From contig PUQB01000104.1 in NCBI GenBank assembly GCA_003024785.1, positions 420,506 through 484,505 on the forward strand: a DNA stretch of 64,000 nucleotides. The letters run 5' to 3'. Shown here in pieces: positions 1-64,000 of the stretch. The position numbers and the translations under genes are program-made. The DNA is from Selaginella tamariscina (Eukaryota; Streptophyta; Lycopodiopsida; Selaginellales; Selaginellaceae). Below the pieces are notes generated by a model. It searched no databases. It was not told where the DNA came from and was given only the letters and a program-made list of their open reading frames with translations. Position 1 is the stretch's first letter. Every line of letters starts with the position of its first letter.

Positions 1-164
1 ATATATAGTCATATTAATTAAGTTTATATAAAGTAAATCAATTCCGCCAGATGATATTTTTTATATAATTATTCAATTATATAAAACAAAAAACTTTGTT
101 TATATTAATAACTTATTTACTAAGTAAATTAGATTATACTTAATATAATCAATGTGTTTTGCAG

Positions 165-1550
165 GTGATTCATTATGATTTACCACGAGATTCAGAGACA
201 TTTGTGCATCGATCTGGAAGAACAGGCCGAGCAGGAAAAGATGGAGTGCTTTAGTATTATATGACTCTGCTCAAAGACGTTGAGCGAGACGTAGGCTGCA
301 GTTTCCACTTCAGAAATGTACCCCAATTTGAGGAGGTAACATATACGTGTGTGTATTCGTGAACATGCCATCACTTCTTTACTAGCCTTTTCTTTAATCT
401 GTTCTAGTTTTTATAATTACTGTTCAATGATTTGGTAAATCCAAATACTATGCAAAATACTCGCATGTGTGTGTGGGTATGTGTGTATATATATATGTGT
501 ACACACGAGTGCGTGTGTGTGTGAGTGAGAGAGAGAGAGAATATTTATACCACACCGCACACACACACAACCAATAGTATAAGAACTGTACACATCTTCT
601 TAAGATATATCAACAGTACAAAAATGTATACTCACACACATGCTCTAACGTGAGTGTCTGTAAACAGGTGTTGAAATCTTCTTCAGCGCAAGCAGTGGAG
701 CTAATAAAGAGTGTACATCCAGAGCTTCAAGATGTATTTCTAGACACAGCTCAGAAGCTATTGGATGAACACGGTGCAACTGCCTTCGCTGCTGCCATTG
801 CGCACATCAGCCAACCCCTCCTGCTAGATCTCTCATCTCTCTTGAATTGGTAACACACACAACACACATATACAGATATACATATATGTCTGAGTGTGTA
901 CATGTGTGTCGTGTTCTAGAACGCTTTTGATTTATACGAACATATGTACATGTATGTACGCACACATGTATAGGAACACTATACGGTCCAGAATTGATAT
1001 AAGAAGTGGACTCACTTATCTTGACAACGTTTCTGTACTGTTGCGTACATGTGCATGTGTATCTGACATACACAGACAGACAGGAACCTTAGATAATAAT
1101 ATCTTGCTTTCGCTTAGGGACCTCTCTGTCTCTAGTAGTATAAAGATGCAAGCAAAATTCAAAGAAATACACACGTACGTGCGTGTGTATGTTTTATTTT
1201 GTGTTGTTTTATGCGTTATGCATGATATACATGTTAAATATATGTCTGTAAAAATTCTTTTTAGTTATATAATGAGTTTCATTTTGCAGGGGTACATCAC
1301 ATTGAAGTTTACCCGCACAGGTGGCAGGTTACCAATGGCTGTACGGCATGTAGTAGGAGCAATAGCGGAGATATATGAATAAGCCGCCGATAACTTGGGA
1401 AAAGCTCAACTTATTGACGAAACCAACGTAAGAATATATATATCTAACTATTGATGAAAGCGATATAAGGATGCTAATTTTTGTATAATATACAAAACAC
1501 GCAGCATAAACATGCATATATAATGTGTATATATTGAAAACTATATCATA

Positions 1551-1582
<32 letters not shown>

Positions 1583-1741
1583 GTGTTTACATATTATTCT
1601 TTTCTTTTCTTTACTGCAGGTTGAAGGTGCCGTGTTTGATTTGCCGAGGACATAGCCAGGGATCTTCTAAGCAAGACTTTTCCATCTGGCACTACTATTG
1701 AAGCAATCAAAGAAGATGGTTATATAAAAGGTCTAGGGTGA
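165..1741 (+). CDS. Nucleolar DEAD-box RNA helicase, C-terminal part (RH7/DDX21-like, GUCT domain); 5' end outside the window
   Basis: Four exons are visible at 165-335, 668-849, 1290-1427 and 1620-1741, each bounded by AG and GT signals. The first encodes the end of the helicase C domain, with motif [12 protein letters not shown] followed by an ERDVGC stretch. The second encodes an alpha-helical segment ([16 protein letters not shown]). The third and fourth encode a GUCT-type RNA-binding fold (GYITLKFTR, then VEGAVFDLP), the mark of the Gu/RH-II/DDX21 and plant RH7 group, which acts in rRNA processing and RNA unwinding in the nucleolus and chloroplast. The reading frame is broken near 273, 820, 1380 (in-frame TAA) and 1637; at least two breaks are repaired by one base in a C or G run. 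The tail after GUCT, normally Gly/Arg rich, is not seen: the last exon runs into TGA at 1739. It may be a pseudogene tail or a real gene with assembly indels. Confidence 0.75.
474..560. repeat. TG / GA microsatellite cluster in an intron
   Basis: Alternating GTGTGT and GAGAGA runs lie in the intron between the first two helicase exons. Similar tracts recur in most introns of the window. Confidence 0.85.
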
Positions 1742-2482
1742 TAAAAATAACAATTAACTTTTGTAAATCTCTAGAGTAATTAAATCTTGACTTAGGTTTC
1801 AAGTTTTTTTAACCAATGTAGTGTGGGATTAAATCCTCCATAAAAAAGGTGTTGTAAAGTTGTATGTATGTAAATGTTTTTCAAACTTGCAAATAATAGA
1901 CATCCAATAGTCAACCACAAGCTACTAATTAAGCAGCTTAACATTTTTTATATTTATTAATAAAATATTAAATAATATTTAATAATTATTAATCATGCTT
2001 TAAAAGGGTTAATTCATGAAGAATATACTTAAAATAATGGTAATTAATATAAATTGAAAGCCATTGGTTTAATTGGAAAATGATTTCCTAATCTAAATCT
2101 AATCTAAATTATTACTTAAATAGTTATAATTATAATTTTTAACAAAATACACATAATTATATCATTATTATTTAAAATTCTAATTAAACTTCAACTAAAT
2201 ATGCTTTGGAATCAAATTATTAAACTTTTAATTTAAACATATAACTTTATTTCAAAATTAATTTTAACTACCTTCTTTATTTTTTAATTATACTCACAAA
2301 TTCAGTATGGAGAATCTTTTTTCATGTCCAAATTATACTTTGAATGTCTTGGGTTTCATGTCATTTTCTTTATCCATCACTTAAAATATTAAACTTATTG
2401 GTTTGTATCATTGAACTCGCACTTGTTAATCCTTTGGAACTATAATGGATTAATTAAACCATGAACTTCAAATCTTTCCTAC
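1742..2482. other. AT-rich intergenic spacer
   Basis: About 740 bases of AT-rich DNA rich in ATTAATT-type words. I see no open frame, RNA gene or repeat structure. It ends where homology to chromovirus family A starts abruptly. Confidence 0.7.
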
Positions 2483-3860
2483 GACTATCCTATTGATCTT
2501 GCAGAAGGAAAGACTCTACCGTTGGACCGATTTATGCACTGTTACCCATAGAGTTGGAGGTTCTTCATCAGTACATCGAGGACAACTCGGCATCCGGCTT
2601 CATTCGTCACTCAAAGTCCCCTGCAGGAGCACCTATCTTCTTTGTCAAGAAGAAGGATGGGAGTTTACGTTTGGTTGTGGACTACAGGGGTTTGAATCAA
2701 GTCACCATTCGGAATCGGTACCGTTGCCATTGATCCCGGAACTTCTCGATCGGCTGCGAGGAGCAAAGGTGTTCACGAAGATCGACTTACGAGGGGCCTA
2801 CAACCTTGTACGGATTCGTCCAGGCGATGAGTGGAAGACTGCCTTTCGTACAAGGTATGGACACTTCGAGTACACGGTGATGCCTTTCGGCCTTACCAAT
2901 GCCCCAGCCGTGTTCCAACACATGGTGAACGACATCTTTCGTGACTTCTTGGACCAGTTTGTGGTGATCTACCTCGACGACATTTTGATTTTCTCCAAGG
3001 ACCAGGCGGCACATGACAAGCATGTACGATTAGTTCTACAGCGGCTTCGCGAGCATGGCCTGTATGCGAAGTTGGAGAAGTGTTTTTTCGATAGGGATTC
3101 TGTGGAGTTCTTGGGCTACATCGTCTCTCCTGCTGGCGTTTCCATGGACATGCACAAGGTGAAGACCATCGTGGAGTGGGAGAGGCCCAAGTCTGTACGA
3201 GATGTACAATGTTTCCTTGGCTTTGCAAACTTCTACAGGCGGTTCATACAGGACTTCTCCAAGCGTGTACTTCCACTCACGGAACTCACCAAGCGCACAG
3301 GTTTTCTCTTGGTCGACAAGGCGGAACATGCATTCACAACACTCAAGGACGCTTCACGACTCTCCGATTTTAGCACATCCTGACCCTTCTCGTCCTTTCT
3401 TCGTTGAAGCAGATGCCTCGGATTTTGCAGTAGGATCCGTCCTATCACAAGTTGGAGAAGGACAAGTTGCTTCATCCTGTAGCTTTTCACTCTCGTAAGT
3501 TCCTTTCGGCGGAGATCAATTACGAGATTCATGACAAGGAACTCAAGGCCATTATAGATTCGTTCGAGGAGTGGCGGCATTTCCTGGAAGGTGCTATGCA
3601 TCCTGTACAAGTTCTTACGGATCACAAGAACCTGGAGTATTTTCAAACGGCTCGAGTTCTCAGTTGGCGACAGGCTAGGTGGGCGGAGTTCCTATCACGT
3701 TTTGATTTTGTCATCGTTTACAGGCCTAGTTTTCGAAATGGCAAGGTGGACGCATTGTCTAGGCGCTCCTACCTTGCACCGATCCCAGGCGATCCTGGAT
3801 ATGACTGTCAAAGACAAGTGTTGTTGGGTCCTGATCGATTCCGGCTTGCGACATAGGTTC
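2483..3860 (+). pseudogene. pol: Reverse transcriptase and RNase H of chromovirus A copy 1
   Basis: The longest open stretch, 2493-3383, covers nearly all of the [37 protein letters not shown], the fingers/palm [10 protein letters not shown] and the catalytic box YLDD with its two aspartates. RNase H follows in another frame: [13 protein letters not shown] with the first catalytic Asp, then [18 protein letters not shown] and [11 protein letters not shown]. The wording [17 protein letters not shown] is closer to fungal/vertebrate (Tf1/sushi, Maggy-like) chromoviruses than to the usual plant form SGYHQ(I/L)R. Frame breaks near 3300-3460 separate the domains. Confidence 0.93.
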
Positions 3861-4059
3861 ATTAGGCTCCAGCAAATTCAACACTCCTACAGGACATCCG
3901 TTCGTAGTTGGCTACAAATGACTTGGCAAAGAATGTGTTTCACACATTCATCCTGACATTGCAAGTTCCTCTTCCTCCAGTTCCCATTCAGACTACAAGT
4001 TGTTCGCCATACAGGATGGACTCCTGTACCAAAAGGTCTCCAGTACATTCCTGTTGGTT

Positions 4060-4640
4060 TTCAGGACTCGTGTGGTACAGGATTGTCATGATACCCCGGC
4101 TACAGGACATTTTGGTGTGGCCAAGACAGTGGAGTTGGTGACTCAACTATTGGTGGCCTAGGTTGCGAGGTTTTGTAGAAAGGTTTGTACAGAGCTGTGA
4201 CACTTGTAGGTCGAAGATGCCTCGTCATGCACCCTCTGGTCTTCTTCGTCCTCTTCCTGTTCCTTCTGCTCCTTGGAGATCCATTTCTATGGATTTCCTC
4301 ACAGATCTTCCTCCTTCTTGAATTCGATACAGTTCTTGTGGTGGTTGACCGTTTCACCAAGCATGCTCATTTCCTACCCTGCAACAAGACATCTATAGGT
4401 CAGACAATTGCTGAGTTGGTGATCCGTGAAGTGTTCCGACATCATGGTCTTCCTGAGAGTATTGTTTTCGATCGAGGTCCACAATTCATGTCCAAGTTTT
4501 GGCGAGAGCTTCTTCGGAGTCTACAGGTTAAGGCAAATCTTTCTTCAGGATATCATCCGCAGACTGATGGGCAGTTAGAACGCACAATTCAGACCTTGGA
4601 ACAGTATCTTCGTTGCCGCTCCTGCAGTACAGGATTGTCT
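4060..4640 (+). pseudogene. Integrase core of chromovirus A copy 1
   Basis: Fragments of the zinc-binding N-terminus (ATGHFGVAKT-like) near 4095 precede the DDE core: VVDRFTKHAHFLPC with a catalytic-region Asp at about 4345, and FDRGPQFMSKFW through YHPQTDGQ at 4470-4580, containing the second Asp and leading to the Glu motif. The domain is cut by the internal deletion at about 4612. Confidence 0.85.
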
Positions 4641-4984
4641 CCAGCATCTTCATCAGGTACAAGATGATTCCGGGTTTATCTTCAACAGGCACAGGAATGA
4701 TACAAGCATCATGCTGATGGTCACCGTCAGCCGGCACCTACATACAAGATTTGGTGATTTCGTGTGGCTTCTTCGTCGACACATTCGCACCAACAGGCCT
4801 TCTTCTAAGTTGGATTTTCAACGATTGGGCTCTTACAAATTATGGCGGAGGTTAATCTTGTAGCTTTTCCGACTCAAGTTACCATCTACGGTGAAACTTC
4901 ATCCTGTGTTTCACACCTCCTTGTTGGAGTCGTATCAGCCTTCTTCTCTTCCTGGTCGTGTTTCTTCTCCTCCCCCTCATGTGG

Positions 4985-5203
4985 TCATTGCCGGTGAACC
5001 TGAGTACGAAGTTGCAGCCATCCTTGATTCTCGTCTTCATCGCTGCCAACTTCAATACTTGGTGGATTGGAAAAAGTTATTTGCCTACCGATCGCACTTG
5101 GGAACCTGCATCCAACTTACTCCATACTTCTTCCAAAGTTGTTGTTTTCCATCGGCATTATCCTGCTAAACCGGGTCCTAAGACTCATGGAACTCGTCCT
5201 TAG
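4985..5203 (+). pseudogene. Chromodomain at the C-terminus of pol, chromovirus A copy 1
   Basis: [21 protein letters not shown], then [10 protein letters not shown] match the three-strand plus helix outline of a chromodomain (xEYxVExIL..., YLVKWKGY, xTWEP..NL). Chromodomains guide integration of chromoviruses to particular chromatin. One break falls after VDWK at about 5075. TAG at 5201 ends the frame and overlaps the polypurine tract. Confidence 0.85.
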
Positions 5204-5214
5204 GGAGGAGGTGC

Positions 5215-5742
5215 TGTCACAACCCGATACAGGATACAGGATTCCAGAACATGATACAAGATACAGGATACGGGTTACAGGATATACCTACAAGATATGC
5301 TTGCAGGATATTCCTATAGGATATACCTACAGGATATTCCTACAGGAATGCCTATAAGATATGCTACAGGATATGCTAGAGGATAAGGGTCACTATTCTT
5401 AGCTCATGACTAGATTAGACTCATGACTAGATTAGACTCATGACCAGATTAGCTTGGAGTTGTGAGCATAAAAGCTCCGACCTAATTGTTGTACAATCAG
5501 TTACTATCAACACCAGTCTTACTACGATCAATCTTGTTTTGTCTTGTTCTTATCCTGCTCCTTGCTTCTTGTTCTCTCCTTGTCTTGCCCCGGATCCTAT
5601 CCTGATCCTGTCTTGCTCCTGGATTCCGTCCTGTTCTTGTCTTGTTCCAAGTTCCTGTCCTGCTCTCGGTCCTGCTCCTGAGTGAAGCTTACTTGCTTTT
5701 AGAATCCTGCTCTCTTTCTGGTTCCTAAATCATGGCTTGACA
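5215..5742 (+). repeat. 3' LTR of chromovirus A copy 1
   Basis: Starts TGTCACAACC directly after the polypurine tract and ends GGCTTGACA, giving 5-bp inverted ends TGTCA/TGACA. It contains a degenerate 11-12-bp tandem array of ACAGGATAT/ATAGGATAT words (5225-5390), a TATA box (CATAAAAG near 5469) and, about 30 bases on, CAGTTACTATCAA, the proposed transcript 5' end. Length is about 528 bases, close to the 3' LTR of copy 2. Confidence 0.92.
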
Positions 5743-5880
5743 GCTAACTTTAACGATTCTTATTCATATTTTATATTTTATCTATATCCTTATCCTTATC
5801 CATATCCGTATCCTTATCCTTATTTGTATCTATATTTGTGTGATGTAGTCAGATCATAGTAGTCAGAGCATTACAACATA
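5743..5880. repeat. TATCC(T/A/G) minisatellite next to the LTR
   Basis: Between 5781 and 5835 the sequence is a run of TATCCT / TATCCA / TATCCG hexamers. It lies in the host flank of the 3' LTR. Nothing coding is visible. Confidence 0.75.
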
Positions 5881-6745
5881 CACATGTATTTATGGTGGAG
5901 GGATGGCTTGATGAGCGTCCAGTGCAAATCCTCGTGGATAGTGAGTAATAATAACTTTGTGTCAACAAAGTTATTGTAGGTGTGCAGTTTGTCCACGAAA
6001 ACTATGTTTTAATTTGGGATTGAGGGCTCAATTATTGTCACACAAAGTTGAAGTGCTTGTATGGAAGAGTTACAATTGTAGGTTGACAAAATCCAATTGG
6101 TGGAGTTGACTATGCCTATTGAGGGCTTAGCTATTGTCACACAAAGCTTGAATGCTTATGTGGAGGAATTATGTCTGGAGATTGACAAAACCTAGCTGGT
6201 AGAGTTGCACAAAGACTATGCCTCAATACGAGATTGAGGGCTTAGCTACCATCACATAGAGCTGGAAGGTTTTGTGGGAGAGTATTATTTTAGAGGTTTG
6301 CAAACCCTATGGGTGAAGAATTTCCTTCTTGCAAAGCTAGCACGTGTGGATCTCATCCTTGGGATGAGCTAACTAGAGTGTGTGGATCCTAAAAATCTAG
6401 TGGAGCATCAAGTGAGTGAAGGTTGAATAAAGTGGAGTGAAAGACATTTAGTTTGGAACAAAATTTAAGTCTCCAAACAAGTATCTTTTTGTTATCTTTA
6501 AAGAAATGTCTCTATAACAAATGCCACAACCACATTCAGTTAATTGATGACTGAGGTGTTGGAAGTGATTTGCACAACTTTGTGAAAATCTTCCTCGACG
6601 ATATTCTTATTTAATAAGAACATGAGGGAGCATGTGGAGCATTTGTAAATAGTTCTTTAATTATTGCAAAAGAACAAACTTTATGCAAAGACCTTGGACC
6701 TATGCGAGATAGATCCCACCACGTTTTAGTAACCTCTCAAATAAG
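5880..6745 (+). pseudogene. Decayed Ty3/gypsy protease and RT remnants (older element)
   Basis: At 5900-5990 the text reads like a retroviral aspartyl protease, VQILVDS followed by a Ser/Asn-rich stretch, with premature stops. At 6580-6700 VKIFLDDILI, an FLDD catalytic box, followed in a shifted frame by REHVEHL and LLQKNKLYAK, is a typical gypsy RT palm/thumb piece. Between them lie three imperfect repeats around GGGATTGAGGGCTTAGCT. Many stops show that it is old. It leads into the repeat at 6745 and probably belongs to the same older element. Confidence 0.7.
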
Positions 6746-7390
6746 AGGCCATCTTCTTGTCTTCAAAGGATTCTTATAATGATTAATCTCACAAAACCAT
6801 TTATATCTTCCCCATTCAACCAATCGAACTTGTTTATGTCAATTATTCAACTCATCCATTTCCATTAACTATGTGTTTGCAATGACATATTCTTGAGTTC
6901 ATAATTGTCAAAACTAATGAGAAAACATATCCAATTGATTAAATGAACATGTCCCAAATAAAAATTTCAGAACATCAAATAACTAAAGGGGAATATATAT
7001 AAAGGTTTGTATATATATTCGTCACATATAAAAAATGAAAAACAACAACCACAATGTAATACTATTCTATAGCAAAAATAACCATCTAACTTTATTACCT
7101 TAGTTGTCACTTAAAATCCAGTTGCTCAACCATCTCTTTTAATTCCCATTCATGTTGAATATGTCTTTCAAAGTCTTCATTAACCCACCACTCTCTCCAC
7201 AACTACCTTATTTGATGGTCCTGCTCCTTGACCTCCTCGCACAATTGGAGATCTTCTCTTTTACTAGTTGATCTTCTTGAGTTTCTTCTGAATCTTTTAC
7301 CTTTGGTCTTGAATGACATCCTTGAAACATGTTGTTGCTCCTCCTTTTCATTTAATTTTTGTTTGGAAACTTTCAATGACTCATTGAGGA
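6745..7390 (+). repeat. Repeat R1, copy A, left part (interrupted by gypsy element B)
   Basis: Aligns by eye along its length with 16655-17235: shared words include TTAATCTCACAAAA, CATTTATATCTT, ACATATCCAATTGATTAAAT and CTTTGGTC-TGAATGACATCCTT. The right part of the same copy resumes at 13507 after element B. R1 seems to be the non-coding and LTR portion of an older gypsy family related to element B. Confidence 0.85.
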
Positions 7391-8299
7391 TGTCATAGTT
7401 TTATTATGACTCAACCCTTTACTTTGGACGTTGATTGTTGTTACTTATCGAGTTATGTGACGAACCCTAGTTGTAGTGAGAAACAGCCCCGCTTAGTGCA
7501 ATTAGGTGTTTAGAGGTAGTCCGGCCGGCTGTCACTAGTACATCGAGAAACTCTAGGCAAATATAGTACTTACCTTCTAGAAAACTCTCCCCCAGTTTGA
7601 CGTTCTAAAGTAGGTTTTCTGTTAAAAAGTATAGCTTGTCAAAAAGAGTTAGGGGACACCCTAGGGTTGACCTAACCCCACGCCCTAACCCCCCCCTAGG
7701 GGTTAGGTTTAGGGTTAGGTTAAGAAACAAGGGGGGGAGGGGGGGGTCCGCACATAAATAAGGTAGAGTATATGTAGTGAGGCTTCCTGGGTTTCAAAAG
7801 AGAGCTCGTTAACCTCCTATCGGTGCAGGCTAAGCTTGTGTCATCAAGGCACAACCCTCTGTTGTGCCGCCCTAACTTCCACATGACAGGGGTACGTCCC
7901 ACCTTTGGGTTAAACTATCCTTATCGTTGGCAGGATCACACCTTTATGACGGGAGTACGTTACTTCCAAGGAGTTAGTCAGATTCCTTGGCCCGAAAACC
8001 TACTCGCACGCTCAAAGGCATTGCCCGAGTTCACGTTCCGTAGATCTAGTGGTTGAGGCCTTGCTCTGACCGCCTCAACCACACCAAGCTAGGAATGATA
8101 CCTGTAGCTTGGCTAGTCCGTGTGTCCTGATTCACAAGGTGAGCCTCGTTTGTGGACTTGGTTAGCTAGGGGCTTAAGTTTCGAAGGGTTGGGTTCGCAA
8201 TATGGGTTACTTTACCAGATTCCGTGGGGTTTCTGAGAGGGGATTTCAGGGTTGGCACCTGGCAAGCCGCCTTTGTGGCACCAGGTAAAAACTCTGACA
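7391..8299 (+). repeat. 5' LTR of gypsy element B
   Basis: About 909 bases, TGTCATAG to CTCTGACA. It shares almost every block with 12615-13506, including GTAGTCCGGCCGGCT and TTATCGTTGGCAGGATCACA. It holds telomere-like words (GGTTTAGGGTTAGG, near 7700) facing a C-rich partner (CCCTAACCCCCC), and G-runs at 7730-7747. A near-end inverted repeat CACCTGG/CCAGGT sits at 8250-8286. Confidence 0.93.
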
Positions 8300-8899
8300 A
8301 TTGGTAACGAAGCAAGTTCTCTACAGTCAATAGGATTGCCTTAAGTCATAGGGTGTTTCAGTGTTTAGATAACTCTAAATTCTTGATATACTCTATCGCT
8401 TTCGATTGACATGTCTGTATTCTAGGTATGTCCGAAAGTCTTATGCTAGTTCAAGCTGATGTGTGTGGGTGTACAACCTGTGCAGGGTGTTTTCCAACTT
8501 TACATTGAGAATATTCCAAGCATATTCTCTGAGTGTTGAAACTAGGGTTCAATACAATGAGCAAACGAAAGTAACCAGAGCTTGAGGTAGAGAGGCTGTG
8601 CGCAGAGGCTCAAATGAGGAGATGGATGAGGTTGATCCATGTCGACCCCCTAGAGTTAGACAATGACCTGGCTAGCGAAAAATAATGATGGATGCCCTAA
8701 ACGAACTTCGAGGGGATTTTGGGTTGAATGACCGAATCGATAATGTTGACGTTTGGATTCTGACGAATACTACACTGCTAGTGTTCCGTAACTAGACACA
8801 TGGAAAAAGAAGAAGAAGCATGACTCAGAGTCAGGTTCCTCTGAATCAGATTCTTCGACGGAAGTAAATGGTAAAGGTCCTAGTAAATTCAAACCGGTA

Positions 8900-9700
8900 A
8901 AGCCTTCGAATTTCATGGGTTCAAAGGATTACAAGGTTTTGGATGACTGGTTGTATGATATGGAAAGCTATTTTGAGGCTGCTTCCGTGAGAAAGACAGA
9001 AAAGGTTACATGTGCCAAGCAATTTCTTAAAGAAGAAGCTAAGACTTGGTGGCGAATTGTTGAAAGTGAATGTGGATACCAAAATAGCTGGAAGCACATG
9101 AAAAAGGAGATCAAAAAGCAGTATATGCCGGATGATCTCGGTTTGCGATTGCGTGCTGACTTGGCACTTTGTCAATAGGGAGTTTGGGAAAGTCCAATGG
9201 ACCACGTTTATCGATTCGAAAGTGTACAGCGATTGGTGCCAAATATGAGCGATGATGAAGCTCGAAGTTGCTTCATAGCTAGCTTGAATGGGAGGACGCA
9301 AAGGGAAATCTTAAGGTACAAGACAAGCTATCGGGAATGTCAAGAGGCAGCTCAAAAGGTTGCTTATGGCATGTCGTTAGAAGACTTGTACAAAGGGAGG
9401 AAGCAAAGCCTAAATCGAGGAAGTTTCCTCCAAAGTTTGGGTTTAGAAGGTTTGATAAGCGACCAGATCAATCACCATCGAATCGAAATGCAAGTCCCTT
9501 TGTTGTTAGTTCTTAAGTTTTTGAATATATCAAGACCCATCGGATCTCGAAAATCATTAGCATTACCACCACCTCAGCAGAGCTAAGGGCTCGGCTCAAA
9601 GTCTGTTCCTTCGCAATCCGCATGCGGGGTTCGTACATGTCACAATTGTAACAAGCATGGTCATTTCGCTAAAGAATGTCGGACCACCTTCACAACAATC
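8900..9700 (+). pseudogene. gag: Gag of gypsy element B with CCHC zinc knuckle
   Basis: Capsid-like text such as WLYDMESYFEAASV, EEAKTWWRIVE and LRADLALCQ runs from 8915, continues in the same frame past a TAG at 9177, and goes on as DHVYRFESVQRLVP and ARSCFIASLNGRTQREIL to 9586. The nucleocapsid knuckle C-x2-C-x4-H-x4-C (CHNCNKHGHFAKEC) is at 9638-9679 in a shifted frame. Gag coats the element RNA. The substitution stop at 9177 is not a homopolymer slip and looks like real decay. Confidence 0.85.
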
Positions 9701-9783
9701 AGGTCATTTCAAGGCGATGGTTAGAAGAGGAAGTTGTTGAACCATAAACGCTTGAAGATCTAAAGGATGAGTCAGAAGAGGTA

Positions 9784-10449
9784 ATGTTGTGCCAGACACA
9801 ACCTGCCTTATTCGTTATTCAAGACAAAACTAACCCTTTGTTATATTTGACAGGAAGGATACGAGGGGACCGAGTCCGAATGATGATCGATACTGGAGCA
9901 ACATACAACTTCATATCGACTAGTCTAGCTCGTCGATTGAATTTGGATGTAATAAAGATGTGTGAAATAAAGATCAATTTTGGCAAAGGTTCTCAAAATA
10001 CTAATAATATAGCAAGGGCAGTTCCTGTCCAAATCAAAGATTGGAAGGCTAAGCTAGACTTAGTTGTCTTGAATATGACGGGGTTTGACTTTGTTTTGGG
10101 TATGGAATGGTTCCATAAACATGTAATCGAAATGAGGGGTTCCGGAGATAATCGAATCACGCTTGCAGCAGATAAAGAGGACATTAGAAAAACCACGCTC
10201 AAAATGGAAACGCTAACTGATAAGGATTGGAATCCTATGTTCCTTACCTTAACTCAGTTGCGTAAGGCAGTTAGACATCGGGAACGTGTTTTTCTTGCAA
10301 TGGTTTTGGATACTGGTGAAGTCAAAATAGGAGATGGTCAAGAATCTGTTCCTGAACCTATTTTGGAAGTCTTGAACATGTTTAAGGATGTGTTGCCAGA
10401 AGACTTGCCGCCTGAGTTACCTCCACGTCGAGTTGTGGACCACAGATAG
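9784..10449 (+). pseudogene. Protease and start of RT of gypsy element B
   Basis: An open stretch of 221 codons carries the aspartyl protease active site MMIDTGATYNFIS (catalytic Asp at 9889-9891) followed by VLGMEWFHKH. It ends in the linker typical of plant gypsy pol, [18 protein letters not shown], just before the RT. The frame stops at 10447 and continues in a neighbouring frame. Confidence 0.88.
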
Positions 10450-10454
10450 AGATT

Positions 10455-11690
10455 TTGCCAGGTTCGTCTCCACCGGCAAGAGCCCCATATCGGTTGAATC
10501 CTCAAGAGTTAGTAGAATTGAAGAGACAGCTGACAGAATTGATTGGTCGAGGACACATTCGACCTAGTCGATCGCCGTATGGTGCACCTATCTTGTTTGT
10601 AATGAAAAAGGATGGTACGATGCGAATGTGTGTGGACTATCGAGCGCTGAACGCGATAACTATCAAAAATAAGTATCCTCTTCCACGAGTGGACGACTTA
10701 TTTGATAGGCTATCGAAAGCAAAGTATTTTTCAAGAATAGACTTGAGATGGGTACCATCAGATTCGGGTAGCAGAATGACATTGAGAAGACCGCTTTTCG
10801 AACGCGTTATGGATCATTTGAGTTTCTAGTCTTGCCATTCGGGTTGTGCAATGCTCCAGCAACTTTTTGCACAATGATGGATGATGTGTTTAGAGACTAT
10901 CTAGACGAGTTCGTAGTGGTGTATATTGATGACATTCTGTTTTCAGTTCGACAATTGAGGAACATGTGGAACACTTAGAAAAAGTGTTTCAGAGGTTGAG
11001 AGAGAACCATTGTATGCTAAAGAAAGCAAGTGCGCATTTGGTCAAACCAAGATAGATTTCTTGGGACACTTGATCTCAGGTGGGGAGGTTGCCATGGACC
11101 CAAAGAAAATTCAAGCTATTACCGAGTGGATGACTTTAAAAACGTGCATGAAGTTAGATCATTTCTTGGTCTAACAGGGTATTACCGAAGATTCATAAAG
11201 GGTTACTCGGAAATAGCGGCCCCATTGACAGATCTTACGAAAAACATTCCATGGCATTGGACTCCAGAGTGCCAACGTGCGTTCGTCAAACTCAAAGAGG
11301 CTATCTCTTCTGAGCCAGTTTTGCAGTTGCCCATCTTTGAAGATCCCTTTGAAGTAGAATGTGACGCTTCCGACTTTGCAATTGGTGGTGTATTGCAACA
11401 GAAAGGACATCCAGTGTCCTTTTTCTCGAAAAGTTAGATGCCGCACAAACTCGATGGCCTACTCAAAAAGGAGATGTATGCTATTGTTGCTTCCTTGGAG
11501 TATTGGCGTCATTATCTTCCAAGTCATGGCACTGTGGTTTGGACAGATAGTGTAACTCTAAGGTATTTTGAAACGCAGCCGAAGCTATCGCCAAAATATG
11601 CTAGATGCAACAGAAGTTGTCATGATTTCAGCTTTGAAATCGACATAAGCGGGAAATGTGGTAGCTGATGCACTCAGTAGGAAGGGTCAT
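10455..11690 (+). pseudogene. pol: RT and RNase H of gypsy element B
   Basis: RT motifs in order: [57 protein letters not shown] and the YIDD box at 10922-10933. Thumb and connection follow ([16 protein letters not shown] in parts, [20 protein letters not shown]). RNase H shows [13 protein letters not shown] and NVVADALSRKGHLR. At least five frame changes occur between 10740 and 11660. The combination IKNKYPLPR with YIDD is standard for plant chromoviruses. Confidence 0.9.
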
Positions 11691-11869
11691 CTTCGTATTA
11701 TGTCAGCACCCGTGTCAACTTTGGTGGATGAATTTGTGACGGCGTATCCTCAGGACAAGTTTGCTAAGGAGGCTTTGAGCCTGGTGGCAAAGAGGAAACA
11801 AGTTCATCAATTACGAAAGATGGTAATATTCAGCAGGAATAGAAAAGTCGAATGATGCACTCAAACAAG

Positions 11870-12245
11870 CCATTTTGCAGTACGAGATGGAGTTCTTTAT
11901 TATAAAGAAAAGAACTCTATGTTCCAGTAAATTCCAGACTCTGTGTTTCATGTCAATTTACTCAAGCCATTCCACAAGGATGAGAAACATCCGCAAAGAT
12001 ATGAAAAAGTTATGTCCGCTTCCTGAGCTGGTCAGCAATACAAAGAAGTTTGAAGTTGAGTCGATTTTGGATGCAAAGATATTAAACGCCGAGGGTCATG
12101 GAAACGTTACAGTTAAGTGAAAGGGTTACCTGGCATGCGAGTCAACATAGGAACCATTGGATAATCTACAAAACGCGATGGAGGTAGTGAAGGAGTTTGA
12201 GGCAAGGTCTCAAACTCTTGATAATGATGATGAGATATAAAGTGA
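11870..12245 (+). pseudogene. Post-integrase region and chromodomain of gypsy element B
   Basis: RNase H passes through VRDGVLYYKEKNSMFQ, which normally precedes the zinc finger of integrase, directly into a sequence like FHVNLLKPFHKD, which normally follows integrase. The whole HHCC-DDE integrase, over 1 kb in autonomous relatives, is therefore deleted. The chromodomain remains: VESILDAKILN, then KGYLACES and EPLDNLQNAMEVV, with stops in between. The region from 12246 to 12614 is untranslated and ends in the purine tract. Confidence 0.85.
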
Positions 12246-12614
12246 ACTTCTTTCTTATTAACCTAGGGGCCGATAGACAACCTTAATTAGAGGCCTCCAA
12301 TATAAATTCTAATTAACTTTAAAAAATTATTTAATTTGTTGTATGTGTCAGGTGACAGACTTTGCAGATGTGCAAAAGGTCTCCAAGTGACTTCTTGTCA
12401 CAAGTGGTGCCTCTGACAGCTGAGTTGGCGCTCAATGAACGACGGTTCTAAAGTACTTGGCTTCATGTAATGCAAGGGGGTAATAAAATTGTGAACATTT
12501 TGCTGACTTCGCATAGAGTGATTAGCATTAGTTTTCAGTTAATTTTTCCTAACCTAGTCTAGTCTTGAAGTTAGACGTTAACGAGGACGTTGACATTTTC
12601 AAAGGCAGGAAGTG

Positions 12615-13506
12615 TGTCATAGTTTTTTACTATGACTCGACCCTTTACTTTAAACGTTAACTATTGTTACCTATCGAGTTGTGTGATGAACCCTAGTTAT
12701 AATGAGAAACAGCCTCGCTTCGTGCACTTAGGTGTTTAGGGGTAGTCCGGCCGGCTATCACTAGGTACCTCAAGAAACTCTAGGCGAAGGTAGTACTTAC
12801 CTTCTAGAAAACTCTCCCCCGATTTGACGTTCTAAAGTAGGTTTTCTATTAAAAAGTATAGCTTGTCAAAAAGGGTTAGGGACACCCTTAGGGTTGACCT
12901 AACCCCCCATAGGGGTTAGGTTAGGACAACTCATTTTCTCTAAGGGCTAGCATTTCCATGCCAGGCCACTTACTCACTTAGGAAACAAGGGGGGTCCGTC
13001 ACATAAATAAGGTAGAGTATATGTAGTGAGGCTTCTTGGATTCAAAAGAGAGCTCGTTAACCTTCTACCGGTGCAGGCAAAGCTTGTGTCGCAAGGCGCA
13101 ACCCTCTGTTGTGCCGCCCTAACTTCCACACGACAGGGGTAGGTTAGACTATCCTTATCGTTGGCAGGATCACAACTTTGTGATGGGAGTATGTTACTTC
13201 TAAGGAGTTAGTTAGATTCCTTGGCCCGAAAACCTATTCGCACGCTCAAAGGCATTACCCGAGTTCATGTTCCGTAGATCTAATGGTTGAGGCCTTGCTC
13301 CGGCCGCCTCAACCACGCCAGCTAGGAACGATACCTATAGCTTGGCTAGTCCGTGTGTCCTGATTCACAAGGTGAGCCTCGTTCGTGAACTTGGTTAACT
13401 AGGAGCTTAAGTTCCTAAGGGTTGGGTTCCTAATACGGGTTACTTTACTAGATTCCATGGAGTTTCCAAAGAAGGGATTCCAGGGTTAGCACCTGGCAAG
13501 CCGACA
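12615..13506 (+). repeat. 3' LTR of gypsy element B
   Basis: Collinear with the 5' LTR but missing about 20-30 bases just before its last ACA. It also carries an insertion of about 60 bases near 12925-12990 (CTCATTTTCTCTAAGG...) not present in the 5' LTR, while the telomere-like TTTAGGG stretch of the 5' LTR is shorter here. The substitution and indel load suggests an insertion that is not very recent. Confidence 0.92.
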
Positions 13507-13990
13507 AAGGATCTGATTCACAAAATAGAAAGTAGATGCCCCATCTTGCTTATTGCACTTTGATTACTTAAACATCACATAGATTCTGAGAAAAACTAGA
13601 AGAATCTCCATTAGTGCAAGTTTAAGCTTGTGTTATCAAGACATTACCCTAACTTTCAATGCACAAAGGTACATCACATCTTAAGGGTTGTCCAATTCTT
13701 ATCGTTGGTGAATTCATATCCATGTGACCAAGTACATCACAACCAAGAAGTTAACCAACTCATTTCGTTCAATAACATGTTTATAAGCTTGGAAGGCATT
13801 GCAAGAGTTCACATTACACATGTTTAATGGTTAAGGCTGTGCTTCGGTTGTCTCATCCATGTCAATTTAGGAACATCACTTGCAACTCAATTGGTCACGC
13901 ATCCTAACTCACACAGGTGAGCGCTCCGTGTACTTAGTCAACTGAGATATGAGTTATTAAAAGTTAAATTCCTCTTAAAAGTGTTCTAAA
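13507..13990 (+). repeat. Repeat R1, copy A, right part (old related LTR)
   Basis: Continues the repeat interrupted at 7390 and aligns with 17235-17620. From about 13620 it is also a diverged match to the R/U5 side of LTR B, for example AAGCTTGTGTTATCAAG, CTTATCGTTGGTGAATTC and CACACAGGTGAGC. R1 therefore is the LTR side of an older gypsy family related to B. Confidence 0.8.
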
Positions 13991-14254
13991 GAACTATATT
14001 ATATTGTAAAATATAATACAATTAATTGATTTTTTGAATATGAATTATAAATTAACTATAACATTTTATGTTTTTAATATTCATTACACAAAGTTTTGAA
14101 TTAAAGTAATTTAAAACTTTAGGAAGTATATATGAAAATAAAAAGATTGCAGGGGTATATTTATAATTTTCCTTATAAATATTAGGGTGAATATTAATAA
14201 TATCGTCACATGATAAATAAGTTTATAAACGTAAAAACAGGTTTGCAAAATCCA

Positions 14255-14404
14255 GCCCTATATAAAACATATGTATATAAATATATGCAATATAATTATA
14301 TAGTAACACACGGACACAACCATCTATCTATTTATTTATCTATCTATTTAGAGAGAGAGAGAGAGAGAGCACTTTCTAATTGAAAAAACATTCGTGAATC
14401 TGTT
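14255..14404 (+). promoter_or_regulatory. Possible promoter and leader of the Crinkler/RHS-type gene
   Basis: TATATAAA near 14260 is followed by ATCTATCTATTT repeats and a GA tract (14350-14368), then the start of coding-like sequence near 14405. The layout fits a plant core promoter with a CT/GA-rich leader. This is inference from spacing only. Confidence 0.35.
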
Positions 14405-15932
14405 ATGTGGATTCAAACACACACACACTGGCAAAGAAGGCAAAGGTTGATTGGATGCAAGACTTAGTTACTAGAATAAAAGCTCCCTGGGGGTCCATTA
14501 GTTTGGATAAAGAGGACCTATTGGACCCGCTGCCATGGCCTCATACTCCGATGGTGAATCCTCGTGTTGCAACCGTTAGCGATCCTTTTACTGAGGACGA
14601 GGCTGAAACTGAAACTGTGGGACATCACAGGAGGATGGAGAGGATGAAGACCAGAGTCAGAAGAGGACAATACAAATTCCAGAGTAAGCACAAGTGAGAT
14701 GAAGTTTGTCGACCTTGGCAACGATGAACGTTAAAGGCAATTTGGGGCAGGAAGAATTCTGGAGTTTTCTTGAACGGCCATGCTACATCGAACTCTATAA
14801 AAAGGTAGCGCCATGTTCACTACGACGCACAGAGAGTCGTTTCTGTTACTGGGGAACCCAGGGTGGGAAAAGACCTCATTTCTGCTGTACGTGCTGGTGA
14901 AACTGCTGCAGAATCAGAAGAAGGTGTTGCTACGAAGCAAAGTGGAGCACTTTTCTACTGCAAAGCAGATGGACAAGGCAATTACGAAATGCTTGATGTT
15001 GCACATCCACTTTTTTAGCCGACTCTAAGTTACCAGACGTTCCAGATTTCGTTGGCAAGGCCTTGCTGCACGCCGCTCAGGTCAAACTACAAGGAATTTG
15101 AAAAGGATGAGGCATGCGAGACATTCTATATGACGGTGTGGTCGAACGTTGAGCTATTTCTTCCTCCGGAAGAAAGTGTTCCCCGACACAGACCTAAGAA
15201 ATAAGCGCGAGGTATCAACAATGGGCGGCATCCCGCGTTATGTACGAGCAGAGGGCAAGGACTTGCTAGCATAATTCGCAGCATGCCTGCCATCGGTGAA
15301 TTGGTTGACGATACGGAGCACCCTTCATACAAAGTGGTTCACATGAGGGTCGTGGAGGTTTTTGGACGTACGACTACATGTTTGCATCGCCTTTCGTTCA
15401 GGAGCTGGTTTATGAGCAGCTGTGCCAGGATGAGATCAACAATCTCAAATGCTTTCTCAAGTTCAGGGGACAGGCGATCACGGGCATTGGGGGACTCAAG
15501 GACTCAAGGTGGAATACTACAGGAGGTCTTTCGTAGGCATGTGAGGGAAAGAAGTATAGAGTTCGGGAAGTGTTTGAGAAATCAACCGGGCGAGGGACAA
15601 TTTTGGAACGAGAATTTATGTTCGGAATGCCAAGGTCGGTATGGACGATAGATGATGATTCGATGGTGGAGTATGACAGGATAATTTGGCCAAGTAACCC
15701 GATTGAGGAGTCGATTGATGCTTTTAAGATCACCAGAAATGATGCGGGCGAGAGTGTTTTAAGTGACGAAACAAGTTTAAGATACCCGCGGCAAGAACAG
15801 AAGTTTTCATAGTCACCACAAACTGAGTTGTTTAACTTTGTCGGGTGGCAGAATTGGAGAACCAAAAACGATGAAGTGTTGAAGGGAAGAACCGAAAAGA
15901 ATTTGTTGGAGGCATTGGCCAATATGGTCTAA
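14405..15932 (+). pseudogene. Crinkler/RHS-type (CR) protein, broken into several frames
   Basis: An N-terminal acidic/basic segment (14407-14697, from DSNTHTLAKKAKVDWMQDL) is followed by ERPCYIELYKKV, then HRESFLLLGNPGWEKTSFLL with FLLYVLVKLLQNQKKVLL. This is the receptor/P-loop layout of Crinkler-RHS proteins (R-x-CY-x-x-LY, then GNPGIGKSxF...). Downstream are FASPFVQELVYEQL (15385-15430), TTGGL, REVFEKSTGRGTILEREF and DRIIWPSNPIEESIDAF (15660-15720), matching the C-terminal part of the family (SPF...L, FE...L, then Y-P...N...DAF). The Walker A has Glu for the second Gly (GNPGWEKT). Breaks near 14700, 14800, 15025, 15110, 15330 and 15530. CR proteins are known from oomycetes, fungi and some early plants. 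No nuclease head domain is recognisable. Single-exon layout and stop at 15930 suggest one former gene of about 500 codons. Confidence 0.6.
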
Positions 15933-16009
15933 ATGCTGACTGTTAGAGATGTTTGTCTGTTGTCGTTTTAGCTGTTTCCTAATATATGTGCTCGGCCTAT
16001 TGTGTGTGC

Positions 16010-16660
16010 GTTTGTGTGTGAGAGAGATGTGTGTGTGTGTGTGTGTGTGTGTACTATGAATACGTGGATTCTAAGGCAATATGCCGGGATTCACTGTTTA
16101 TACGGCTTATTGTTATTGCCACGTCGTCTACATGTTAACCCTAACTATAAGGGTAAAGAGGTAGGGTTTATGTTAAACTTTGCATGTAATCAAAATATAC
16201 TGGAGAAAAAAGTTAGCACGACAGATTCTTTAAATCCAATCGTTCAAAATTATTGACCAATCGTATTAATAAAACCGGGATCATTCAAAACTATTGGATC
16301 AGTATGTATATTTTGGTATAAATTTGCATACAGCATATTCACAGTTCAAAATAAATATAAATTCTTAAATGAAGTGCATGCCTGGTTTTGGACATCATAT
16401 GCACTTTGTTTGTGTTAATTTTAAACTTCATAATTAATTCCTTATCATTAGTGTTCGGGCACCCAGATGGGGCATGGGGCATGCATCATCTTCAATGCAT
16501 GTTTCATATCGAGAATAATAAATGCTTTATACACAAAAAGATTGGGAGTTTCGCACTTTGTTAAAGCCTTTTAAATACAAGATATATATTACATATTAAG
16601 TCAAATTCATATTTATAAATTTAATTAATTTAGTAAAGTTTAATGGGATTTTATAGTAAT
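16010..16660. other. Intergenic spacer with TG microsatellite
   Basis: A (TG)n run at about 16026-16052 is followed by some 600 bases of AT-rich DNA with a few imperfect AATCGTTCAAAATTATTG / ATTCAAAACTATTGGATC repeats near 16240-16300. No gene is visible. Confidence 0.6.
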
Positions 16661-17640
16661 TAGTTCTTGCCTTTAAAGGATTCTTAAAAAGATTAATCTC
16701 ACAAAAACCATTTATATCTTTCCCACTTAACCAATCAAACTTGTTGTGTTAGTTATCCAACTCATTCATTTACATTAGCCATGTTAACTATATACTGGAA
16801 AACATATCCAATTGATTAAATAAGTATGTCTTCACCTTCTCCAAATAAAATTTCACAACGTCAAATAATCAAAATGGAACTACAATGCAATATTATTTTA
16901 TAACAAAAATAATCACCAAACTCTATTACCTTTTGTCACTTAAAAATCATGTAACCCTCTTAATTGCTCAGGATCTCCTCGAGTTCTCATTCATCTTAGA
17001 TTTGTCTTTCAAATTTTTCATGTAGCCCATCTACTTTCTTCACCAACTGTCTTATTTGATAGTCTTGCTCCTCAACCTTCTTAAGTAACTTAAAGATCTT
17101 TTCTTTTTTTAACTAATCTTCTTGAGGTTCTCATGAATCTTTTGCCTTTGGTCGTGAATGACATCCTTAATACACATTACTTCTACCTTCTTTTTGTTTA
17201 TTTCCACATGAAAACTCTCGTTTGACTCATCAAAGATATCATTCACAAAATGGAAAGTATATGGCTCATCTTGCTTACTTTGCTTTGGTTATTTAAACAT
17301 CATAGAGATTTTAAGAAAAATTAAAAGAATCTCTTATCAATGCAAGTTTAAGCTTGTGTCGTTAAAGCGGAGCAAGAAGAAAAATTAAAAAATAAGAGAG
17401 CCCTAACTTTCAATGTACAAAGGTACGTCACACCCTAAGGGTTTTTCAATCCTTATTGTTGATGCTCATATGACCAAGTACATCACAGTCAAGAAGGTAA
17501 TCAACTTATTTCATTCAATAACCCGTTTACAAGCTTGGGAAGCATTACATGAATTCAAGTTCCACATGTTTAGTTTTAATGTCGTATATAAATGTGGATT
17601 TTACAAGTGCCAAAATAGTAGGGCTGGAATCATTTCTACC
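16655..17640 (+). repeat. Repeat R1, copy B (uninterrupted; an empty site for the element B insertion)
   Basis: Collinear with 6745-7390 and then 13507-13870. Across the junction this copy reads GACTCATCAAAGATATCATT, whereas copy A has GACTCATTGAGGA, then element B, then AAGGATCTGATT. Copy B therefore shows the state before insertion and places the target at AAAGA/GAGGA. It carries no open frame and faces the same way as copy A. Confidence 0.82.
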
Positions 17641-18480
17641 TCCAACAATTTTTTTTAATAAATTAAATAATTAAATAAATATAAAAAATATTAATCAAAT
17701 AGAAAATATACACTACATTTTCTATCTTTATATTCTTAAATATATATTCAAATACTTTTAATATATTTATATAGATATGACTTTAACACATTTAAGTTAT
17801 AATTTTTAATATAATTTGAAACCTAAATAGTTTAAACATAACCATTAATTATATAAAAATTTATTATGTATTCAAAAGCTCTTTTGTTTCACTATCTTAC
17901 TATTGTGTTGATATTTTTATAGATCTATATAGATAAGTATGTTATACTTTCTAAAACTAAATAAGATTTAAACATAACCATAAATATGTTTACTTTTACT
18001 AATAAATTATATTAGCTCCTTTAAATACACTATGTATTAAGAAGTTGTTATGTACTAGGTTTTATCCTGTATGTATAACTTTTAACATATTTATTTAAGT
18101 TATAACTTTTATTAACTAATATTTTATTTAAAGATTACACTTAAATTAATTAAATATGTATCATTCAATAAAGCAACACCAAACCGATATCTTGATTGAG
18201 GCACATATGAAACTTTGGTATAATTTCTAGGTATGGTATTTCCACATGTCAGCAGTTACATTTCCTTTTGAAAGTGCTCCTCCAAAATATATTACCTCGT
18301 CAGGCTCGATTCCATTTGTAGTGTGATCAAATAATTTAGGATCCAAAATTTAATTAAATAAATTAATGGTATATTTTATATTTACTAAATGAAATTATAT
18401 TAATGTTTTATAGAGATATATAATACATCTTATGGGTTTGCATATGTCCATATACTAATTTCTCTCTCTTTATACACTCA
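17641..18480. other. AT-rich non-coding DNA
   Basis: Mostly ATTTATATA-type sequence with short CTTTTAATATA repeats. I see no frame or RNA gene. It separates repeat R1 copy B from the antisense gypsy relic. Confidence 0.6.
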
Positions 18481-18489
18481 CACTTACTT

Positions 18490-20460
18490 TGTTGCCCAAG
18501 GACTTTGAGACTTATGGATCACCTTCGACTCTAGCATCTCCCCACACAACGACTAAAGATAGCCCTTTCCTTTGTGAAATGCTGCCTTAGCCCCATTTGA
18601 TCGGTTGGGTAGCACTGGTTGGGATGCGATGCCGAGTGTTCAATAGGAAATTCGCAACTCTTGCAATGGGTTGGAACTAGGGTCACCAAGTTCAACATTT
18701 TAAGGCTTGGGAATGCATTTTTGGAACGGTACACATCCCCCACCATGCCACACGAGACAGTAATGTGCCATGGGCCATGGCCATTAGCCACATATGAACT
18801 AGTCTAAGGTTTAGGGTTTTTATGGAATATACTATTCTATGGGCCCTGCTCTTAGCTTTTTGAGATGCCGTCCTGATACAGTTGCTCCGCATGGACCGTT
18901 CCTAGATGGGTTCCCGGTGACCCTAGCTAGAACAAGTTCGAATGTCTCATCAACATGTTTTTGATGTCCTCAGCTTGATGCTTTGGAGAAGGTTCCTCCT
19001 TGGTCATCATGACATCCTGCCACACCATCACAACCCCATGTGGTGCACAACATGTAGCTTGCAACGGAGAGCATCCTGGGACAAACAAAGTGCATGTCTC
19101 AAAATCACATCTCGCCTTGATAAGGCGGAGCCGATTGACATCTAGGATAATGTTATGAATGGAAGCACATGATATATCCTTCCAACACCAAAGGCACGTG
19201 TGCAATTCGATGTGATTGAGCATAGGATTTCTTATCAGCAAACACCAGAGTTCGCTAGGCAGAAATTGTGTGCAAATGCAAGGACTTAACTATTGAATGA
19301 TTGATGAAAAAGATGGGAGATCCAAAATCCACTAACACCAAAATAGGAGTTCCTTCTACCATGCATGACATGAAATGTTCAACATTGAGCAACTCAGTTG
19401 GAACTCTTGTGCTTGCACAAGTATGAAAGAACAATGATACTCCATGAAAGTGATTACTAAATGTAGGAATTAAATTCTTTAAAGATAATGCAATAGATTT
19501 AGCACCTAGGTCCTTTGATACCCCAGACTTTACTCCCCATTTTCTGGCTAAGGCAACATGTCAACAATGTTTACTCAGGTTTGATGGTGTTTACTTAACA
19601 TCGACTTGCACACACTCTTGCAACATGTCCACTCGTAATATTGAATGTTGTGCCCTTGATCATGACCTCGCTGATAAACAAATTGGCCTCATCCTCTACC
19701 CTAGCCTAAGGACTTCGTCTCCATTTGAACAACACACACTTCCATTGGGACAAGATCAGAGGTTGTAGAAGGTCCTAAAGTGGGCATAGTCATAAGAACA
19801 GGACAATGCATTATGATGCTCCCAATGAATTTTCAAATCATTGCACAATCCTCCTTTGGGGCCAAATCCTTATACCAAGCCAATCAAGTCTAGATGAAGA
19901 GCAAGCCACAACAAACCCAATCGCATGCATTTTGTCATGCTTGAATCCACGTAATTGACAAGGTTCTAAAACTTGATTCCGAATCACTAAACAGTTTCTT
20001 TTGACAATTGTTTCAAGTCATGGAGTTTGTGAAAAGCTGTAGTGAAATCCTCTGGCTTGCCAAAAGCTTGCTTGAAACAATGGGACAAATTACTCTAGTT
20101 TACTAATTGGCGATATTTTGACAAGCTAGAAACGATGAGACAAATTACTCTAGTCTTGCTAATTGGTGATAGGGATACCATTCCTTGCCAAAAACAATGA
20201 GACAAATTACTCTAGTCTTGCTAATTGGTGATAGGGATACCATTCCTTGCCAGAAACAATGAGACAAATTACTCTAGTCTTATTGATTGGCAATAGGGAT
20301 ACCATTTCTTGCCAGAAATGATGAGACAAATTACTCTAGTCTTATTGATTGGCAATAGGGATACCATTCCTTAAATAAGTTCAGAAATGATGGAACAAAT
20401 TACTCTAATCTTGCTGATTGGCGATAAGAATACCATTCCTTAAATAAGTTCATAAATTTG
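18490..20460 (-). pseudogene. Decayed antisense Ty3/gypsy element (gag, protease, RT start)
   Basis: Read on the minus strand: gag-like FGKPEDFTTAFHKLHDLKQL near 20010-20070; then an aspartyl protease near 19290-19380 with HFMSCMVEGTPILVLVDFGS (the usual DSGS has become DFGS); then DIKNMLMRHSNLF followed by a GSPG stretch near 18900-18960, matching the FxDVF...GLPP linker that opens RT. Stops and frame changes are frequent. The order gag-PR-RT confirms the orientation. RT itself is not clearly readable below 18880. Confidence 0.6.
20075..20455. repeat. 62-bp minisatellite, about six units, inside the antisense gag
   Basis: The block beginning GAGACAAATTACTCTAGTCT starts at 20137, 20199, 20261 and 20323, exactly 62 bases apart; a variant follows 69 bases later at 20392 and a partial unit precedes at about 20082. 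Units end ACCATTCCTTGCCA. Sixty-two is not a multiple of three, so the array breaks any frame. Confidence 0.9.
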
Positions 20461-20499
20461 TCCTTGATAAGAATTAAACCTAGGATCGCACTCTGATAC

Positions 20500-20670
20500 T
20501 AATTTCCCTTTACTCTTAAGCCAACTAAGCAAAGGACTAATTAAGTGTTTATAAGAGGGCCCTGGTCATGATGACTCAGTTATGCTTGGGCCTTTCCCAC
20601 ATATTCCACAAATTTTACCTAGGTAGTAAACCCACCATGTTAAAATTATGACAACATCGAACATTAGCCA
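20500..20670 (+). repeat. LTR fragment related to the solo LTR at 39382-40605
   Basis: GTGTTTATAAGAGGGCCCTG, GTCATGATGACTCAGTTA and ACATATTCCACA match, in reverse complement, the stretch around 40230-40340. No other part of the LTR is clearly present. Confidence 0.65.
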
Positions 20671-20925
20671 CCTTTCCTCATTCTCCATCACATTGAAACA
20701 AACAAACAAGAGAACAACAATGGGGGAGAAAAAAAAAAGAACACAAAAGCTTTTAAGCCTTTGAATCGAAGCTTAACATCTCCAAGGTTAAGAGTGAAAT
20801 ACGGTACGTAATCGTCCAACCTCAAAGATTTACATGGAATATTCTTGGTATATGAAAGTAATATCCTAGAATTTAAATTGAATATTCTTTAAGCTTGGGC
20901 TAGAGTAAGGTTTGCTTTCATAACG

Positions 20926-21063
20926 ATGGATCAACTTGCGCAATTGCCGCTTACTGCAGAGGAGAAGGGACGCATTTATATAAACATCAAGAACTTGCCA
21001 CATGAGGAGCTGCAAACGTGGTTCCCAGACTTCCTAGACGATAATTCAGTTGTTAAGGAATAG
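20926..21063 (+). CDS. Small open frame, unknown (45 codons)
   Basis: ATG at 20926 opens a 45-residue frame, MDQLAQLPLTAEEKGRIY... ending ...DDNSVVKE, stop TAG at 21061. It is hydrophilic with alternating charge, and its codon use looks more gene-like than the surroundings. It lies between transposon relics, so it could be the first codons of a gag or a captured exon: GTAAGG occurs 12 bases after the stop. I recognise no family. Confidence 0.25.
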   Translation: MDQLAQLPLTAEEKGRIYINIKNLPHEELQTWFPDFLDDNSVVKE

Positions 21064-21079
21064 TTCCTTACTGGTAAGG

Positions 21080-21560
21080 AATCGCTTTGTTCTATAGTCG
21101 CTTTTACTGTGTGCTTTTCTCTCCGTTTTTCTTTTGTCCCCTTGGTTGGATCTGGATATAGTGTGTGTTTTTATGTCCACAAGGCTTGTTTCCATGTGTT
21201 CCGTCTCTTTGTGTGCCATTGTTTCAAAGGGCTGTTTTGATTTGTGTCTATACGCAAGGTCTATGTCCCTTTTTTCAGTTGTGGATCTTGTTTTATACTT
21301 GTGCGTTTAGTGTTTTGGATTTGGTTTTGTGCTTATGTGCCTCCTCACCATGCCTTGCTTGCAAGAAAGGGGATGAATTTTTCTTCAAAGTAAGCCGAGG
21401 TATGATTGATCTGCTTGTGCCTTGTGCTTTGTTATGTTGGTGGCAATGGCTTGGACTTGCATGGTATTTGTCCACTGATTTTGTATTTGGTTGCTTGGGT
21501 TGATGTGGTTTACATGCTTTGATAATGGGTGTGTATGTCTGCAAGGTCCCCTTGTTTCCC
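21080..21560. other. GT/TG-rich repeat-like DNA, no gene supported
   Basis: Open frames here are long only because the strand is T and G rich (TTTGTGTGCC, CTTGTGCCTTG). They show no domain and no natural composition. It may be the remains of the 3' LTR of the antisense element that follows. Confidence 0.5.
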
Positions 21561-21568
21561 ATGTGTTC

Positions 21569-24245
21569 TTAGTGTGGCTTTTGGATTAAATATATGAATC
21601 CGGCTCGTAATAACTTGTCCACTTCTTCCTTGACTTTCGCCTCAAATGTGAGATTCATACAGTAGGCTTGTTGTTTTCTAGGTATTACATGTGGTAGTAA
21701 TTCTATCTTGTGGTACAAATTGTCCTTAAGATTTTCATAACTCCATGCAAAGACATCAGCATTCTGTTGTAATACGTCTAGCAATTCCTTTCGGTATATT
21801 GGTTCCAAATTGATGGTTGACAGTGGTTTGACCATCGTCAAACCGCCAGCCGGTGTGAACAATTGATAGGGGAGGGGCAGCCTATCCTTATCATTGGCAA
21901 ATTCATACATGGAAATATTTTAGTTACAAATATATGCTGTTTGGGAGTGTATGTGTGTGTTACAACAGAACAACGCTATAGCTATGCCGTGAAGGTACAG
22001 CATGTACATATTGACAATGACAGCTATCAGGCAATGCTTAACCCATGCGTAAATATGATTGTCTGGATCAACTCGAGACAACATGCATGAGGGAGGCACA
22101 TAAATGCTACATGCAAGACTTTGTCATAGGGCGGTAGACCAATGGGAGCATGCCACCTATACCTAGGGTCTAGTACTAGCCAACCCAGGGTTGGGGTCCT
22201 TCTAGTCCATCTTCTTCTTTATATCTTACTCCACCTTCTCTGGGGCAACTTTGTACGCAATATATGTATATTTACTTCTTCTGTCCACCACCTTCTCCGA
22301 GTACTCTCCTCTTGCCCCACTCCTAGTCCGACGACATACAGTTAAGAAGGGGAACCACTGTGCCTAGGAGAACTCCTCCTCACATGTATACAAACCCTTG
22401 CGGCATCCGGGTAGAGCCCATCTTAGCACCTTCTAGTGCTCTCGAGGTAAGTCCGACTCATTGAGGTGGACCTCTGGGACTAGACGCTACCAAACATCCT
22501 GGCGACCATCGAAACTTTATAGAACCACCACATTTGGCCTACAGAGTCCCTGAAGACCAATTGACTGCTATATATACTTTGCATGGTCCATGGTCATTGT
22601 TTTGATCTCTACTTGTTCAATCCTCTCGTAAGTACATGACTAAAACTTAACACTAGAGTGAGTACAAGCACGTATACTTGTCAAAATCTCCAACTCATTC
22701 GTAATTTCCAATTTCTGTTTGGTTCGTGATATTTGTTCATGCTCTATTTCAAATTCTAGTTGTTGCTGTGTCAGTTGTTTGAACTTGTTAGTTAATCAAA
22801 GAATTTCCATATGTTGTTGGTGTTGATCATTGGTAGTCGTAATTTCCTCTTCAGTAACGCCCTTCTTGTCTTCTAGTGTTATTTAATATAAATTAGCTTG
22901 TGCAATCTCTACCAGTTCTGGGTTGTTATAAGTAACACTTTTTCTTCTTCCATATTTAGTTCGTAATGCCAATCATAATCCTCCATTCCTAAGGGTCAAG
23001 TTGGTCATTCAATTTGCTTCTTTTGTTGAGTTTTAATAATTGGTTCTTGACCATTCTTATACAGTACCATTTCATTGTGTTCCCAATCATGTTATACTTT
23101 GACATCTTGTAGCTTCTCAAATTGTTAAATATATCAATTCGTATCCTCATGCTCCAAGCTTGAACAGGTAGAGGGTACTACTTTCCTCGTAACTGTTAGT
23201 GTTCCCATCGTCTCAATCGTAAGCAGATCCCAATAATATTGTGGTGGAATGAATCTTTCTCTGTCTTCGTATTCCTCGTTGTTGTCCTCTTCTTCAATAG
23301 ACTTGTCGTGCTCCAATTGTTGTTGCGCTACTCTTTGTGCTTCTTTATGCTCTTTGGGTTTCAATTACAGCTTGCCATCGTAAGTATTGCTCCTTGCGTT
23401 CTTGTTGTTGTCTCTGTCTTATCTCTTCGTATTATTGACATTTTATAAAATTCATCAGTAATCATCCATTCACTTATTACTAGATGCAATCAATCCATTC
23501 TCATGTGGTTTTTGCTGAGCGTTTTTCTATCTCTCCAACTATTGACCTGATCGTATTAAGTATTTGTTTTGGAGTATGTGGAAAGCTTCGAATTTCTTCT
23601 TTTACTGTAATTTCTCTTCAAACTCTAACACTTCTTTGGGTATCAACCTACCCATTTTGGTACATCCCTACATACACGTTATTAGTTACATGCTAATATG
23701 ATCATCCCTCCATGGTCACCATATGTTGAACTATGAAAATCCTAACACTAAAACATAGCAGTGGTCGCCACCATCAACCCGTAATAAGGGTCAAATGAAA
23801 TAAGAAGATAGTGAGATAGTATACAAATCAGACTTTATAAGGTCAAGAAAGGGTAAGGATAGCAAGGTATGTAGCAAGTAGCAATACTGTGGATCCCGTC
23901 ACAGTGTTAAGAAGTGAAAAATATACATCAAAATAGAGTAGTAAGTAAGAAAAGACGCAATGAGAGTAAGATGACACTTATATTATGTCCACACACGGCA
24001 CATAGTACAATATATAATATACTCAAGATATTTCCTAGTCCTAATCTGGTCTATTTATACATGTATCCTTGTCTTGTACTAGCAGTTATCGTAACTTCTT
24101 CTAAGCCTTATCCTTTTAGTTATCTTAACTTTTTCTTATCCTTATGCATTAGTGTCGTACTCCGTCTTTATATTGTGATAATGACCCCGTTGTATTACAA
24201 TAATGACCCGTAATTTTGTATTTCCATCCGACTCTCATTTTCCAT
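21569..24245 (-). mobile_element. Antisense Ty3/gypsy element C, partial (LTR, gag-like region, RT N-terminus)
   Basis: On the minus strand an LTR-like block (24245 to about 23735, with a TATAAATAG TATA box near 24050) is followed by ATATGGTGACCATGG, a possible primer site, then a Glu/Gln-rich gag-like frame at 23364-23134 (EHKEAQRVAQQQLEHDK, EEEDNNEEYEDRERF), non-coding or decayed sequence, and an open 113-codon RT start at 21910-21569 (LLDVLQQNADVFAWSYENL, NLTFEAKVKEEVDKLLRAGF). The RT is cut at IQKPH, before the catalytic motifs. The signature FAWS...KVKEEVDKLL(R/K)AGFI is that of a common plant gypsy lineage, distinct from A and B. Confidence 0.75.
23720..24012 (-). repeat. Inverted repeat arm 1 (LTR/leader of element C)
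   Basis: Reverse-complement partner of 25078-25372; shared words include TGTGCCGTGTG (as its complement), GGATCCC-TCACA and ACATAGC-(A/G)TGGTCGCCA. The arms are about 295 bases, with about 1.06 kb between them. Confidence 0.8.
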
Positions 24246-24365
24246 AGTATACACTTTTTTAGTGTTTTTTCCTTTATATGCCCAAAGAAAAAACATAACT
24301 AGAAATCTCCTACATGACTAACTATGATCTTAACAGGGATGCTAGTGCCTCAATGGTGACATGAT

Positions 24366-25065
24366 GTGCCTCTAAGGCTTGTACCTTGCATCACCAAACA
24401 AGTACATCTTGATGATGCATTGCCCATCAAGGTTAAACTCATGTTCCTTCAAGAAGTTCATGGTCTTCCAATTTCTTGTAGAACTTACTACACCTCCAAA
24501 CTCGAGAGTCATGTGCAAACCCAAGAAAATAATGTTCACATTAATAAATAATTTGTAGCTATCAAAAATTCCTTGCATAGTGATGTTGCAAAGGAATATT
24601 AAGTTAACATATGACATAAAAAATGCTTATTTGAATCATTATTTCATATATAATAGCTATCATCTTCACGTGATGGCGTGATGTGTGTACAATCGATAAT
24701 ATCAGCCACATTTGGAAATCTCATGCACTCCCTAAAGCCTCGAAGAATCTCATAGTAGTCCTCACCAATCAAATATTACAAATAGAATCTAAAAACTTTA
24801 ATAATCGCCCTCATAGTGCTAATCACAATGCCTGAAGTTGTTGAGATCCCATGGCAAACTTTCCACTCAGCTCCAAGTTGCTAACCCCGTGCATTAGCTT
24901 GTACAAAGTGTAGGCCACTCGAAGATGATAAGGTACATAATATTTATAGAGCCCGCTCAATAACTGATTGAAGCTACACTATAGCATTGAAGAAGAAAAC
25001 TCAATCCATCCGTAAAAAAGTTATCCACATTACAAGAATATCACATCTACAAAAAGATGAATGAT
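24366..25065 (-). pseudogene. PIF/Harbinger-type (HARBI1-like) transposase remnant
   Basis: Minus-strand text includes VAYTLYKLMHGVSNLELSGKF and GISTTSGIV-like words near 24830-24930, ECMRFPNVADIIDCTHITPS near 24680-24730, and KMYLFGDARYKP near 24375-24410. These match the HTH region, the first catalytic Asp block (LPNV-GAIDGTHI) and the late YLLGDSGYP block of the HARBI1 nuclease family. A stop splits the HTH part and the frame shifts several times. It is not active. Confidence 0.68.
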
Positions 25066-25077
25066 ATCAAATGATTG

Positions 25078-25372
25078 CGTGTGACTATGTGCCGTGTGCA
25101 GACATAATATAAGTTTTATCTTACTCTCACTATGACTACTCTTACTTAATTCTTTGTTTTGATGTATGCTTTTCAATTCTCAACATTGTGATGGGATCCG
25201 TAGTATTGTTGCCTATTACATAGCTTGTCATCCTTACCCATTCTCGACCTTCTGAAGTCTGATCTAATTGTCTCTCTTTATCTCTTCATATTCTGATAGT
25301 CCCTTAATACAAGATGTCAGTGGCGACCATAGCTATGTTTTAGGCATTAGGAATTTTTTCTTGTTCAACATG
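25078..25372 (+). repeat. Inverted repeat arm 2 (sense copy of the element C leader)
   Basis: Opposite-strand copy of 23720-24012. It begins about 50 bases downstream of the position of the element's TATA box and ends at GTTCAACAT, the LTR end. It separates the transposase remnant from the Myb/SANT-like remnant. Confidence 0.8.
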
Positions 25373-25389
25373 AACATTTGTGCAAGCTT

Positions 25390-25960
25390 AACCACAAGAA
25401 TTAAAGCAAAGTCTTTTTTAGCTTGTGTTTCTATTTGCATTTTCTCTTTCATCATCTTGAGGTCCCTATCCAACTTACACTCATCAACTTCTTTTTCCTT
25501 CTACTTTTCCTTAGCATGAGTCTTCTCAATGCTCAACAAAATTTGCACTAACTCTGAGGTTTCAATGCTATGTTTATTAAATTTCTTTGTTGCTTTTCCA
25601 ATGGAACTTATAACCCCATCACCTGGCATTGGAAGTGAACTTCCATTAATAGCTTGATGAGGCTCTTGTTATTATTGTTATTCTTGGTCCTAATATATGT
25701 AATCTATATCATCATTCTTATCATTGTTGTTTGAAACTCACCCCTTCATTAAAGTTCATTTGCCTAATCTTTTTTAAGATTGCCATAGTGACTATCGACT
25801 AAGTTGTACAACTCTTGAGAAATCTTGGGCAACTTCTATTTTGTTCTCTTATGTAAGGACATTTTAAGGTAGTCACTAAATCCATCCAAATCATTATGAG
25901 TAAAGTAGTCATTTAGAACCTTGTAGTTACTAATGATGTTGTTATTGTATATTTGTTTTG
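25390..25960 (-). pseudogene. Myb/SANT-like accessory protein remnant of a PIF/Harbinger element
   Basis: On the minus strand KLPKISQELYNLVDSHYGNL-type text (about 25770-25850) resembles the plant Myb/SANT-like DNA-binding ORF that accompanies PIF/Harbinger transposases. It is followed by a charged helix, HSIETSELVQILLSIEKTHA and LDRDLKMMKEKMQIETQAKK (25400-25600), consistent with the C-terminal coiled coil of that protein. One stop at about 25500 and frame changes show decay. Confidence 0.5.
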
Positions 25961-26049
25961 TTATTGCTCATTCAACTTCTCAATTATAATATGTTATTTA
26001 ATTGTTATACTTTTGAACTTCTCTTTTTGAGGTGTTGCATGCCTCAGTT

Positions 26050-27500
26050 TGGATTTGCTTAATTCTTAAACACATTTGTTCTTTATCACCCCAATTCTTT
26101 ACTTATTTTTTCATTCATAAAAAGTAACTCATGAAAATTAAAATGTTAATGTGTTTAAAGAACTTATCATTGATTTTATAATCCATAAAGCCTGCATAAA
26201 AAAATGTTCATATTTAGTTATGATTTATAAAGCCTAATTATTAACACTTAATATTTACAAGTTGAGTTGCAATTGACTTATTCAAAAATATATCATAATA
26301 ATTTGCCTAATTTTAAGTTAAATTTAAAGTTAGGTAAGATTTTGATTTGTTATGTTGAACTTATAATAAACTTTAAGTTCTAGTGTGATTATAATTTAAG
26401 TTTTGTCATAGACCTATATTCAAAACTCTAATTTAGTATTGTAATGTGATTTTGTCCTAATGTCCTAATTGACTTATTAAGTTCCCTTTATAAAAGTAGG
26501 TTGGCATAGATTAAAATTGATATTATGCATTAACATACAAAGAACACACACGTATGTATCCCTTGAAACTTCAATTGAGAATACACCTTTAAAAGATAGA
26601 TTTAAATTTATGATTAATTTGTAATTAAATATTGCAATATCATATAATTAATTAAAAAATATGTTCTTTACTAACAATTGCTTATTTATTAGTATTTTAA
26701 TAATTACTAATGCAAACTCATTATATTTCATTTTAAATTATATGTGTGTGTGTGTGTGTGTGTATTCAAATGATAATTGTAATTTAAAAAGTTGAAATAC
26801 AATGAAGTTTTAAAATTAAGTTTTAAGGTATATATAAAATTTCAAGGGGTACGTTTTTAATTTAAAAGGTATGTATTTAATTTAAAACTTTACGGTGTAT
26901 GTAATTTTGGTTAGATTTCACACAATATATGAACTCTATTCAATACATATAGAATATTTAATTCATATATATTACAGAATTATAAATATGATTAAATACA
27001 AAATATTTACATATTTATTATTATATATCATGACGCACTTTGTATGGTTTTAAAATGTAAGCGTCTTTTCTTTTCTCTTTTGTTTACTTCCTCTTTAGTA
27101 ATATATATATATATATATATATAAACATAATTTATCTAAGCTTTTTACTTGCGCACATACGACATATACATATGTGTATTATATGTACGAAGGTATATCA
27201 ACAAGACGTGCGTGTGTGTAGAGAGAGAAGAGAGTATGTGCGTACTTAGTGTATCATATGTAAAGTACTTAAAAAAACTGCGAAGCGAGATAAGGACTCC
27301 AACACGGATGACGAAACAGCTGTCTAATACAAAATGCATGAAGCAAAGCAATACTGATGAACACTTATCCACAATACACACGCACACGCACACGCACACA
27401 CACACACACACATTTTGCGTCTCTTTATTTGCGATGAAGTCATCTTTCTTTTCAAGATATCTACAAGATTGACTTGAGATACGTTGCAAGTCTGGCAATG
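26050..27500. other. AT-rich intergenic DNA with TG, TA and CA microsatellites
   Basis: Contains (TG)n at about 26743-26763, (TA)n at 27103-27122 and (CA)n at 27373-27412. Apparent open frames around 27145-27498 on both strands are produced by the CA/TG runs and show no domain. No RNA gene is seen. Confidence 0.6.
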
Positions 27501-28244
27501 GGTTGGATAATCTAATTTAACACAAACTTGCCCTATTGTTTACATTATTATATTATAATATATTAAGTAAATATTTTATTTAGATTATATAAATTTGTTA
27601 TTTTATCTATTCTGACTCACCATATTCTGTTCAGTTCAGCTCTGGACAATATATATGATCCTTCACAGTGCAGTAACCAGTTCTGCTGCTGGATTGATCC
27701 CCAGTTAACAGAACATGTGCATATCACAAATATAAATAAAATACATAATATAATAACTACTTAATAAACTAATATTTTATAATAATTATATATACATTAA
27801 AGCATTAATATATACATGTTAATTTTATCAACACACTGCGACAAACGCACGCACGTGACACACGCTATAGTATATGTATTCAAAAGATATATGTAATTGT
27901 TTTAAAATACATGGCTTTTAATATTTACCATTAATTAAAATTTAATTAATTAAACTGGAAGTGTTCCACACACACGCACTGTAGAAACAGACAATTCCTT
28001 TTTTTTTTTTTCCCCTACATTAGCACCTAATCTATGATTAACAACCCTTAATTACGATTAAGCAGGAAACATGAGAAAATCCTGGCTCTTCTTCTAATTT
28101 TCTCCTGCGCTAAAAACTACTTAAGAATCCCACATTCTCAACAAAACCCAAGAATCCCAAATCCCAAATGTTAATAAATAGAAAAGAGAAAAAGAAATAC
28201 CCCATCTCGGACAGGTTCACCTCGGACTCCGTCTCGGACTCGGG
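27500..28244. other. Spacer and 3' flank of the S40 gene
   Basis: AT-rich to about 28060 with a 12-13 base T run at 27999-28012, then a more balanced stretch that probably holds the 3' untranslated region of the S40 gene. A minus-strand poly(A) signal cannot be fixed. Confidence 0.4.
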
Positions 28245-28868
28245 TTAGCCCCCGATGAAACCCGTCTGTTGCCAGACAGCATTCCGAACACGGCTAAGAT
28301 CTCTCCCTTTGAGAGTCCGACCCGCGCCTTCATAGACCGAGAATGCAGTATGGCTCTTGGCATACTCCCGTGCGATGAGCTCGTGAGGAGGTAGCTTCTG
28401 GGCGAACAGTTCTTCATCAAACAATCCCAGCCCATTCTCCTTGTTGTTGCTACTCCGCTTGTCAACACCGAGAATCTTAGACCAATCCGGAATGTTCACC
28501 GGGGCGGACTGATGAATCCGCTCCGATTCATACGCCGCGGGTGCCTGCGGGATCTTCCGAGACTTGGAAGCGCTCGTATTGATCGCGGAGAGCCCGATAT
28601 TCTTCAGGAGCCGATCCGAGCTCGATCCAACTAGAAAATGCGGATTTTCTTCTAGGGATCCGACCAGATTTTCTTCAAACATATCTTCCTCCTTGAGCTC
28701 GTAAAGATCCGATGAATCGATCGAAAGCGGCGACTGATGCGATAGTCCGAGGAGCCTGTCCCGCCTGCTCGATCCGGTACTTGGATTCCTGCTCTCCCGC
28801 ATCATGCTTGAGAGGCCGCTTGATAGACGCTCGCTTCTGAATGCTTCCGGCCCTATTCTCGTCATCAT
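28245..28868 (-). CDS. Senescence regulator S40 family protein (intact, 207 aa)
   Basis: A single uninterrupted frame, starting MMTRIGPEAF. The C-terminal half carries the S40 (DUF584) hallmarks in order: HQSAPVNIPDWSKILG (about residues 121-136), a run of charged residues, LPPHELIAREYAKSH, and FSVYEGAGRTLKGRDLSRV followed by RNAVWQQTGF at the end. The N-terminal half is Ser-rich with SSRRDRLLGL and an acidic patch. S40 proteins are small plant-specific, mostly nuclear proteins linked to leaf senescence and stress responses; biochemical function is not established. They are typically intronless and 100-250 residues, as here. This is the only gene in the window without any frame break. Of the two possible start codons, the first (28868) is used here. 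Confidence 0.92.
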   Translation of the reverse strand: MMTRIGPEAFRSERLSSGLSSMMRESRNPSTGSSRRDRLLGLSHQSPLSIDSSDLYELKEEDMFEENLVGSLEENPHFLVGSSSDRLLKNIGLSAINTSASKSRKIPQAPAAYESERIHQSAPVNIPDWSKILGVDKRSSNNKENGLGLFDEELFAQKLPPHELIAREYAKSHTAFSVYEGAGRTLKGRDLSRVRNAVWQQTGFIGG

Positions 28869-29374
28869 AATCGGGATTTTCGGGATAAGATCAAAATGGG
28901 TACCTATATTGGATCAGAACGATCATAAAAGAGGCATTTTGAAGGACTTTTGTATAAGAATCAATCTTAAAAGAGGGATTTTTGCAATCTAAAAGAGGGA
29001 TTTCGTGAATAAGAACGAGAATTTCATAAAATGGGGATTTTATGAAATGGGTACCCTTCAAATCAGTACAATTTTGTGAAAGAAAATGAGGATCTTACAG
29101 AAATCCGAGAAGAAAAAAACAGAGGATCAGATCAGGGATCGGAAATCCGGGACGGAGAAATCGACACGGGCAAACGGGGGACGATCCTTGTAATAAATTG
29201 CATTATCTTATACCCAATCGCATGGGGAAGCTTGCGCCGTACACAATGGTGTGTAATCTTCGCGTGAACACGCTTGCGTATCGGATTGAAATCCACGAAC
29301 TCACGCAGAAGATTTGTGGAAAACCAGAGAAGAGAAAAGCTTTGCCCTAGAACATGGCCCAGCTATTCAATGAG

Positions 29375-29395
29375 GGCAAATTTATATACTGAATC
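29375..29395 (-). promoter_or_regulatory. Candidate TATA box for the S40 gene
   Basis: On the minus strand AGTATATAAATTT lies about 515 bases upstream of the S40 start codon. The sequence between (28869-29370) has repeated AAAAGAGGGATTT and AAATGGGTACC words and could be a long 5' leader. No closer TATA box is visible. Inference only. Confidence 0.35.
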
Positions 29396-29479
29396 GCCTG
29401 GAGGACAGGATGGCTTTAGTAAAGTCCGTGTGTCCTTGGTCAGGTGTCTCTGTGTTTAGGTCTGGAGTTAGTTCTGGTT

Positions 29480-30340
29480 AACCCTATTTTAACGTAACTT
29501 GACTAGCTAGTTAGGTCTGGTCTGTTCTGGCGGTTTTGTCGGTTTGAGTTAGTGCTATCTTGGCAAATCTCGCTGACTTGGCACCAGTTATCTCCCTAAC
29601 TTTTACAACTTTTAACAAACAACTTAAACCCTAAAACCACTTATAACCCTATTAATCATGTAACCTTTACCATTTTATGCATACAATTATATAAGAATAT
29701 TCTTATCGATCAAATGGTATCAATTAATCACCGGGAGAACCTTTCCTTTCCATGCACGCTTTGCTCTTATTCGGATTTTGACTAAAGTGCTCCATATCAC
29801 GGCTTTGGAATTCCAAAAAGTATCGATGCTTTATTTATATTATATTAATATATTATAATTATTAAAAACTATAAATTCACTGCGACCAAAACCGGGTCTT
29901 ATGCTGTGCAACAGATTCTAATACACACACACACACATGTATGTGTGTATATACATATGCCAAGTCTGTACGACTCTTTGAGAAGTGTATCATATAAATA
30001 TCTTTTATATAATGTGACGACTACAACATATAAACATCCTCTTTTTTTTATTACTAATTATTGATATTCAGTTTATATATACGAGCCAAACACGAGGGTC
30101 TCTTTCACTAAGACCATATATACAAGCAATCGGGGTACACGTTACAAAGGCATATTTAAGTTGCTTATCCCTTGGACTTATCAACAAAAGTCTGATGCTT
30201 AAGAACATCAAGCTTTTCTTTTTGTCAACTCCCTCTAGCACGCCTTGTCCATACGTGTAGGTGTGTACATACGCACACGCACGTTTCGCGGCGTACAGAT
30301 TCCATACTCGTAGGTACTGAAAAAGAACTTACATTTTTAT
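29480..30340. other. Intergenic spacer, no gene seen
   Basis: Ordinary AT-rich DNA with CA runs near 29920. No conserved frame, RNA gene or repeat is recognised. Confidence 0.5.
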
Positions 30341-30344
30341 GTAT

Positions 30345-31060
30345 ATACAGTCAAAAAAAGGGCATATCAATCCTTATACGTAACCCCGAGAGGATAAGGA
30401 TTTCACTGCACAACAGTACGACCATCGCCACGTAGTTCATGCTTACTGTGTTTCTTAAGCAGGTGAGAGTAGATGTTATATGTATGTGTATACACACACC
30501 ACACACACACATGTGTGTGTGTGTGATGGAGACGTACAACGCGCTGCATCTGCAACGCCCACGTACGATTCCTCCGTAGTTTTCAAAGTTTACAGTTCCA
30601 CGTATGGAGCTTCTCTGTGAATCGAAATCTCTATGCATTATTTTCCAGCTTGCTTTGAATACGACTGCGTTCATGAGGACCATACCTTTGAATTAATTAA
30701 CCATATTAAAATCAAATTAAGATAACACCCAGAGAATTATATACTAATCTAGTAAGAGGTTTATATAGTAACAACTTAGTTTACTCTTCTGCATGCGTGC
30801 GGCCTCTATATGCGTGTATGTACAAACGCGATTCCTCTTGCATTGCAGGGTACGGACGGACACGTGTCGTGGGACCCATGCCAGGGCCACGTGGCCCATG
30901 GATAATGCGGAAAGCGAAGTTGTCCCCATCCCGTTGGTACCCATAATGAAAGGAGTATGGCAGGCAGGTTTGTACGGGCATTGAGCCGCCATGGCCACCT
31001 ACGCTCCGTACAATCGATCGTGGTTAGGGGGCATCTGGCCAGGTCGGAACCATATAGAAT
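30345..31060. other. GC-richer island of unknown function, possibly coding on either strand
   Basis: This 700-base block is visibly richer in G+C than its surroundings. It holds a plus-strand frame after a good acceptor (TTGCATTGCAG, ending 30849) that reads to TGA at 30982 (MDNAESEVVPIPLVPIMKGV near its end), and minus-strand frames of 66-110 codons (30351-30683, 30744-30998). None matches a family I know. A 9-bp stem (AATCCTTAT/ATAAGGATT) lies at 30369-30402. Confidence 0.3.
30858..30900. promoter_or_regulatory. Pair of CACGTG boxes (G-box/ABRE type)
   Basis: GGACACGTGTCG and GCCACGTGGCCC lie about 30 bases apart; both have the palindromic core CACGTG recognised by plant bZIP and bHLH factors. 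They could belong to a promoter of the unassigned island. No target gene is proven. Confidence 0.4.
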
Positions 31061-32907
31061 AATTATTTATTTGTGTAGTATTATATGGGATATGTGATAT
31101 GTAATCACGTGGAGGTGAGTCCACAATGGCTGAAGTTAAACTAGACAATATGGATTACATTAGCTTGTCTTGTCTCCCTATAGCACGATTTTTTGGTCCC
31201 ATGTTACAGGGAATAAGGGCAAAGGGTATGTACGTCATCTGGTAAAGGGATAAGGGCAAAGGATAAGTACATATCATTCACCTGCACGTATGCATGTGTG
31301 TGTCTGTGTGTATATGAAGCGTTTCAAAAGCTACTTAATAGATAAGTGGCTATATAAATCACACACGTATAGACATACATAACATATTGCAATATTAGAT
31401 CTTAATAACTCTATATAAACATATGTAACTGTTTGATGTAAATCCACTAGTGTGACAATATTCAATCGTAGTTAGAAGTGGCAAATCTTAATAGCCTTAG
31501 ATTTTTTAAATATTTTTATAACTTCTGATGCTATAGTAAATGAAAATGAATTTGTAAACCACATAAGATCTACAATTATATTATGTATATACTTTTATGA
31601 AAATGAATATTAAATTATTTTTATTTATATTAAATATTCTTAAATAAAAAGAGATAAGTAAAAGGAAAATCATAGAAGAAATTAAAATAAAAATAATAAC
31701 AATAACTTTATCATATTGTCAATTTCAAATTTAAAATATAAGTTTATAAATTTTAATAGCTTTTTATTTTAATATTTAAATTAGCAGTAGGATTTAGTTT
31801 AAAAATGAAAATCTCTAAAAATTAAATTAAAAGATTTAAATTTATAATTTATGAATTTAATTTTAAAATCAACAACGTGATTTTAGTGCAATGTGATATA
31901 TATATATTATATATAATATTAAAAATAAACTGTTTAAATTATTATTTAAATATTAAAAAGTAATACTTTCTTTTTAAATTTAAGATTGATAAATGTAGTA
32001 AATAATGGGAGGCCATTCATTCCAAGTGCAGCATACTGCAATTGTTATTATATAAAATGTTTGTAAACATGTTGAAGTAGAACTCTTTATAAATTATATT
32101 CTATATATAAAAATTATATAGTTTACATATAAGTAACATCAACTTTTATGAGTTGTATAACACCTGTGTTATTATAATTAATGGTTGCAAACATGTTATT
32201 ATTAAACTCTTTGCAGATTATATTTTATATACAAAATTATATATTTTACATATGTCATCAGTAAACTTATAATATATAAAATATAATATGTAAAGAGTTT
32301 TACTTAAATATGTTTGCAAGCATCAAGTTTTAACACCTGTGTTATTATTTGCAAACATGTTCCAAGTAAAACTCTTTGCAAATTATATGTTATATACAGT
32401 AATTAAATCTGTAGTCAAAAAATGTTACGGAAATGTTTAATTACTAATTTATTAATTATTAATTTAATTTAATTATAATCCGTAACATTTTTTTACTACG
32501 GCATATATCACTGATTATATATGGAACTTGTATACTTTACATATGGATAAGTGAGATAATTTTAATACATATATATAAGAATACAGAATTATTATATATA
32601 TTTATATATTGTAGCATAAGTTAAAATTAAAGTCTATGAGACATAATATTTGTATACTTCTATATAAGTCAAAAATATTATGTCTTAAAATGAACACTTG
32701 AAAAAAAATGTGGTACCATTTGATTTTAACTTTAATATATATTGACGTATGAATGTGTATATATATGTGTGTGTGTGTTTGGGGGGTCCGTGTTAAAATA
32801 AAAACTTCCTTTTAGCATACAATACGTGTGTTATTAAGGTATAGTATATAAATAATAAATTATTTTATTATTTACAGAATAAATAAATTGTTCTCTATAT
32901 TTGTTTA
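31061..32907. repeat. AT-rich spacer with MITE-like inverted repeats
   Basis: From 32050 to 32400 a unit of about 45 bases (AAACATGTT...AACTCTTT...ATTATAT) occurs three times forward and once inverted. At 32409-32502 a short inverted repeat has 22-base arms around GTAGTCAAAAAATGTTACGG and its complement. At about 32615-32745 a second one has arms AGACATAATATTTG. These are candidate miniature foldback elements. No gene is visible. Confidence 0.6.
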
Positions 32908-33007
32908 TCAAGTACTCTCTATTATATCTACTTTTTCTTCTCCTTGTTGGTCACCAAGAATTTCCTTTAGCTTTTCCAAAGCTGCAAAAATTAGCAAAAA
33001 TATTAAG

Positions 33008-33038
<31 letters not shown>

Positions 33039-34907
33039 CATACATACATACATATATATAAACACGTTACCTGCTGAGAAACGTGGATATAACTCTTTAG
33101 TGGACTCCGCTGCCATTTTGTAAGGTTTACAGCGGCTATTTTGAACCTTCGCCAAGATGGATTTGAAATACCGGACCTGAAATTATACACAATTGTGTGT
33201 GCGTGTGAGAGAGAGAGAGAGAGATGTATTTAGTCATGCATGATACACGTGTCACATACATCTCTACATATACACATGCAAACATCAAACACACACACAC
33301 ACACTTCTATACTAAGATAGTATGGATACACACACATCCATACATACATACACATATACATATGAACTAACCTCTTCTTTACGTAGTAATGTGAAACAGC
33401 AACCGGATTTGCCAGCTCTAGCTGTACGGCCAACACGATGTACATATGTCTTGGCATACGGTGGCATGTCATAGTTGATGATGTGTGTGACACCTTCCAC
33501 ATCCATCCCTCTCGCCATTGCATCAGATGCCACTAATACATCTGCTTCTCCCCCTCTAAATGCTGCTAATGCTTTGCTGTTTAGATTAAACGAGCTTATT
33601 AGTATCATGTATCTATGTATGTAAATGCATTCAGAATTTTATATACAGAACAAAATGAAACACTTTCTTGTTATCAATATATGTATATACAATATACACA
33701 CGTGACTGTTGTAATTACATGCTTACTTATACACACATGATTAAAGAAGTCTTTAAAGTTAAACATGCGTTGTGCGTATTAATATATAGATGCATACCTT
33801 CGAACAAGTTGGTGTTGAAAACTAGAATATTCTACAACTTTGAAGGGAAGCCCTTCAAAGCAGCTCAAAAATACGTATAGACGATGTGTGTTTTGTACAG
33901 AAGACGTGAATACGACCGTACGTTGCTTCCCTAAGCTTTGTAAAAGTGTCACCAGCTTCAAAGGCTTATGTTGAGCTTTACAAACCTGTAAATTAATTAT
34001 AAAACTACATAGTTTTATGTAATAATAACGTGTCTATATATACATACATAATATATATGTATAGATAGAGAGAGAGGAACACCTGCACAAGCCATACTCA
34101 TGCATCACCTAGAGCAGCATTCGATATATATATATAAACTAGTAAGCATAATTATCGTACTGATAGAAATATAAATAATATAATCAATTTAGTTAACTAC
34201 TTATTATTAAGTTTAATAATAATACTTACTATTTTGTAAGAATGTAGTTCTTCTGGGAGTTTATATAAATCCTCCGTTGTGGTGAGTGCAATGGACAATG
34301 GATGATAAAGTGAAAGCTGTGCTATCTTCGCAGGGTCCTTTGTTAAAGTTGCTGATAATATTATTTTTTTAACCTTGGCAATTTGCACCCCTTTATTCCC
34401 CTTTCCAAGCACCTAAAACAAACGAATTAGTATTATTTATATGTAAAACACTATTATTTCTAGACTATATTATAATATTAATACATTATTAATACTTGAC
34501 AAGCTGTATTACGCATGTCTGTGTATATATGTATGTATGTATGTGTATATAGATATATAAATGGGCTAGATATGTACTAAATGCATACATACGTACACAT
34601 AATATTCTATGTAAATCTTATGCAGACGCATTCAGTGTATATTGCATGTGCTCTTAAGCACACATATCTACATGTGTGTGTGTCTAGACAAAATGACATA
34701 ACAGCATAATTAACAATAATCATACATATTTAATACCCGGTTTATATGTACCGATGTTCCGTATTATGCATATATTCTCTCTCTCTCTCTCTCACACACA
34801 CACGTACACACACACAACAAACATACAAATATGTATAATATATACATATTACCCAATGCATACATTACATTCATACATATATAGATTTGTGGGTGCATGT
34901 TTGTAGT

Positions 34908-34947
<40 letters not shown>

Positions 34948-35285
34948 CAGACAGAGGATATATATGTAATACGCAACTTACAAGCGTCTAATGGTACGGA
35001 TAGGCCGATTCCTGAATATTCATTCTTAAAACGATTTGCATTAGCTGCATCCAACACATTCGGAAGCCATTCCTGATATGCCTCACGCAGAAGTCTATCA
35101 ATTTCATCCACAACCTTAAATATATTGATTAGTTTATTAAAAAAAATAATATTATAAACGTACACAAACACAAACACGAATGGACTTCATGAAGTTAGTG
35201 AGTTACAATTATCGCTTACAGATGATGTGCATTATATATATATATAGTATGTATGTATGTGTATATATATATATATTATATATAT

Positions 35286-35331
<46 letters not shown>

Positions 35332-37306
35332 TTGTATGTGTACACACACACACACACACACACACGAATGTACCAAATACTGAAGGTGCTCCAAGGTAAA
35401 GCCAGGAGTATCTGAATATGATCAATGAGACGTCCAGGTGTGGCAACCAGAATTCCACTCGACTCTCAGCGAATATCCCCTTGTTTCCGTACTGTATTTC
35501 TCTGAAGCACGTATCTTCTTTGTACGGGAAGTGCACCAGCTGTGATGCCTCTGTGGCCACTGATGTCTGCCCTACTGCAATCCCAACCGTTAATCCCACT
35601 GACGGTACGATTGCATCAAACACTTGCTTAACCTGTTTAACCATTATATGTGTTAAGAATTTATGTATGTGTGTGCATTGCGAAGCGACACTAAGCAGTG
35701 CGTGTGTGTGTCTGTGTGTTTGAATGTCAGATAATGTTCTACACATGCATGTGTTGTGTATAATACCTGCTCAACAACATCTGTTGATATAGAATGTGGT
35801 ATTGACATTATATATATGTGTGTAAGTACATATATATTGTGCTCTACCCGTGTGCGTGTTGTGTATCATATCCTGTGTACCACATAAGCACTAAAGATTA
35901 TGTCTATCTATTTTGTACATAAATATAACTCATATAATATTATAATAGCGTGTCTCTAATATGCATCTTATGCGCCTCCTTTAGTTTATATAATATTTGT
36001 ATGAATATCAGAGGTTTGGTATAAAAAAGAACTACTAATATATGTATGCACGAACAAATGTCTATGCACACATCTGTACACACATGCATAGCACACCTGC
36101 ATGGCTAGATCGCGTGTTGGGACAACAATGAGTGCTCTGAGGTGTTTTAAGAGGCGACGTGAGAGGGATTGTGTGATGGGAAGTGCATAAGCAAGTGTTT
36201 TACCACTCCCTGTAGGTGAGCATATACTCAGATCCTCTCTCCTCCCCCAGGTCCAACCGTTGCATGCCAAACAGCTGCTTGCACAGGAAATAGTAAACTT
36301 ATCCCCATTTTCTCCAAATCCCGCACCTGAAAAAAGACATGGGTATACGTTGTATTTTACAACTACGAATAATGTTTTTTTGTTTGCATAACATATAGAT
36401 AGCAGAAATGTATATTGAGATAGAATATATATTATCTGTTATAAATTATATTCTCTATAAATAAATGTTGAACACAATATATACAGCAATCCGTATACAT
36501 ATGAGACGGAGAATACAGATATTAATTAACCAAAATATACAGAGTACTATGTGTGTGTGTGTTTATTTACATTATTATACACTATAACGAATGTTTGTCC
36601 CTGTAAAGCCTAACGCACATACGTATACAAATATTGCATTGTGTACATGTAGGCTATCTTATCTAAAATTCATCCGTCTATTTTATGCATCGATGCACAT
36701 GAGTTAGTTATGTATCTCGTAGTGTCTTTTTTTTTGTGTGCGTGTGTAATTTGAATAGAACTAATATTTAACCGAGAGTACTAGAAAACAAAATATATTA
36801 AATTATCTGTATTCATATACTAAACACAGTCTTAACTGAAAATGAATAATGAAACACTGTAAAGCTTTATATATAAGAATGGCAATTCTACATAGATGGT
36901 GTGCATTTGTGTAATTTGGACAAAGAGCTACAGGACACTATAGATATAATATATCACACCATTAGCTGTGAACTTAATGATGAATATGAACTCAATATTT
37001 ACCTGGACCATATAGATATAATATATTACTGTTAATGCAATGCTTTCGGGATATTGCCACATAGTATAATGAACTATACTACAATTATAGAAAGTTAGAA
37101 AGTTATAGAAACCTAATATCTGTACACTTCATAACACACAGAGTGCTATGTATATTATATATAAGAAGGACAAAATATGTATCTGATATATTATATATAT
37201 ATTAATATAGACCTGGATCAAGAAAGGGAACATTGTGGAGACTGAGCTCGTCGAAATTGTTGACATCAAGGGGATGCCGCATCCATTGTAGCACGGGAGG
37301 CGCCAT
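32908..37306 (-). CDS. RH1: DEAD-box ATP-dependent RNA helicase RH1 (DDX51/Dbp6 type)
   Basis: Exons on the minus strand: 37213-37306 (start MAPPVLQWMRHP), 36097-36326, 35374-35632, 34982-35114, 34230-34412, 33798-33985, 33372-33576, 33071-33176 and 32908-32981 (stop TGA). Motifs in order: Q-region ISLLFPVQAAVW, motif I SPTGSGKTLAYALP, Ia PTRDLAMQ, Ib VATPGRLIDHI, II VVDEIDRLLREAYQ, III ILSATLTKDP, IV VVFTSSVQNTHRL, V ASDAMARGMDV, VI HRVGRTARAGKSG, and a tail ALEKLKEIL. Motif II is DEID where plant RH1 has DETD. The family works in 60S ribosomal subunit assembly in the nucleolus. Frame breaks at about 36235 (one G) and 35413 (one A) are repaired by a single homopolymer base; the junction of the 34982-35114 and 34230-34412 exons also loses frame. 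Exon phases suggest a missed short exon between 36326 and 37213. Family and direction are certain; the exact model is not. Confidence 0.88.
35286..35366. repeat. GATA/TAGA tetranucleotide array and CA run in an intron
   Basis: About eleven TAGA units (35286-35330) are followed by (CA)n (35342-35366), ending seven bases from the splice donor of the RH1 exon that starts at 35374. GATA arrays are highly length-variable. Confidence 0.9.
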
Positions 37307-38380
37307 AGAACCCTAACTAAAACCACCACAGAACCCTAATCCAGAATTTAAGTAATTAGATTAGTATTGTACGGAAGTACAATTTTAAATGAAAACTTGT
37401 ACGTCACTGATTTAGTTTATTAGTTTAGGGTTGATTAATTTAGGGTTGATAATTTATAAAAAGAATTTAAATTAAATTTTTATTAATTATAAGATTATGT
37501 TAAAATGTAAAACTCTAATGTGTGCCAAGAATGCTTCTTTTATCATAATACGTTTGAATTATGAAGATAGTAATGTGTCACATATACATTAATAATGAGC
37601 CACTTTATGTATGAATAATGAACATATTTGAAATGGAAGAGTAATTTACAAGCATGCCCAATTTAATAATACACAACAAAATGTAAATATATATATATTC
37701 AAAATGATATAAGTGTGGAGATTACTTTAAAAAACTACATACTTCATACTTTATTTATTACATGCAAAGTAAGCATTCCCAAATCCAAATATTTGAATTA
37801 GTCCTCCATTAACTTTTATATAAAAATATGTGTATATAAAGATATTTATATGCATATAAAAACATTATTCTTATAGTATTAATTGACTCTTACTGTTTAC
37901 TCTTTATGAGTAAGAGGATAATGTTATAACACTTAGTAGTGTTAGATTTTGTGATACCAAGGTGGATTGAAAACATTAACTCGTGAATTTGAAGCACCAA
38001 CATTTTACAGAAGTATGTTAACCTTAGCTTCCTCTTCTATATTATAAATTTGCACCTTCATAAAGGAAAAACATCACACACATAATCTTAAATATATAAG
38101 CATATAGATACCTTGTTTACTTAAACATCTTGTATAGAAGCTGCTCTATTACTAATTTCTTCCTTTCTTATTTTACCAATGGCTTGTGCTTTTATAAAAT
38201 GAGAAAAATTATATATATACACATGCATGCATATACATAAAATATGTTCATAGAATTTATAAATATGTAATACATGTTCCAAATCTTATTATATTTGTCT
38301 TTCTCTAATTCGAATATGCTTTATTGTCATATTGTCAGATAAATTTTGTTTTCAATTTGAGATATGATTTTTTGCTATGT
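37307..38380. other. AT-rich intergenic spacer between RH1 and the pogo-like transposase
   Basis: Probably holds the RH1 promoter at its left edge (TTAGGGTT words near 37420-37450). Otherwise no structure is recognised. Confidence 0.5.
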
Positions 38381-39381
38381 TAAAACAAGGAGGCAGCCCA
38401 ATAAGTTCATGGGTTCATGCTCCACCACCCCATAACATAGCTTGCAATTCAAGTGTGCGTTGCTCATATCGTTTTGCTACCTCACGCTCCATTTGTCTTT
38501 CCTTTCTTGCAGCTTCTCTCCTACCTTTTTCAAAAGCAACTTAAGCTTTGCTTCTCCTTTCTCTGTGCAACTCTCATAGTAGCCTCATCCTTCTTAGCTT
38601 GCTCAATAGCTAGTTGGAGACGAAGAGTTTCCTGATACTCTAGACCAGGATAACTACTCCAGTAAATGAAGAGATACATCTTTTAGCCCCCTTAAATGTT
38701 TCAATTGCATTTGCCCTATATTGAATCCATGGAGCTAGTATATGTTGCATTACTCACATAAGAGGGTTATCCATAGTCTGGAGATCTCGTGCAACTTTAG
38801 GTTCTTACTCTTCTACCCATTGTGCCCCTCCAAGTTCTATTGTTCTGGTGTGGCACCTTCATTTCTAAACATAAAGAGAAGCCCTTAAGCAATAGTAAGC
38901 TCCTCATTAGCAGCATGATATATCAATGTTCTTGTTCATAGCCATTGAGTTAAAAGGCCAAAGTTTAGTCTTTTTAAAGGCACTCATGATATTATTAGGA
39001 GTGCAAACTTGTATAAGAGCTTTGTAGCAAATAAACCAAGCTCCTTAGTGATTGTTGCAGAAAGTGTATTACATTGCCAATTATCAATAATCTCCTTGTA
39101 ATAATGCTTAAATGGTTGGAAACATTAACATCGAAAGGTTGCATTGCATGGGAACTATGAGCTGGTAACACCACCATCTATCCCTAACTCATTCACAGCA
39201 AAGAGCATGCAAATTAATGTGAGATCCATAACCATCATAAAAAGATGTTTATTTTCAAAATTCAAATTAGGTAATGATGATGTAAAATGCTTAATATATC
39301 CAAGCCACAACTCATTATTCATCTAAGCCTTTTTAAAAATAATCATTCAAGACCCTGCATCTGTATCTTCTGGTAGCCATT

Positions 39382-40605
39382 CTATTAGGGTTTTAACCTG
39401 AAGGGTTAACATGTGGTAACATGTGGCTGCCAAGCCATGTGTGAGCAACATCAAGTCTTCCAAGTTAATCCTTAAAGCCTGATTTAGAGGATAATCTAAG
39501 TAAACTTTAGAATCATGCCTTAAAAAGACCTAGACAGACTCATGTCCCAACCATGCTAAGGAAACATGCCCTGCACATACCCTGCGATAGTGCCTTGGCA
39601 TAATGACTTACCCTTGAAAAATCACCCTCAATTAAAAGTACAACCCTTTTAGGGTGACTACTCTAGAACCCCTATGTTATCCCTCAGGAACTCGGTAAGG
39701 AAACCTGTCGACAAGAACTCACGACCATAATTAGATAAGGACATGAACATGAACATGCCCTACTTAGTTGTAAGTGTTGCTCTTATCCTGACATGGAGGA
39801 GGAGACTGGAGATAAGTCTTAACCTTTGACCCTTAGAACATGCAATTTCTTCCAGATATGGATTCACCAACATTAAGTGTAAGCTACTATGAAGGTGGGG
39901 CGTACCCCTATTATCTGGAAGTTGAGGTAGCACAACAAAGGGTTGTGCCTTGACGATAAGCTAGAGTTTGTACTAGGAGAAGATTAACAAACTCAGTCAT
40001 GAACTCAGGAAGCTTCACTCCTACATACTCTATCTTATTTATGTGATGAAGCTCCTCCCCCTCCCCCTCTTTTCCTATATGTGTAAGTGGGCTGGCACAT
40101 AATATAGTTAACACCTTAGTTAGTTAACGAAATGAGCTTAAATTTAACCCTAAATCCTACCCAAGGGGGTGGGGTAAGGTTAGGTCAACCCTATGGGTTT
40201 CCTAACCCTATTTATCATAATTCTAACCTGGTGGGTTGACTACATGGGTAAAGATGTGGAATATGTAGACAAAAAGACTCAAACGTAACTGGGTCATCAT
40301 GACCAGGGGCCCTCTCATAAACATCAATTGGCCCTTTGCCTGTTGGCATAAGGGGAAAGAGAAAGGTTGTGACACTATTTAATATGTCAAACTCATCTCT
40401 GGGACGTCAAAATCGGGGTGAGTTTTTTAAAAGGTAAGTGCTACTTTTGTTTTAGAGTTTCTTACGATATTTAATGATGTTAGTTGGACTACTGTTAAAC
40501 ACCTAAGTGCGCTAAGTGGGGCTGTTTCTCACTACATTTAGGGTAGTACAGTAACAACAATCAACCTTTAAATAAAGGGTTGAGTCATAGTAAACTACGA
40601 CACAT
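39382..40605 (-). repeat. Solo LTR, relative of LTR B, inside the pogo-like transposase
   Basis: On the minus strand it starts TGTCGTAGTTTACTATGACTC and contains TGTAGTGAGAAACAGCCCCA, both close to the start of LTR B (7391 onward), and ends near CAGGTTAAAACCCTAATA. Both sides carry the 5 bases CCATT (39377-39381 and 40606-40610 on the plus strand), a target duplication. Length is about 1.22 kb and there is no internal domain, so it is what remains after LTR-LTR recombination. It too has TAACCC-rich words near 40140-40210. Confidence 0.82.
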
Positions 40606-41241
40606 CCATTAAAATGCTTCATTGCTTTAAATATATAAAAGCCAAAAGTCATTTCCAGCTGTATTGATAGACACTACAAGTGTAAGATGCTCAATTGTTG
40701 GGGACAGTGTTATAACAGTTTTTCATTCCTCTTAGTGAAATGGTCTCTAGTCCATCTGTTTTTGAATGCTTGTAAACTAGTTTTGTCATAGTTCCATATA
40801 TGATGTGCATCATAACCACCTTGTTAATATTCCTTTGCAACCTCTCATAAAAACCATGCACGGCATCATGTGTCAAATGTTTTTCTCTACTAGCCCAGAT
40901 TCTTTGATGTGTGAATGCTAGCTTCTTGAATCCCTTCATCCAAGCCCTACCATGTCACCACCTTTCTGTGGAGTCTCACACCTGAAGCCAAAAAGAAGCA
41001 TCCTCCTTTACTCTCTCTTTATAAAAGGGTAACCAACTTGAGCACTAACAGTACACAGGCGAACAAGAGATTCTTCCTCCTCCTCCGTTAGAATAGTAGG
41101 ATGTCCTTTTATGGAAGTCTTTATTTAACCAAATAACCATCAATGAATGGTACTTCGAGACATACCAAACTTATGTGTTGCTTCTCTCTTAAAATTCCCA
41201 TTCTCCACTTTTTCACAGCCTTTTGTAAATCTTATGAATTC

Positions 41242-41649
41242 TGTCACGACCCAATACAGGATGCATAATACAGGATACGGGTTACAGGATATGCCTATAG
41301 GATATACCTACAAGATATGCCTGTAGGATATACCTACAGGATATTCGTACAGGATATGCCTATAGGATATACTACAGGATATGCCTAGAGGATAAGGGTC
41401 ACTATTTTTAGCTCATGACCAGATTAGCTTGGAGTTGTGAGTATAAAAGCTCCGACCTAATTGTTGTACAATCAGTTACTATCAACACCAGTCTTTCTAC
41501 GATCAATCTTGTCTTGTCTTGTCCTTGCCTCCTGCTCTTGTTTTATTCCTAGTTCCTAGTTCCTATCCTGCTCTGTCCTTGTTCTGAGTCAAGCTTCCTT
41601 GTTCTCGAAATCCTGCTTACTTTCTTTGTTCCTAGATCATGGTTTGATA
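41242..41649 (+). repeat. 5' LTR of chromovirus A copy 2
   Basis: Starts TGTCACGACCC, ends GGTTTGATA. It contains a shortened array of ACAGGATAT/ATAGGATAT words (41255-41390), a TATA box TATAAAAG at 41442-41449 and the motif CAGTTACTATCAA at 41473-41485, 31 bases after the TATA box. Confidence 0.93.
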
Positions 41650-41651
41650 AT

Positions 41652-41664
41652 TTGATAGTAACTG
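41652..41664 (+). promoter_or_regulatory. Candidate self-primer binding site
   Basis: TTGATAGTAACTG, two bases inside the 5' LTR end, is the exact reverse complement of 41473-41485 in the LTR, which sits where transcription should begin. No match to the usual plant tRNA primer (TGGTATCAGAGC) is present here. Confidence 0.7.
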
Positions 41665-41747
41665 CTTTTATAATTTTCCGATTTTCAGCTACTTTTTTTT
41701 TTCCTTCATTCTTCTCCTTCATTTTCCTTTTTTTTCTTTCATAGATC

Positions 41748-42705
41748 ATGGCCGATTTTGACAATTTCAACGCAAGCACCAAATATTGCTTCATAAGTGG
41801 CCACTTTGCGCCAAGTGGTCACAGATCTGCAAGGTTCCACCAATGCGGCACATGTAGTTGCTGATGCATCCTCCAAGGCTGATGTGTAGGCTCTTTCAAG
41901 CATCCGATTTCCTCTTACATCGAACACTTCTTCGGAGAAAGATTAGCATGCCAGAAAAGTTCAATGGCAATCGTGCCGATTTCCAAGGGTTCCTGAATAG
42001 ATTAGGCTTTTGATCCGCATGCAACACATCGCTACTCGACTGATGCACAAAAGGTTGGCCTTTTGGCATCCTACTAGTTGGATCTCATGGGCTTGGGTTG
42101 CCCCTTTGCTGGAACGTGACGACCCATTGATGGAAGACTTTGAAGGTTTCATGGCTGCCTTTGAAGCTTGCTTTGGAGATCCCGATAAGTACCGTTCGCA
42201 TGCACAAAGTTATGAAAGCTCACACAAGGATCTCGACCAGCTTCCGTTTATGCATCGAATTTCAGCAACTTTGCACGAACATTCCATGGGACGAACTGCA
42301 TTGATTGAACACTTCCGTTTTGGGTTGAGGGATGATGTGAAGGACCTTCTCCTTTCGTTACCGGATGCCCAAACATTAGCGGAGATCATGCAACAGGCCG
42401 TTTGCTGCGACAACCGCTTGTTCGAGCGTCGTCAAAAAATCCCGTCACAGTTCCTGCAAACCAATCCTGCAGCTGTGGTACATACTTCTGCGACACCTTC
42501 TGGAGTAGTTCCTATGGAGGTTGAGAAATACAAGCGTGGCCCACTTTTGCTTGAGAAGCAACGTCGCCGCAGTGAGAATCTATGTTTGTATTGTGGTGAA
42601 GCAGGACACAAGGCGGCGGAATGTCCTATTAAAGCCAGGAAGTTCAAGACGCGTGAAGTTGAAGCTGAAGTTCAGTCGGAAAACTTCAATGTTCACTTCG
42701 TTTAG
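41748..42705 (+). pseudogene. gag: Gag of chromovirus A copy 2 with CCHC zinc knuckle
   Basis: ATG at 41748 is the first after the leader, but the frame is broken before MPEKFNGNRADFQGFLN (about 41950) and again near 41998. From 42010 an open stretch of 231 codons covers a retrotransposon-gag capsid (LLERDDPLMEDFEGFMAAFE, YRSHAQSYESSHKDLDQLPF, DVKDLLLSLPDAQTLAEIM) and ends with a nucleocapsid knuckle CLYCGEAGHKAAEC (C-x2-C-x4-H-x4-C) at 42584-42626. The PEKF-G...FRGFLNQ wording is that of the Ty3-type gag also found in vertebrate sushi elements. Confidence 0.88.
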
Positions 42706-42799
42706 GAGCCACGAAGTTGGACGTAGTGCAGGCTCCACTCCATTGGTGCTGCTCATACCATTCCATCACTCAAGTTTCCTATACATTCATTCAATAATC

Positions 42800-43060
42800 G
42801 AGAGCTCAAGGAGTTTGCCCTGTTAGACACTGGTGCAAATGCATGCTTCATGGATGACACTTTTGCAACTCAACATGGCATTCCGATGGTGAAGTTGAAG
42901 CGTGCAGTTCCTGTAGAGGTGGCCGATGGTCGTCTGATTGCTTCTGGGCAGTTACCCATGCTACCAAACCTCTCTCTTGCAGTCATGGCGCATTCAACTG
43001 TTCAATTTCCTTCAACTTGATCAAGACTCGGTCGACTCCCATTTTTGGGCATGCCATGGT
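42800..43060 (+). pseudogene. Aspartyl protease of chromovirus A copy 2
   Basis: Active site FALLDTGANACFMD with the catalytic Asp at 42826-42828, then VEVADGRLIASG, and in a shifted frame a block like FLGMPWF at about 43045. It is in the same frame as gag but separated from it by two TAG codons (42703 and 42724). Confidence 0.85.
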
Positions 43061-43109
43061 TCGTTGTTGCAAATCCTCAGATCAACTGGAGGTCTAGGAC
43101 GTTCACGTT

Positions 43110-43640
43110 TTCCTCTCCGGCAACCAGGACCAATCCTGTACCTTCCTGTGTGCAGAATACATCCTTAGTGTCTGAGGCAGTACAAGCTACAGGATTGACC
43201 GTGCCTGTTCCTGTATCAGTGTTGAAGTTCCTCCTCGACAGGATCCACCTCCTATTGGTTCGTCAGCACACTCACAAGTTCTCCTCACTCCTGTGCATCC
43301 ACGGACTTCTGTACAGGATTCTTCCAATCCTGTACACTTGTCAACATCCACACATGTTTCTCCCAATCCTGCCTCTTTTCATTACTCTTCTTCTGTTCCA
43401 CCCCCCAAGATCCTTCCTCTTTTTCAATCACAGCTCCCTCCTTCTCCTCCGAGTTCTTACCACTACCATGCATGAACTTGCCACTGATCCTGCTCCTTTT
43501 CATCTTTTTGCCTTCCAAGTAACTCCTACGTCCTCTTCTACCTTTCCTGTATCTGATTCCCTGTTTTCAATCTCCTTCTCCTATTCCTTCTTCTTCTCCT
43601 CTTCTTCTGCCATCCAAGTATCACTCCTTTCAGAACGTTT
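43110..43640 (+). other. Low-complexity Pro/Ser-rich linker between protease and RT, with CCTGTACAGG-type words
   Basis: Between protease and RT the element has about 500 bases of T/C-rich sequence coding mainly Ser, Pro, Leu and Phe in every frame. It repeats TACAGGATT, AATCCTGTAC and CCTGTATC several times. The LTR array uses the same ACAGGAT word. No conserved domain is visible. Confidence 0.6.
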
Positions 43641-44990
43641 TTGACAAGCACAAGGCTGCAGTTCTTCCTGTTCACAGGTCCTGACTGTCCTATCGATCTT
43701 GTGGAAGGAAAGACTCCACCGTTCGGACCGATTTATGCACTGTCACCTACAGAATTGGAGGTTCTTCGTCAGTACATCGAGGAAAACTTGGCATCCGGCT
43801 TCATTCGTCACTCAAAGTCCCCTGCAGGAGCACCTATCTTCTTTGTCAAGAAGAAAGATGGGAGTTTACGTTTGGTTGTGGACTACAGAGGTTTGAATCA
43901 AGTCACCATTCGGAACGGTACCCGTTGCCATTGATCCCGGAACTTCTCGATCGGCTGCAAGGAGCAAAGTGTTCACGAAGATCGACTTACGAGGGGCTTA
44001 CAATCTTGTACGGATTCGTCCAGGCGATGAGTGGAAGACTGCCTTTCGTACAAGGTATGGACACTTCGAGTACACGGTGATGCCTTTCGGACTTACCAAT
44101 GCCCCAGCCGTGTTCCAACACATGGTGAACGACATCTTTCGTGACTTCTTGGACCAGTTTGTGGTAATCTACCTCGATGACATTTTGATTTTCTCCAAGG
44201 ACCAGGCGGCTCATGACAAGCATGTACGACTAGTCTACAGAGGCTTCGCGAGCATGGCCTGTATGCGAAGTTGGAGAAGTGTTTCTTCGACAGGGATACT
44301 GGAGTTCTTGGGCTACATCGTCTCTCCTGCTGCGTTTCCATGGACATGCACAAGGTGAAGACTATCGCGGAGTGGGAGAGGCCCAAGTCTGTACGAGATG
44401 TACAATGTTTCCTTGGCTTTGCAAACTTCTACAGGCGTTTCATACAGGACTTCTCCAAGCGTGTACTTCCACTCACGGAACTCACCAAGCGCACAGGAGT
44501 GTTCTCTTGGTCCGACAAGGCAGAACATGCATTCACAACACTCAAGACCTTCACGACAGCTCCGATTTTAGCACATCCTGATCCTTCTCGTCCCTTCTTT
44601 CGTTGAAGCAGATGCCTCGGATTTTGCAGTAGGATCTGTTCTATCACAAGTTGGAGAAGATAAGTTGCTTCATCCTGTAGCTTTTCACTCTCGTAAGTTC
44701 CTTTCGGCAGATCAATTACGAGATTCATGACAAGGAACTCAAGGCCATTGTGGATTCGTTCGAGGAGTGGCGGCATTTCCTGGAAGGTGCTGCGCATCCT
44801 GTACAAGTTCTTACGGATCACAAGAACCTGGAGTATTTTCAAACGGCTCGAGTTCTCAGTCGGCGACAGGCTAGGTGGGCGGAGTTCCTATCACGTTTTG
44901 ATTTTCATCATCTACAGGCCTGGTTTTTGAAATGGCAAGGCGGATGCATTGTCTAGGCGCTCTTACCTTGCACCGACCTCGTCAAAAGCA
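43641..44990 (+). pseudogene. pol: RT and RNase H of chromovirus A copy 2
   Basis: [77 protein letters not shown] and [11 protein letters not shown]. Thumb and RNase [45 protein letters not shown] and [18 protein letters not shown]. Breaks near 43918, 43967, 44235, 44290, 44330, 44600, 44708 and 44905 are mostly single-base differences from copy 1 in short runs (for example GG against G at 44333). The family placement is as for copy 1. Confidence 0.93.
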
Positions 44991-45239
44991 AGTGTTGTTG
45001 GGTCCTGATCGACTTCGGCTTGCAGCACTACAAGTTCATCAGGCTCCAGCAGATTCCACACTCCTACAGGACATCCGTTTGCAGTTGGCTAAAACGACTT
45101 GCAAGGAATGTGTTTTCACACATTAGTCCTGACATCGCAAGTTCCTCTTCCTCCAGTTCCCGTACAGACTACAAGTTGTTTACCATATAGGACGGACTCC
45201 TGTATGGGAAGGTCTCCTGTATGTTCCTGTTGGTGTTTG

Positions 45240-45800
45240 CAGGACTCGTGTGTACAGGATTGTCATGATACCCCGGCTACAGGACATTTTGGTGTGGCCA
45301 AGACAGTTGAGTTGGTGACTCGAACTATTGGTGGCCTGGGTTGCGAGGTTTTGTGGACAAGTTTGTACGGAGTTGTGACACCTGCAATAGGTCGAAGATG
45401 CCTCGTCACGCGCCCTTGGTCTTCTTCGTCCTCTTCCTGTTCCTTCTGCTCCTTGGAGATCCATTTTTATGGATTTTTCACAGATCTTCCTCCTTCTCGT
45501 GGATTTGATGTAGTTCTTGTGTGGTTGACCATTTCACCAAACAAGCTCATTTCTACCATGTCACAAGACTGCTACAGGCCAGACAACTGCTGAGTTGGTG
45601 ATCCGGAAGTATTCCGACACCATGGTCTTCCTGAGAGCATTTTTCTAATCGAGGCCACAATTCATGTCCAAGTTTTGGCGAGAACTTCTCCGGAGTCTAC
45701 AGGTTAAAGCGGACCTTTCTTCAGGATACCATCCACAAACTGATGGGCAGTCAGAAGCACGATTCAGACCTTGGAGTAATATCTTTGCTGCTTCATCAGT
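45240..45800 (+). pseudogene. Integrase of chromovirus A copy 2
   Basis: HDTPATGHFGVAKTVELVTR begins the HHCC zinc-binding region, followed by the CxxC part (SCDTC.RSKMPRHAP) and the core: a SMDFxTDLP-like block with the first Asp near 45470, DVVLV, DHFTKQAHF and PQFMSKFWRELLRSLQ with YHPQTDGQ (45660-45755). AEFAYNNSVHAST (45835-45875) is the conserved motif following the Glu. Numerous frame changes. Confidence 0.88.
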
Positions 45801-46299
45801 TACCAACAGACAACTGGTTGGACCTTTTCCAATGGCGGAGTTTGCCTACAACAACTCCGTTCACGCATCTACAGCCAGACACCTTTCTTTGCTCTTACAG
45901 GCTACCATCCACGTTTTGACTTTGCTCCTCCTGCTTCTCCTTCTTCGTTCCTGCAGTACAGGATCGTCTCTAGCATCTTCGTTAGGATCTCCGGGTTCAT
46001 CTTCAGCAGGCACAGGAACGGTACAAGCGTCATGCTGATCTCATCATCAACCGGCACCTGCATACAAGATTGGTGATCTCGTGTGGCTTCTTCATCGGCA
46101 TATTCGCACCAATAGGCCTTTTTCTAAGTTGGATTTTCAATGATTGGGCCCTTACATGATTGCGGCTGAGGTCAATTGTAGCTTTCCGACTCGAGTTACC
46201 ATCTACGGTGAAACTTCATCATGTGTTTCACACCTCTTTATTGGAGCCATTTCCTTCTCTCTTCCTGGTCGTGCTTCTTCTCCTCCCCTCTGTGGTCAT

Positions 46300-46513
46300 T
46301 GACGGTGAACCTGAGTACGAAGTTGCAGCCATCCTTGATTCTCGTCTTCATCTTCGCCAACTTCAATACTTGGTGGATTGAAAAGGTTATTTGTCTATCG
46401 ATCGCACTTGGGAACCTGCATCCAACTTACTCCATGCTTCTTCCAAAGTTGCTGCTTTCCATCGGCGTTATCCTATTAAACCAGGTCCCAAGACTCGTGG
46501 AACTCATCCTTAG
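46300..46513 (+). pseudogene. Chromodomain of chromovirus A copy 2
   Basis: [20 protein letters not shown] then [24 protein letters not shown] in parts, with one break at about 46380 (TGGATTGAAAAGG). TAG at 46511 ends pol and overlaps the polypurine tract GGGAGGAGG just before the 3' LTR. Confidence 0.86.
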
Positions 46514-46524
46514 GGAGGAGGTGC

Positions 46525-47049
46525 TGTCATGACCCGATATAAGATGCATGATATAGGATACAGGTTACAGGATATGCCTATAGGATATACCTACAGGATA
46601 TGCCTACAGGATATACCTACAAGATATGCATGCAGGATATTTTTATAGGATATACCTACAGATATTCCTACATGATATGCCTATAGGATATACCTACAGG
46701 ATATACCTACAGAATATTCCTACAGGATATGCCTGTAGGATATACTACAAGATATGCCTAGAGGATAAGGGTCACTATTTTTAGCTAACCAAATTAGACT
46801 CATGACTAGATTAGCATGGAGTTGTGAGTATAAAAGCTTCGACTTAATTGTTGTACAATCAGTTATTATTAACACCAGTTTTCTACGATCAATCTTGTCT
46901 TATCTTATTTTGCTCCTTGCCTCCTTGTCTTTCCTAATTCATAGTTCCTGTCCTGCTCCCTGTCTTGCTCCTTGTCCTACTTCTGAGTTAAGCTTCTTTA
47001 TTCTCGAAATCCTGCTCACTTCCTTGTTTCTGGATTGTGGGTTGACAAA
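46525..47049 (+). repeat. 3' LTR of chromovirus A copy 2
   Basis: TGTCATGACC to GGGTTGACA. The ACAGGATAT/ATAGGATAT array is longer than in the 5' LTR (46545-46765, about 220 versus 135 bases). TATAAAAG is at about 46832. The proposed transcript start here reads CAGTTATTATTAA, two changes from the 5' LTR. Confidence 0.93.
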
Positions 47050-47309
47050 TTCCAACACACACTTGTCTCTTTTTACATTGCTTGGACCTAGGTCTTGATG
47101 AATTTTTTCAGTTGAAGTTCTTGGACACTTATTGGTTTCATTAACTTGAATTGAAGCCTTCTTTAATTGTTGTTTTCTTCCAAGTTGTGTAGAGGAAGGT
47201 AGAGGATCATGGTGAGATTGTTGTGGACTCTCTTGTTGAATACATCGTGTGTTATTACAAGTTACTCAAACTTGCCTTGTTTGTGGCTTTTCTTGCAAAT
47301 AATAAGATT

Positions 47310-48960
47310 ATTATGTATACATTATTCATACATATAAATATAAAGATATCTACATCAACTAGTAGCATTAAAACTTTTACTTACACAAATACATGTAAAT
47401 ACATAGCATGTACACAAAAATGGCATGCACGCACATGGGCACACACGCACACTAGAGACTTGGAACCACTTTCTTAATTAGCTTGTTTTTTCCAACTTGC
47501 ACCGTTACCTTTGCCCATGTTAATTAAACTTCTATTTGAAGAGCAAATTGAAATATATTAAATATGTAAATGTACATCTCAAAATATCATATTTATAAAA
47601 CGCAAAACATATATATACATATATAATATTTATGTAATATATAATTTACCTTATTAATAAGGATTTATAGTAATTTGTAAAAACAAAGCATAAAAATAAT
47701 ATAAATTATGAACATTTAAAAATCAGAGGGAATTTGTATTAATTAACATATTTACGAGAGGTTGTTCGTCCCAACCAACGAAGAAGTTAACATACTTAAT
47801 ATATAAATATTAAACATATATAAACTTATTTAGTATAATTAATATATTAATTCTATATTTTCAGGTATTTTTAATATAAATAATTTATAACAATATTTTA
47901 AAATAAATAATGATTTCATTATTAAGTCATAAGCAACACGGTTTACTCTACAAAAATAAGTTATTCTATTTAAAATCACATATGGCACACAAATCTAAAT
48001 TATTTTTAATCACATGTGCATCAACCTTGTTATTGAGTCATAAGTGACACATTTTAATATTGTTATGATTTACTTTACAATGTTAAGTGATTCTTTTTAA
48101 AATTATATATAACTCTTAATCACCTGTTATAGTAGGTGCGATGACCTAATTTACAGGGATATCTTCTTTTACGTCTATGTAAAAACACATTTTTTGTGTA
48201 CAGTTGACACATGTAATATTTTATAGTTTATAATCTCTAAATTTTTTATATGAGTATTCATTTATCATTTCACAACTAAAAATTTATAATTTTTTTAAAT
48301 AATTAGAAAATACATTATTATTTTCAAAAAAGATGCTAATTCAAACAATATAAATCTAAAATATATTTATATATTATTGTTTAAATTAATAAACATATAT
48401 TATGATATTAAATAGTATACATGGACATTTTAATTTTAGCATGTTTCATACAAATTTTTGGTGGTGTTTCTGTATTAAACCAATAAAAAGTTTTATCATT
48501 CCTCTAGTTTCTTTTGTGAATATAAATTATTAGAGTGTTAATTGTACATTAGATATATAATGAAATTGATTACCCTATTCTAAAGAATTTCTAATAATGT
48601 CAAGAATATGCCGCCGGAATTTCATTTTTTGGTCAGAATATTCGTATAACTATTAATTCGACATGGATAATATGAAAGTGACCATAAATTAACCTTTAAA
48701 TTTATTTAGGCGCATTTTTTTAATAACGTAAGCTCAACAACTAAAATTTCTTAAACTAAGTATATTGAAATTATTATTACTAATGCTTCACAGACAATAA
48801 ACCCTCTTATTTATCGATTATATATATGTACATTGATGGCGTTTAAAAACCAATTTTGCACGTATCTGTAAGACGGAATGCCATAGTAAATTGATATATA
48901 ATATATAATATATATATATAATATTATAAGTGCGTGCGTGCGTGTGTGTGTGTGTGTGTA
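47310..48960. other. AT-rich intergenic spacer
   Basis: No gene, RNA or clear repeat recognised. A TG run (about 48926-48958) marks the right end just downstream of the RNR stop codon. Confidence 0.6.
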
Positions 48961-48982
48961 GTGTACTGACCAGGAAACAATA

Positions 48983-51900
48983 CTAGCTACCACATGCCAA
49001 GCACTCGTCACGGTTTTCCAGTGAGCACACCATCTGTGCCATCATAAGCTCATCCGTATTAACCTCCGTATTAACCTTTGGTGCACTCTGCAGAACAACA
49101 TTTATTATTAATCGAGTGATTTCAATTAACACTACAAAAAATGATTACTGATGTACACAAAAAAAGAGATAATCTACGCAAATGCACTAATATATGCTTA
49201 TTATATTATAACTAATATATGCTTAGTATATAATGATATTAATTTGTTCACAATAGAATATTCCTACCTTCGCAGCAGTAGCATCAACTGTAAACTTTAT
49301 AGCATCTGCTGCAGCTTGGGATCGTAGATAGTACATACCCGTCTTTAGTCCCTGTATATAAAAGTTTTATACATTATATATGTGTCTGTTTGTGTTTGTA
49401 TAGATTATCATCATACAAAACAATGCTTGGACGCAAATTTTACTGTATATAATACAAATTCGAGTGAATATAACAATACGAAAATGCCATATACCTATTT
49501 CATATAATACGCGATAAGTTTAAAATTGCAAGTTTGCATTACCTTTGACCACGTGTAAAATGCAGTGAGGTTAACTTTCCGGTATTAGGCTGTTCCATGT
49601 GAATGTTTAAGCTTTGGCTTTGATCAATATATGCTCCTCTTTCAGCGGCCATATCAACAACAACACGCTGTTTAATTTTCCCAGACAGTTCTGTAATCAT
49701 AGAACTGTTAGCTTTTTGAAATTCAAGTGCACGTGTATTATATACACATGCCTTCTAATATATATATACACATACATCTGTAGGTTCATAAAGATCTAAA
49801 ACACACACAGACTCACACACACACACACACTTTTCACGGAGCTGCTTAATATGTCAATGTACAGCCCAGCTCTATCCACTACATATCTACTTACAATAAC
49901 TGTGCGAGCGTCTCTTGTACACATACATATAATAATAAATATACATAAACGAACCTGTATATTGCTTTAAGCTCGTCAGGGATTTCCGCAATCTTTTGGA
50001 TAGAGCCATTGTAATATAACACTTTGTTCTTTAAATCGGGGGTCCATATCCCCATAGCCGTCAGATCGTTTAACAAGTGCTTATTCACCACCACAAATTC
50101 ACCACTGTTGAAAACAAGTTGACAAAACTGTGTATATACAACATACAACATACACATTATAAACGAAACTATACGCACTGTGTTTCTATAAAGACACCAT
50201 AGTATATATTCCAGTAGAAACACTGATAAGACAGTAATGCAGCACATTAACATGTTACATATTTATATATACACAAATGCATAATATAAATATATACTGT
50301 GAGCTTAATTATCATACAAATAAACAATATATATTATTGATATAGTATTCACTGGATATAATGTATATGTATTGTGGCTCAAGTGCACTGATACAATAAA
50401 CTAACACATAGTCTCAAAAGATTATGATACAGTATGCATACCCGTGTACATGTGTAGATGCTAATGTACACTACCGTATTAAATTACCTTAGAACGCGTC
50501 GAGTGTAGATGTTTGAAGTGTACGGTTCAAAACACTCGTTGTTACCGAGAATCTGACTGGTGGAGGCTGTGGCATGGGAGCAACCAGTAAAGAATTTCTA
50601 ACTCCATTCTCTTTCACCATCGCTCTTAAACCAGCCCAATCCCATTTATTACTTGGCACAACATCCCACATGTCCGGTTGAAGTATTCCCTACAAAATGT
50701 ATACATACATACATGTATATCACAAAAATATATCCTATTAAAATTTCTAGATATTTTCTAGATTCTAGAAGGGGAAATATGTACCATAATGTATTTACTA
50801 TAATTTACAGTATATGTTTACACATTTACTAGATACGAGCACTGCAATAGCTGTTAGAAATATCTATAAACTTGTAAACTATAAATTGTAAAGTATGATA
50901 AAGCAATAGAAATATGGTAAACCAGGGAAATACATACCTTACTGACTGGACTGCCCTCGTATGTCTCGTAAGTGCCATGTACTTTAGCAAGTGTAGCAGA
51001 TGTCTTCAGAGCATAATAATATATTGTCTCAAATATCTCTTTGTTTAATTCCGCAGCCTGCATAGCCAAAAGATAAATACATTAAGCAGTAAAATCTCTC
51101 CTCTCCCATATACACGCCCAATGCAAGAAAACAGAAGATTGCGCGCGCGTGTGTGTGATGCTTGCCTCTTTGGAGTCGAAAGGCATGCCGAGAAGAATAA
51201 AGGCATCGGCCAGGCCTTGAACACCAATACCAATGGGCCGATGACGCATATTCGATCGCCTTGCGCGGTCCGGGTAGTAATTCCCGTCAATTATTTTGTT
51301 TAAGTTCTCAGTTACTACAGCTGTCACCTGCATAAAATACGTAAGCAATATATGTGCTATATATGCCTGTTTACCATATATATCTGTTAGCAGTTATTTA
51401 ATCTAAGCTAATTACTTCAGCGAGCTTGTCAAAGTCAAAATATCGATTCTTGTATCCTCTGCTACCAACAAGTTTTGATGGATGCGATTCCAGTGGAGCA
51501 TCCTGTTAATATTACGATGAGGATCATACATATACATATGCATACGAACATTGTGTGTGTTACCTTTTCACGGACAAAACGGGGCAAGGCAATAGAAGCC
51601 AGATTGCACACAGCCGTTTCAGAAGGACTACAGTACTCAACAATCTCAGTGCATAGGTTCGAGCATTTGATAGTCCCAAGGTTTTGTTGGTTGCTCTTTC
51701 TGTTGCACGTATCCTGGATAAAATGAAAATATGCTTAGATAACCACTATGCACATGAATATATAGTATGCCTATTAACGTTAGTATTGACAATTCTTCCA
51801 GTAATAATAGAAGATTCTCACCTTGAAAACTACGTATGGATTTCCAGTTTCCATCTGGGCCTGTAGGATTGCGAACCAAAGCTTGTGAGCAGGCACCTCA

Positions 51901-53714
51901 CGTTTTGCCTTGCCCTGGGAATAGAACAATACACTAGAACACACATGTATGACGGTGGCCATGTTTTATATATGTATGTGTGTGTGTGTACACCGTCATA
52001 CATGATTTTTATACATGAGAGATAAATAGCCTACCTCTCTTTCATATTTTATATAAAGACGTTCGAACTCTTCTCCCCAGCAGTCGGACAATCCAGGAGC
52101 CTCGTTTGGGCAGAACAGGGACCAATTCTCATTTCTTTCCACACGCCTCATAAAAAGATCGGGAACCCAAAGTCCATAAAACAAGTCGCGTGCTCTATTC
52201 TCCTCCTGCCAGTAAACGGTCGGTGTGAGTGGATGCGGTGTGTGTGTGTGTGCGCGCGCGCATGCATAAGTGCAAACGAATACCTTTCCATGGTTCTTCC
52301 TTAAATCCAACCATTCAAAGACATCAGCATGCCATGGTTCCAGATAAATAGCGAAAGCCCCTGCAAGAATAAAAACAGGTTGTCGTTAAAAAAGACAATA
52401 GATATATTATAGTTCAAGAGATAATAGTTGGCTAGTGGAAAACATTTTTGATGTTTAATTGATGGTGTTAAAAAGCTGAGTAAATTTACCTTTTCTTTTG
52501 CCACCGCCTTGATCCACGTAGCGAGCAGTGTCATTAAACACACGAAGCATTGGAACAATCCCATTTGAAGTACCATTTGTTCCACGAATGTAACTATTTG
52601 TAGCACGTATATTATGCACCGATAACCCAATTCCCCCAGCTGACTTGCTTATAACAGCACACTCCTTAATTGTGTCATATATTCCTTCAATACTGTCTTC
52701 TTTCATACACAGGAGAAAGCAGCTGCTAAGCTGTGAAAAATTAAAATCCAAAATGTTAGTGAACGGTTAACTGCTTAGTTCAATGAGTGAAGTTTAACGA
52801 GAGATTTAAAAAATCAATAGCAGTGAACAAACCTGAGGACGTGGAGTGCCAGCGTTAAAAAGAGTTGGTGAAGCGTGCGTGAACCAACGTTGGGACATAA
52901 GGTGATAAGTCTGATAGCAGCCTCAATGTCGTCCTTGTGTATTCCAACAGAAACTCGCATAAGCATATGCTGCGGCCTCTCAACTACCTTCCGTTCACTT
53001 TCAGCAGATAGGACCTCTCCAGTGTCTTAAAACCGAAATAATCATAATCGAAGTCCCTATCATAGATAATTTCACTGTCAAGCCTATCCGCATTCTGCAA
53101 ATAAAGTAATTAGTAACTGAATAACACACACCCAAACTCACACCCACCAAACATAGCTTACTCACTTTCATAATGATCTCAAAAACATCATCAGCGACAA
53201 GGGGAGCTTTCAGTCCGGATTTCGCGTCAACGTGTTTATACATCTCCTTGATTCTGATGATAAAAAAAAAAACAATCCGGATTGGTCGACAGTTTATGAA
53301 TCATATAATTTTGTAAGCTATTCATGTAATATCAGTGCGTGCCTGCATATCAAACTTACGTTTCGGAGAAGTTCTTTTTGGTGTTTTTGTGGAGATTCGA
53401 GACAACAATTCTGGCAGCAAGCTAGAAAAAAACAAAAATTAGAGAAAACCGACGTAAGAAAAGCTACCAAGAAAGAATGCCCACTTACAATTGCATAGTC
53501 GGGATGATTGGTGGTCATGGAAGCTGCCGTTTCTGCTGCCAACTCGTCCAGCTGACTAGTGGTAACACCCTTGTAGACTCCCGCACAGACTTTTTGCGCC
53601 ACCAACACGGGATCACAATAGTCAGGGTTGAGCCCATAGCTCAGCTTCTTCAAGCGCAGTAATCTTGTCGAAATGAACCGTCTCTCGCTTCCCATCCCTC
53701 TTGATGACGTACAT
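48983..53714 (-). CDS. RNR1: Ribonucleoside-diphosphate reductase large subunit (R1), 17 exons
   Basis: Minus-strand exons: 53489-53714, 53360-53421, 53166-53253, 52833-53094, 52490-52730, 52284-52360, 52035-52205, 51822-51914, 51564-51713, 51416-51502, 51166-51327, 50938-51057, 50488-50689, 49955-50104, 49543-49690, 49268-49351, 48983-49087. The protein starts [19 protein letters not shown] (ATP-cone), then the ten-strand barrel: [34 protein letters not shown] (substrate-site Cys), [65 protein letters not shown] (active-site Asn-Leu-Cys-Glu follows), [18 protein letters not shown], and the mobile tail DECLACGS with the CxxC electron shuttle. It makes dNTPs with R2 in the cytosol. Breaks at about 53655, 52990, 52912, 50573, 49680 and 49556 are all one- or two-base changes in short repeats, while every catalytic motif is intact, so the gene is probably functional. 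Confidence 0.95.
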
Positions 53715-54265
53715 TTTCGGAATTCCTTCGCGGCGCCTCAGAACAGAGGTTCAGCAAAACCCTGAGGAAAATAACAAAGTTAAGATTTTTCTGCACGGCG
53801 CGCGTCTGAAGTGGTCTTTCTAAGCATTTTCAGTGCGGCGCCTTTGAAAAAGGGGATTTTGGCTGGGGTTTTGCAAAACCTGGTGTTAACAGAGGATGTT
53901 TGGCGGCGCCTCAAAGCGAAGGGAATTGACAAAGAAAGGAATTTAGGGTAAGAATGCGCGGCACTTGAACAGACGGGATTTGGAAAAGAACAGGATTTTA
54001 GAGAAATCCTCGGATTTTGACATTCTATCCCGAAGTGAATGATTGGGAGCGAATAACACATACCTGTACAGGAGCGTGATAGCCGAGGACGAGCAGCTAG
54101 CCGCACGAACAAGCGCCGCAAGTACAGCCCTGATATCACAGAAACCCTAGGTAGCTACTTAGGCAAAGAAACTTCAATATGAAGCCGCGTATTTTCCCCC
54201 ACTCATTTCTGCCGCGCAATTTGAATTACCCCGCCTTTAGGGCGCTTTTCGGCGGGAAAGACTTC
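53700..54265 (-). promoter_or_regulatory. RNR upstream region: E2F-type site and GGCGCC repeats
   Basis: On the minus strand TTTCCCGCC (54251-54259) matches the E2F consensus TTTSSCGC that drives S-phase genes, including RNR, in plants. Closer to the gene, GCGGCGCCT occurs at about 53732, 53835 and 53902, with weaker relatives (GGCGCGCG at 53798, GCGCGGCAC at 53957), each followed by A/G-rich text. An acceptor-like TTTTCCTCAG at about 53762 suggests a 5'-UTR intron. Confidence 0.55.
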
Positions 54266-54719
54266 TTACATATTTTCAAACAAATATTATAGATACTTCC
54301 TTTTCCTCACATGCGTTGGCGGTCATTCAAGAATATATAGACATATGTTAAATTGAGTTAATTAAAATTTGTTTTACACATTTTAATATGATTTAATTAT
54401 GTTTGACATAGTCTTTTAAACAATTTACATATAAATACTAATATACATTATGAATATTTTATAATAACTTATAGAAGCATATGTGTATACACACATACAC
54501 ACACATTTATATATGTACATACCTGGACAACATTATTATATATATTATATATGATACTTCCTTTTAAAGTTTTTTTTAATTAAAATTTATATAATTAAAT
54601 ACAATTAACTTATTTTATATATATTGTACCAACTGATTTATTTAAAATAAGAATATTCCCTAGGGCTAACAGTTATGGCGCGCTAGGGTTTGAGGAGGAG
54701 GACGACGCAGGCCGCACGA
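54266..54719. other. Short AT-rich spacer between divergent genes
   Basis: RNR (minus) and the EF-hand gene (plus) are divergently transcribed and share this region of roughly 450 bases. TATATATTATATATGA near 54540 could serve either. No other feature seen. Confidence 0.4.
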
Positions 54720-59740
<5,021 letters not shown>

Positions 59741-60894
59741 CTACGCAGCCTTAGGCAATTCTTTAGCTCCATCCTCCGAAGGTTTATCTTTAGTTGCCGC
59801 CCCAGCCTGTTCCTTCAAATAAATAATATATTATCACACACACACACACACACATTTACACCAGTGATATTATACGATAAATATAATCTCTTACTGGCTT
59901 AGGGGTTTCTGGAACGAGTTTCACATCAACATCCTCTATGTTTACAAGTTCATAGTCCTCAAACTCCTCTTGAGCCTATTATTTAGAATATCTTGTTAAT
60001 TTACGTGTGTGTGTGGTGTGTGTTGTTATATTTTTATATATGTCTTACATCTGAAAACACCACTGAGGATTATGTTTCGGTTTCTCAGGAGCTTTCGTCT
60101 TTACAGTTTTTCTTCATGCACCACTTCGAGAGTTCCTTCGGCCTGCTAAAGATTTCTTATGAACACACACACACACGCAATAATAGAATACAATCTAATA
60201 CAAAATTAATGTCTTAAAACATATGATTGCAGTTGATGCATGTGTGTGTGTGTGTGTGTTGAGAGAGAGAGAGAGAGAGGAGGGAGGGAGGAGGGAGGGA
60301 GACAGGGAGGGAGAGAGAGAGAGACAGGGAGGGAGGGAGAGGAGGGAGGGAGAGATAGAGAGGGAGGGAGGAGAGACAGAGAGGGAGGGAGGCAGAGGCA
60401 GAGGCAGAGGCAGAGGAGAGAGGAGAGAGAGGAGAGAGAGAGGGAGAGGGGGGGAGGGAGGAGAGAGGGAGGGAGGAGGGAGAGACAGGGAGGAGAGAGG
60501 CAGAGGGAGAGAGAGAGGCAGAGGGAGAGGGAGAGAGGCAGAGAGAGAGGGGGAGAGAGGGGGGAGAGGGAGGGAGGGAGAGGGGAGAGGGAGAGGGAGA
60601 GAGGGAGAGAGGGGGGGGGGGGGGGGATTTACTTGTTTCTCGGGGTTTAGCAGATGCTTTAAGGGCTTCCTAAGGTCAGACATGTTCATATTCTTGCAGT
60701 CTGACTGCACATCATCTAATGCTTTTGGTAGTGAAATTGACTTGCCCCAACAGCTACCTCCTGTAAACAAAGGACCAAATGTTTTTTAATACACATGTTT
60801 GGATGTGTGTGTAAGTGTGTTACGTACTTCTTTTTTCTTTATATGATGCAAGACGATCCTGAGGATTTTGATCTATTATTTCCTTTGGTTCCAT
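59741..60894 (-). CDS. Small unknown protein, five exons
   Basis: Minus-strand exons: 60828-60894 (start MEPKEIIDQNPQDRLASYKE), 60633-60760 (GSCWGKSISLPKALDDVQSD...LLNPEKQ), 60049-60145 (AEGTLEVVHEEK, then TKAPEKPKHNPQWC after a shift), 59895-59975 (AQEEFEDYELVNIEDVDVKL) and 59741-59812 (EQAGAATKDKPSEDGAKELP, stop TAG). All introns have GT-AG ends and the phases of exons 1-2 fit. The product is about 145 residues, hydrophilic, with an acidic patch and a Lys/Pro/Ala-rich tail, no signal peptide or membrane segment. I do not recognise a family. It is convergent with the EF-hand gene and on the same strand as the TORTIFOLIA1-like gene. One break lies in the third exon near 60110. Confidence 0.6.
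60238..60626. repeat. Long polypurine tract in an intron
   Basis: After a short TG run, the plus strand from 60260 to 60626 is almost only G and A (GGGAGA, GGAGAG), with a few C in GGCAGA and GACAGG and one GATA, and ends in a run of about 16 G. It fills most of the intron between the exons 60633-60760 and 60049-60145, so the transcript sees a C/T tract starting right after the splice donor. Confidence 0.95.
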
Positions 60895-61550
60895 ATTAAC
60901 CAAATGCATATGAGTAAGAAGCTAGAAGGGCTTATTTATGTTTTGGTTTATGCACCTTACGTTTCATCTCCCTTGCAATCTAGAATATGCTCAGAATATG
61001 AGATCTTATGTTCCGAGAATATGCTCAGAAGATGTTCCTGGAATATGCTAATTTATTAATAGGGAGAAACCCTAATTATAATTATAATTATTCACAATAC
61101 ATTGTTTCCTCAAAACACCCAGCACACATTGCTAACCACACACACACACATTTATTTGATTGGTTGGCCTCAAGAAAGCAAATTTTAAATTTGGGACGTT
61201 TTGAATAAAGATTTAAGCTACATGCATATGTTTTATACACAAAAAATTAATCTTGTAGTAATTTTCCTTATTAAAACCAGAATACCATAACTTCATTTTA
61301 TAGGCAATAGACATCAAATACGATACTTGTGTAAAACTACAAAGCTGTTTAAAACAATGCCAAGTCGGCATGATTATTTACACATCCCATATGTCATATA
61401 TATATATATATATATTATATAATATTATATATATAAAGACAAATATCTAGATTTTTTAAATTACTATGTCTACTAGAAAAAACTAATGCGATATTCATGT
61501 ATACACAAATGAGTACATAATATTTATTAAATGAAGTTGTAATTTATCCA
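60895..61550. other. Intergenic spacer, no gene seen
   Basis: Contains short imperfect repeats of AGAATATGCTCAGAA (60980-61050) and (TA)n at about 61398-61418. The promoter of the small unknown gene must lie in its left part. Confidence 0.5.
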
Positions 61551-64000
61551 CTACATATACTTATTCCAGTAAATCAACTGACCAGGCGGTTGCCAGCTGG
61601 AGCGCCAGCTGGCAACGGCATTGCCCATCCATCTCTCAGGGAAGTCCAACGCTGACGTGTCATGCAAGGACGACACCAACTCTCTTTTTGTATCCATTGA
61701 AAACTTGAAACACTCTCCTCCCTTAGTTCTTACCATCTCTGCAACCTGCACAAGCCACACAAACGTAAATTACACACACACACACAACACACATGTACAT
61801 ATGCATCATATGCTTGTGTATATACGTACGAGTATTACACGCACACATGTGCTTGTACAAATGTGTATAAGTGTAGAATCATTATTTACACACAATGCAC
61901 ACACACATGAGAGAGAGAGAGAAACCTTTACAGTATACATGTGCTTGTACAAATGTGTGTAAGTGAAATCATTCATATAACAAATGCACAGACACCCGAG
62001 AGAGAGAGAGAAAGAGAGTCGTCTTATATAATCACTTAAGTCGATAAATTAAGTCTATAGCGACTTACGATTCTATACAATTATATATACTGAGATCATT
62101 AACTATTGATGATAATCTCTTACGCATACAAACAAAAATACACGCACCCACATGCAAATACGCATGTGCACAAGTTGAGGATGCATTACAGCTCAATGAC
62201 CACCGTTGCTCGTGAGTATAAAATACAAGTACATTCTACAGATGTAACTTAGCATGTGTACAAATTATTTATGAGAGAGAGAGACAAGAGGGGCCTACCT
62301 GTTCGAGCCAAGGAAAAGCAGCATCAAGGAAGTGTTGTTATGAAGAATTTGCATGACGGCACGCATCATTGAAGCAGCTGTTGTATTTGACAAATGCTCG
62401 AACGCAGGACCGGTCTGATTCATCATCCTCACCAGTAACAGGTCATCTTCTGCCGACAATGCTTCCTCATACGCCGAGTCCACGTCACCACCGTGCAGAT
62501 TCTAACAGTGTATACAATATTATAAGTGTGTGTTTGCAAAACACATGTACATAACACAAATGCATGTCACTATGCGTCAATCATAATCCGATGGACACAC
62601 ATGTACACAAAACACCTGATACAGTATGTAGAGAAATATTTACACGTATTATCCGGACTATCGTATATACCTCCATTGCTCGTGTCCAGAATAGCCATGA
62701 AGGCGCTGCAACTTGCTTTGCAGGCTCCATTGCAGTCTCCAGAATCATGTCTGGCAGCTTATCAACTACAAGTTCGTCCCCTGCATGAAAGTCAAACCTT
62801 ATTACTATGAATGTGTCATATAATGCCCTAGTACTACAACTATATGCATATATAGTTGTAGTCATAACCATCCATTTCAGTGCGTGCGTGCGTGCGTGCT
62901 GTGGTGTTTGCGTTCCATACTGACCAGGAGCTCCTCTGATGGCTTCAAGTGTAGCTTCATCCTTTGAGGCTCTCCACACGCTTCTCGCTGAAGGGCCTTC
63001 TCCATGTCGGGCTCTATCCCATGCTCGTCTTGCAACCGGTGGCTGATCTTGGAAGTCAGAAGACAAGGTCACCTGAACACAGCAACCTATTACCATTCAT
63101 TTCTATCACAAGTGATAAAGAATTGAAGAGGAAGTTTATTGAAAAATAAAGCATTTTAAAGAAAAATAAGCCACGTGTAGTACATTATAATAGCATATAT
63201 TGCCAATGACATGTAAACTTGTACATGCCCGCACACGATATGAAATTGAATACCATTATCGTTAAATATATAAATGATACATAACCAATATTGGAAATAT
63301 GCATTTATACCTCATCAGAAGAGGCAAAATTTGGGCTTTTCCGTACTGTAGTGTAGTTTGTCGTACGTAGCTCCTGGTTGCTGTAGGGTGAATCTCTTCC
63401 ACTGCCAGAGTGAACGGAGAATCTTTCTTCGTAGTCAGAGAGTTTAAAGAGTTCTCTCGTATTGCGAGACGAATATTCCAGTGTTGAAATGTTTCTGCTA
63501 CCAGTAGAACTGAATTTGCCCGAACCTGTTAAGTACAGTGTCACATAGATATGTATATATAAAATATACAATATCCTGGATTAAAGTTGATATTATTATA
63601 ATCCAGCATTTCTACTTTAGTTAATAACCTTTTTCGATATTCTCCCCAGACCGTTCAAGACGTTGGACTCTGTCTTGCAAGGAAAGCATGCTCTCTTGAC
63701 AGGTGCACATGAAATCCTGGAAAAGGAAAGTTAGAGAAGCACTCTCTATGCATTTATACATTAGTATATGTGTGTTTGCGCCTGCGACCAGAGTGTGTGT
63801 GTGTGAGAGAGAGAGAGTGCTTGGTATTTGTACATATGTACAGTGTGTGATATCGGGAATACGCAAGTACACATGTACAAAGTATAGACGTGAAGGTATA
63901 AGATGAACATGGTGTTATATTATATGATTAAAATATCTGAAGTGATTCTATAATATGTGACCCGTATCTGTCCGCAAAGGGATACTCTTGCAGTGCGGTC
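61551..64000 (-). CDS. TORTIFOLIA1/SPIRAL2-like microtubule-associated protein, 3' part
   Basis: Minus-strand exons: 63629-63716 (DFMCTCQESMLSLQDRVQRL), 63311-63525 (Ser-rich, GSGKFSSTGSRN), 62925-63072 (ARRAWDRARHGEGPSARSVW), 62671-62780 (GDELVVDKLPDMILETAMEP), 62299-62501 (GGDVDSAYEEALSAEDDLLL, MMNQTGPAFEHLS) and 61551-61745 (EMVRTKGGECFKFSMDTKRE, FPERWMGN, stop TAG). The coiled segment before a Ser-rich region, a DLLLVRLM-(N/D)QTGP-like core and the closing helix pattern match the C-terminal half of plant TOR1/SPR2 proteins, which bind cortical microtubules and control growth direction. N-terminal HEAT repeats would lie beyond 64000. One break near 62335 turns FLDAAFPWLEQ into another frame; the text resumes exactly, so an assembly slip is likely. 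Confidence 0.8.

Follow-up and report, generated by a model that had tools for sequence, protein, structure and literature searches.

The primer of the fission yeast element Tf1 is 11 nt long. For Tf1, Tj1 and Tosmo, a cleavage site has been proposed, according to the excerpts of two reports (PMC4600332, PMC10085805). As far as the excerpted sources go, self-priming of plant gypsy elements has so far been a sequence prediction: Neumann et al. 2019 (PMC6317226) predicted that most Tcn1-clade elements in mosses and club-mosses are self-primed, and the one described spikemoss element, SM-Tcn1 of Selaginella moellendorffii, was reported with evidence for neither tRNA priming nor self-priming (PMC2864245). 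The excerpts of two other papers (PMC4659654, PMC10541799) contained nothing bearing on the priming question. The remark in the initial annotation of the present locus, that it knew of no well-described self-primed gypsy element in a plant, is partly outdated by the excerpted PMC6317226.

The locus described here carries a Tf1/Sushi-group (Tcn1-like) chromovirus which, with a probability that we put at roughly 0.93, uses the 5' end of its own mRNA, folded back, as the primer for minus-strand DNA. Self-priming, inferred in the initial annotation from a single copy, is now strongly supported by coupled changes of the LTR arm and the primer site, by the lack of a TGG-type site and by the Tf1/Sushi-type reverse transcriptase. 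Self-priming is not new in kind; what appears to be new here is a genome-wide record of the probable copying of the primer into the primer site. The titles and abstract openings surveyed in the literature hold no report of coupled LTR and primer-site change in self-primed elements.

All coordinates refer to the window, the whole stretch of 64,000 nt that was analysed, and copy counts refer to its own genome (300.7 Mb in 1,391 contigs). The element spans 41242-47047 on the forward strand, flanked on both sides by an identical target-site duplication, AATTC (41237-41241 and 47048-47052). Its 5' LTR (TGTCACGACCC...TTGATA, the usual family end being TTGACA) occupies 41242-41649 and its 3' LTR 46525-47047. 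The 5' LTR contains a U3 array of approximately 13-bp TACAGGATATGCC units (41283-41394), a TATA-like box TATAAAAG (41442-41449) and, at the 5' end of R, the self-primer motif CAGTTACTATCAA (41473-41485), in which A41474 is probably the transcript start. The LTR is followed by a 2-nt spacer (AT, 41650-41651), the putative primer-binding site TTGATAGTAACTG (41652-41664), recognised by complementarity and copy comparison, a T-rich leader (41665-41747) and the likely gag start codon (41748-41750). The coding pieces, all on the same strand, comprise gag with a CCHC zinc knuckle (42001-42705; 19.9 bits against a curated cut-off of 20.8), reverse transcriptase (RVT_1, 43897-44358), integrase (H2C2, 45093-45593, below the curated cut-off) and a chromodomain at the integrase C-terminus (46382-46510; Chromo match 24-53/53, E 2.4e-4, below Pfam's curated cut-off). 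A polypurine tract AGGGAGGAGGTGC, assigned by inspection, lies at 46512-46524. The reading frames are broken, and the window copy looks old because the two longest pieces over which its LTRs could be aligned agree to only approximately 81-86%. A second copy in the window, referred to as copy 1, has a 3' LTR at 5215-5742 on the forward strand; no 5' LTR was found for it within the window, and its neighbouring pieces include Chromo halves 1-26 (E 0.0014) and 27-47 (E 0.021), which are likewise below Pfam's curated cut-off. U3 arrays of 13-bp TACAGGATATGCC-like units were observed in the window at 41283-41394, 46566-46767 and 5276-5385; within a single element the two LTRs hold unequal numbers of units (8.7 vs 15.7), and the arrays of the sister loci L058 and L104 differ in number by one unit. 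Rfam and ARAGORN scans of the window returned nothing, and a viral-contig collection yielded no relative.

By sequence, the element is a Tf1/Sushi-type (Tcn1-like) chromovirus residing in a plant genome, which agrees with the earlier assignment: its reverse transcriptase falls with those of Tf1/Sushi elements. The named proteins among the 120 nearest reverse transcriptases listed include those of frogs, a salamander, reptiles, Cryptococcus, Absidia and Endocarpon, which we take, in line with PMC6317226, to represent the Tf1/Sushi group. In a tree of 20 rows, which included no plant Tcn1 sequence and whose inner order was not resolved, seven plant-type rows (the other chromovirus of the window and its relatives) formed a 100/96 group without this element; the rejection of a tree in which the element was forced into that group was borderline (AU p 0.0505). 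The other chromovirus lies at 7391-13503, with direct repeats at 7391-8269 and 12615-13503 (84% alike) and a plant-type reverse transcriptase. It reads ...CTCTGACA (ending at 8299) and then ATTGGTAACGAAGC, a TGG-type site, and provides a tRNA-type contrast within the same window; within its own LTR, the 20 nt that follow 8299 find a complement of no more than 6 nt. Elsewhere in the window we noted a host gene for a senescence regulator (28248-28913, reverse strand, PF04520), a DEAD-box helicase exon (35989-36438, reverse strand) and a tandem array of 62-bp units (20128-20457). The senescence regulator is most similar to a protein of Selaginella moellendorffii (45% identity, 93% of the query covered), which makes a spikemoss the probable host.

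With regard to the motif pair, both the positions and the pairing given in the initial annotation were confirmed: TTGATAGTAACTG is a perfect 13-base complement of CAGTTACTATCAA, and the first base of TATAAAAG lies 31 nt before C41473. The LTR motif is also kept exactly in copy 1, at 5498-5510, as had been claimed, while in the 3' LTR of the window element itself it occurs at 46860-46872 with two mismatches, both C>T. The LTR end at 41649, followed by the 2-nt spacer and then the primer site, refines the earlier placement. In the genome, the 13-mer of the LTR arm has 4,950 matches, compared with 8 for a backwards control. On contig C1 (e.g. 1454177-1463933), the places of the 13-mer suggest tandem copies of the form LTR-body-LTR-body with common LTRs.

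Family copies were sampled through a reverse-transcriptase search of the own genome, in which 128 of 17,666 first-look candidates were scored. Irrespective of their arms, 118 of the scored candidates were chosen for retrieval of the upstream stretch, which in one case did not exist; the remaining 117 together with the window copy gave 118 loci. Both arms could be assessed in 106 readable loci, from which L131 was left out on account of spurious anchors, leaving 105 copies. Both arms were unchanged in 70 of them, the inner 12 bp were perfect in 86 and the full 13 bp in 72. Conservation is poor at the 13th pair, so that a putative 12-bp helix from A41474 to A41485 gives a better description of the functional core. 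The box upstream is CATAAAA in 101 copies (exactly 31 nt upstream of the motif in 97) and TATAAAA in two, with none of the sought forms in the remaining two; TATAAAAG is therefore a variant of the window copy. The 2-nt spacer is GT in 85 of the 90 copies readable in an earlier pass.

These positions suggest the following course of events. Transcription would begin at or beside A41474, and the first approximately 12 nt of the RNA would anneal to the primer site, which lies 2 nt past the end of the LTR. The primer would be cut after approximately A41485, presumably by the RNase H of the element, and extended into U5. Plus-strand synthesis would later copy the RNA primer, so that the primer site of the next generation would be partly rewritten from the 5' end of R. 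Given that new LTRs would receive the start of R from its 3' copy, and that the primer site would be copied partly from the primer, a change should appear in the LTR first and in the primer site later.

A change of this kind was found at position 8 of the LTR arm, where six of the 105 copies carry T>A. Four of these six, and none of the other 99, show the corresponding A>T at the primer site (Fisher p 3e-6, in a test that treats copies as unrelated, so that, the copies being related, its p-values overstate independence). The check proposed in the initial annotation, namely whether LTR motif and primer site co-vary, thus gave a positive result in the sample and again genome-wide, where the variant LTR arm lies upstream of 60 of the 64 readable variant primer sites (66 in total), across several LTR lineages. 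The variant arm itself, as a 13-mer, has 243 matches in the genome against 3 for the backwards control. The first 100 of these 243 places include 16 facing pairs, 11 of them at 231-235 bp and the others at 286, 315, 339, 358 and 359 bp; the opposite arrangement was seen 0 times among the same 100. They also include 18 presumed elements in which both LTRs have the variant arm, on one strand and at a distance of 4.8-6.5 kb; nine of these elements are also exact in the primer site. Among the other nine, four have the matching base together with a changed outer end (L177, L180, L182, L183), two have lost the partner base of the primer site (L178, L179), two have an unchanged primer site (L181, L104) and one has no primer site after the LTR (L176). 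Seven of the unpaired variant places were fetched as well: L189 combines a variant arm with an unchanged primer site, in five others the LTR with the variant arm has no primer site behind it, and L193 does not resemble the family.

Searching from the other side, the variant primer site was found at 66 places in the genome and at none for the control. Within the range of the earlier list, an exact variant arm lies upstream of 24 of 33 such sites; two sites (L105, L114) had already been read in the 105-copy sample. A further 40 were fetched, of which 34 were coupled (five with an additional arm change), four were not (L197, L199, L201, L203, all with an unchanged arm) and two had no readable arm (L196, L198). 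The rule that variant primer sites never accompany an unchanged arm is accordingly true in the reverse-transcriptase-anchored sample (0/99) and false genome-wide (4/64). The four exceptions go against the LTR-first order and may be reversions or recombinants, whereas the loci with a variant arm and an unchanged primer site (L088, L104, L181, L189) would agree with it. The coupling is seen at one arm position only, the remaining arm changes being mostly unmatched C>T decay. A matching primer-site change for one-base insertions in the LTR arm was sought as well, and the idea was rejected: the LTR end could be read in 17 of the 20 loci fetched, a primer site was missing behind it in 14, and the insertion was matched in none of the other three (L064, L071, L076). 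An extra T in the LTR arm (CAGTTTACTATCAA or TAGTTTACTATCAA) is recurrent, and six loci of this kind (L060, L061, L068, L075, L077, L078) have no primer site next to the LTR.

Whether the element is self-primed or not, the coupling could reflect common ancestry or recombination of one variant pair rather than repeated copying of the primer, and of the 50 coupled pairs with a measured distance, 30 do belong to one subfamily with an arm distance of 231-235 (11/16 and 19/34). However, coupled sites span R-U5 sequences that are only approximately 70-85% alike, at arm distances from 202 to 359. Within the subfamily of approximately 234, moreover, sisters with identical 201-nt R-U5 spacers differ at the partner base, which is the old one in L104 and the matching one in L058 and L114, and copies that are 99% alike have the partner base deleted (L178, L179). 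L058 and L104 share the same variant LTR arm, and over 670 aligned columns their sole substitution is the matching primer-site base; the alignment is otherwise interrupted by a gap of 13 columns within the U3 array, and one T-run differs in length. We regard common ancestry or recombination of a single variant pair as unlikely, though not negligible.

Repeated primer copying is also suggested by the variation at the end of the primer. When C>T, G>A and the coupled site are omitted, primer-site bases 12-13, which face the first two bases of the arm, show 19 changes in 17 copies, compared with 2 in one copy for the ten inner positions, in a count whose binomial p ignores relatedness; the first two bases of the LTR arm show 1 non-C>T/G>A change. 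This end of the primer site varies as if it had been rewritten from a primer ending there. Among the 105 copies, the outer G is most often lost (8) or changed to C (6), and C replaces the outer G in 12 of the 40 fetched variant sites. In a simple reading, pair 13 would be unused and the transcript would start at A41474, with no need for an excess of C. A bolder reading, possible but rather doubtful, is that each copy preserves its primer as a fossil in the primer site, and that the outermost G of the site recurrently becomes C or is lost because the plus strand, in copying a primer that starts with capped A41474, adds C opposite the cap before strand transfer. An excess of C would then be expected, whereas the simple reading does not require one. 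Genome copies alone would in that case suffice to locate the mRNA 5' end and to demonstrate self-priming, for whatever family behaves in this way.

The same two sets of observations bear on the possibility that the inverted repeat is functional in another way, as an RNA hairpin that serves packaging, translation or export and owes its complementarity to selection. A coupled change by itself attests to pairing and not to priming, and the helix is predicted to form: it is present with 13 bp in the minimum-energy fold of 41473-41760, and its mean predicted pairing is 0.825-0.970 in 20 of 21 folded copies, the exception (L043, 0.15) having lost two primer-site bases. Nevertheless, the arms occupy the expected transcript start and the obligatory place of a primer site, where no TGG-type site is present, and variation gathers at the primer-site bases facing the RNA 5' end and not in the LTR arm, which makes a hairpin with no part in priming very improbable. 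The folding energy of the leader was set aside as evidence because it is unremarkable compared with shuffles, being no better than theirs (z 0.06). A possible second helix, adjoining the primer site, would join CTACGATC (41497-41504) to GATCATGG (41635-41642), whose usual family form is GATCGTGG. The CTACGATC/GATCGTGG pairing is exact in 61 of the 105 copies, and wobble pairing is still possible in 26 more that carry a one-base C>T. No third helix corresponding to that of the Tf1 'pretzel' was identified. The spacer in R-U5 is poor in A (7-10% in 19 of 21 copies) and rich in C and T, which may keep the 5' end free for the primer site.

A host tRNA, used through its 3' end, an internal part or a half molecule, could also be the primer, the LTR match being secondary. 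There are precedents: tRNA-Met primer sites are described for Beta vulgaris chromoviruses in the excerpted PMC3605345, only Tcn1 self-primes among plant chromovirus groups according to the excerpted PMC6317226, and the plant-type chromovirus of the same window has a TGG-type site. In the present family, by contrast, all 105 copies lack TGG in the 30 nt next to the LTR end, so the primer-binding site starting with TGG that marks the tRNA-primed plant chromoviruses (CRM, Tekay, Reina, Galadriel) was found in none of them, and priming by a tRNA 3' end was set aside on this ground. Moreover, the primer-site changes track the LTR arm, which a constant tRNA would not produce, and we give tRNA priming of any form hardly any weight. 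A chance complementarity fixed in a recently amplified family is next to impossible: high conservation alone would prove little because the family is uniform, but when 41241-41760 was subjected to 2,000 mononucleotide shuffles, the 20 nt starting at 41648 found no complement longer than 10 nt in the upstream LTR (reached in 5/2,000), compared with 13 observed, in keeping with the initial judgement that chance was unlikely, and the position-specific coupled changes contradict it.

Self-priming thus remains the preferred reading. Because the primer itself would be copied into the next generation, the thousands of copies in this genome permit a test of priming from sequence only. If the scar at the end of the primer is real, it would give transcript starts and primer lengths for inactive elements, and it would bear on the arrival of Tf1/Sushi elements in early land plants.

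Among the known systems, Sushi-ichi and other vertebrate Tf1/Sushi elements are close in that the nearest named reverse transcriptases, among the matches listed, include those of Bombina, Phyllobates and reptiles; they differ from the window element in their animal hosts. The TAR elements Houba and Osr-1 are plant elements for which self-priming was likewise predicted, according to the excerpted PMC6317226, whereas they are Ty1/copia elements of an unrelated lineage. Tf1, Tj1 and Tosmo of fission yeasts share with the present family an mRNA 5' end complementary to a site adjoining the LTR, as described in the excerpts of PMC4600332 and PMC10085805. Self-priming of Tf1 has been shown experimentally and needs a three-duplex 'pretzel', according to the excerpted PMC10085805, while the window family, known from its sequence, has a core of 12-13 nt and one tentative second helix. 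SM-Tcn1, as described in the excerpts of PMC2864245 and PMC6317226, resembles the window element in its spikemoss-type host, its Tf1/Sushi relationship, its chromodomain and the T-rich stretch between LTR and gag, and its LTR, at 440 bp, is similar in size to those of the window element (408 and 523 bp). The two differ in that evidence for neither mode of priming was reported for SM-Tcn1, whereas the window family displays exact pairing and coupled changes in many copies.
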